A stretch of 64,000 bases of DNA, taken from positions 7,642,075 through 7,706,074 of the forward strand of contig OZ004587.1 of assembly GCA_963924555.1 (NCBI GenBank), given 5' to 3'. Below the pieces are notes generated by a model that had not been told where the DNA came from, did no database searches, and saw only the letters and a list, made by a program, of their open reading frames with translations. Below, piece after piece: positions 1-64,000 of the stretch. The translations under genes and the position numbers were made by a program. Every line of letters starts with the position of its first letter. Within the stretch, counting starts at the first letter, position 1. Source of the stretch: Crambe crambe (lineage: Eukaryota; Porifera; Demospongiae; Poecilosclerida; Crambeidae).

Positions 1-21
1 TATTAATACATTCATACATAC

Positions 22-46
22 ATGAGAGAGAGAGAGAGAGAGAGGA
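22..46. repeat. (GA)n microsatellite
   Basis: A run of GA dinucleotides. The longer open frame that crosses it has no recognisable protein features. Confidence 0.85.
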
Positions 47-90
47 AAAAAAGACCAGGGAAAAAACATTTCCGTGAAATGAAAAAAAAT

Positions 91-318
91 GTAGGGATGA
101 CCTTTGCTCAAAAAAGTAAGGAAATAAGGGTAGGGAGTGGAAATGGGATCAATCTTTGTTGTATATATCCAGCCAACAATCCCTACATAATATTATACGT
201 ACACTATAATCTGAAGCTACCCAACGTATATGTAGGGATTGTTGGCTGGATGTACAGAACAAAGATTGATCCCATTTCCACTCCCTACTTACTTTTTTGA
301 GCAATGGTCATCCCTACA
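91..318. repeat. Foldback (inverted-repeat) element
   Basis: Two arms of about 90-110 bp are reverse complements around a short AT-rich loop near 190-225. Both outer ends carry GTAGGGATGACC or its complement, and both arms contain the complement pair around GGGATCAATCTTTG. This is the structure of a foldback MITE or a hairpin-forming repeat. No coding capacity is evident. The superfamily cannot be named from the sequence alone. Confidence 0.75.
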
Positions 319-529
319 TTTCACAGAAACGTTTCTTCCCTTATATTAAAATTGTTGTTTGGCTTTTTGTAGCCTGAAATGGGCATCCAGTATTCAATAA
401 TACCCAAAGCTTCGCGCTTCACACGGGAGGGGGCACATCCCCCTCCCACACTCTCCCCCTCGCAGCAACCTCCGGCCGTACGTTACAGATAACCTTGTCA
501 GTATTGCCCCCATACTCAAAATCATCTTC

Positions 530-1260
530 CTCCACCTATGTATAGTCAACTGTGAAGGTTTCCTGGAGACTGCTCTGGAGAAGTTGCACCGTTTCTCCAT
601 CAGCAGGGATTCATCACCACTGAAAATTATGATGTCTTTATCAACCCAACATCAATGCTCTCTGCTGCTGATATAAAAGCTGGTCTACTATTAAGGGGTA
701 TCAGGAACTGAGTAAAATTCAATTCTCACAATTACTACAAGTTCATCGAACATTTGCATGAGAATGAAACTAGGCATGGAGATACATGTATCTTAGATAT
801 CCTTGAAAGAGAATACTACAGAATTGCAGATCTTGAAGTAACAGCGAACTTGGCCCTCCTGCTGCAAGAATCCCCATACAACTTGGTATGCTGACTATTA
901 GTAGAGTTAAGCCAGGAGAGTGTGGCAGTTAAGCTCAAAGGGATGGACAATGTGTTCTCCATCCTGGATATCTTTGATCAAAGCCTGTCATAAAATTATT
1001 ATTCAGGTATACTGGGTCTATAACTGAACCCGGGGTTAATTCTTAAAGAATGCCTAGTCTTTTTACATGTAGCTGTGTGCAGACCATTATATTGGGTCTA
1101 GCTACATTCCTATGCTAGATATTAAAGGACCGTAGCTACTATGAACAGCTAAAGTTGGTCCATTGGCTGGACTTCTGTGTTTGAACTCCTCTATGAATAT
1201 TTCATCTATGAATAAATCTGGTTCACAAGTTTGAGGATGACAACCTCAAAGCCAAGGGTT
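530..1260 (+). pseudogene. Decayed CARD/Death/LRR gene unit
   Basis: Translating about 560-840 gives a broken relative of the CARD exons found later in the window: it reads FLHQQGFITTENYD, then INPTSMLSAAD, with an in-frame stop after GIRN and later HNYYKFIEHLHENE. About 910-990 encodes a scrap resembling the Death exons (KGMDNVFSILDIFDQSL). About 1207-1256 resembles the LRR-gene helix region (NLVHKF, then LKAKG and a stop). The order CARD, Death, LRR-exon scrap matches the units at 24-54 kb, so this is probably an old outlying copy. No continuous reading frame survives. Confidence 0.65.
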
Positions 1261-2440
1261 AGCACGGAATGGGCGTGGCTTCTCTCATTAGAACAATACA
1301 AACTAGACTCTCTGTATCTCTTCTATTCTTGGTACAGGCTCAACTAAACTTCTTACATCTGGAAAACAATGCAGAAGATGATATGACCGCTCAAACTCCT
1401 CCAGAATAGCGTCAACGATCGGCACCAGCCGCCGCCTAAATCTAAAATTTTTATGATTCGTTCATCATTATCATCAGATTCATCTTCTTTGACGGCTGTA
1501 ACTCCATGATTCTTTCACATACGACAATGAAATTCATATCAACTTGTGCAGTTATAACCACACAATGTGCTTTTACCATCGTTATATCCACAGTTTCCCT
1601 TCAAAATGATCACTCATATCGAACGACTTTTCATTATATACAGAGGTTTTAGGGAATCTTGCAAAAATTGGTCATCAGGCGTCCGACTACTACGCATGCG
1701 CACTGCTTGATACCCAATAGCAATTGACTTCAAACGGAGCTCTACTTTTTGACATTGACAACTAAAGTTAGAGCTTCAGTATAGTTTTTTCTCTTTATTG
1801 GTCAAAGTCGTGCAAAATGGTTTACTACTTCAACCATCTTGGCTGTGAGAAGATTAGCTATACAATTTAACTATTATTTATATACACATCATGAGTGTGG
1901 AAACATGATAGTATCTTAATATTGCTGGTTACCCTTGGTTACTCAATTTCATTGGCTGTTACCAGCAGTTACCTGAATACTGTAGAGCCACACTAGTTAG
2001 CTACCACATTACTAGGATATTGACCACTTGTGTAAGAGTTACTTCAGCTACTTAGCTATAATAATATGGCTGTTTACAACCATATTAATAATTTATATCG
2101 CCACTATCCAGTTTGTACACCATAGAGAGTGGCTCGCTTCGCTCGTGACAAGGGCCTAATGTGATGATCTGAGCTTTATCTGACTCTTGAATGCTCTTTT
2201 TTGGTCCTACTCTATTGCTTCCCTAGCAGTCCCATTTATATTCTTTTCTATTATTCTCAACAAGAAATTATTATATCAAAATGTCATGAAAGATTTACAA
2301 TAGCTATGATTTTTGCGGACTGATCCCCCTTCACTCAGAATTAAAGACATGCTTTTTTTCTTCCCTATTATGCTATGCTCCAATACCAGAACCCCTGCCC
2401 TATCATATGCTCAACAAACATGCTTATTATGCTTGAGGCA
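1261..2440. other. No gene recognised
   Basis: AT-rich sequence with stops in all frames, several TAGCTA hexamers and no convincing coding, RNA or repeat structure beyond short low-complexity runs. Confidence 0.5.
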
Positions 2441-2451
2441 CTGCTATGGCT

Positions 2452-2640
2452 GGTACGGCCATGGCCGTACCACCATTCAGAGTGTGTGTGCGTGTATGCA
2501 ATTTGAAATGACTTATAAGTTAGTACATAGCATTGCCTGGATCATACCAGATTGAAAGTGAATCAGTATTGAATTTCCTGGAGGGAATTCCCCAGACCCT
2601 CCAGATGGTAGCTATGGCTGTACCACTATAAATGAGGTGG
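2452..2640. repeat. MITE-like repeat with a 20-bp palindrome
   Basis: The palindrome GGTACGGCCATGGCCGTACC lies near 2452-2471. At 2550-2630 is a segment that, reverse-complemented, matches 8631-8697 (GTACGGCCAT, then CCATCTGGAGGGT, then TTTCAATCTGGT). Variants of the palindrome recur near 9117-9140. This is a small dispersed repeat family. The 2.6-kb copy carries an extra AGCT relative to the 8.6-kb copy. Confidence 0.6.
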
Positions 2641-2764
2641 CTCCAGCTCTGAATAATACCACCACCAATTACGTAGGTGGCTACTCTAATTCAGCAGTTT
2701 ATACAAAGGAACTCAAGAATCGACATCAAAATACCTCCATATCTGCCAACCCCTGAAAGTAAAA

Positions 2765-4378
2765 ATCATGCCAGCATTGTGTTGGCATTAAGGTAACGAA
2801 GTGGCTATTGGTCCGGCAACCGGACCAATAGCATTCATCAATAGTTCCGGCAGTCATATTGCGCATGCGCAGTTGAGAGCACGCGGTATTGCTTACCTGG
2901 CCATAATTATTTGCCTCCAAGAATAATTGCTGCATTGTTCTTGTGTTTATAAGTCATGAAGAGTCCTGTCAGTGTGTATCACATGGTATAATACAACAGT
3001 GCTATAGCTAATCGATTGATAGATCAACATTATTTGGCCCTTATTTATCTTTAGCCAGGACCTGATATCCATCACGAACTCAACCCACCTTCCACATGTG
3101 GTTATGATCTAGATTCGAATCCCCCGTGTAAACGGGGCTATAAACCCCTATTTTAACAAGGCTAATCTTACATAGGATACTATTATACTTAACATTCGTG
3201 GTTGGTGTATACCATAGTGGTCTGATATGTGAGAGTCTAAAGCTAAAAGTACAATAAATATTAGTGTTTGATCCACAGGAACCAGTTGCTGTGTTAGGGA
3301 GTTAGAGATGCTCTATGATAAATATAAGTACAGTTTTCAGCCCAGTGTGCTGGATCCAACTTCCTTCCTGCACAATCTGTGGGGTAGGAACACGCAATGA
3401 TCATAATTAGAGTGTTCAATACCACATATTTTGTGATAGAACTGTGTCCATCTATAAGCTATGAGCTTGCTTATGGTAGACAACAGGATGCTCATGAATT
3501 CTTGATGGAGGGCATTCTCAATCCCAAGGATATAAATAACAATTAGTATGATTATTCTAATTATCACAACTTTATAGTTCTACAGGTGAATGTTTGATGA
3601 AGCTAGTGAGCATTGAAGTGACAGAAACTGGTTAGCACAATAGCAACTACACTTGTAATGGCATTAACTTGTCTTATAGTCACATGTGGAGACTGTGGAT
3701 CACTCTCCTCTACTCATGTGTTTGAAGAGCTATCACTTCAATTGAAGTCTGACCCAATAATTAAATCTTAGTTTAAAGGTCCTTCAGTGCAAGTGTATAA
3801 CCTTCAAATAAAACACCTACCTCATTAATAAATAGCAAGCTATAAAGTTCAAAAGGTCATTCACTAAGTGCATGACTAGCAGTTGATGTTTCATAAAGGA
3901 AACAGAGGCCCTGGCTTTTATTAGAGGAAATACGGTAGTGTTCTAATCAACTCCTGCACTGAGGGTTAGCACTTAAAATTACTCAATTACCTCAATTGCA
4001 ACACTCCATAGGAGAATCAGATCTGCTCTGTTCGAGACCTTCGCTTCTAGACTCCTATTTTAAGGATGAGATGGTTAAAAGTGACTGTGCAGATCTTGTC
4101 ACAAATTGTAGCTAGCTAATCACACTTATTCATTCTCATCACTCATTCACTATCAGCTTGTGGCTGACTAGAGTACAGCAATACATACCTAACTTTGAGT
4201 AGAATCTAGATGGAACCGTAGTCCTGCTTTAGTACTCACTACTACTAGATTCAAAGTACATCAATTGCGCATGCTCAATATAACTGCCGGAACTATTTAC
4301 TGCAATGAATGCTAATGGTCCGGTTGCCGGACCAATAGCCACTTCGTTAAGCGAAACTATGCCAGCATAATTTACATG
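2765..4378. mobile_element. Non-autonomous element with inverted termini
   Basis: About 110 bp at 2775-2890 is repeated in inverted orientation at about 4260-4375. Both arms contain AACGAAGTGGCTATTGGTCC, a CGGCAACCGGACCA/TGGTCCGGTTGCCG pair and a GTTCCGGCAGT block. The 1.4-kb interior has no convincing coding sequence; a 76-codon frame on the minus strand near 3337-3567 has no recognisable features. This is probably a non-autonomous DNA transposon. The exact ends and target duplication were not resolved. Confidence 0.6.
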
Positions 4379-4524
4379 TCCCTACTCAGAATACACACAC
4401 CAATTTGGTGCCAGCACTTGATAATTAGGGAAGAGCGAGGTTATGTGTACCGCAGGCCGGTTACGTAATACAATTAATTATATAGAACGCATGCGTGTGC
4501 ATTAACAGTTGCTGACGAATATCA

Positions 4525-7500
4525 ATGAAGCAGGAGTTTATCTTATCGAAGTGGTTCACGCTTATTTTATTGCTAGGTATTGGCCTTTAACTAATTATTT
4601 GCTGTAATCCATTTGTATTTTGATTCCCTGAGGGCAGATTCAGCGGCGGTGCAAGTGCTAGTGGGTGCTGGAAGTCGTTACAATGACAATGTCAACTGCA
4701 CTGACTTCCCAGAAGCAGTTAACCTTTCCATGACTGAGATAGAGCAAGAAATATATAGGTAAAGTTCAGCAAGGTAGCTAGCTAGCTAGACTATCATTAT
4801 AATGAATAACATTACAAATACAGAACAGCTGCTGTCAAGTTAAGCTGTGTAACTTTTAAGTGGCAATGCTAGTTATCACATGACTTCCTACCAATGGTCA
4901 TACTCTTCAATAAGTAGGTAACCTTTAGTTGGGTCCAGTTAGTGCTTGCGAAGTGGCTCTTGCCTTCAATGTAGCCTACACTAATTGCTCCTCATAGAAC
5001 CAGCAACGATTTTACAATGTTTGGCCTATAGGGTTGATTATGTAGCTTTTGGTTCTTAACATCCTCATGCTATATATAGGACTTCATTATGTTGCTTGAT
5101 GATATCATGGAACGTCAACATCAGAAATGTTCTTAGCTAGATCAGACATCGGCAGTGTTCTTAGATCAGACAAATCATAGCAAATGTACTAGTGCATGTG
5201 TCATAATAATTAACCATGCATCTACTGGACCTACAAGAACATGAGCTGAAGCCTTTTTACTGATGCATACTGAACATCATTTACTGCAGGTAGTTTAGGT
5301 ATTGCTGAAGCAATCAATTAGAAAAGTGCTTTTTCACGTTCTTTGTCTTTGGAGGATGAACCCAAATCACTAATCCCTGAATTGAACAATATAACCACGT
5401 GCTATCATTTTGTATACCAGGCCCTATTTTAATGGGCTTGGGAACAAGGCTAATTCAAATACTGTACAGTCACTACCCCCCAACTGAGCTAATATCTATA
5501 GCTACAATAGCTATGAAGTCTTAGATCCATTTTCTTAGAAGCCATCTTGTGTGCATTGTTGAGAGCTATCTGATACTATAATTAATTATCCAACTATAAT
5601 ATTGACATCTCAGATTATAATTATTTTGGAAGTAATTCTAACAAATGCATGTGTAGGTTCTCTAACAAGTACATGTGTATAGGTTCTCGTAATAGAATTG
5701 GATAGCATAGCTACTCAGTAATTCAAATTTTATAGATACCTGTTCAGGAGTGTAGTCAGGATTTTATCATAGGGGTGCTTGGTAAGGAAAGAAATATCTG
5801 TGTGCTTGTGTGCTGAAAAATTTTAGCCTAGCCACGCCCACTTCTCCCTAACCACACCCTTTTTGTCTCACTTGATGCAAGATCTAGTTAAGAGACACAG
5901 CTATAGTTACTTATGGATCTGGGAGAAAATCATGGGTGCGCGAGCCCCCCTGGGCCCCTCCGTGGCTACGCACCTGCTGTTACAGGAATATAACATTACT
6001 ACACCTGATTTCTTTACAGTATTCACGGGTCTTACGATAGAGCTAATTGGACTATAGCTAGTCTCATCATGTCAGTTACCTAATTGGTCAGTTAGAGGGT
6101 CTCTAAATCCTGTGAGTGGATTTTCTAAGTGCTCATAGAATTGGATAGCATGGCTAGTCAGTAACTCAACTTTATAGATAGCTACCTGTTACAGGAATTA
6201 GAATAGATCTTGCCATACATAATTACTACACCTAATTTCTTTGAACTTTACAGTATTCACATGCAGGTCTATCCACTTTATAGTCAGGTCAATTTTGCAG
6301 AATTTTTCATGAAATCGTTACCAACTGGACCAAAGCATAATTTTTTGTAATGTGATTTATCATACCATATTAAAGCTATTCAGAAGGGGTGCCATTGAAT
6401 TTTCACTATGGAAGCAAAAGTATGAGGCTTCAAACTTTCTACCTTGAAGTTGCGCTATGCGCGAAATATATTAATTTCGCTCATTGCACAGCTACAATAG
6501 TAAAAATGACGCGAATTTTAATTTTGCGAAAATTAAATTTACTTTTTTGGCCTTTGGTATGCATTATATCATAAATTGGAAGTGCTGTATTATTTGTGGA
6601 GGGGAAGGGGATCTTAAATGCCCAGCAGATAGTTATCAAGGTAATGGGCTTGAAATTTACAGCAGCTTTCTTCAAACTATCACGATCTTCAATGTTTACC
6701 AGCTGTAGTGAAGTTCAGTGAGAATGAAGATGCTGATTCATTCATGACAAATAGAGCTAAGTGACACAAGGCATGTCACCTGAAGTTTGCCCCTTTGAAG
6801 CTCAAGAGAGTAAGCGTAATAAACGATCAATTGAAGTTGAAAATGAGGAGGAGCAAAAAAAATTGAGAGGTGGAACTCCTAATGTGGTGTATTTTGCTCT
6901 GAGGTAGGTGGTAAACTTCATAATTGTTCCACAATGAATCTTGATACTGAATTGAGAAGAATGGCTACAGAGTTACAAGATACAGCTTTGCTAGCTAGGA
7001 TTTGAGGGGGTGACTTAATAGCTATAAAAGCCAAATACCATAACTGTCTTTCAAAGCACAAAAATAGGTATCGAAGTGCACAACAAGCTATAAAGCAAGA
7101 CTCTACTATCAGTGAAGATAATAGTATAGTTGATGCTCAAGTATTTGCTGAATTGGTATCCCATATTGAGGAGAGTGTTGAAGCTGGCAAATTCATTTTT
7201 AAGCTGCCTGAGTTGCATGGTTTATATGAAAATCATTTAAAAACCCTTCAAGTTGAGAAACAAATAAAGTTAAAGCAGCATGCTTGACCATTTTGGTGAT
7301 AGATGTCAGGAGCAGTCAGATGGCAAGGCTACATTATTTGTTTTTAATCAAGGCTTACAGAAATTATTGAAGGAAGCTGTTGCTGATAGACAATCAGAAA
7401 TGTTAGCTATGGCTAAGGTTGCAAAAAGATTAAGAAAAGAGATGTTAGAATGGAAGCCTCCACAGTTTGCAGGCAGCTTTCCATCAGACTGCTGTGATAA

Positions 7501-10500
7501 CTTGTCACAACTTAGGACCATAGAACACAGTAATTGCACTTACTTTTGACAGACTAATCACAATTATAATTTACATGACACACACAGGTATTATATATAA
7601 AAAGGAGGCGCAGAGGTGCCCACATATGAGGACATATGCCACGTGGCAGGAAATGACAAAAGGAAATGACGATATTAAGTACACTACAACTGCCAGAGTA
7701 AGTCAGTGCCTAAATTGCTGAAGCTTTTTGTGAATTTGTGAAAAATGAAGAAAATTTAGCTGAGTCACAGACTACACTTACAATTTCACAGCTAATATAC
7801 TTTAATGTAAAAATTAATAGACCTACAGAAAAGCTTCATCTCTTGAAGTACCACATTCTCTTTATATTGGTTTAAGTATCCACACACATAGCTACCAGGA
7901 GTAAGAAAGAAGTAAATTCAGTGTTAGCTATAACCGTATTTTGGAAGTGGACTTGCTTCTGTATAATAATGTATGGAAGCCACTGTGGACAAATCTTCCA
8001 GAGATAGCAAAAGCCTGTCAAGAACTTTTTAAATGTGGCTGTCAAGCATGCTCGAGAAAGTGCAAGTGTAAAGATGCAGGCTCTCTTTTACTGCTTTGTG
8101 CAATTGCAGTGGAAATTGTAGTTCAATTTATATTTCGTGCTGTTATCTCTATGGGTAGCGAAAATTTAAATTTTTGAAAAACAAAAAAAATCTAAACAAA
8201 ATGTCTCCAAACCACTCAAACTGATGGCACTCCTTATAATTTTCTTTAGTATGGATTCATAAATGATGTTATGAAGTTTCACACTTTGGTCCACTTCGTA
8301 ACAATAAAATATAAAATTGACCTGACTATTAGGAGTAACTGCATATACATACATATACTTATAGCAAGCTAGCTAGTTACTTAGTGCATTTGATTATACA
8401 GGAATGGTTGGTGTGTTCCCTACATGGATACTATGATTAGTGGTGGATCTCGTCCTAATCCTTGCAATGTATTTTATGAGTCTGGCATAGACACTGTCTA
8501 CTTGCCTGGTATGAGAGAATTGCAATCCATCAATAACTTTTTCAGCAGTGCTACCTTTCAATTGGATGCTTTGCCAGAACCATGTCGGTAAGTTCAGGCA
8601 CCAGTACAAACCTGGAAAGCTAGCTCATTTGTAGTGGTACGGCCATACCATCTGGAGGGTGGGGTCTGGAGAAAGCCTTTTAATTTCAATCTGGTAACTA
8701 TATAAGTCATTATTGGTGAGTGAAGTGAGTCACTCTCTGGTCATGTCAACGGGAGCTCGAGATATATATATATGTATATCATTGCACATACACTGAACCA
8801 ATTGCTAAGCGACTACAAAGACTCATTTAAATATTGATTAGCAAAAACTAATCTTGTGAATTTGACAATTAGCTACTATAGTATGAAGCCACCAAAGGCT
8901 AAAAAGAGAAAAAAGGAGACGGAGAAAGAGATAAGAACTAGGCTGGACGAAAGAAATGCATGTGCCCCTCCCACTGCATGTCACACCAAATAATTTATAA
9001 AGAAAAATTGCATGTATGTGCATGAGGACATAACTTCACATTATCAACATTGCTTCGCTTGCCCAACAACGCTTTACAAGCGATTCCTAGTTATTTGACA
9101 CAAAACAAGAATGGTGGTACGTATGGCCATGGCCGTACCTGCTGTAGACACATCCATGCACTATATCATATGTTAGATCGGTTATTGTTTCTTCTTTTTT
9201 TCTTCTTTTTTTTTTGGCAACTTTAATAACATCATGATAATGCGATCAATTTCATTTCATAGGAGTCTTACATTAAGGACTATTTGTTACTTCTACTACA
9301 TCCCATGTGGCAACACCACCCATGTCCAACTGCCCAATTCAGTGTGTCAAGATGCATGCTTTAATACCTTCCAAATGTGTGGAACTGCATTGACCCAAGC
9401 TCTTCAGCTTATTGCAAGTTTGAGGGACGCACTAAGTGAGCTGAGCATCGAGTTTATTAAGTGCAATCAATCAGATATAGGATTTGGGAATCAAAGTCAC
9501 TGCTGCTCTGATGCTGGAGTGTTTCGCTTAAAACGTAATGTTAGGGAATATAATTGTGAATTCAATAACTAGTTCAATCTTTTGTACATACTCTCCCTTG
9601 AATATCCAGTTGATGAACCAAAGTCTGTGGTAGTGGAAGTTGTGTCAGTGACTGTGGCCTTGATAGTACTGATTGGTGCAATTACTGCCATAGTAATAGT
9701 CATGGTCATCTGCAATATTAAGAGAAAGGCTAAGAAAAACAGAGATGGTCTACAACCAGACTTTGTACTGGAATCCAGGTATCATTGTAGTGGAATTAAA
9801 GACACTGTCAATGAGAGGTGTCCCATTAACAGGGGTCTCCTTATTAGTGGGTGGATAATGGAGGGGGGGAAACAACAAACCTCTCAACAAGGTCACTACC
9901 TTTGTTCACTCTATACTGAAAGAAGGATAACCTCTCTATAATGGACAAACAGCTGGTTTCAAGTGTGTCATGCAGCCCCATACGCTAAACCAGCAGTTAT
10001 TTCTAGCTCTGCAGTAACCATATCAACCATGTGTATGGGACACTTTAAAATTAATTTTAGCTACCATGCATTCCTTCCTGATGTACAAGTAGCTACAAGT
10101 GTATTCATTCCTGTACAAGTATTCCTGATCCTGTACAGTACAAGTAGCTACTCTTTCTTTCTGTAAGTATTCCTTCAGTTCTTGTACAAGTATGGGACCT
10201 CACCTTGTCAAAAAGATCGAAAAACTAGAAAAGGTTAAGAAGTTTGCATTGATAAGTTAGTAGGATTGTGGCTAGAATGATCTCCTAGATAAAGCTGGAC
10301 TGCCTACTCTGAGAATGTTTCTGAAGATTGCTAGCATATAGCTACCAAGAGCTCACTTTATTATAGAGTAGATCCATTCTTCAATTGCGCTCCTGTAAGC
10401 TCACTTCTACCTGGTGTATTTGGTATCCAAAGAAAGCTAAGACTACATACCAAAACTGGTGCACTTCGAAATTTCGTATTAGGGCACACCCTCTTTGCAT

Positions 10501-12545
10501 AAAATACCATTTTCTTAATTAGAACAAAATTCTCTTATAGGCTACAATACAAGAATCATACCACTAATATGGTTGCAACTTGCACTGCTTATATAGCGAT
10601 GAAATGAAAATTATTTTCATCAGGCATTCAAGACAATCGAGTGTAGATATGGATATTGATGAAACAAATGAAATAAATTTGAGCACTAGAACAGAGAAAA
10701 AAAGCAACAAAATTTTATCACCTCTCCATATTGTACAACCTGTAAAAAGTACATCTCAGCTGCATTGTAACATCATGGCTGCATTGTAACATCATGGCTG
10801 CATTGTAACATCATGGTTTGATATGCAGTATCAATCAGCATGCTGTGACTCTGAATGAAAAACTTTGAGATTGCCATTTTAGTGGTCAGTTCCACTGAAT
10901 TATCTAAATTCATTAGCTATATTATCATCAGTTCTATTGGGGTTTTGGATTCCACCTGACTAATTTGGTATCTTATCTTTTAGCTATAATAGCTAATTCA
11001 TATGCAAATACAGATTCTCATAGATATGGTAAGCATAACATTTTGAAGTGATCTAATTGTACTACATAGCTACTCAATGGGAGAAGGAAGTGTGGCATCA
11101 ATATCAGCAGGACGAGCTAGAATTCAGTCCCTATTCATCAAAAACCTCTCTGAGTCTAATCTGCTCATACCTGGTCGTCACGTCCAACTAGTGAACATTG
11201 TGGGGCAAGGTATATATTTAGCTTATGACGCTAGCTAGCTACCACTTGATACACATACATAATCATCATGGCTTAGGTGAGTTTGGAGTAGTTTATCGAG
11301 GCAATCTCACAGGCTGGCAGGGAAGAACAACAGCAGAAGTGGTTGCGGTAAAGACATTGAAAAGTACAGTCATAAGATGTAAATCTCAGTGCAAGAAAGT
11401 GCCCTTTTTTTCTAGGCTATTTTTCAACAAATGACATTGATGATTTGATGAGGGAGAGTGCAAAGCTGCAGAGGTTTGACCACCCAAATGTCTTGAGTTT
11501 GGTTGGTGTGTGCATTGATGCAGGAGAAGCTCCATACATTGTCATGCCCTTCATGATCAATGGCAGTCTCTTGACTTACCTGAGGAAGGAGAGACATAAG
11601 TTTATTACTATTACTGACACACATGAAGATGAAAATTTAATGGTATGCATGAATAATAGGCAATCCAATGCTTATAATGATTACGATTTTTCCCCCCTGA
11701 AAGATTGAAGATACTCAGAGAAGATTACTGTCAATATGTTACCAGGTCGCTAAGGGAATGCGTTACCTTGCGCAGCAGAAGTTCATTCATCGAGATCTAG
11801 CAGCTCGCAACTGCATGTATGATTTCACCAACAACAGATAGCTCTGCTAGCTAATTTTTTTTGTAAAATTACAGGATTGATGATCATTTCGTGATCAAGG
11901 TGGCAGATTTCGGTCTGTCTGAGGATGTCTACTCCAGAAATTACTTCAGACAAGAAAAAGATGGAAATGGATCATCTGTGAAACTTCCAATCAAGTGGAT
12001 GGCATTGGAGAGCCTCCTGGATGGCATTTTCTCTGAAAAGACAGATGTGGTAAGGCCATAAGTAATTGGAATGAAAGTTACTAGATAATAAGACAAATCA
12101 GCAAGCTATACTCCTCGTTAGCTATATCAATCATTCATGATTTCAGTGGGCGTATGGAGTGACTTGCTGGGAGATTTTCAGCCTTGGCCACACCCCTTAT
12201 CCTACAGTTGATCCACATTCTCTGATCAGATTCCTTCAAGGTGGAGAGAGATTGGAAAAACCTACCAATGCAGCCTGTACAGATATGGTGTAAGTGCATG
12301 CTAATTAGCTAAGTCAATTAATTATGCTACATGTACATACACCCTTCACTTTTTGTTAGAAGTGTAACTATATGTAGTAACTTTAGTTGGATAGCCAATT
12401 TTTATCTTTTTCTAGGTACGAGTTGATCAAAAAATGCTGGAATGAACTCCCCGAAGACAGGCCCTCCTTCGATGACATGGTAAATGAGATCAACTCATTG
12501 CTTGAGAAAGTGTCTGGGTACCTTGACTTTTCAGCATTCTCTTAG
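4525..12545 (+). CDS. Receptor tyrosine kinase with Frizzled-like cysteine-rich ectodomain
   Basis: A predicted cell-surface tyrosine kinase. Exons read by splice consensus and phase: 4525-4576 (signal peptide, [11 protein letters not shown] then leucines), 4638-4758, about 8407-8587, 9263-9534, 9610-9778 (transmembrane segment followed by KRKAKK), 10624 to about 10748, 11070-11209, 11277-11363, 11416-11642, 11704-11816, 11875-12049, 12147-12289, 12416-12545. The junction between 10.74 and 11.07 kb is unresolved and may need a micro-exon. The ectodomain has ICYFYYIPC followed by a C-x3-C-x6-C block, the spacing seen in Frizzled-type CRDs. The kinase domain shows [43 protein letters not shown] and the terminal RPSF block, so it should be catalytically competent. 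A FZ-CRD on an RTK recalls ROR/MuSK, but the kinase is not clearly assigned to any vertebrate class. Confidence 0.85.
6765..8130 (+). pseudogene. Decayed repeat-family gene in RTK intron
   Basis: The second RTK intron (4759-8406) contains a broken coding region. Fragments include [19 protein letters not shown], an [28 protein letters not shown] block, [36 protein letters not shown] and, near 7970-8090, [20 protein letters not shown] followed by CSRKCKCK. This resembles multi-copy uncharacterised proteins I recall from sponges and cnidarians that end in a Cys-rich tail. That family link is from memory, not a search. Stops and frameshifts between blocks show it is dead, consistent with insertion of a dispersed repeat into the intron. 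Confidence 0.6.
8631..8697. repeat. MITE-like repeat copy
   Basis: Reverse-complement relative of 2550-2630. It begins near GTGGTACGGCCATACC and ends near TTTCAATCTGGT, just downstream of an RTK exon. Confidence 0.55.
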
Positions 12546-13480
12546 AGATAATGGTCTCTCACTCTTTTAGAACAAGAAAATTAAAACTCCTTTCCTCCCT
12601 ATTATTATTACTCAGTCATAACTAGTATGCATTTACACTATACCTATCAGTAAAGCTATACACAAAGCATTTCCATATGTGATAGTACTTGAGAAAAGGG
12701 GTCTTATGGAGGAGCAAAAATTCAAAACGGAGTTATTGGTATCATTCTAAAGCTCTAAATCTGGAGATTTAGCTACATGGCTTTTAAATCAAATTTATAC
12801 ACCACTTTGTTCCTGCTTTATACTTAATTGAATTTTACATCTCTTGTACATTTTATATGTAACTTGTAAACTTTACAAGTGTTTAACAGCTTTTAATGTT
12901 TTGCACGAACCTTTTCCCAAGTACTGTCACATAATTATAGCTGTGCTAGCTGTACCTAGTACCTGAAGCACAAACTTCAAAGTGACATAGCCAGTCTGTC
13001 TGCTAGACAATATTGTGCTGCAGCTAATGTCACCCTAAGCTGTTTTTCAATTAGCTAGCCAATTCTTTAATCAGTGAAGACCAGACCATCTTCACACTCC
13101 CAGAATTTATGTATTCCAGCTATTTCAACCAGATATAATTATCACCTCCTTTCTGGCCCATATAGCTAAGTGGTATAGGTCACTATTATGTAGGAATGAG
13201 CTGCTGTGTCAGCCTCTGGGGCTCCAATTAAAGTCACATGCAATCTCAAGAATGTAATTAAAATTACATGCAACCATGCAGCTATATGTACACCAATAGA
13301 AAATATATCTACCTCTCTCTGTAGCCAGCACTGCAATAGTTATACTGGATAAGCAACAATGCCACTTCAGAACTTTTGCCTGTGGATAACACTGCTCTAA
13401 ATAATCACAGGTAGTTATTCCTATAATTATTGGCTACTAATAACTACCATCATAAATTTCTTAGCTGCACCTCTGGGTGT
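12546..13480. other. Intergenic, nothing recognised
   Basis: AT-rich sequence after the RTK stop codon. No coding potential, RNA gene or clear repeat was seen. Confidence 0.5.
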
Positions 13481-15042
13481 GGATGGATGGTGGGGCTGAG
13501 TTTAACGACACTGAGAGTTGTGAAGACTTCCCAGAAGTGGCTACAGTGGAACCTCCGAAAAGAGGACAAATTGGGACCAGGAGTTTTGTCCTTTATAGAG
13601 AGGTTGTCCTCCTTAAGAGATAATGATCAGAATGCAATTTTTAATACACAAAATCATATTGCAGGGTTATTGTGATTAACAGACTTTGTAACTTAAGAAC
13701 TACAATCATGCACTAGCTACTTAATTGATGTCCTTGGGGCTGGGGAAAAGTAATCAAGTAGGGTGACTTGCTTGGTTGCCCACATATGGGCACAGGCTAC
13801 TCTATGTAGTGGCCTCTTCAATACAGCCACGGCTCTCAAGAAAAAGTTTTACATCATCCAATTGCACTATTGCTTGACTAAAGTTCTTTAGTTTTGGAAC
13901 AGGCTCCTCATCCATACTTTCATCTTCATCCATCTCTGCTGAGGCATCTTGCTCAGAAAAGTGAACAAGGGGTTTGCTGAAGTTACTGCTGCCAAGATCA
14001 ACAGAGGGGCTTTGTAAATATAGACTCTACGGACCCAAGGCGTATACTGTGACAAACATAAGCAACTTTTAACAAACGCAGGTTTTACTTTGCATGCATT
14101 ATTAATACATTGATTGGGTGGGTGTGGTCTCTTGTCCTTCTTTTGTAGGAATGGTCAATGTGTCTTCTATACTGCATCTTCTGATATAATCCCTGCAATG
14201 ATTTCTATAGACTGAATGTGGACAAATATTATTTGCCAAGCAGTAGAGCAAATGAGAGTATTGAAGTACTGAATAATTTTGTTGCCAATATTGCTCTTTT
14301 AATAGTGCCTCATTGTTAGTGAGTGCACCTGAATAAAGATAGCTAGCTATAGTTAACTGCTTCCTATTGGAAATAAACAACAACGACAACAACACAAAAA
14401 CAACAAGAATAAAAACGTGCTAGTTCACTATTCAAAGTGAATGAAACCTCTAGCTGTAGCTATACCACAACACAGTTTATTAAAACTAACTAGAGCATCT
14501 CTCTATTAAATTTCTAGGGATCCTATCACAAGAGTTATTTGCTACCACTACTTTCCTCCCTGTGGCAATGTGACACACTTTAAACCTCCTAACACACTGT
14601 GTCGAGACATTTGTGATTAGCTATATCATTGAAAGAGTTTGTCCACTAACATTTATGATAGCTGATATAGTAGCCTTGAATCTTCAGTTCATAAACTGCA
14701 GTCGACCAGGGCTTGCACTTGATTCTCTTTCCCACTGTTGCTCTGATGCTGGAATAAGAATGGGTACATATGTAACTATAGTGGCTAGCTATATTATCTT
14801 TTATATAATAATATCATACTAACTAGCTAACCCAGTCACAAGCAGTCCCAACCCAACACGTTTATCCACAGTTATCACTGTTCTATCAGTGGCAGCTGCT
14901 TCTGTTTTTGTGCTAGTGGTTGCAATAGGAACAGTGCTATTCTGTGTCATGAAAAAACCTTGCATGCGTGAGAAAATTATTATTCAGTTCAGTAATGCCA
15001 ACAGTGAAACACTACAGTCTCCCGAGTTACCTGGAGTACAGT
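13480..15042 (+). pseudogene. Decayed second receptor copy (ectodomain and membrane segment, no kinase)
   Basis: Four blocks follow the exon order of the upstream RTK. About 13489-13548 reads AEFNDTESCEDFPEVATV, matching its exon 2. About 14150-14315 reads NGQCVFYT, then after a frameshift DKYYLPSSRANESIEVLNNF. About 14518-14757 reads RVICYHYFPPCGNVTHF, then LCRDIC, a frameshift, and [11 protein letters not shown]. About 14848-15042 encodes a transmembrane segment with a short basic tail and a stop at 15040-15042. The first block is cut by a MITE-type sequence beginning CAGTGGAACCTCC. Removing one TAGC at 14615-14625 would restore frame in the third block. No kinase exons follow; the 7.6-kb transposon begins 74 bp further on. 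Confidence 0.7.
13545..13640. mobile_element. MITE fragment (CAGTGGAACCTCC family)
   Basis: It matches the first two thirds of the better-preserved copy at 58613-58772 (CAGTGGAACCTCCGAA, then GTCCTTTATAGAGAGGTTGTCC). It lies inside the decayed receptor exon. Confidence 0.55.
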
Positions 15043-15361
15043 AGCTATATAAGCAGTGCACTGTGTGTATATAGCATGAATTATGTATTGTAGCTACACG
15101 GCTTTTTCTGGCATAGTATGGGGTGCCATGTGTCTCAAAACTCTGTATAATCAGGATTAACCATTTCAAATACGGCTATTTATAAATCACTGGTTGTATT
15201 TAGCTTTTATTTTCCATAAAATACACTTCTTATTTGTAAATGTCTGTAGTATATACAAATACTAATTGATATTTATAAGTACATGTGGGCATGTACAAAT
15301 ATTGGTGGACATTTATAAATACCTGGTGGATATATTTTATAAATATCTATAAATACCTAGG

Positions 15362-16440
15362 GTAGATACAAGTATCAGTGGATATTTATAAATGTCTGTG
15401 GATATTTATAAATACCTAGGGTATATACAAGTGTCAGTGGATATTTATAAATGTCTGTGGATATTTATAAATACCTAGGGTAGATACAAGTGTCAGTGGA
15501 TATTTATAAATGTCTGTGGATATTTATAAATACCTAGGGTAGATACAAGTGTCAGTGGATATTTATAAATGTCTGTGGATATTTATAAATACCTAGGGTA
15601 GATACAAGTGTCAGTGGATATTTATAAATGTCTGTGGATATTTATAAATACCTAGGGTAGATACAAGTGTCAGTGGATATTTATAAATGTCTGTGGATAT
15701 TTATAAATACCTAGGGTAGATACAAGTGTCAGTGGATATTTATAAATGTCTGTGGATATTTATAAATACCTAGGGTAGATACAAGTGTCAGTGGATATTT
15801 ATAAATGTCTGTGGATATTTATAAATACCTAGGGTAGATACAAGTGTCAGTGGATATTTATAAATGTCTGTGGATATTTATAAATACCTAGGGTAGATAC
15901 AAGTGTCAGTGGATATTTATAAATGTCTGTGGATATTTATAAATACCTAGGGTAGATACAAGTGTCAGTGGATATTTATAAATGTCTGTGGATATTTATA
16001 AATACCTAGGGTAGATACAAGTGTCAGTGGATATTTATAAATGTCTGTGGATATTTATAAATACCTAGGGTAGATACAAGTGTCAGTGGATATTTATAAA
16101 TGTCTGTGGATATTTATAAATACCTAGGGTAGATACAAGTGTCAGTGGATATTTATAAATGTCTGTGGATATTTATAAATACCTAGGGTAGATACAAGTG
16201 TCAGTGGATATTTATAAATGTCTGTGGATATTTATAAATACCTAGGGTAGATACAAGTGTCAGTGGATATTTATAAATGTCTGTGGATATTTATAAATAC
16301 CTAGGGTAGATACAAGTGTCAGTGGATATTTATAAATGTCTGTGGATATTTATAAATACCTAGGGTAGATACAAGTGTCCGTGGATATTTATAAATATCT
16401 ATGGATATTTATAAATACCTAGGGTAGATAAAGTATCAGT
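15362..16440 (+). repeat. 59-bp subterminal tandem array (about 18 copies)
   Basis: The repeat phase shifts by one base per 60-base line, giving a 59-bp period. Each unit contains GATACAAGTGTCAGTGGATA, two copies of the self-complementary core ATTTATAAAT and CCTAGGGTA. Central copies are essentially identical; copies at both edges diverge. Homologous, more degenerate units occupy about 21955-22520 in the right TIR. Arrays of this kind in TIRs commonly serve as transposase/integrase binding sites; that role is inferred. Confidence 0.9.
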
Positions 16441-16619
16441 GGATATTTATAGCTAAATGTCTATGGATATTTATAAATACCTAGGATATTTATCAATGCT
16501 ATAAGTACTTAGGGTATTTATTGATATTTATAAATACCCAAGGTAGATACAAGTATTGGTAGGGTAGATACAAATCTGTGGTTACTTTTCAAGGTAGAGG
16601 TATTTGTAAATGTATGTGC

Positions 16620-16682
16620 ATCATGTGACTGGCACATGAGACTGTCATAACAATCATGTGACTTGCACATGGAGTTTTAAAA
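16620..16682 (+). promoter_or_regulatory. Putative HECT promoter with paired E-box/M-box sites in left TIR
   Basis: Immediately upstream of the start codon the TIR carries TCATGTGAC at 16621-16629 and 16654-16662, each followed by a CACATG. These are E-boxes, and the TCATGTGA form matches the M-box recognised by MiT/TFE factors in animals. The same sites occur in the right TIR before the integrase start. Promoter function is inferred from position and conservation. Confidence 0.45.
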
Positions 16683-19600
16683 ATGAACAACTCTAGTATA
16701 GAGATGCTCTCAAATGCTATTGCTGTAGCTATACAGCAAAGTGCCACTAGTAATGGAACAGCCACTTTATCTAGTTCAGTTAGTAGTCCACAAACTGCTC
16801 CACAGGCAAGTGGAACTCCTACATCAGAGCAGAGATCAGAGTAAGTCTTTGAACAGCTAGCTATGCCAGCCTATTTTTTCCCCTTCCTCCGAAAAAAAGA
16901 AGAAGAGGCCTATGCCATCAATCAGTACCCAATTGTATTCTCAATTTCCCGCCCCCTCCACATTTTACAATTTCCAACCTCCGCATTTCACTATTTCATG
17001 CCCCTACATTTTTTGAGCCTGGGTACAAAGCTATCAGCTTCTTGCTCTCTCCTATAGGCGTCGATCTGCTAATATTATCCTTCCATCCTATATGAAAAGA
17101 AAACGACCATCAGGTGTTGTGTCAGCAAAAAAGCCCAAAAATGTACAATCATGGGATCGAGACATCATATGTCTGCCACAAGAATGTTATAATTCTCATC
17201 ATGTTAACTATCCTAGAGGCAAATACAGGGCGAGGTTAGGAAGCAATGGATTAGTGGGGAAAATTCACTTGACGAGCGATATGACTGTTCAAGATGTGGA
17301 AAGAGAGGTTAGATCTGTATTTCATGGACCAATGCGTGACAGAGAAGATTTTCCATTTGTATTTTTACAACCAACTGGAGCAGGAAGTCGTTCTCTTACT
17401 ATTCCATCTGTGTCCACATCATTTAGTTGGACTGCTCAGCAAGTTGCTCGTCTGTCTGGTACTAAGGGTTCAATTTATATATTGGCCAAGGACGATTTAT
17501 CTTATCCTGATTCTGAAGTTAGTGATTAATTACAGTAGCCCCCTCCATAACTTATCATGCATGTTAGTAAAGGTCAATCTGTCAATGAGTCAGTACATAT
17601 AAGATTACCATTTCATCCCTCATATAAACAGCAGTGTTACCAGCCCTTATAATAGCCATGAAGAATGGCCTCGATTATTTTATGCTCTTAGCTTGCATAA
17701 TTTATAGTCATTTAGTCTTTTCAGTGTGAAAGCTCTGACACAGATAGTGAAGAGGAGAGACCACAATCGTCTACTAGGTAAATAATACACATCATTAAAA
17801 ATTAACTGTTAATATAATCTTACTCTTATCCAGTACTCCAAAGGATCAGTTGAAGCCTTCCCTCCGGGGTCAAAGTTCTGATGACCTATATAAGTATGTT
17901 TTTTTTGTTCTTTTTTTAAAAATAGGCCTGGGAACAAGGCTACTGTTATTTCTGCTTGAAAGGTTGGCTAACCACCAGAGGTTTCAATTTTAAGTGTTTA
18001 GTGGGTCCATTCCCTGTTCCCTGGTGCTGAGATAATAGTTCTGGACAAAAGCTTGTACCCTTAAAAATTAGCAATCACATTGTAACAATAGTTCTAGCTA
18101 TATTTATATTTTTGCAGCAATTATGTCGACTTAATTGATTTAACCACTAATTCTCCTTCCTACCCAAACAATGGTACTTCTGGAACTGACAGTGAAGATG
18201 ATCTACTTTTGCCAGCTATATCACTGAGGTTGCTATTTTACTTTTCCTTGATTACTTGCATGCACCCCAGTTTTTTGTACCCAAACAAACAACCAAAAAT
18301 AAAAACACACACACACAACAAAAAACAAAAGTATGTCAAGCTGTGAGGGCATGCTCTTAGTGTAGGTAGAGAAATGCTACAAAATGGATCTACTCAGGCA
18401 TGCAGTATACGTAATTGTACAGTCTGTACTGCTTCACAGCTCGATGCACCTTTTAGCTTGTAGGATATGTGACTAACAAAATGAGTAGCAGGAAAGGTTA
18501 TCACTTATTAGGTTATGCATATCAATTTTTTTTAGAGTGTGGTAGATACACATGGCATCTGTAAATTGTTGTTTGTTTATTTATTATTTTTCATGTTTTG
18601 TTGTTTTTATTTGTTTGTTGTTGTTTGGGGATATCATGCCACAGATATTATGGTATTACAATGTTCCCTTAGACCTAAACCTGTTGCTACAGCGGATATT
18701 ATTGCAACAAAACACATTTTGATCCAGCATCAGCAACGTATGATTAAAGCTAAAGATGAAGAAGATTATCAGCGTTTATATGTCCGAAGATCTAGGGTCT
18801 ACAGTGATGCTATGCGAAGCTTTGGCAAACCATCCTTTGATGTTGAAAAAATGCTTAAAGTATCCTTTATTGGAGAGGAGGCTGTGGATGATGGTGGTCC
18901 AAGGCGTGAATTTTTCAACCTCTTGATTAAGAATATATTCACATCATCAGGACTGTTTTGTGGTTGGCCAGATCATATAGTGCCATTACACAATATACCA
19001 GCTATTACTTCTAACAACTTCTTCATTATTGGTAAAATGATAGCTACATGTCTTGTTCAAGGTGGTGAGCCACCTGTGTGCTTCGCCCATGCAATTGCTG
19101 ATTACTTGGTATTCGATCGTATCAAGAGTACTACCTGTGTGGAAGACATTCCTGACCCAGATATAAAATCCAAAATGGAGAAGGCAAGTATTTACTTTTC
19201 AACTGTAGTATTTTTATGTCATAGAGAAACAATACAACTTACCTTGCTAACCACCAAGTGCATATGCATAACAGTCAGGGATCCCTCACAATGTGTGTAT
19301 GTCTAGAAATTAATAAGTTATTAAATTTGGAAACATGCATGTTTTAATAGGTTATGGATGCTTCTACCACTGCTGAATTACAGTCATTGCTCCAGGAAAA
19401 TGATTATGATTTTCGTTTCAATTGTGGTTATAGCAAACCAACTCCCAGAATAGATATTTCAGAAAAAGAGGAGTTGATTCGTGTTGTATGGCTGCACTAT
19501 ATATTCTTTCTCCCACATGCTGAACTAGAGCAGTTACGCAAGGGACTAAGAGAAACACTGCAGGTGGATGTACTGTGTTGTTTACATCCAGAAAATGTAT

Positions 19601-20061
19601 GGAGTTTACTTGCTGCATCATCAGCTTTTGAAGTCACTGCTAAATTTTTTTTAGAGTCATTCATAATCAACTATTCTGATCAAGGATCAAACAAACGCAC
19701 TTTAGAAGAGGCACTCGTTCTTCACTGGACAGACTTTATTCAAGAGTGTGAAGGTGAGCACTTAACTCATTATGATGGTTAGCTATAACTATTTAACATG
19801 TACTTTTTAGAAAATGGGAGCACTACTGGTGTGACACTTTCAGATATTTGGAAATTCTTTTCAGGTGCAAATAAAATTCCAGGTACTGGATTTGAGAATG
19901 CTCCATCTATCAAGTTTACAGATGAAAATATGTTACCAAAGGTTTCAACATGCGCTCACTGTATTACTTTTTCTCGACAATTTGGCCTCATATCTTATGA
20001 TAATTTTAAGTACAAGATGAAAGAATGCATTCTCGGATCATTTGGATTTGGTCAAGTATGA
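16683..20061 (+). CDS. HECT-type E3 ubiquitin ligase carried by the transposon
   Basis: Exons 16683-16840, 17058-17517, 17725-17777, 17834-17893, 18118-18228, 18673-19183, 19351-19753 and 19811-20061 join in frame to about 668 residues. Exon 1 (MNNSSIEMLSNAIAVAIQQ) lies in the TIR. Exon 2 has a conserved-looking segment (SWDRDIICLP, PRGKYRARLGSNGLVGKIHL) of a kind I recall from other animal HECT proteins. Residues about 290-668 form a HECT domain: KVSFIGEEAVDDGGPRREFF in the N-lobe and, in the C-lobe, STCAHC with the candidate catalytic Cys at about residue 633 (19951-19953), ending SFGFGQV. HECT enzymes carry ubiquitin as a thioester on that Cys. The intron after 19183 has a GC donor (AAG|GCAAGT). 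The gene converges with the integrase gene 400 bp away. Confidence 0.88.
19184..19350 (+). other. GC-AG intron in the HECT gene
   Basis: Frame continuity between EKV and MDAST requires a donor at AAG|GCAAGT, the classic GC donor context, and an acceptor at TTTTAATAG. No GT donor nearby keeps the frame. Confidence 0.7.
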
Positions 20062-20461
20062 TTATTATTAAGCAACCACTGAACTCATTAGTAGCAGTAC
20101 CAAGACAAAATTCATCTTACATATTCATTAATAATAAACATCTATAATGCGGTTTAGCAATATAGAATGTTGACTTGAAAAAGCCAAACCGGAAAGTCCA
20201 TTTGCAGGAGCTACTATTAATTTAGTTAGACAACTCAACCAATGGAAAATCAGGCTCTTTGTATTAGAGCCCTATAGGCCACTTCACCAAAGCATTTCAA
20301 GCTGATTTTACACAAGATAGCTAGCTATTCAGATTCATCAAGTGAGTACTACAATGCCTTGGTGTCCATTTCTACATGCATTCTAAATAATATTATTGTG
20401 ATCTAACCTAATTATACTTTAATTAAAATGTGATATTATCATAGAAATTATTACAAGTTAA
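20062..20461. other. Spacer between convergent transposon genes
   Basis: 400 bp holding the 3' ends of both genes, AT-rich. No further coding sequence was seen. Convergent overlap of the 3' UTRs is possible. Confidence 0.5.
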
Positions 20462-21834
20462 TTACATTGTACATTCACCACAGTTACCACTTACATGTTG
20501 ACCTATCAATTCAATAGCTGATTTATAAAGAGTCGTACCATTTTCTGCACTTGACTGTAAAGGATTGATGGTACTCTCTAATTGAGTGACTAAACTTTGG
20601 CATGGCATGAATTTAATCCTATCAACTGTAACAGTAGATACCCGGGATACATCAATATCAATATTGTCTTGTTCCTGAACATCATAGTCATAATTAGCAA
20701 GTACATAACGAGTTCCTTCAAAGAAAAGTTGATTTGGTGTCTTGTTCCCTTCTGATGATAATGCATGCTGGTTCCAGCTGTCACGAAACTCTGATAAGCA
20801 TTTATTTATACGTGGTGCATAAATGTAGTGTAGGCCATATAAATCGATTTCATTCATATGATCTAAATACCTTTCTCTCTCTAGATCTTGGAATATCTGA
20901 GAATACACAAATCCCACACACCTATTTATGTCTCTCCACATTCTTTCCACCCTTTCATTGTGAGTAGAGCAGCCAGTAATAACACATCCATAGTCAAGAA
21001 AATGAGAGGCAATCATGTATCGCCACACATCCACATTCTCACTTCCGTGATCTGTACGTACACTCTCAGGCAATCCAAAATTTGAAACACCTTCTTTAAA
21101 AAAAGTAAGAACTGTGTCAGCTCTGTTATTATTAGCACAGCCAGCATAAACTATGGTGCGAGAAAAACCATCCACGGCTGCATGGGTAACAAAACGCCAT
21201 TTAATGAGTTTATGGTTACTATCAATGTGCCATATAAAATTAGGATGAGGCACCGAGTACACTCTACGCTTGATGGTACTTCGACGTCTTCTGATAACAT
21301 TCTCATGATCCACTCTGTGAATTGCTGCACGAAGCTCTTTTCGTCTCACTTTGATTCCAAGTCTGAGAAGGTGACCCTGGAGCAATCTCTCTCCTTCGTT
21401 AGGATGTTCCTTTTTTATTGAAAGCAAAACTTCATCAATTTCTGTTGGAAGCAGTGGTGAGTAGTCATCAGGAGACACTCCTGCATCAGCAAGCCTTCGA
21501 TAAAGTGTGGATCGGGATATATCCAATAGAGTAGCTATATTTTTCCAGTTATAATTCATAGCTCTGAGGACGAGTATGTCTTCAATTTCAACGTCCTTTT
21601 TTGGCCTACCACCAGCAGGGTGTCTATCATTATGTGTGTAGTAGCTACATTAATATATATGTAAAAATTCATGACTTACACTGATGTAGAAGTCTGAGAA
21701 TTTCCACTTGCCTGTGGAGCAGTTTGTGGACTACTAACTGAACCAGATAAAGTGGCTGTTCCATTACTAGTGGCACTTTGCTGTATAGCTACAGCAATAG
21801 CATTTGAGAGCATCTCTATACTAGAGTTGTTCAT
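20462..21834 (-). CDS. DDE integrase/transposase of the transposon
   Basis: Two exons on the minus strand: complement 21680-21834 (51 codons plus 2 nt, inside the right TIR) and complement 20462-21623, joined as TSTS-V-HPAGGRPKKD to about 438 residues. The N-terminus copies that of the HECT protein. Residues about 60-105 form a helix-turn-helix (NWKNIATLLDISRSTLYRRL). The rve-type core has WHIDSNHKL (first Asp), VRTDHGSEN (second Asp) and HNERVERMWRDIN (Glu); I count 34 residues between the second Asp and the Glu. The metal-binding triad is therefore present. By family it should cut and join element ends at the TIRs and duplicate 4-6 bp of target, matching the 5-bp duplication seen. The TAA-free 3' region faces the HECT stop. 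Confidence 0.9.
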
Positions 21835-22738
21835 TTTTTAAAACTCCATGTGCAAGTCACATGATTGTTATGACAGTCTCATGTGCCAGTCACATGATGC
21901 ACATACATTTACAAATACCTCTGTGTTTATACCCACTACACATTGATAAATATCCGAGGTATTTAATAGACATTTATAAATATCCACTGATACTTTATGT
22001 ACCCTAGGTATTTATAAATATCCATAGAGTATCCGCTAATACTTGTATCTATCCCAGGTATTTATAAATATCCAGACATTTATAAATATCCACTGATACT
22101 TTATCTACCCTAGGTATTTATTAATATCCATAGAGTATCTGCTAATATCCATAGACATTTATAAATATCCACTGACACTTGTATCTACCCTAAGTATTTA
22201 TGAATATCCACAGACATTTATAAATATCCACTGACACTTGTATCTACCCTAGGTATTTATGAATATCCACAGACATTTATAAATATCCACTGACACTTGT
22301 ATCTACCCTAGGTATTTATAAATATCCACAGACATTTATAAATATCCACTGACACTTGTATCTACCCTAGGTATTTATAAATATCCACAGACATTTATAA
22401 ATATCCACTGATACTTGTATCTACCCTAGGTATTTATAAATATCCATAGACATTTATAAATGTCCGCTGATACTTGTATCTACCCTAGGTATTTATAAAT
22501 ATCCATAGATATTTATAAAATATATCCACCAGGTATTTATAAATGTCCACCAATATTTGTACATGCCCACATGTACTTATAAATATCAATTAGTATTTGT
22601 ATATACTACAGACATTTACAAATAAGAAGTGTATTTTATGGAAAATAAAAGCTAAATACAACCAGTGATTTATAAATAGCCGTATTTGAAATGGTTAATC
22701 CTGATTATACAGAGTTTTGAGACACATGGCACCCCATA
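21702..22738 (-). repeat. Right terminal inverted repeat
   Basis: About 1.04 kb and inverted relative to 15117-16815. It contains the integrase first exon, the same E-box pair, a shorter and more degenerate 59-60-bp repeat array and the same terminal tip. Confidence 0.9.
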
Positions 22739-22743
22739 CATAG

Positions 22744-23490
22744 AGTACATATGGATATTCCTCATCCTGCCCTCACACACACACATATGGCAGTCTCCTT
22801 CACTCATGTATATCTAAGTGTTTACCCTTTCCTACAATTTCACAAAGTTGAATAAGGTCAGCAGGGATTAGCAGGGATTAGCAGATCTGACTTAGACATC
22901 TTCTTAACATAGGTTTCAGCATCTCCAGATTCCACTGTGACAATAATACACAATTAGCTGTAATTGAAATCAGTCAGCACAGGGCATGTACCCCCAGTGC
23001 CCTCGTTTCCTTTGCCTATAATTACAGGCCCAGAGGAAGCTCCCCATACTGACAATATTTCTGACTTTCCGAAGCCTACGTAGTTAGCTATGCCTCTCAG
23101 ATCACCATATAAAATCTATGGGGGTCAAAAAGTCCGAGGGGAGTATGCCCCTTGACTACCCTAGCTAAATGGCACACTTTGTGTGCTGTATTGTAGCTAG
23201 CTAGCTATGGCCTGACCAATCAAACCGAAGATGTTGCAGATGCTATTTGTATTACTAGCTCTCTTTGGGAATTGGAATACTGATGCAACCCTTATTGCAT
23301 CAAGTAGACTCCGCATATGCGGCAGAGGGGATTCTGCGTTAGAACCAAAATTATTAAACTGTGAAGTGAAATTTATTGTTGCTTTAACACAACTCTATCA
23401 CAACTCTGATGATCTTTCATTTGCAATACACCCTAGCTAGCTAGCTAGCTACATATGGCTGATCACTTACCTACCTCTGGCCATGAGCTA
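22744..23490. other. Flank with one possible secretory first exon
   Basis: Mostly unremarkable. An open stretch at 23231-23440 begins MLQMLFVLLALFGNWNTDA, which looks like a signal peptide, and contains two Cys. No joining exon was identified, so it could be an orphan first exon of a secreted or receptor protein, or chance. Confidence 0.3.
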
Positions 23491-23509
23491 ACTATAGCTA
23501 ACTCCCATA

Positions 23510-24010
23510 ATTGCAAACCTCAAGTCCTCCACTGCAACTCCCACTAAAGGACTGGTAATAACAAACCCATAGCAGTCTATCCACCAGTGATCTTTTTTCA
23601 GACTTCACTAAATAGGTCCCGCTATCTCCAACATCAAGTCCTCCACTGCAAGATCACCCACTAAAGGAGGACTGGTAATAACATATTCAATCCATCAGTG
23701 ACTCTTATCAGACTTAATTCACTAATAGTTATAGGTCCCCATCTGCAACAACAAGTCCGCACCTACTAAAGGGAAAACAGGTAGTTACTAACATTCACCT
23801 TGCCCCTTGATTGTTCACTATAACTGCTATAACTTTCTAGATTCTTAACCAAATTTCAAGCAATAATCAGCTCTGTTGATGCATTAGACTAGCTAGAATG
23901 GAGCAGTTATAGTGAATGATCAAGAGGCAAGGTGAATGCAAATAGACTAACACATCAGTGACTCGTTTAACAATTACTATAGGTCTGACTCCCTATGATC
24001 TCCAACCTCA
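23510..24010 (+). pseudogene. Orphan tail mini-exon array (relic LRR gene 3' end)
   Basis: Degenerate copies of the tail mini-exons seen at 32.2-33.0 and 46.3-47.0 kb: TCCTCCACTGCAACTCCC with a GTAATA donor, then ATAGGTCCCGCTATC with CTAAAGGAGGACTGGTAATA, then TAGGTCCCCATCTGC, ending TAGGTCTGACTCCCTATGA. No LRR exon precedes them, so the 5' part of this unit has been lost. Confidence 0.6.
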
Positions 24011-24572
24011 AGATCTCCATTACACACACAAAACCACAAACAAGAGCTTCTAGTGGAGAGCTATGAAACAGAAACACTCCTAAGAAATATGTGACTAGCT
24101 GCTACTGGAAGGTTTTTTCCCCCAGCTAGCTAGCTATGTAATTTTAAATTTAAGTATTATTATGAGGGTAGCTATTTTCTATATATCCTGTGGAAATGCA
24201 AGGGTGGTTTTTTTTTTTTGTTGTTGTTGTTGTCTGAGTGTTACTAAGCCCGAGACAACTATCGAAATGTGCTTAATAATTTAAGCACATTATTTAACCA
24301 CATAATGAAATTCATTGCCTTCTAACTTAAATGTACTTTTGACCTCGTTGATGTCTGAGTAGTGTGCGATTGATCTTCGTGCAAAGGTTAGTGTAGTTAG
24401 TTAGCTGACCTTGTCCTTCCTTTCCTTGCAATTAAATCCCTTTCTTGCTGCGAGAGAGAACATACGTATGACCTATCTTATTCTTTACATTTATTCGTGC
24501 TCACCCTGTACTAACACTGGCTATGGTGGCAAAATTATCACTGAATATTTCTACAGCCAGTTGGTGGTGGGA

Positions 24573-25487
24573 ATGGCAGAGTCCAAGGAGTATTCTACAA
24601 TCATCAAGTGTGGGAGAAAATTGGAAATTGCTCTGGAGAGCGACAAAGATATAGCGCTGTTTCTCCTCCAGCAAGGATTCATCACACAAGAACGTTACGA
24701 TGAAGTTATCAACCCAAAGTCATTTCTGACAGACGCTGATAAAGCTAGCATGTTAGTGACTGCTATAAGGAATCGAGTTGAACTCAACCCTCGCAATTAC
24801 CACAAAGTGGTCAATCATTTGCGACAGAACATTATAAGATATGGAGACATCGTTGAAATTCTCGATCAACAGTATCATCAGACCACAGCTGTAGGCAACC
24901 CTCTTCAACCAGGTATGAGAGTTATGTGCTAGTTACCTTGACAAAAACCCCTGAAATTCCCCCCTCCCCAGATGATTAAGCTTGAGGCATTTGTATGGTT
25001 ATATGGTTAGCTATGTGATTATAAATACTTATTTTCCATAGTCACTACCCAATATGTGATGTCCACATCCTCTCCCTCCAAGGGAATGACCTCTACACCA
25101 ACCCTTCCCCCTATACCCGATGTTTCTCCTTCACTACCACTTGCTTCTAGGCAGCTACCACGGTGTGAACAAAAATATTCCAATGGTTCGTCCGTTCATA
25201 CATACATTGCTGCACCACTGAACTTGAGGACAGTACAGAGAGTGTTGTGGGATGCTAAATGCATGTGGTATAACCTCGGTCTGGAGCTCGGCTTGGATGA
25301 ATCAACTCTCAATGCAATCAAAATTAATTGTCGTGAACAAGTGGAGGACTGTTTTCGAGAAATGCTTTCTAAATGGCTCCAATCAGTAACACCATCGTGG
25401 AATGCACTAGTGAAGGCCCTGAGGGACCCCACTGTGAACTTCCCTCACATTGCCGACAAGATTGAAAGCAATACATTTGAATACTAG
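24573..25487 (+). CDS. CARD-Death adaptor-like protein
   Basis: Two exons, 24573-24912 (phase 1 end, CAACCAG|GTATGA) and 25042-25487, give about 261 residues. The N-terminal half resembles a CARD: helices around FLLQQGFITQERYDEVINP and DKASMLVTAIRNRVELNP, then NYHKVVNHLRQN and EILDQQY. A Ser/Thr/Pro linker follows. The C-terminal half resembles a Death domain (WYNLGLELGLDESTLNAIK, CFREMLSKWLQS, WNALVKALRDP). CARD plus Death is the layout of RAIDD/CRADD-type adaptors that bridge receptors to caspases; that role is inferred from layout only. Start at 24573 chosen because MAESKEYS is the conserved start among paralogues. It lies just upstream of a relic and a Death-LRR gene. Confidence 0.72.
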
Positions 25488-26359
25488 ATATATATTTTAT
25501 TTTTTTTATGGTTATTACATATACATGGTCTGGCAGTTTATGTTTATGACTGTTGTTTATACAATCAAGAAACAATATGTGTGAGTGGGTGTTCTGAGTC
25601 AACTAGTCAGGAGGGTGTCTCTAAGGGGATTGACAAGGTGTTCTCGATCCTGGGGTATTCTTGATTGAAGCCTGTCATGAAATTTTAATTTCGAGTCTAA
25701 AACTGAACCAAGGGAGGTCTGGCAAAAATAGGACCTACCTCTATGATAGCTAACTTAGTAACCATTTTTTCCCCTTCCCCTCAATGGGTTCATCAACTGA
25801 AAGAATGCCTTGTCTTTTATTAATAATATGCATCCATGTGCTTGATAAGGATTGCAGCTTATTTAAGTTAGTCCATTTGCTGATGTCTATGATGCTTGAA
25901 CTCTTCTGTGAATATTCAGGGGAGCTAGCCACCCCCCCCCCCCTTACTAATCACACCCACTTTTCAATTAATAACTCAGTTTATTTTGCCTGTTTGCCAA
26001 TAGTAACTATAAGCTCTAAACAGCAAACAGGTAACTGAAAGAAGCATGAGTTTGATAGCTAGCTGCAAGTTATACATCCAAAAGTGTGTGGCTAGGCAAA
26101 AGTGGGCATGGTCATACAAACATTTTCCCGTGGACTGCACAGATATAGATTGTCTCAGTAAATAACCACCTCCCCACTCCAAATCCTGGATCAGCCCCTC
26201 CATGAATAATTAAATCATATTCATGTAGCTGAGAAAATAATATACCTGAAGTAGCTAACTCACTGTAATTATTATATAACTCTTTGATTTGTTTCTATAG
26301 CTACTTAACTATAATAATGCAGCAGCTATTATATCTATGAGCAAACTACAGTGATAAGC

Positions 26360-27560
26360 TTAAGTTGCTATGTGTGAAAGTCAGTATCATGTGGAATAGA
26401 GACATACGAGATATTGGGGCAGATATATACTTTTGGAGGAAGTACGAGAACTTGATTCGAGCCATTGTGGAATTACATCTCAAGGTTGTGATTGGTCGGG
26501 AGGAAGAGTAAGAGTTTAACTCAACATTAAAAGTGTTGGACCAGAGTTATAATCGATTGGGAAAAAAGGAGTTGACCTGATATTGAATAGTAACAACATT
26601 GAAGAGACTCAAGAGTGGTGAGGACAGTGTGAACATGTTATGTGTGTGTGGTACGTAGCTACAGTATATTAGCATAGCTAACTACTATTAAATGAGACCA
26701 AGTTGTGCTATAACTGACTGCTGTAAGTATTAAGTACTACAGTTCTGGTGTGTGTATCCATGTATATACTCTGTAGCTACAACTGCCACCATAGCTAGAC
26801 TACTTTATCCATGCTGCCACTAATGGCTTATTGTGCTTTTACAATAGGTTTCTTTTATCACTGCAGCAGAGGCAATTCTTAATGGTTCCTCAATCAACAT
26901 ATGGCTCAGTTAGAGGAGCATACTGGCAACATTATTTTAGCTATATCATAAGTACGTAGTCAATAGTTTTAGCTAACCACAACAGATATTACTCGTTCAT
27001 CATCTTTTGGCTACGGTTCATCACGATCCTCATCTTTGGTTATGCAATCCTTATCTTTTGGCTATGGTTCATCACAATCCAATCCTCATCTTCTGGCTAT
27101 GGTTCATCACAATCCACATTTTCTACTGACATTAAGTTCATTCAGTGGGTACTTTTCCCTCTTCCTCAGGTGAGTGGATTACTGTAGAATTTTAAGCATT
27201 GAATGTTACACTTTTTATTCAGTTCCCACATCTTCATCGCTATGGGAATCATCACCAATAGATGAAGTATCACCCAGAAGGTATACAGATGATATCTAAG
27301 CCACTGTCAAAACAATGCTTTGTTCTTATTGTAGCTATTAGGACAAGGTTGCTCATGGTATATCACCCCTAACATCATCACTGAGCTCAGGTGGTCACCA
27401 GACCAGTCATGGTGGACCCTCAGCCTGCTCTCATTGCCTCTTGTTGCAACTTAGCTCATTTCTTAAATGTCATCTTGTGCTGTAAATCACAATAATAATA
27501 GTATATGCCAATTGTTACTCTGTAGGCCCACAGCTGTTGCCCAACTCTGAAGTGCAGCAA
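26360..27560 (+). pseudogene. Relic 3' half of an LRR gene
   Basis: Near 26430-26660 are scrambled remnants of the last LRRs (GAACTTGATTCGAGCCATTG, GTTGTGATTGGTC, GTGAGGACAGTGTGAACATG). Near 26990-27120 is a decayed Ser-Gly-Tyr tail exon, followed by further tail-like pieces such as TTCCCACATCTTCATCGCTA. The same relic recurs at 49.27-50.5 kb, so it was already dead when the block was duplicated. Confidence 0.65.
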
Positions 27561-27720
27561 AAGTTCTTTACAAAGAGGACATCCGATCTCAAAACAACCA
27601 AACTTCATAGTTTATTCATGTAATGACCCTTTACCGCTCGCTAGGGATGCGTTAATTTCCGGTATTGTTATACGGAATTATGCGGTGATATCTTAGGGGA
27701 GGGTCTTGTACACTAAATTA

Positions 27721-30700
27721 ATGGCCGAGTCAAAGAAATGCAGTGATGCCAGGGAACATCCGAACTGTTTGCAACTGTCTACAGAGGATCACTTTAAAGT
27801 CTGTAAGAGTTTGAAGGTCTTAAACAATGAACAGTTGAGACAACTGGGCACTGCTCTCGGATTGCTTTATTCCAACCTTAAGAAGATGAAGGACCTGCCT
27901 GACGATATGGTGGATGCCTGGCTCAACGGGATGGACAGTGTGTTGAAAATGAGTGGCCCTTCATCTTGGACATCTTTGATCAAGGCCCTAGAGAATATTG
28001 GTCAGGAAGGGGTTGCTTCCACCATCAGGAAAGGTAAAACATAGGTACATGCTCACTCCTCCCATTAACCTTTTTATATTGCCAGAGCATGCACAGTGAA
28101 GTAGTTAGTTAATCATGATCTTTCCAAATCAAAAGTCTATATCTAGTTATTACAGGTACTTGATACTATTAATTACATATAATGAAATATCACAGAATAT
28201 TCTCAGTCTGTGATTACCACACCAACACCACCTCCTCTCTCATGTGACCCTGTTCCTCCGACACAAGTTCAAAATGAACTATCCAAAAGAACCACTTCTA
28301 CTATAGCCACACCGACTCCATTTCTTGAACCCAGTGACTCCTCCTCCCTCTTGATGAGGTCACCTCCTGAGAACTCTGAAAGAATGTTGAAGAAAGACAA
28401 CTTAAGTGAGTTTACATTCTTTTAAGGGTGCAGGCACATAGTAACCAAGGCATGCGCTAGTACAAGCACTAATTAACCACAAACACTACCGTGCTAAAAT
28501 AACAGTAAACACAATAGCAGCTGCTGCTTTGGCACATAAAATCCATGCTAGCATGAATAATGAACAAGTCATTGCAACTCAGGAACTATGCATGGGAATG
28601 AGCCAATATTTTGCATATGGCAACTACTTGATAAGGTCTAAAAAGTTACATTTTGCTTTAGTTTATAGCTAGTACAGAATGTGCAGGACACAAGATCCTA
28701 TATGGATAAATTAAAAAGTAGAATGTGAATTGATAAAAACTAAATGTAATTTTTATGGCAATAAGTATAAGAAGCTGTATATCAAAAATCAGCCATTGAT
28801 TCCAAGTGGTCATTGAGATGTAACGCAGTTTACCTTGAGAATGGAATCAGTCATAACATCAGTCATTTTGATTGGTCCTCCTTTATTTTTTGTGTATGTG
28901 GTACTATTCTGATACTTAATAATGTGGTGCAAGTTAGGAATTTCTATCATGAATAGTTTTTAAGTTAATTTTCCCTAGCAACCATGCGTGGGCGGAGTGT
29001 GCCTGCACCCTTAATCAAATAGCTACACAGGAACTGACACTTTATTTATATCATGTTACATTATGAGCATTAATTTTTAACTATTAACATTATAATATCA
29101 CATACGTACAGCAACATCCCTCTATTCTCCAAGTGAAAGTCTTGAAGAACAAATCCAAAGCTTGGAAGATCAGTTCAGTGAAATTGCTTTGCAAACATTT
29201 GATAAAATAAAAGAGAAAAAACTCGATGTTAGCCAATTTAGAGCACGTCTAGTTACTGTACCGATCAAGTATCGAGAGCATCACAAGGAGTTTTTCCAGT
29301 GGCTAGAAAGTGACATAAAGAAAGACACAAGCATAGATCACATTTGGATGAAGTTGAGCCACTACTGGGATTTCCTCAACTACACACTCCTGGAGAATCT
29401 GGTTAAAAGGTTTGGGGATCACACCCTCAAAACCGACATGATAAATTACGTGAAGCGACTAAAAGAGTTTCGATCCACCACTCGTGTGTGCATCTTTGCT
29501 AAGTATTGTACCAAGGTCAATAAAAAGTTGTCAGAACATGATTTACAAGACTTCGTTCTCAAATTTAAAAAAAAATGTTGGAAGGAATGCACATTGGAGG
29601 ATTTGGAAAATGTGAAGGAAAATATTTCTCATAAATTCTTCCTCCCCTCATTTGTGATGAATTTAAAAGACATTCAACCAGGATCCATTGTAGTCACCTG
29701 GACGCTCCCAACACTTATTGCATCAGCTATCATGGAAATTCTTGAAACCACATATGTGAGTGAATTTTGTAATGAGAATGGAATTGAAAGCATCACGATC
29801 GATGGCAAAGAGATTATTTACTCACCAAGTAAAGAGGCCTTCTTAAAGGACATCAATTTCACCATGAAGGGAGAGAAATTTGCTTCAAAACTGGCTCCAA
29901 TAATGGAGAAATACAGATGTGGAGATGTATGTGTACGTGCTTCAGAATCAGTAATTGTTCGTTCTACATCCTCATGGACTCCACTTGATTACTATAGTCT
30001 TGGATATGCTCTAGCCAACTCTCCATTGAAATGGGAATTGAACTTCTTCATGGGAGATGAAGGGATGAAGGAGATGTGTAGGGGAATGTTGAAGTGTACG
30101 GAACCATCAGAAACAGGACAGGATATACATATATACTTTGGAGGTAGTACTATTTCTGTGAAGGGTCTCAAGTGGTTTGTGAAAATCCCTTGTCTTCAAC
30201 GAATAGTGTCACTGAATTTTTATGGTAACAAACTGGATAAGAAAGCGTTGGATCTTCTTTCACAAGTCATCCATGCATTGTCTAGATTAGAGGTATTAGA
30301 TCTTTCTGGCAATCCCATTGGTGAGGGGGGAGCAGTGAAGTTCATGAGAGCTCTCTCTCTCTACAAGACTCCATTGAAGAAGTTGTATTTGCAGAGGACA
30401 TCTCTTGGAAAAGAAAACATACAAGCACTCTGTGAATTCCTGGCTGACAATCATATAGAAGTACTAGCCATCGATGGCCCCACCATCAAGCATCGTATGT
30501 GTCAGTTGAAGGAGTTGGATCTTTCCAGCTGCAGTATTAATAGTGATGGAGCTGTTCAACTAGCAGCTGCACTAAGTAAGAACGAGTCAGTGGTGAAAGT
30601 TTATATGTTGGGGAATGAAGACATTAGAGATGTCGGAGCAGGTGCTTTTGGGGACATGCTGAGGAAGAACACAGTACTACAAGAACTTGATTTGAGTTGT

Positions 30701-33035
30701 TGTGGAATTACATCTCAAGGTTGTGATCAGTTGGCAAGAGGAGTAAGAGCGAACTCAACGTTACAAGTGTTGAACTTGAGTTATAATCGATTCGGAAGAG
30801 TAGGAGTTGACTTGATGTTAACTAGTTTACAAAGCAACATGTCTTTGATGACACTCATCCTACCAGGAATATACGAGCAACCAGCAGACCCTAGAGTGGA
30901 ATGGGAGGGAGGTGAGGACAGTGTGAACATGTTAAGTGTGTGTTCGTTGGTACAGTATACGTATCATAGTTATTATATGGTTAATATTTACTAGTACATT
31001 TTCCCTCATTGTTCGTGTGAAATTAATCCTTAATTTCACTCGTAGTTCATAATTTCACTCCTACCTACTGCGCATGTGCAGACTAATCTAGTAAGACATT
31101 TCTGAACATGTAGGTAAGCTTGATTGATTTCTACAGTGTTTTTTCAGGGTGAATTGTAGGTGCTAGGCATATCTAAGTAGATTGTCAGCCTAGTAGGCCA
31201 CCACTAGGCTGAAGTGTTTTGTGGCAAGCATTACAGGTTCACATAAACAGTCTCTTGCGCCAGAGGCTAGCGAGACTAGCAGCTGCCTGGCTTATATAAG
31301 TAATTTACCATAATGATTAATAGGCAATCACATGCTTTGTCGTGCAATTTGGGTATAATTGCACTCGGAACTGTCTAAAATTGCACTCGGCTTTGCCTCA
31401 TGCAATTACCTAGCCAGTTCCTTGTGCTCAAAAGCATGTAATTACCTATACAAATTAATGAGGGTAAGTTATGTTATAGCTGGTATCTCTGTGATAATTA
31501 CTGTTTTTATTTATAGGTTTCCTTTCACTAAGGCAATTAGTAATGGCTCCTCATGACTCAGTTGGAGGTGAGCATACTAGCAATGAGTAGTCAATAGTTT
31601 CTAACCACAATCTAACAATAGATACTCATTCATCATCTTCTGGCTATGGTTCATCACGATCCTCATCTTCTGGTTATGGTTCATCACGATTCTCATCTTC
31701 TGGCTATGGTTCATCACGATTCTCATCTTCTGGCTATGGTTCATCGCGATCTTCTGGTTATGGTTCATCACGATCTTCATCTTATGGCTACAGTTCATCA
31801 CCCAGGAAGTACGTAGATGAAACTATATCTAAATTATTTGAATGCTCTGTTCTTCATTCTGTATAACATAGGTTGTATAAAATATCTGATGTGCACGCCA
31901 TCGGCTTAGGTGAGTGTACTGACGTGACACATATATAGCTACTCCATGCATAAATCCATATAGTGCCTCCACAGCCATTGCCCCACTCCAAACTGCAGTC
32001 TACCTACCATGCTATAAAACATATGATGCCACAGCCAGCCAAATCTCCTGAACCCACAAAATCTAAACTAGAATCCTCAAAAGAAGAAAGTGAAGACTGG
32101 CCATGGTAATAAAATCAGTTAGCAACTACAACCCACCAATAGCTTTCATAATATGTAGGCCTTTAAGAGTCCCAAGTCCTCCACTACCACTTAAAGAAAG
32201 TGAAGACTGGTTCCAACTGGGAGAAAGTGAAGACTGGTAATGGTAATAAACCACATGGCCCACCAGTAGCTAACTCTATTGTATTTTGTAATAGGACTTT
32301 AAGTGTCCCAAGTCCTCCACTGCAACCACACCCACTAAAGGAAGAACGGTAATAGTAAACCCATATCATGCAGTCTATCATATACCAGTGACTCTTGTAT
32401 GTATCATAATTGTGTAGGTCCCTATCTCCAACCTCAAGTCCTCCACTGCAACTCCCACTAAAGGACTGGTAATAACAAACGCATAACAGTCTATCCACCA
32501 GTGATCTTTTATCAGACTTCACTAAATAGGTCCCTATCTCTAGCATCAAGTCTTCCACTGCAAGAACACCCACTAAAGGAGGACAGGTAATAACATAATC
32601 CACCAGTGATCTTTTATCAGACTTCACTAAATAGGTCCCTATCTCTAGCATCAAGTCTTCCACTGCAAGAACACCCACTAAAGGAGGACAGGTAATAACA
32701 TAATCCATCAGTGACTCTTATCAGACTTCACTAATAGTTATAGGTCCCCATCTGCAACAACAAGTCCACACCTACTAAAGGAAAACAGGTAGTTACTAAC
32801 ATTCACCTTGCCCCTTGATCGTTCACTATAACTGCTATAACTTCCTAGATTCTTAACCAAATTTCAAATTTCAGACACCAGCAATAATCAGCTCTGTTGG
32901 TGCATTAAACTAGAAATTTGATTAAGAATGGAGCAGTTATAGTGAATGATCAAGAGGCAAGGTGGATGCAAATAGACTTTAACACATCAGTGACTCTTTT
33001 AATAATTACTACTGTATAGGTCTGACTCCCTATGA
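27721..33035 (+). CDS. Death-domain LRR protein (cluster gene 1)
   Basis: Exons 27721-28033 (Death domain), 28196-28405 (Thr/Pro/Ser linker), 29112-30911 (helical region and LRRs), 31622-31808 (Ser-Gly-Tyr repeats), 31872-31909, 31964-32105, then phase-symmetric mini-exons 32159-32236, 32295-32348, 32418-32468, 32530-32586, 32635-32691, 32744-32788 and a terminal exon 33020-33035 with TGA. The Death domain shows LGTALGLLYSNLKKMKDLP and SWTSLIKALENIGQEGVAST. The big exon has LEEQIQSLEDQ, then WDFLNYTLLENLV, SITIDGKEIIYS and RNI-type LRRs such as LEVLDLSGNPIGEGG. No NACHT or TIR domain is visible. It lacks about 35 residues of the LRR region present in paralogues, without a frameshift. Likely an intracellular recognition protein; function inferred. 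The LRR exon can also read through to a stop at 30994. Confidence 0.75.
32159..32788 (+). repeat. Array of phase-symmetric mini-exons (type I tail)
   Basis: Six exons of 78, 54, 51, 57, 57 and 45 nt, all multiples of three, each flanked by TAG acceptors and GTAATA or GTAGTT donors, separated by about 50-70-bp introns. Each starts with one base completing a codon and encodes a variant of S-L-x-SSPPL-x-P-LKE(E/D) ending W or R. Copies at 32530 and 32635 are nearly identical, including intron. Confidence 0.7.
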
Positions 33036-33786
33036 TCTCCAACCTCAAGATCTCCATTACACACAAAATTGCAACCAAGCAAGAGCTTCTAGTGGAAAAC
33101 TATGAAACAGAAACACTCCTAAGGAATATGTAACTACCACTGGAAGGATTTTTTCCCTATGTAGCTAGCTAATTTTAGATTTTTTTATTATGAGGGCATT
33201 CTATATATCTTGTGGAATACTTGATCATGGACTAGCTAGTCTCGCACACACCAGACCCCTAGACGTCTGTCTATCTCAGTATTTTTGAAGTCAGTTGTTT
33301 TACTAAAACTATTATGCATACCTGAATGGAATTCCGCAATAAATACAAACAAACAAGCAAACAAACAAACAAAAAACAATAAAGCAGCTGCACGCCTTAC
33401 CTATGCTTCGTGTAACTGGTGTTACATAATTTAACCACATAATGAAATTCATTGCCTTCTAACTTAGCTAATGTACTTTTGACCTCGGTAAAAGTTGAGT
33501 CAGCAGTGTGTGCGATTGATCTTCGTGCAGAGGTTAGTCTAGTTAGCTAGCTGACCTCGTCCTTTCTTTCCTTGCTAATTGATAATGTTTTTGGTAAATC
33601 CCCTTCTCAATCTTCTGATATTATATTTTTGATAAATTCCTTTCTCGCTGAGAGAGAGAACCTAGCTATAACCTATCTTATTCATGTTCAATTGACATTT
33701 GTTCGTGCTCAGCCTGTACTAACACTGGCTATGATGGCAAAATTTATTTCTACAGTTAGAGCTATTGCTGACAGTTGGTGGTGGAA
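33036..33786. other. Intergenic repeat of 24.0-24.57 and 47.05-47.73 kb
   Basis: Between the cluster gene 1 tail and the next CARD exon. The same sequence precedes all three CARD exons (CATTGCCTTCTAAC, CTTCGTGCAAAGGTTAG or similar), so it marks the duplication unit and probably holds the CARD-gene promoter. Confidence 0.5.
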
Positions 33787-36700
33787 ATGACAGAGTCCAA
33801 GGAGTATTCCACAATTATCAAGTGCAGGAGGAAATTGGAAATTGCTCTGGAGAACGACAGAGATATAGCGCTGTTTCTCCTCCAGCAAGGATTCATCACA
33901 CAAGAACGTTATGATGAAGTTATCAACCCGAAGTCACTTCTGACAGACACTGATAAAGCTAGCATGTTAGTGACTGCTATAAGGAATCGAGTTGAACTCA
34001 ACCCTCACAATTACCACAAAGTGGTCGATCATTTGTGTCAGAACACTAAAAGATATGGAGACATCAGTGAAATTCTCAACCAACAGTATCATCAGACCAC
34101 AGCTGTAGGCAACCCTCTTCAACCAGGTATGAGGAAGGGAAGACTGGATAGTTATGTGCTAGTTACCTTGACAGAAACCCCCCCAGATGATTAAGTTAAT
34201 TGTCTATGGATGTCTATGGTATCCTTTTCTGTCTGTGGATTTTTTAAGAGAGCAACCTGGCAACACTGGGTTTCTCCAGCCAATATAAGATTAATTCTTC
34301 CAGGAACCACTGGCTGCATAGTTGATCATTAATTATGTGCTCGGAACTTCCCACAGAATGTAACGACTCCGTGTCTCTAACAAATGCTGCTCCAGATGAA
34401 CCACCCAAGAGAACCACCTCTACTATAGCTACACCCACTCCATCTCTTGAACCCAATGACTCTTCCTCCCTCTTGATGCGGTCATCTCCTCAGAGCTCTG
34501 AAAGAAAGTCATGTAAGGACAACTCAAGTAAGCTAATAGCTATATAAAGCCATGGGTTTTAAAGGTTTCGCCAAATTATAGCTTTTTGTGTCCTGTTACA
34601 TAGGCGGAGGAACATAAATTTACATGGGGGGGGGCAGTTTGAGTGACTGACTTAACCTCATGTGTGAGTGATTTTCATATTTGCACATTAATTGTCAATA
34701 GAGTTCACTTTGCACATGCAGTCATGTATAATTGTCTCCTACAATGACAAATATTTGAATGAATGGCCCCCCTATACTGTGGCATCTTGTTTGTGGTTTT
34801 ATGTTGGGCAGTGTGTGCCATTAATTTCAGTTGTGCAAAGTCTAAGCAAAATCTAGTTGGTGAGGCAGAATGTGTGTGACAGTTCTTTGCAAAACTTAAG
34901 GTTTGGAGTGGTGATAACTAATGTATTTAGTACAGCAGGTACATACTCATCAAATTCCTACCTTTTAATGCTCACATGAATAAACTAATACTATAAAATT
35001 GCTGACACTCTAATCAGTATACAATATCACAGACTCATCCAGTTCTTCACGTGAAATTCTTGAAAAGAAAATCCAAGGTTTAGAAGATCAGTTCAATGAA
35101 ATTGCTATAAAAACATTTGATAAAATTGATGAGATGGATCTAAATGTCAGGAAATTCAGAGCACGCTTAATTGCTCTACCAATCAAATACCGAGAGCAAC
35201 ATAAAGAGTTCTTCCAGCAGCTGAAGAATGATTTAGAGAAAGACAAAACCATAGAAGATGTATGGATAAGGCTGAGTGAATACTGGGATTTCCTCAATTA
35301 CACACTCCTGGAGAATCTTGTTCACAAGTTTGGGGATCAATCCCTCAATGCCAGTATGAATGATTACATAAAGAAACTTAAAGAGTTCAGATCATCTACT
35401 CATGTGTGTGACTTTGCAGAGTACTGTACCAAAATCAATGAACGGTTAAAGAAGCACCATTTACAAGATATCATTTTAAAGTTCAATCAAAGCTGGGAGG
35501 AATGCACATTGGAGGATCTAGAAAATCTGAAGGAAAATATTTCTCATAAATTCTTTCTCCCTTCATTTGTGATGAATTTAAAAGACATTCAACCAGGATC
35601 CATCGTAGTCACCTGGACACTCCCGACACTTATCGCATCGGCTATCATGGAAATTCTTGAAACCACATACGTGAGTGAATTTTGTAATGAGAATGGAATT
35701 GAAAGCATCACAATCGATGGTAAAGAGATTATTTACTCACCAAGTAAAGACTATGAAGCATATGAGGCCTTCTTGAAGGACATCAATTTCACCATGAAGG
35801 GAAAAAACTTTGATGCTTCAAAACTGGCTCCAATAATGGAGAAATACAGATGTGGAGATGTATGTGTACATGCTACAGGATCAGTATTTGTTGGTTGTAC
35901 ATCCTCATGGACTCCACTTGATTACTATAGTGTTGGATATGCTCTAGCCAACTCTCCATTGAAGTGGAGCTTTCACTTCTCATATTTTTCCATGGGAGAT
36001 GAAGTGATGAAGGAGATGTGTAGGGGAATGTTGAAGTGTGTGAAACCATCAGAATCAGGAAAGGATATACATGCGCATTTTGGAGGTAATATTTCTGTGG
36101 AGGGTCTCAAGCAGTTTGTGAAAGTTCCTCATCACCTTCTCCAACGAATCGTGACACTGGACTTCTCATCCAACAAACTGGATAAGAAAGCATTAGATCT
36201 CCTTTCTCAAGTCATCCCTGCACTGTCTAGGTTAGAGGTTCCAACAATCCCATTGGTGAGGGGGGAGCAGTGGAGCTCATGAGAGCTCTCTCTCTCTACA
36301 AGACTCCATTGAAGCGATTGAATTTGCAAAGGACATCTCTTGGAGAAGAAGACATACAAGCACTCTGTGAAGTCCTGGCTGACAATCATATAGAACTACT
36401 AGCCATCGATGGCCCCACCATCTCCATTATGACACTCCATGTTCAAACAATCAGAGTCAAAACTCTTCGTGTTTATCGACCTATGTCAGTGGATAGCTGC
36501 ACATCCTTGGCATCACTACTCAAGCATCGTACGTGTCAGTTGAAGGAGTTGGATATTTCTGACTGCAGTATTAATAGTGATGGAGCTGTTCAACTAGCAG
36601 CTGCACTAAGTGAGAACAAGTCAGTGGTGGAAGTCAATATAGGGGGGAATAAAGACATTGGAGATGTCGGAACAGGTGCTTTTGGGGACATGCTGAGGAA

Positions 36701-37664
36701 GAACACAGTACTGCGAGAACTTGATTTGAGTCGTTGTGGAATTACATCTCAAGGTTGTGATCAGTTGGCAGGAGGAGTAAGAGCGAACTCAACGTTACAA
36801 GTGTTGGACTTGAGTGATAATCCAATAGAAGAGAAAGGAGTCAACCTGATGTTAACTAGTTTACAAACATTGATGATACTCATCCTACCACAAATATATA
36901 AGCGACCAGCAGACCCTAGAGTGGAATGGAAAGGTGAGAACAGTGATGTCTGTGCATGTATAGTTGGATATCATAACTACTGTCTTCTTGTAGGCAGAAG
37001 GGAGGGGGGTGTGCTTTATAAATATAATATTAAAATTTTTATTAGGATATCTGACAAGTGAAGCTTTTATCCCAACTAAGCAGTTACCAGAAAAGGCACC
37101 CTCCAGAAGGCAAGACCAGTCACAGGCTACGTGAGTGAAGCTACCAAATTTTAAATTCTGATTAAACACTTTGCTATCTACATGCATAGGTCATGGCTAG
37201 GTAAAACTTCCACCTCCATTGATATTGAGGTACTTCAGACTGCATCAGATATGTTAGAAGAAAGTTCCACGTTTGTGTCCACGTCTGCACAATCTAAAGT
37301 CTTCCCTGTGGCAGAAATGGATTCAAAGAAGACATCACACCACAAACAGGAAGATCCAACACCTTCATTTTTCACCAGAGCAAAACAGTGGCTTCAGTCA
37401 TGGTAAGCTGATCCTCCCTTTGAGAGATCAAAAGAAATGCTGTGTTTGTGTATCTCATAGGTTCCATCGTAGGCAACCTGAAGTCTCAAGATCTAGACCA
37501 GACTCCTTCTTAGGAAAAAGTGAAGATCCGTACAAGTCCAGGTGAGCAGGTCTTCCCTTTGAGAGATCAAAAGAACGACTGTATTCATGTAACTTGTATA
37601 TAGGTTCCGTCATGGGCAACCTAAAGTCTCAAGATCTAGTTCAGAGTCTTCAAGTGGAGACTAA
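33787..37664 (+). pseudogene. CARD-LRR gene with frameshift (cluster gene 2)
   Basis: Exons 33787-34126 (CARD), 34357-34527 (linker), 35033-36933 (helical/LRR), 37046-37130, 37190-37402, 37461-37541 and 37604-37664. The N-terminus is a CARD instead of the Death domain used by its neighbours, joined through the same phase-1 junction to the same linker. The LRR exon keeps WDFLNYTLLENLV, SITIDGKEIIYS and four or more LRRs. At about 36239 a 10-bp deletion relative to the paralogues (TTAGAGG directly joined to TTCCAACAATCCC) breaks the frame, giving a stop at 36282; the rest is open in another frame from 36270. The tail is type II: FHRRQPEVSRSR mini-exons ending in TAA. Either a recent pseudogene or an assembly error. 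Everything else looks intact. Confidence 0.7.
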
Positions 37665-38745
37665 ACAACCCAACACTTCACTGTACTTGAAAGTCTGATG
37701 ATAACATACTATGTAGCAGTGACCCTAATATCATCAAATCTTAAAAACCTCAACTACACACAGTATTTTTTATGATTCATGAAAAAAAAAAAGTGACTAG
37801 AAGAATTTTTTTGCTCTTCTTTCCTGTGCTTGTGAGTAGAGAGAATGGCCAATGAAAACAAGAGACTGGATCACCATGACAACAATGAATATCCATGATG
37901 ACAGACATGAAGAGGCAGCATCCATTTGTGGAGTAGGGCATTTATTTCTTGATATATCCTGTGGGAAGACGGGGGATTTTATCACAAAAATAAAGCAAAC
38001 AAAACTGTATGTGACCACAGAGCCTCCAATAAAGGACACTGGACTAACCTCCAAACATCTACTAGTATTTCACCCATTAAGAGAGGATAGCCTCTCTACA
38101 AAGGATAAAATGTCTGGTCCCATGGTGCTCATTATTTGGAGGAATTAGCTGAACTACAGCTAATGCTTACTTGCAAGAGAGTGGTCATTTCTTCCAGCTG
38201 CTTGCTCTGCTGACCAACAAGGTTCTTGGTTTCGTAAAGAGGTTGAAGTTGCTCAGAGGCAGTTGCTTTTGCTCCCTCGGGCACTGAACGGTCTAAAGCA
38301 GCCCTAAAACAAAATGCATAAATGATGTGTCAGACTGTCACAAATTAAAGGAAGCCTATATTTTAGTGTATGGTCATGGGCTATGATACATACACATACA
38401 TTATGGAACTTCCAATAATAAGGACAATCTAAGTATACACATTATTATAAAATAACCTGCAACCTCTCGCTAAAGGATGAAAGGATGGGACCCAAGACTC
38501 TAAGTATACACGTTATACAAAATAACCTCCAGGCAACTTCTCTACAAAGGATGAAAGGATGGGTCCCGAGTGTGTTCATTTAAAGAGTCCAATGTAGGTA
38601 CCCACCCACCCACCCACCTAAGGTCGGCAAGCTGATGTAGAATGTTTGATTCTGTGGCTTTGATCTGTGCTAGATCTCCTGTCAGTGAGCTTGGCACATG
38701 CAGTACTGGGTGATGCAGTGACATCCACACCACCACCACCAGAAG

Positions 38746-39870
38746 TTAGAAAATAGCTAGGTAGAATTGAACAATCTGATTGGTCACTTGCAGGGCACTA
38801 TATCCAGTAGTGACTCAGAGGAGGGCACTACATATAGATGCCCTGCCTCTCAGGGCATAGGGCATCTATATATAGTCCCCTGCCTCTCAGGGCATAGCGT
38901 TGTCATAGTAATTCAATATTATTTTGGCCTTTGGTGTTTATATCAAGCTAATAAAGATGAACAAGAGTTGGAGTTTGAAGATAATGTTTCTGGTAAGCTA
39001 GTCTTTAGAATGTAACAGATGAAGAGTTGAAGATAAATGTTCCTGGTAAACTATTTTTTGTGTTTGTCTGAATATTTGTACTGCATGTAGCAAGCTGAGA
39101 GGAAAGATGTTCCTGTTGGTGTGGAAAATAGGCTGCTACTGAGTTTTCTTGATTAGCGATAACTTCAAAATTGCACAATTTAGGCATTTTATCTTTGTTA
39201 TTAAGAATGTCTGATAGTACTTCCTGCTGCTCAACTGAAGTTCTCTTGTAGCTTCTAACCCCTTCAATACTCCTGTGACAAGTCCTTTCCATCACAAGCT
39301 GCTCATCTACTCCATGCTGATATAGTCTTGTTGCTGTTGTGGCACGCAATGAATGATTAGCCTTAAATCCTTCTATCCCAGCAGCTGTACATAACCTGAG
39401 ATGGTTTTCATCAATGTGTTATGTCCAAGAGGTTTTCTTGTATACCACAACTGGTATAGACTTGGTGGAGGAACTGGATGGCTCATTCTTAACTGGAAAA
39501 TGAATGGAGCTGACAATTGAGCTGGTACTGGGTTGTGGAAGGGTGGAACTGGCCAAAGAAGAAGCTTGGGCGGGGCTGAGTTCAGGGGTGGAACTGGATT
39601 CTAGCTGTTGGCTGAGTTCCAAGAATAAGCTGGTATATTCTTGTTCAACACCACTAACTTCCTCCTCCTCCATTGCAGCGGCACTATTTTTTGGTTCAAC
39701 TGCTATGTCCTTACATATGCCCCAAGCACTGCACCAGGGTTCGCCGAGGCAGGCAGGGTTGCCGCAGAAGAGGGAGGGGCTATCGAGTTCATCCGTAATA
39801 TCTCTCTTTTCCTTGTCATAGAAGCTTTTGCTTGAAAATTTTTTGAAAAGGTTGCTATGCTATTTTCTAA
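38746..39870 (-). mobile_element. Insert with tyrosine-recombinase (Crypton-like) fragment
   Basis: The insert splits an exon of the LMAN1 copy: the intact gene reads AGAAGATAGAAGAACATCC, the copy has AGAAG, about 1.27 kb, then ATAGCAGAACATCC. The outer part begins TTAGAAAATAGC and its complement GCTATTTTCTAA ends at 39870, giving 12-bp inverted ends. On the minus strand about 39410-39005 reads LCTAAGIEGFKANHSLRATT, then ATRLYQHGVDEQLVMERTCH and RSIEGVRSYKR. This fits the C-terminal part of a Crypton/DUF3504 tyrosine recombinase: H-x-x-R, then H-R, then the nucleophile Tyr in RSYKR. A Ser-rich open stretch at 39419-39673 precedes it. Cryptons usually lack TIRs, so the recombinase may be cargo or an older insertion. 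Confidence 0.6.
38827..38895. repeat. Short inverted/direct repeat cluster
   Basis: CTACATATAGATGCCCTGCC is followed by GGGCATCTATATATAG and repeated CCTGCCTCTCAGGGCAT, forming a potential hairpin inside the insert. Confidence 0.5.
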
Positions 39871-39874
39871 ATTA

Positions 39875-40014
39875 GTTAGATACCTCGACCAACGGGATCT
39901 ACGGTCTATAGAAACCCTCAGGCCCTTGGTAGCGCCCTCGCTGCGCTCGGGTCACTACAGCCCAAGGGCCTCGGGTTTCTATAGACCGTAGATCCCTCGG
40001 TCTCGGTGTCTAAC
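39875..40014. mobile_element. 140-bp hairpin MITE flanked by TA
   Basis: The element starts GTTAGATACC, continues GATCTACGGTCTATAGAAAC, and ends with the near-complement through GTTTCTATAGACCGTAGATC to GGTGTCTAAC. TA lies immediately outside both ends, consistent with a TA target duplication. The loop is GC-rich (CTCGCTGCGCTCGG). Confidence 0.75.
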
Positions 40015-40079
40015 TATTATATAGCAGAACATCCACTTTCCTCGCCACAGCCCTGGAAATAAAAAAGTCTAATATTATT

Positions 40080-40210
40080 AGTGGGAGGAGAGGAGGGAGA
40101 GAGAAGGGTGGGAGGGGAAGAGAGATGGAAGGAGGAGGAGGTGAGAAGGGAGGGAGTAAAGAGGAGAAGTGAAGGGGAGGAGAGAGAGGGGAAAAGGAGG
40201 GAAGGGAATG
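40080..40210. repeat. Purine-rich GGAGG/GAGGAG low-complexity tract
   Basis: Lies in an intron of the LMAN1 copy. The same tract occurs in the intact gene at about 55590-55745. Long Arg/Gly or Pro/Ser frames here are artefacts of composition. Confidence 0.8.
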
Positions 40211-41229
40211 GTAGAAGACACCCCTTGCTACTACCCTTCACCTAATCTCTTTAAGCAGAGCCTACGAGACCTACTACCCTTTACCTAACCTACTATCTCT
40301 TACCTAATCTCTTTCTGCAGAGCCACCTGCATCCACCATGACTCTCATGTTCTGCTCCATCTCAAGGGCCTTTTGACTGTTGAGTCACTCAGGCTGGAAG
40401 ATGTAGAAGCCATATCAGGGTGCTGATGGAGGTAGTCTTCATGACACTGGTCAAACTCCCCTGCCATTCGGTTATACTTGTCTGTCAGTTCACTGAAAGC
40501 TGTATTGTTTTCCAGTAATTCCTGTATGACAAATCAAGTCTCATCATTACGTAGGAAGGAGAACTCCACAGTCATGTATTTTAAGCTTCATCACTTTCTT
40601 ACACCTAATAAAGTAGCAATTCCTGTCAGCATTTACAGGAGTTAAACCTTTTTAAGCTTTATTATCAGGAACCAAATTTGTCTGGTAAACAAACCATCCT
40701 TGCCACTTCATAGCACTGAACCCCAGCAGCAGAATAAGTTGGTAGAATGACCTAGTGCCATTCTGCTGCATGAACCTTCTGTGTGCTGGTGATGCAATAG
40801 CTACATCCAGTGCTGTGGAAAGTAGCCAAGGATAGTTCACCAAAGAGGAAAATAAAAGTGACTATTATTATTAAAATCAGAAAAACCTGAGGTGAAATGA
40901 GGAGGTTGGAATCTCTCTGTTGCCATGATCTCTAGTGTAGAAACAGAGCTGCACTGACTCCAAAATAAAATTCTTTGGGATGGAACACAACTCACAAGAT
41001 GCAGTGGTCATGCAGTGAAGAAGTCACTTGGACCGATGAGTCACTTGAACTGATGCTGACAACAGGAGAACTTTACAATGAAGAGGACAGTCAGGTCTCC
41101 CACCACTTCATCCACCTGACGCTGCATGGAATTCCTCACATATCACATCAGCCAACTTAAACCAGAAGAGCAGCAGGAAACTTATTATTGAATGCTACAT
41201 GTTACCTCACAAAAAGAGGTGCTGCCAGT

Positions 41230-41890
41230 CCATACCAATGGATGTTTGAAACCAGCTGCTGGAACAATATCCATCGTGATATCCTGAAGTCTGTCGAGTC
41301 AGTATCTGTTCATTCCACTTATAATTGGACCACTACAGTGTAGGTTGCTGTGTGTCCAACTCTTCTAGCAAGTGGGAGTTGAAATTCAGCTATTCTTCCA
41401 TGGGAGATGACGAGACAGAGATGTTCCATCGAGGAATAAAGAATACAGAAGATGTGTCAACTCCTCATTTAGTGATATTGGTCATCTCTCACAATTCCTT
41501 CAGTGAGAAGAAAACAGCTGAACTCATCGAAACTCTTCATAAGTCCGAAATCACATTGATTAAATAGCTGAAGATGGCATGAAAGAGCTTCGTGTTCAAT
41601 TGGCCAAAGGAGTGAGAAAGAACACTACGTTACAAAGCTAGATCTGAGCTCGAATCGATTGGGGTTGGAGGGTGACGAGGCATTAAATAAGATCATTCGA
41701 CATAACAACCTGGAGGAACTGATGATGGTCACTCATTGGAGAAGAAAGGGGTGGATCAGATTATAGAAAGTCTGGTCCAAAGGGCCTCATGCTTGAAACG
41801 ACTTATAATCACCTTATCACAGGAATACGAGCGACCTACAGACACTGAAGACCAAGTGATGTGGAAAAGTGAGGATAGGATGATGCTATA
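41230..41890 (+). pseudogene. Divergent LRR-gene relic
   Basis: About 41285-41450 reads KSVESVSVHSTYNW, then a frameshift, VGCCVSNSSSKWELKFSYSS and MGDDETEMFHRG. This parallels TSSWTPLDYYSVGYALANS and MGDEVMKEMCRG of the cluster genes. About 41640-41870 contains LRR scraps (LDLSSNRLGLEGDEALN, YERPTD). It is more diverged than the other relics and has frameshifts. Confidence 0.6.
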
Positions 41891-42285
41891 CTAGCAAGGC
41901 TTGATTTGTCTATGATTTTTCCCCCTATAGGGTTGATATAACTGATGTAGCAGGTTCTGTTGAAACTTCATGAGGAGATTCATTGACTGATGTGTGTCTG
42001 TAGCTGGTAGTCGTAGAGCATAGAGACATACTTCTTCCCACGTTATAATTAGGGTCAAAGTTCACTGCATCACGAACGAATCTAGTGGGAGGGGCTCATC
42101 AGTTGTTGTTTTTTTGTTATCTGCTTCGAAAAGGTAAACAGAGCTAACCTACCACCTACTATTGTGTTTGCATTCCCATAAGAGCATAATTATTGCAAAG
42201 CCTAGCTATGAAACTCGCTATAGCTATAGCCAGCCACTTTAGCTATTGCAGAATACTAGCCATTTTTTCCCCCTATTATAGAGTA

Positions 42286-45200
42286 ATGGCCAGGTCCACC
42301 ACTCAGAGAGATAGTTTATCTACTAAAGATCACTTCGATGTTTGTGAGAGTTTGAAAATCCTGAAGGATAAGGAGCTTGTGAAATTGGGCACGGCACTTG
42401 GATTGCTCTATTCCAACCTCGATAGGATGAAGAACCTGCCTGATGACTTAGTGGATGCATGGCTCAAAGAAATGGATAACGTGGAGGAAAAGAGTGGTTC
42501 TCCATCTTGGACATCTTTGATTTCAGCCCTAGAGAGTATTGGTCAGGGAGGGGTTGCTTCCACTATCAAGAAAGGTATTCTTTTGAGCACTTTTTTGTAC
42601 CAGAGACAAATTTGTTTCTATGGCATAATGAATAGCATATTTGGAATAGCTAGTGAGAATACAAGGCTGTAGCTAACAGTGATTTGTGGCCAATGGGAAG
42701 ATGCAAGTGATGCATCATTGCCTCTGGCTCCTGTTCTTCTTCTTTGTGAAAGTCTCTCGGCCGTCTCTCAGAATTAGTTCCCAGGCCCTCCTGATTCTTA
42801 ACTAATTCAATAGGTTCTTGTTCCCTCTACCACTTACTTAAAAGCTGCCATCATGGTGTGAGAGCAAAGTGGCAGGCACACTGAAAAAAAAACAAATGTG
42901 TAAAAATTTAATGAGCCCACAAACCTACATGATTATCTCATACATCATTGCCAGCCTCATACCCAGGCACTTGCAAAGCTAACTGCATGATGTCCATGTA
43001 GCTACATAGGTATTATTATGGAAGATTTTCCAGCTATAATGAATGTACAGCTGAGTGAATCAGATAAGCCTCTAAGCCTTTACAGTTCAATGTAATGCAA
43101 ATGCATGCACAGACTGTCATGACTTTGTACTATTTCCCACAGGGTTATCGCCCCCCACAATTGTCGTAGATACTCCATCTCCTGCATTCAGTTCGTCTGA
43201 AGGAATCACCTCCATGACAATCACAGCCTCATCTCTTGAACCTAGCAGCAGTTTATCAACAAGATCATCTACTAATTCTTCCGAAAGAACACTTCGTAAT
43301 GTTGCATCTCCAATAAGTGAGTCTTTTGACTATGTGCAGACCACCCACTATAGCTGATTCATATATATACTTGGACTATATGTGAGCAGCTAGAGTTAAT
43401 TCATTGGCTGCCTGGACATTGAACTCCTCTATGATCTATGAATAATTATTATTTATAGTTGAAATCATAACAAAGAAAGCTAAATAGGATTATAATTATT
43501 GTACAGTAACAAAAATTAATTTGACACATTTTAACTACATGATATCAAATACAGTAATGAAGCTATTAGCTAGTTGTACTAAGCTAAGCTGTACACTGGA
43601 GTATTTCAGCTCTATCTATGTTATCTAATGCAGCTTCTCCCTCAAATCTTGAAGAAAAAATCCAAAGCTTGGAAGATCATTTCAATGAAATTGTTCTGCA
43701 AACATTCGATAAAGTAAAAGAGAGAAAACTAGATGTTAGCCAATTTAGAGCACGTCTAGTTACTGTGCCGATCAAGTATCGAGAGCACCACAAGGAGTTT
43801 TTCCTGAAGTTAGAAAATGATATAAAGAAAGATGAAAGCATAGATCACATTTGGATGAAGTTGAGCTGCTACTGGGATTTCCTCAACTACACACTCCTGG
43901 AGAATCTGGTTCAGAAGTTTGAGGATCACAAGCTCAAAGCCAACATGAAAGATTATGTGAAGAGACTTAAAGAGTTTCGATCCACCACTCGTGTGTGTGA
44001 CTTTGCAGAGTACTGTACCAAGGTCAATAAGCAGTTGAAAAGGCACCATTTAAAAGACATTGTTTTTAAGTTCAATCAAAGCTGGGAGGAATGCACATTG
44101 GAGGATCTAGAAAGTATGAAGGAAAGCATTTCTCATAAATTCTTCCTCCCTTCATTTGTAATTAGCATTAAAGATATTCAGCCAGGATCCATCATAGTCA
44201 CCTGGACACTCCCGACAGTTATTGCATCAGCTATCATGGAAATTCTTGAAACCACATACGTGAGTGAATTATGTAATGAGAATGGAATTGAAAGCATCAC
44301 AATCGATGGTAAAGAGATTATTTACTCATCAATTAAAGACTATGAGGCATATGAGGCCTTCTTGAAGGACATCAATTTCACAATGATGGAGAAATACAGA
44401 TGTGGAGATGTACATGTACGTGCTTCAGGATCAGTAATTGTTCGTTCTACGTCCTCATGGACTCCACTTGATTACTATAGTCTTGGATATACTCTAGCCA
44501 ACTCTCCATCAGAATGGAAATTGCACTTCTTTTCCTTCGGAGATGAAGTGATTAAGGAGATGTGTAGGGGAATGTTGAAGTGTATGAAACCATCAGAATC
44601 AGGAAAGGATATACATGCGCATTTTAGAGGTAATATTTCTGTGGAGGGTCTCAAGCAGTTTGTGAAAGTTCCTCATCACCTTCTCCAACGAATCGTGACA
44701 CTGGACTTCTCATCCAACAAACTGGATAAGAAAGCATTAGATCTCCTTTCTCAAGTCATCCCTGCACTGTCTAGGTTAGAGGTATTAAATATTTCCAACA
44801 ATCCCATTGGTGAGGGGGGAGCAGTGGAGCTCATGAGAGCTCTCTCTCACTACAAGACTCCATTGAAGGAGTTACTGTTGAATGGGACGTCTCTTGGAGA
44901 AGAAGACATACAAGCTCTCTGTGAAATCCTGGCTGACAATCTTATAGAATTACTAGACATCAATGGCCCCATCATCTCCATTATGAGACTCCATGTTCAA
45001 ACAATCAGAGTCAAAATTCTTCGTGTTTGTCGACCTATGTCAGTGGATAGCTGCACATCCTTGGCATCACTACTCAAGCATCGTATGTGTCAGTTGAAGG
45101 AGTTGGATATTCGTGCCTACAGTATTAATAGTGATGGAGCAGTTCAACTAGCAACTGCACTAAGTGAGAACAAGTCAGTGGTGAAAGTCAATATGAGGTG

Positions 45201-47031
45201 GAATGAAGACTTTGGAGATGTCGGAGCAGGTGCTTTTGGGGGCATGCTGAGGAGGAACACAGTACTACGAGAACTTGAATTGAGTTATTGTGGAATTACA
45301 TCTCAAGGTTGTGATCGGTTGGCAGGAGGAGTAAGAGCGAACTCAACATTACAAGTGTTGGACTTGAGTGATAATCAAATAGAAGAGAACGGAGTTGACC
45401 TGATGTTAACTAGTTTACAAAACAACATGTCTTTGAAGATACTCCTACTACCACGAATATACAAGCGACGACAAGCAGATCCTAGAGTGGAGTGGAGAGG
45501 TGAGGACAGTGTGAACATGTTATGTGTGTGATACAGTATATACGTATTGTTACCATCAAATGAGGGTAAGTTATGTCATAACTGATACTGCTGCTTCTGT
45601 AAGTATTGAGTACTACATTCCTTGTGTGTGTAGTTATGTATCTCTGTGCAAATGCCACAAAATGGCTAATTATGCTTTTATTTATAGTTTTTCTTTCATC
45701 ACTGCCAGGTTTACCACTACCCTCATTTTCTGGCTTTGATTCATCACGATCCTCATCTTCTGGCTATAGTTCATCACGATCCTCATCTTCTGGCTATGGT
45801 TCATCACGAGCTTCATCTTCTGGCTATGGTTCATCACGATCCTCATATTCTGACTATGGTTCATCATCTTCTGGCTATGGTGCATCACAATCATCTTCTG
45901 GCTACAGTTCATCACCTAGAAAGTACATAGATGAATTATATCTAACATATTTAAATGCTTTGTTCATTTTGTATAATATAGGTTGCATAGAACATCTCCT
46001 GATAAGCACGGCATATCACCCCTAGTATCATCACACAGCTTAGGTGAGTGTACTGACACATATATAGCTACTCCATGCATAGAAATAACATTAATCCATA
46101 TAGAACCTCCACAGCCATTGCCCCACTCCAAACTGCAGTCTACCTACCATGCTATAAAACATATGATGCCACAACCAGCCAAAACTCCTGAAGCCCCAAA
46201 ATCTAAACTGGAGTCCTCAAAAGAAGAAAGTGAAGACTGGCCATGGTAGTTAAGCAACTACGTACAGCCCACCAATAGCTTTCTCTATGCATTATAATAA
46301 TTATGTAGGCCTTTAAAAGTCCTAAGTCCTCCACTACCACTTAAAGAAAGTGAAGACTGGGTCCAACTAGGAGAAAGTGAAGACTGGTAATGGTAAACCA
46401 CATGGCCCACCAGTAGCTAATTTTATTGTATTATGTAATAGGACTTTAAGTGTCCCAAGTCCTCCACTACACTCACCAAAGGAAGAACAGTAATAGTAAA
46501 CCCATATCGGTCTATCTATATTATATCAGTGACTCTTGTATCTAATTGTAGGTCCCTATCTCCAACCTCAAGTCCTCCCCCACTAAAGGACTGGTAATAA
46601 CAAACCCCTAACAGTCTATTCACCAGTGATCTTTTATCAAACTTCACTAAATAGGTCCCTATCTCCAGCATCAAGTCCTCCACTGCAAGAACACCCACTA
46701 AAGGAGGATTGGTAATAACATACTCAATCCATCAGTGACTCTTTATCAGACTTCACTAATAATTATAGGTCCCCATCTGCAACAACAAGTCCACACCTAC
46801 TAAAGGAAAACAGGTAGTTACTAAGATTCACCTTGCCCCTTGATTGTTTACTATAACTGCTGTAACTTTCTAGATTCTTAACCAAATTCAAATTTCAGAC
46901 ACCAGCAATAATCAGCTCTGTTGATTAAGAATGGCAGTTATAGTGAATGATCAAGGGGCAAGATGAATGCAAATAGACTTTAAAATATCAGTGACTCCTT
47001 TAATAATTATTATAGGTCTGACTCCCTATGA
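42286..47031 (+). CDS. Death-domain LRR protein (cluster gene 3)
   Basis: Exons 42286-42574 (Death domain: LGTALGLLYSNLDRMKNLP, SWTSLISALESIGQGG), 43143-43316 (Ser/Thr-rich linker, more diverged than in the other copies), 43610-45499 (helical region, then LRRs), 45709-45922 (Ser-Gly-Tyr repeats), 45982-46043, 46104-46245, mini-exons 46309-46386, 46442-46489, 46552-46593, 46655-46711, 46769-46813 and a terminal exon 47016-47031. All junctions keep phase and the LRR exon is fully open. It has WDFLNYTLLENLV, VISIKDIQPGSIIVTW, SITIDGKEIIYS and LRRs ending LQVLDLSDNQIEENG. About 11 residues around the KGKNFDASKLAP segment of paralogues are absent. No NACHT domain. Start 42286 chosen by alignment with MAESKKC of paralogues; an in-frame ATG lies upstream at 42193. 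Confidence 0.77.
45709..45922 (+). repeat. Ser-Gly-Tyr repeat exon
   Basis: Six or more copies of a 24-33-bp unit encoding variants of SSSSGYGSSR. The matching exon in cluster gene 1 (31622-31808) has a comparable array. The opposite strand reads as HHSQKM repeats, which is a shadow. Confidence 0.85.
46309..46813 (+). repeat. Array of phase-symmetric mini-exons (type I tail)
   Basis: Five exons of 78, 48, 42, 57 and 45 nt with the same signals and peptide pattern as 32159-32788, one fewer than there; the first encodes ESEDW twice. Confidence 0.7.
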
Positions 47032-47729
47032 TCTTCAACCTCAAGATCTCAATTTAGCTACACACAAAACTACAACCACAAATAGGAGCTTCTAGTGGAG
47101 AGCTATGAAACAGAACTTCCTAAGGAATATGTAACTACCACTGGAAGGGTTTTCCCCCTGCTAGCTAGCTAGTTATGTTTTTTTATGGAAATGCAAGGAT
47201 GGTTGTTGTCTTTTTATTTTGTTTTATTTTTGTTTAGTTTTGTTTTTGTTGCTATTGTTGTTTTTTTGTTTGTTTGTTTTTCAGAATTCCATTCTCTAGG
47301 TATGAGACAACACTGGAGCAATTTAAGAGCCCTAGCCACTCGCATAATAGAAATAACTGACTTCAAAAATACTGAGATAGATAGATATATAGACGTCTAG
47401 GGATCTGGTGCGTGCGAGATTAGCCAGTCCATGATCCAGTAATTCTTCAAAGAGCTGCGGGGTCCTTAATATAAAGCATTGAGACCTACTTTTGGTCAGG
47501 AAGCCTCGTGTAACTGAGTGTTACTAATGTGCTTGATATTATTAAGCACATAATTTAACCACATAATGAAATTCATTGCCTTCTAACCTATCTTATTCTA
47601 CAAAATTAGCTATTTACATAATTTTGTTCGTGCTCAGCCTGCAGCTATTAATATAGCACTGGTTATGGTGGCAAAATTATCATTGAATATTTCTACAGTT
47701 AGAGCTATTGCTGACAGTTGGTGATGGAA

Positions 47730-48597
47730 ATGACAGAGTCCAAGGAGTATTCCACTATCGTCAAGTGCAGGAGGAAATTGGAAATTTCTCTGGAGTGCGA
47801 CAGAGATATAGCACTGTTTCTCCTTCAGCAAGGACAAGAACGTTATGATGAAGTTATCAACCCAAAGTCACTTCTGACAGACGCTGATAAAGCTAGCATG
47901 TTAGTGACTGCTATAAGGAATCGAGTTGAACTCGACCCTCACAATTACCACAAAGTGGTTGATCATTTGCGTCAGAACATTATAAGATATGGAGACATTG
48001 TTGAAATTCTCGATCAACAGTATCATCAGACCACAGCTGTAGGCGACCCTCTTCAAGTATGAGGATCAGAAGGGAAGACTGGATAGTTTATAGTTTATAT
48101 GCTAGTTACAGTACCTTAACGAAAACCCCAGAAACTCCCCCCCCAGATGATGTGATTTATAAATACTTATTTTCCATAGTCACTACCCAATATGTGATGT
48201 CCACATCCTCTACCTCCAAAGGAATGACCTCTATGATAACCACACCAACCCTTCCTCATGTTTCTCCTTCACTACCGTTTGCTTCTAGGTAGCTACCATG
48301 GTGTGAACAAAAATATTCCTACATTGCTGCACCACTGGACTTGTACAGAGAGTGTTGTGAAATGCTAAATGCAAGTGGTATAACCTTGGTCTGGACCTCG
48401 GCTTGGATAAATCAACTCTCAATGCAATCAAAATTAATTGTCGTGAACAAGTGGAGGACTGTTTTCGAGAAGTGCTTTCTAAATGGCTCCAATCAGTAAC
48501 ACCATCATGGAACGCACTGGTGAAGGCCCGAGGGCCCCTACTGTGAACTTTCCTCACATTGCTGACAAGATTGAAAGCAATACATTTGAATACTAGA
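47730..48597 (+). pseudogene. Broken CARD-Death adaptor copy
   Basis: Duplicate of 24573-25487. The CARD exon has lost four codons (LLQQG joined directly to QERYDE). It has also lost 4 bp before the donor (CTTCAA|GTATGA instead of CTTCAACCAG|GTATGA), which changes the phase and puts exon 2 out of frame. In the Death exon GCAGCTACC has become GTAGCTACC, creating a stop, and further deletions lie near 48330 and 48530. It is non-functional as an adaptor, although the CARD exon alone remains open. Confidence 0.75.
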
Positions 48598-49269
48598 TAT
48601 TCTTTACTTTTTTATAGTTATTACATGTACATGGTCTGGTAGTTTATGTTCATGACTGTTGTTTATACAATCAAGAAACAATATGTGTGAGTGGTCGACT
48701 AGTACAGTCAGGAGGGTGTCTCTAAGGGATCGACAATTAAGGCATTCTCGATCCTGGGGTATTCTTGATAGAGGCCCGTCATGAAATTCTAATTCTGAGT
48801 CTAAAAGGTCTGCAAAAATAGGACCTACCTCTATGATAGCTAACTTAGCAACCATTTTTTCCCCTTAAATCCTCTCAATGGGTTCATCTACCGAAAGAAT
48901 GCCTAGTCTTTTTAGCTACGTGCAGACTAATAGACTAATATGCATCTAGCTGTACTTGATAAGGATTGCAGCTAATTTAATTTAGTCCATTTGCTGATGT
49001 CTATGATGCTTGAACTCTTCTGTGAATAGCTATGAATAATCATATTCATGTACCTGAATTCACTGTAAATATTATTATAACTCGTTTCTATAGCTACATA
49101 ACTATATATAACAGCTATATATTATTTACATAAGCAAACTACAGTGATAAGATATAGGCCTATAGCTGAAGTAACTAACTGTAAGATTATTATATAACTC
49201 TTTGATTTGTTACTATAGCTACATAACTATAATACTATGTAGCAGCTATGTATCTACATGAGCAAACTA

Positions 49270-50540
49270 CAGTTTCAGTTTATGTGTGAAAGTCAATATC
49301 ATGTGGAATAGAGACATATGAGATGTCAGGGCAGATACTTTTGGAGGAAGAACACAGTAGCTACTATGAGAACTTGATTCGAGCCATTGTAGAATTTGGT
49401 TGGCAGGAGGAGTAAGAGTTAGCTAACTCAACATTAAAAGTGTTGGACCTGAGTTAAAATCGATGGGGGGAAAAAAGGAGTCGACCTGATATTAACCAGT
49501 AACACAACATGCATTGAAGAGACTCATCCTGTGGAATGGGAAGGTGAGGACAGTGTGAACTCATGTTAGCTATGTGTGTGTGGTAACTACAGTAGCTATA
49601 GCTAACTACTATTAAAATGAGACCAAGTTGTGCTATAACTGATACCTACTGCTGCTGCAGTATAGCTAAGTATTAAGTACTACAGTTCTGGTGTGTGTAG
49701 CTATGTACAACTGCCACCATAGATTACTTTATCCATATGGCTTAGGCTATTGTGCTTTTATTTTTTCTTTTAGCTATCACTGCAGAGGCAATTCTTAATG
49801 GCAACATAATATGGCTCAGTTAGAGGTGAGCATACTGGCAACATTATTTCAGCTGTCAATAGTTTTATCAATAACGATACTCGTTCATCATCTTTTGGCT
49901 ATGCATGGTTCATCACAATCTTCATCTTCTGGCTATGGTAGCTACATCACAATCCTCGTCTTTTGGCTAGCTATGGTTCATCACAATCCACATTTTCTAC
50001 TGACAGTGGGGACTTTTTCCTCTTCCTCAGGTGAGTGGATTACTGTAGAATTATAAGCATTGAATGCTACACTCTTTATTCAGTTCCCACATCTTCATCG
50101 CTATGGGAATCATCAGCAGTAGATTAGCTAAGTATCACCCAGAAGGTATACAAATGATATCTAAGCCACTGTCAAAACAATGCTCTGTTCTTATTTGAAT
50201 CCTCTGTTCTTTAATACTAGGACAAGGTTGCTTAAAACAATTCATGGTAGCTATATCACCCATAACATCATCACTGAGCTTGGTGGCCTGCCTGGTGGAC
50301 CCTCATCTTGCTCTCATTGCCCCATCTTCTTTGTTGTTGCAACTTAGCTCATTTCTTAAACCTCATCTTGTGCTATAGCTAATAATAATAATAGGTGGGT
50401 ATATGTATATGCTAATTGTTATCCTGTAGGCCCACAGCCATTGCCCAACTCTGAAGTGCAGCAAAAGTTCTTGGTAAAAGATACAAAGAGGATATCTGAT
50501 CTAAAGTGTTGATCAAACTTCAGAAACCTCACCCCCAAGT
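49270..50540 (+). pseudogene. Relic 3' half of an LRR gene (second copy)
   Basis: Duplicate of 26360-27560. The two copies align well but differ repeatedly by 4-bp insertions giving TAGCTA (49372, 49438, 49936, 49970, 50123, 50255 in this copy; 26786 in the other). Confidence 0.65.
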
Positions 50541-50659
50541 CACCATTGACAGACCCTTATTATCTCATAGTTTATTCATGTAATGACCCTTTACCGCTCG
50601 CTAGGGTTGTTCGCGGTATTGATATCTTGGGGGAGGGTCTTGTACACTTTAGCTAAAAA

Positions 50660-53600
50660 ATGGCCGAATCAAAGAAATGCAGTGATGCCAGGGAGCATCC
50701 AAACAGTTTACAACTGTTTACGGAAGATCACTTTGAAGTCTGTAAGAGTCTGAAGGCCTTAAACAATGAACAGTTGAGACAACTGGGCACTGCTCTCGGA
50801 TTGCTTTATTCCAACCTTAAGAAGATGAAGGACCTACCTGACGATATTGTGGATGCCTGGCTCAATGGGATGGACAGTGTGTTGAAAAAGAGTGGTCCTC
50901 CATCTTGGACATCTTTGATCGAGGCCCTAGAGAATATCGGTCAGGAAGGGATTGCTTCCACCATCAGGAAAGGTAAAATATGATAAACTGAAGGGTTAGA
51001 ATGAGCAGCTGAAGATAGCTACCTTATCTTAAAACTTGCAGAAAGTAAAAGCAAGCCCACACTGTTAGTGGAGTTAGCTAAAGTAACAGTGTAGCTACCT
51101 AAACCTTTAATATGCAAACAGATTGTTATGAGCATGAGTGATGCATTTTCTATAGCATGAAAACTGGGGTTATACTCCATGGGTCATACCAGCAGAATCA
51201 GGCTCAAATAAGTTTCTCCAGCCAATATAAATTTAATTCTTCATTGTTAAGTAACCATGATCATTTATGTGCTCGGAACTTCCCACAGAATGTGAAATTA
51301 TCATATCCAACGACTCCATGTCTCTAACAAATGCTGCTCCAAATGAACCATCCAAGAGAACCACCTCTACTATAGCCACACCCACTCCATCTCTTGAACC
51401 CAGTGACCTCTTGATGCGGTTATCTCATCAGAGCTCTGGAAGAAAGTCATCATGTAAGGACGACTCAAGTAAGCTATATGGGTTCTTAAAGGTTTCGCCA
51501 AATTATAGCTTTTTGTGTCCTGTCTGTGGCATCTTGTTTGTGGTTTATGTTGTGCCATTAATTTCAGTTATGCTAATTATTAGTCTAAGTTGGTGAGGCA
51601 GAATGTGTGTATGTGACCGTTCTTTGCAAAACTTAAGGTTTGTAGTGGTGATAACTAATGTATTTAGTACAGCAGGTACATACTCATCAAATTCCTACCT
51701 TTTAATGCTCACATGAATAAACTAAAATTGCTGACACTCTAATCAGTATACAATATCACAGACTCGTCCAGTTCTTCACGTGAAATTCTTGAAAAGAAAA
51801 TCCAAGATTTAGAAGATCAGTTCAATGAAATTGCTATAAAAACATTTGATAAAATTGATGAGATGGATCTAAATGTCAGGAAATTCAGAGCACGCTTATT
51901 TGCTCTACCAATCAAATACCGAGAGCAGCATAAAGAGTTTCTCCAGCAGCTGAAGAATGATGTGGAGAAAGACAAAACCATAGAAGATGTATGGATAAGG
52001 CTGAGTGATTACTGGGACTTTCTCAATTACACACTCCTGGAGAATCTGGTTCACAAGTTTGGAAATCAATCCCTCAATGCCAGTATGAATGATTACATAA
52101 AGAAGCTTAAAGAGTTCAGATCATCTACTCGTGTGTGTGACTTTGCAGAGTACTGTACCAAAATCAATGAACGGTTAAAGAAGCACCATTTACAAGATAT
52201 CATTTTAAAGTTCAATCAAAGCTGGGAGGAATGCACATTGGAGGATCTAGAAAATCTGAAGGAAAATATTTCTCATAAATTCTTTCTCCCTTCATTTGTG
52301 ATGAATTTAAAAGACATTCAACCAGGATCCATCGTAGTCACCTGGACACTCCCGACACTTATCGCATCGGCTATCATGGAAATTCTTGAAACCACATACG
52401 TGAGTGAATTTTGTAATGAGAATGGAATTGAAAGCATCACAATCGATGGTAAAGAGATTATTTACTCACCAAGTAAAGACTATGAAGCATATGAGGCCTT
52501 CTTGAAGGATATCAATTTCACTATGAAGGGAAAGAACTTTGATGCTTCAAAACTGGCCCCAATAATGGAGAAATACAGATGTAGAGATGTATGTGTACGT
52601 AACGGATCAGTAATTGTTCATTCTACATCCTCATGGACTCCACTTGATTACTATAGTGTTGGATATGCTCTAGCCAACTCTCCATCAGAATGGCAATTGT
52701 ACTTCTTTTCCTTCAGAGATGAAGTGATGAAGGAGATGTGTAGGAGAATGTTGAAGTGTACGGAATCATCAGAAACAGGAAAGGATATACTTATACATTT
52801 TTATAGAGGTAATATTTCTGTGGAGGGTCTCAAGCAGTTTGTGAAAGTTCCTCATCACCTTCTTCAACGAATCGTGACACTGAACTTCTCATCCAACAAA
52901 CTGGATAAGAAAGCATTAGATCTCCTTTCTCAAGTCATCCCTGCACTGTCTAGGTTAGAGGTATTAAAGCTTTCCTATAATCCCATTGGTGAGAGGGGAG
53001 CAGTGGAGCTCATGAGAGCTCTCTCTCTCTACAAGACTCCATTGAAGGAGTTGTATTTGCCTGGGACATCTCTTGGAGAAGAAGACATACAAGCACTCTG
53101 TGAAGTCCTGGCTGACAATCATATAGAAGAACTAGACATCGATGCCCCCACCATCTCCATTATGAGACTACATGTTCAAACAATCAGAGTCAAAACTCTT
53201 CGTGTTTATCGACCTATGTCAGTGGATAGCTGCACATCCTTGGCATCACTACTCAAGCATCGTACATGTCAGTTGAAGGAGTTGGACTGCAGTATTAATA
53301 GTGATGGAGCTGTTCAACTAGCAGCTGCACTAAGTGAGAACAAGTCAGTTGTGGAAGTCAGAATGGGGTTGAATAATGACATTGGAGATGTCGGAGCAGG
53401 TGCTTTTGGGGACATGCTGAGGAGGAACACAGTACTACAAGAACTTAAATTGAGTCGTTGTGGAATTACATCTCAAGGTTGTGATCGGTTAGCAGGAGGA
53501 GTAAGAGCAAACTCAACGTTACGAGTGTTGGACTTGAGTGATAGTCAAATAGAAGAGAAAGGAGTTGACCTGATGTTAACTAGTTTACAAAGTAACAAAA

Positions 53601-54583
53601 CATTGAGGACACTCATCCTACCAGAAATGTATAAGCGACCAGCAGACCCTAGAGTGGAATGGGGAGGTGAGGACAGTGTGAACATGTTATGTCCATGCAT
53701 GTATAATTGGATGTCATAACTACTGTCTTCTTGATCACTGATCAGGCAGAAGGGAGGGGGTGTGCTTTATAAACATAATAATAAAATTTTTATTCTAGGA
53801 TTTATGACAAATTTTAACCCAACTAAGCAGTCACCAGAAAAGGCACCCTCCAGAAGGCAAGACACGTCACAGGCTACGTGAGTGAAGCTACCAAATTTTA
53901 AAATCAGGTTGAACACTTTGCTATTTACATGCATAGGTCATGGCCAGCTAAAACATCCACCTCCATTGATATTGAGGTACTTCAGACTTCATCAGATATG
54001 TCTGAACCACTAGAAGAAAGTTCCAGGTTTGTGTCCACGTCTACACAATCTAAACTCTTCCCTGTGGCAGAAATGGACTCAAAGAAGACATCACACCGCA
54101 AACAGGCAGACCCAACACCTTCATTTTTCACCAGAGCAAAACAGTGGCTTCAGTCAAGGTGAGCTGATCCTCCCTTTGAGAAATCAAAAGAAATACTATG
54201 TTCATATATCTCATAGGTTCCGTCGTAGGCAACCTGAAGTCCCAAGATCTAAACTATACTCCTTAGAAGAAAGTGAAGACTGGCCACAGTAATATCAGTT
54301 AGCCACCATGGCCCCCAGTTACTAACTCTATATATGTATGTAGGTCTTCAAGAGTCCCATCTTCTCCAAGTCCTCCACTCCATGATCCAACACCTTCCTC
54401 TTCTACCAAGTCCAGGTGAGCAGATCTTCACTTTGAGAGATCAAGAGAAAGACTGTAATTTGTAGGTTCCATCATAGGCAACCTGAAGTCTCAAGATCTC
54501 AACTGGAGTCTTCGAGTACATACCATAAGAGTTCCAAGCGTGACCCTACACTTTCAAGTTCTCGACTGTACTTGGAAGACTGA
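50660..54583 (+). CDS. Death-domain LRR protein (cluster gene 4)
   Basis: Exons 50660-50972 (Death domain: MAESKKCSDAREHP, LGTALGLLYSNLKKMKDLP), 51289-51468 (linker with TTSTIATPTPSLEP), 51762-53666 (helical region and LRRs), 53799-53877, 53937-54158, 54217-54288, 54344-54415 and 54466-54583 (TGA). All junctions are phase-consistent and every exon is open. The LRR exon is closest to that of cluster gene 2 (MDLNVRKFRARL, SLNASMNDYIKKLKEF), but the N-terminal exon is Death, not CARD. The tail is type II, with RQPEVPRSK and EESEDWPQ mini-exons and an LYLED end. No NACHT, kinase or TIR domain is visible. It lies directly upstream of the convergent LMAN1 gene. Probable intracellular recognition/signalling protein; ligand unknown. 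Confidence 0.8.
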
Positions 54584-54689
54584 TAATGTACCAGTGACCC
54601 TAATCCTATTATCTCAATCTCAAACCTTAAAACCTGAAAGGATGTTATTTTTATTAAATTATTTTTTATGATTCATGAAAAAAAAGTGA

Positions 54690-57600
54690 CTAGAAGAATT
54701 TTTTTGCTCTTCTTTCCTGTGCTTGTGAGTAGAGAGAATAGCCAATGAAAACAAGAGACTGGATCACCATGACAGCGATGAATATCCATGATGACAGACA
54801 TGAAGAAGCAACATCCATTTGTGCAGCAGGGCATTTATTTCTTGATATATCCTGTGGGAAGACGGGGGATTTTATGCAAATAAAACTGTATGTGACCACA
54901 GAGCCTCCACCAAAAAGGACACTGGACTAACCTCCAAATCTACCTCTAAGAGAGGATAACCTCTCTACAAAGGATAAAATGTCTGGTCCCATGGTGCTCA
55001 TTATTTGGAGGATTATCTAAACTACTTAAATAGACAACTCACTTGCAAGAGAGTAGTCATTTCTTCCAGCTGCTTGCTCTGCTGACCAACAAGGTTCTTT
55101 GTTTCGTAAAGAGGTTGAAGTTGCTCAGAGGCAGTTGCTTTTGCTCCCTCGGGCACTGAACGGTCTAAAGCAGCCCTGAAACAAAATACATAAATGATGT
55201 GTCAGACTGTCACAAATTAAAGGAAGCCTACAAGATGGTAATAATTATTATGGTCATGGGATATGATACATACACATAAAATCCAAGTATACAAAGTAAC
55301 CTCCGAAACAGGGCAACCTCTCACTAAAGGATGAAAGGATGGGTCCCAAGTGTGTCCATTTAAAGAGTCAACTGCAGGCACCCACCCACCTGAGGTCGGC
55401 AAGCTGATGTAGAATGTTTGATTCTGTGGCTTTGATCTGTGCTAGATCTCCTGTCAGTGAGCTTGGTACAGCACCGGGTGATGCAGTGACATCCACTCCA
55501 CCACCTCCACCACCAGAAGATAGAAGAACATCCACTTTCCGTGCCACAGCCCTAGAAATGAAAAAGTCTAATGCTATTAGTGGGTGGGTGGGGAGGAGAG
55601 GGGAGGGGAGGGAGGGGGAGGAGAGGGGAGGGAGGGGGAGGAGAGAAGGGAGGAAGGGAGAGGAGAGATGGGAGGAGGAGAGAAGGGAGAGAGGAAGGAG
55701 GAGAAGGAGAAATGAAGGGGAGAGAGGGAAAGAGGAGGGAAGAGAGAGGCAGAGGACACTCCACACAATCCCTTGCTCCCACCCTACTACCCCTTACCTA
55801 ATCTCTTTCTGCAGAGCTACTTGCATATCCACCACGACTCTCATGTTCTGCTCCATCTCAAGGGCCTTTTGCCAGTCGCTGACTGTTGAGTCACTCAGAC
55901 TGGAAGATGTAGAAGCCATATCAGGGTGCTGACGAAGGTAGTCTTCGTGACGCTGGTCAAACTCCCCTGCCATTCGGTTATACTTGTCTGTCAGTTCACT
56001 GAAAACTGTATTGTTTTCCAGTAATTCCTGTATGACAAATCAAGTCTCATCATTACATAGGAAGGAGTGAAACCCTTTAATATCCACAGTTTCATCACTT
56101 TCTTACAGGGGGAAACCCCGAATAAAGTGGCAATTCCTGTCAGTAAAACATACTATTTACAGGAGCGAAACCCTATCATATTTAAGCTTCATTATCAGGA
56201 ACCAAACTTGTCTCGGGGTTTATTTGGGGGGGGGCTCTCCCCCCCTGAACGATGGCTTGCCCCCTAGGAATTAGCTAGCTTTCGAAATGAGAATTCTGCA
56301 TGTACTGGTTTGTATTTGCCCCCTCCTCAATTTTTTTCACTTGGCATTTGACTACCCTCGAGCAAAATTAAACAAGCATCAGCTATCCCTGGCCACTTCA
56401 CAGCACTGAACCCCAGCATCAAAAGTGTGTGAACCTTCTGCAAGCTGGTGATGAAATACATCCAGTGCTGTGGAAAGTAGCCAGGGATAGTTCACCAAAC
56501 AGGAAATAAAAGCTGACTAGAACACTAATTAGAATAAACTGGAATCTCTCTGTTGCCATGAAAACTGACCTTAGCTGCTCTTTCCTCTAGTGTAGAAACA
56601 GAGTAAGTTATGAAACTCAACACATCGTGATCATCCGATAACCCCCCAGTAGCTGCACTGACTCCGAAATAAACCTCTTTGGGGATGAAACGCAACTCGG
56701 GAATCTTCTCAAGTTTGAGACAGATCTCATAATCATTCTCTGCAACGCTCACTCCATCGTGTACCCACACTTCAAGGACCTCTCGTATGTACGACATCCG
56801 AACCTTGACAGGGTGTGGTCTATTTCTGAAGTCCTTGAGGCAGCTGCCTTGTTGCTGTTGGCTACCATCACTTCGGTGCTCGTAGAGGCGTACCCCATCA
56901 TTTAGTACCAACTGGATCTTTGGGTTGTCTCCCTGTGAAATATTTGAAATGAGCTAGAATATACAGTATTCTCCATCAAGACCTCTTTAGTGACAAACAT
57001 TTAGGGGCAAGTCATTTTGAGTTTATTGTTTGAGGTAAGCTAGAGTGAATTAATATCACCCAAAAACATATAATTTGGTTTAGAGCATAATATTAATCAC
57101 GAGTTTGAGTACTTACCGATCCATCATTGTCGAATGAGTCGAAAAAAAGACCAATTCCTTTCCAAGTCTCGGCATTTCCATACACTGGACCTTCTGTCCC
57201 TGGACTAGCTGTCACCCACACAGCCTGGACGTCACATGATATCAATGATCACTAGTCTTTCTTCTCTGACATCCCTTACCATTCCATCAGCTCCAGACTT
57301 CAACCGACCTGTCACCCTCAAGGTTACGTCCACGACCCAATGGTTTGCTGCAAGAGAGTTTTTAGACCACACCCACCCACGACGAGACTTAATGGAGGGG
57401 CATACCCGAACAGATTCTTCACTAGGAATTGCACCTTAGAAAAAATAAATGCGTGTGAAGATTATACGATATAAAACCGACTTTAAACTCGCATAAAACC
57501 TAACATCGCGAATTATATTTCCATGCTTCTCTATATAGCTGTACTTACTTCCACCATAGTTCCAGAAAGGGATGTTGCCTTTAGAATCAATCAAGTACGG

Positions 57601-57717
57601 TCCTTTGAAACTGTACATGAACTCGAATCTAGTATGAACCTGTGTTAATTCTGGCAGAAGACCAGCTGATAATCCTATTAAGCCTCCTAATAACATCAAA
57701 ATTACTCTGCACTTCAT
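54690..57717 (-). CDS. LMAN1: LMAN1/ERGIC-53 L-type cargo lectin
   Basis: Eight minus-strand exons: complement of 57549-57717, 57280-57434, 57117-57224, 56570-56932, 55798-56027, 55390-55551, 55043-55175 and 54690-54851, totalling 1482 nt or 493 residues (human about 510). Signal peptide MKCRVILMLLGGLIG. L-type lectin domain with FKGPYLIDSKGNIPFWNYGG, LFFDSFDNDG and ATGGLSDDHDVLSF, including the conserved Asp/Asn/His metal- and sugar-site residues. Coiled-coil stalk follows (residues about 280-430). One membrane segment (WIFIAVMVIQSLVFIGYSLY) and a C-terminal RRAKKFF, the KKFF signal for ER-Golgi cycling. Known role: mannose-binding receptor moving glycoproteins from ER to Golgi. It is head-to-head with the Dixin-like gene. 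Confidence 0.93.
55590..55745. repeat. Purine-rich GGGAGG tract in LMAN1 intron
   Basis: Low-complexity G/A tract. Several long frames across it are compositional artefacts. Confidence 0.85.
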
Positions 57718-58015
57718 CTTAAAGCTCGAACCAGTGGAAAATAGGCAGCAGCAATCTTCTTTTGTTTCTATACCTGCATATGGCCAAAGCTTTTTGTAAA
57801 TTTCTTTCGCATAATTAGAATGACGTACACGTCGACAACATGTCGGCCAGCTGGGCGGATATCCGCTAACATGAAAACCGGACTGAGCCTATTCCGTGTA
57901 CTAGGTCCGTCACAAGACGTCACTTGTTGCGTCTGCGTGGCGAGCTGAACCCAAATGTGTGCCGACTACAGTTGTGTAGTGTCTATGGTTTGTAGCTACT
58001 AAGCTAAGAGATCAG
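57718..58015. promoter_or_regulatory. Head-to-head intergenic region (likely bidirectional promoter)
   Basis: 298 bp separate the LMAN1 start codon (minus) from the Dixin-like start codon (plus). It is more GC-rich than its surroundings, with CpG-bearing stretches around 57825-57950. No TATA box is obvious. Shared promoter activity is inferred from spacing. Confidence 0.55.
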
Positions 58016-63992
<5,977 letters not shown>

Positions 63993-64000
63993 GTATGAGT

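Follow-up and report, generated by a model that had tools for sequence, protein, structure and literature searches.

The window, a stretch of 64,000 nucleotides from Crambe crambe (contig OZ004587.1), contains a DNA transposon of 7622 bp at positions 15117–22738. The element and its insertion can be read directly from the sequence: the ends TATGGGGTGCC...GGCACCCCATA are flanked by two copies of CATAG (15112–15116 on the left and 22739–22743 on the right), which are identified as target-site duplications by end mapping and by a paralogous site that lacks the insertion and has a single CATAG. The matching ends with CATAG on either side, as well as the terminal inverted repeats (TIRs) of 1.0–1.7 kb described in the initial annotation, are thus borne out, and the comparison with an empty site that it proposed gave the expected result. 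The left TIR (15117–16820) is ~1.7 kb long and the right one (21697–22738) is ~1.05 kb long, as found by inverted-repeat comparison. The ends have the form TATGGGG..CCCCATA in the elements EW, E3, E4, E5 and L050 and TATGGC..GCCATA in one element of the L010 family. Among the six elements with both ends mapped, an exact 6-bp duplication is found in four (E3, E5, L050 and the L010-family element); the duplication of E4 is alike in five of six bases, and that of the window copy is 5 bp long, not 6.

The element encodes a 438-aa DDE integrase (Pfam rva_4, minus strand) and a 668-aa HECT protein (plus strand). Two intact-looking genes had been reported here initially; the unbroken HECT protein and the integrase triad confirm this, but neither gene is a single open reading frame, both being spliced. 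The short first exon of both genes lies inside the TIRs and was for this reason overlooked by an intron-free reading. The HECT gene is predicted to consist of eight exons that join to 668 residues without a break, with GT-AG introns and one GC-AG intron; this model and every exon-1 call are based on sequence alone. Exon 1 (16683–16840, plus strand, as all the following) is succeeded by exon 2 with the N-terminal domain (17058–17517), tentatively predicted to be a ubiquitin-like beta-grasp fold, by exons 3 and 4 with an acidic linker (17725–17777 and 17834–17893), and by exon 5 (18118–18228), in which residue 247 is the first of a SUMO-interacting-like motif, VDLIDLTTNSPS. Exon 6 (18673–19183, with the GC donor) carries the N-lobe and is followed by exon 7 (19351–19753) and by exon 8 (19811–20061), which comprises the C-lobe with the catalytic Cys633 and the end GFGQV-stop. 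The match of the protein to Pfam HECT (PF00632) has E = 1.3e-10 and 41.9 bits (cut-off 23.9), and Cys633 is aligned to the catalytic Cys of Rsp5, so the full HECT domain with a Cys near its end is confirmed. The active Cys (TC) is retained in all 24 C-lobe rows, which represent 22 loci. The HECT protein is probably an active ligase.

Exon 2 of the integrase (20462–21623, minus strand) comprises GRPKK, a helix-turn-helix-like start, the DDE core and C-terminal Cys/His residues. The motifs WHID, VRTDHG and NERVE, recognized as the catalytic triad from the outset, are present and conserved in a 49-row alignment, where D113 and D170 are invariant and E205 nearly so; the triad is present in A1 and A5. 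Pfam detects no zinc finger upstream of the DDE core, the only matches there being of helix-turn-helix type and below their cut-offs, and the scan of the exon-2 open reading frame gave no match to a zinc finger, OTU or Ulp1.

The TIRs contain tandem repeats: a 59-bp array of 19.3 copies on the left (15343–16485) and arrays of ~20- and 59-bp units on the right (21968–22549), the 59-bp one having 6.4 copies at its main match. The left TIR also includes the HECT promoter region and most of HECT exon 1. Integrase exon 1 (21680–21834, minus strand) is mostly common to HECT exon 1, so that 43 of the first 44 residues of the HECT protein are those of the integrase exon. The first-exon regions of the two genes are alike in 310 of 375 columns in the window element and in 196 of 297 columns in E3, with scores far above those of shuffles; in E4 and E5 the nucleotide homology between the two first exons is not above shuffles. 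Four E-box-like sites (CATGTG/CACATG) are located just 5' of the HECT start codon (16620–16672, plus strand) and four 5' of the integrase start codon (21845–21897, minus strand), and such sites precede integrase and HECT genes alike in the four elements examined. CACGTG lies at most ~120 bp from six of eight gene starts versus 47 of 5626 background windows, taken from the window's own flanks and unmatched in base composition; the window copy itself has CATGTG/CACATG at its gene starts, not CACGTG. Terminal repeats that act as promoter and first exon of two genes, as predicted here, would be a compact form of joint control.

A strict pattern for the SIM-like motif has five matches in 511,412 six-frame residues, all of them in HECT linkers; they represent four families, one of which occurs twice, and five shuffles gave 0–2 matches. 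The strict pattern is absent from the L010, L015, L021 and E5 linkers examined. A looser acidic-SIM pattern missed the window motif, and several linkers gave approximately equal counts on antisense controls. Both the SIM and the E-box patterns were noticed before they were counted; the scans therefore describe specificity only and are not independent tests. The fish and mussel homologues have a UIM-like motif rather than the SIM-like one. SUMO-guided action of the HECT protein via this predicted SIM is proposed only tentatively.

The pairing of the two genes recurs throughout the genome. Among the 30 top-scoring integrase loci, 27 have HECT-gene segments: 25 were obtained by a search with HECT profiles iterated on this genome's own open reading frames, and L021 and L018 were added via L040 and L043, respectively. 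None was seen at L008, L025 and L026, and on a Pfam recheck the HECT pieces of L036 gave no match. In the pooled HECT searches a HECT match lies at most 5 kb from 65 of 87 integrase loci, and within this distance for 39 of the 45 loci with at least 800 bp matched. Whether the two genes always co-occur was a check proposed initially; they do so at most of the best and the long matches, while 22 of 87 loci have no HECT match inside 5 kb, and many of these, not all, are fragments. With the window HECT protein as query, 26 of 39 HECT loci are at most 5 kb from an integrase, and for this query 1000 random placements gave a mean of 0.68 and a maximum of 4. Among transposon-type HECT loci, 29 of 80 have no integrase inside 5 kb, and 27 of these 29 span less than 1 kb. 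The pairing extends to elements in which the integrase shares only ~34–52% identity with that of the window element, and a comparison of 15 loci shows co-divergence of HECT and integrase sequences (p = 0.0001, Mantel r = 0.563).

Nested insertions are common and E5 is chimaeric, yet a chance nesting of two unrelated elements or an assembly join is next to inconceivable, as the same pairing is enclosed by both ends and a 6-bp duplication in E3, E4 (one base off), E5 and an L010-family element, and recurs in six L010-family copies that are nearly identical and spread over five contigs; for the window copy, a site lacking the complete unit exists. Transposons do carry passengers, and the HECT gene might be a host ligase that was taken up on one or a few occasions and is useless to the element. 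The HECT part is indeed exchangeable: the HECT domain of E5 is from another lineage, which shows that the pair is not always inherited vertically. This explanation is nevertheless very improbable: the HECT gene follows the integrases over the divergence described above, the active Cys is invariant in the 24 rows, and none of the 27 host-type loci (PF00632, above 42 bits) is within 5 kb of an integrase, compared with 29 of 42 weaker loci (best score not over 42 bits). The conditions named initially as refuting a mobile-element role, namely integrase elements consistently without HECT or a HECT gene occurring mainly as a stand-alone host gene, did not materialise. On the sequence data, the HECT gene is almost certainly a stable component of an IS3EU-like lineage.

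The available parts of PMC12730594 and PMC10045372 give as IS3EU traits TAYGG..CCRTA ends, a target-site duplication usually of 6 bp and the lack of an HHCC finger. The integrase and the ends described here fit IS3EU (IS3EU/GingerRoot) in these respects and in the DDE core; the HECT gene would be the new part, and the very long TIRs with promoters and first exons are a further difference. The main texts of both papers do not mention HECT or ubiquitin. No superfamily defined by the pair was found, in line with the initial annotation, which knew of none and had named IS3EU only for comparison, and the literature searched contained no publication on an integrase-HECT pair. According to section 4.1 of PMC12730594, fungal IS3EU elements carry alpha-kinase and TET/JBP genes, the second enzyme gene being opposite to the transposase, as here; those enzymes are a kinase and a dioxygenase in contrast to a ubiquitin ligase. 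Ginger1 and Mutator-like DNA transposons carry ubiquitin- or SUMO-removing enzymes, as far as described in the available part of PMC2836005. Ginger1 with OTU or Ulp1 thus also couples an enzyme of this pathway to an integrase-like transposase, but it is a removing enzyme inside the transposase and not a conjugating enzyme with a gene of its own. Membership in Ginger1 itself was rejected: its 4-bp CCGG/CCGT duplication and TGTNR ends differ from those described here, and the Pfam scan of the integrase exon-2 reading frame gave no match to its H2C2 finger, OTU or Ulp1.

The preservation of the two genes together over long divergence suggests that the element tags host proteins or its own in order to spread. 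The reading that we favor, with a probability of about 0.55, is that of an IS3EU-type transposon with a HECT E3 ligase as stable second gene, this ligase being SUMO-guided and serving transposition. The integrase would bind the repeat arrays and mobilise the element, and both genes would be turned on jointly by the promoters within the two ends. The HECT protein would recognise SUMO-marked proteins via its linker motif and ubiquitinate them, with the net outcome that transposition is favored. The likeliest targets would be host proteins of SUMO-dependent silencing or repair that assemble on the element; alternatively, the ligase would act on the complex of integrase and DNA. The choice of any one named target would probably be wrong. 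The short exon common to both proteins may allow them to bind each other or a shared partner. SUMO-targeted ubiquitin ligases such as RNF4 combine a SIM and an E3 domain in one protein, and the HECT protein, with its SIM-like motif and predicted SUMO binding, may be comparable; to our knowledge, the known ligases of this kind are RING enzymes.

It is conceivable, although rather unlikely, that the ligase acts not against host silencing but on the integrase, by ubiquitinating it so that the strand-transfer complex is taken apart or the copy number is kept low. Active removal is required for MuA transpososomes, the N-terminal peptide common to integrase and ligase in two elements could unite them, and the matched promoter sites suggest co-expression. 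The common exon, however, may be a mere by-product of the long terminal repeats, and the SIM-like motif points toward SUMO conjugates. A stronger competitor, which we still hold below even odds, is that the ligase counters host restriction (silencing based on SUMO or chromatin, or antiviral factors) without contacting the integrase. It agrees with the SIM-like motif in four families and with the TET/JBP and alpha-kinase genes of fungal IS3EU, since escape from silencing was proposed for TET/JBP in the available part of PMC12730594, but it leaves the common first exon without explanation. A transposon whose conjugating enzyme is conserved together with the transposase would give a direct handle on transposon use of the ubiquitin-SUMO system.

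The element's HECT protein resembles other HECT E3 ligases (Rsp5, AREL1, E6AP, mussel P0122 and fish P0121) in its HECT domain by profile and in the catalytic Cys; it differs from them in having an N-terminal domain of its own and in its position inside a transposon, and it scores weaker against the HECT profile than host-type loci. P0121, a partial protein below the Pfam HECT cut-off, has an N-terminal domain that resembles the element's by eye. An extended version of the favored reading, which we regard as doubtful, would see a transposon lineage that encodes a SUMO-targeted HECT ligase of its own, tied to the transposase by the TIR-encoded N-terminal peptide and the matched E-boxes, one module cutting DNA and clearing SUMO-marked proteins from the site; the pair may then be old and animal-wide, with the orphan HECT genes of fish and mussel as its remnants. 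Such an integrase-HECT element might account for the way in which odd HECT genes have expanded in animals. Outside this genome, six contig sizes (3787, 14454, 123995, 640814, 708218 and 4663597) are exactly the same in the integrase and N-terminal-domain matches listed.

The window element and its relatives in the same genome are a real, mobile and conserved two-gene module, which is a new variant of IS3EU. The element occupies positions 15117-22738 (7622 bp), has the termini TATGGGGTGCC and GGCACCCCATA and is flanked by CATAG on the left (15112-15116) and on the right (22739-22743). Its left terminal repeat is ~1.7 kb long and its right one ~1.05 kb, as the initial annotation had proposed together with the matching ends and the duplicated CATAG. 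A paralogue of the flank on another contig (stretch L052, contig C11 near 5053125) carries one CATAG and no element; this unoccupied site demonstrates that the window element is a true insertion. Judged from it, the target-site duplication (TSD), read as 5 bp, may be either a genuine 5-bp one or a 6-bp one minus one base. The left flank (14792-15116) is a duplicated stretch with 91% identity to the unoccupied site (L052 116-426, C11:5052815-5053125) and, by eye, holds the end of a membrane-like protein reading frame.

Both ends were mapped in five further elements: E3 (L003 and L031, 6781 bp, TSD GAAATC), E4 (L033 and L004, 6495 bp, TSD TATAAC/TATATC with five of six bases alike), E5 (L034 and L005, 5989 bp, TSD TTGTCA), the rearranged window-family copy L050 (5286 bp, TSD GAAACA) and an L010-family element (ends TATGGC..GCCATA, TSD ATCTGT). 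At least three more copies of the window family are present, all on contig C3, each partial or rearranged in the stretches examined. Two near-identical L010-family elements (L014 and L017, C1:5443255-5447059) adjoin in opposite orientation with their integrases 1.6 kb apart. The two genes lie either tail to tail (window) or head to head (L015 and L009 types).

A 59-bp tandem array is found in the left terminal repeat (19.3 copies), with a shorter array in the right one. Arrays of ~18-20-bp units are seen in the terminal repeats at 15343-16485 and 21968-22549 and in the ends of E3 and E4; their sequence varies from family to family, and they are possible candidates for integrase binding sites. 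In E5 no terminal-repeat array was reported by the tandem-repeat finder.

The integrase gene (minus strand, exon 1 21834-21680, exon 2 21623-20462) encodes 438 aa matching Pfam rva_4 (E 1.5e-68) and rve (E 4.5e-8). The catalytic triad recognised earlier holds in a 49-row alignment (numbering of the 365-aa ORF), where D113 and D170 are invariant and E205 is nearly so. In the same alignment C320 and H355 are invariant and C360 and C363 nearly invariant, so that the tail (20462-20600, alignment A5) possibly forms a metal-binding site. A Cys equivalent to C320 is absent from the L009 and L010 rows of alignment A1, whose tails are trimmed near the match end. Retroviral integrases are the top structural matches of the predicted structure (pLDDT 88.6, best E 5.3e-7), and IstA and TnsB-type transpososomes are within the top 50.

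The HECT gene (plus strand, eight exons, 668 aa) has one GC-AG intron, every other being GT-AG. The HECT domain claimed for it is confirmed by Pfam (41.9 bits, cut-off 23.9) and by the alignment of Cys633 to the catalytic Cys of Rsp5. This Cys is retained in 24/24 C-lobe rows. The rows come from 22 loci, and six near-identical copies of the L010 family are among these.

Pairing of the two genes was assessed over 143 Mb, with at least 119 scored integrase matches in at least 87 loci. HECT-gene segments adjoin 27 of the 30 best integrase loci, so the expectation that the pair always co-occurs holds for most of these, but not for L008, L025 and L026, where no such segment was found in the stretches examined. 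Twenty-five of the 27 were detected by profile in the loci examined, L021 via the extra stretch L040 and L018 via L043; the profile match in L016 is a 21-residue piece only, and a separate HECT search gives a 195-residue match beside it. The HECT profiles were iterated on ORFs from this same genome. On rechecking seven HECT-gene pieces, Pfam recognised HECT in four (L010, L005, L030, L007) and matched neither the two L036 pieces nor the L031 N-terminal domain. With the HECT searches combined, a HECT match lies within 5 kb of 65/87 integrase loci, 51/65 with at least 500 bp matched and 39/45 with at least 800 bp.

With the window HECT protein as sole query, 26 of 39 HECT loci have an integrase no more than 5 kb away, against a mean of 0.68 and a maximum of 4 in 1000 trials of random placement. 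None of the 27 Pfam HECT loci with a best score above 42 bits is near an integrase, and 29 of the 42 weaker ones are. Transposon-type queries gave 80 HECT loci, 51 with an integrase within 5 kb, and 27 of the remaining 29 span <1 kb. HECT and integrase identities are correlated over 15 loci (Mantel r 0.563, p 0.0001). Given the pairing counts, the random-placement null, this co-divergence and the retained Cys, neither a HECT gene mostly missing from the relatives nor one that is mainly a stand-alone host gene accounts for the data, and the ligase is a component of the mobile element, as first suggested. The correlation is broken by the chimaeric E5 (C1:7029907-7035895), whose integrase and N-terminal domain belong to one lineage and whose HECT domain belongs to the L029/L030 group; ligase domains thus seem to be swapped between elements.

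Beyond this genome, six contig sizes are identical between the 120 listed integrase matches and the listed N-terminal-domain matches (117/120 typed). Two of these contigs are short (3787 and 14454 bp); a pair on long contigs says nothing of closeness. Shifted controls matched only among contigs <2.6 kb. In five of the six the best listed integrase is 53-57% identical to that of the window; as this equals or exceeds the 52-53% seen for the closest other families found in this genome, we infer that other genomes have the pair too. Integrase relatives with 41-43% identity occur in contigs of a sponge symbiont bin. This animal-type integrase DNA (L037-L039), assigned by binning to a poecilosclerid sponge's Cycloclasticus symbiont, is probably host contamination of the symbiont genome record; by eye, L038 has additional ORFs resembling a retroelement polyprotein.

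The first 44 residues of the two window proteins have 43 in common because exon 1 of both genes sits in the terminal repeats. The first-exon regions of E3 are homologous (196/297 columns, score 92 vs ≤24 in 50 shuffles), and nucleotide homology between the two first exons of E4 and of E5 is not above shuffles. By eye, a short first exon that starts MA and has a helix-like pattern seems to be present in both genes of E4 and E5. Both genes of E3, E4 and E5 have a CACGTG box no more than ~120 bp from the start codon, at near-equal distances in E4 (-48/-47) and E5 (-66/-63), and the L015-type HECT gene has one too; in the window four CATGTG/CACATG sites precede each gene. The background is 47/5626 windows of 121 bp, drawn from the rest of the sequence whatever its base composition, and the counts were made after the motifs had been spotted.

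The linker that joins the N-terminal domain to HECT carries a stretch resembling the consensus of a SUMO-interacting motif: YVDLIDLTTNSPS (window), YINLIDLTKDSESESDD (E3), YINLISDDSDGE (E4) and YINLVSDEEDT (L007 element, L035). When the window and the loci covered by the scan were translated in all six frames, the strict pattern was found elsewhere only in the window-family copy L051. A looser pattern, tried before it, missed the window motif, and antisense controls matched about equally often in several linkers. The fish (P0121) and mussel (P0122) HECT homologues have a UIM-like motif ahead of HECT. The N-terminal domain matched 392 proteins in a profile search of a public protein set, and its model (pLDDT 90.3) is closest, weakly, to ubiquitin-like folds. 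The best single account is that the ligase would perform SUMO-guided ubiquitination to the benefit of transposition. Two close rivals are that it acts on the integrase itself and that its role is purely one of counter-silencing.

The initial annotation knew of no named superfamily for this pair. Literature searches likewise found no paper on a conjugating HECT enzyme as a separate gene alongside such an integrase, but the ends, the TSD length and the absence of HHCC agree with IS3EU as reported in PMC12730594 and PMC10045372. According to the former, fungal TET-bearing IS3EU elements carry an alpha-kinase gene opposite in orientation to the transposase. Ginger1 transposases, according to PMC2836005, include OTU or Ulp1 domains, which strip ubiquitin or SUMO, and its authors suggested that the ubiquitin pathway plays a part in transposition. 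In contrast to those removal domains inside the transposase, the present elements have a conjugating enzyme as a separate gene.

Elsewhere in the window, a series of plus-strand ORFs extends over 29162-53719; among the five scanned, the ORF at 35134 matched no Pfam family, and the other four (29162, 36270, 43618 and 51863) match leucine-rich repeats.
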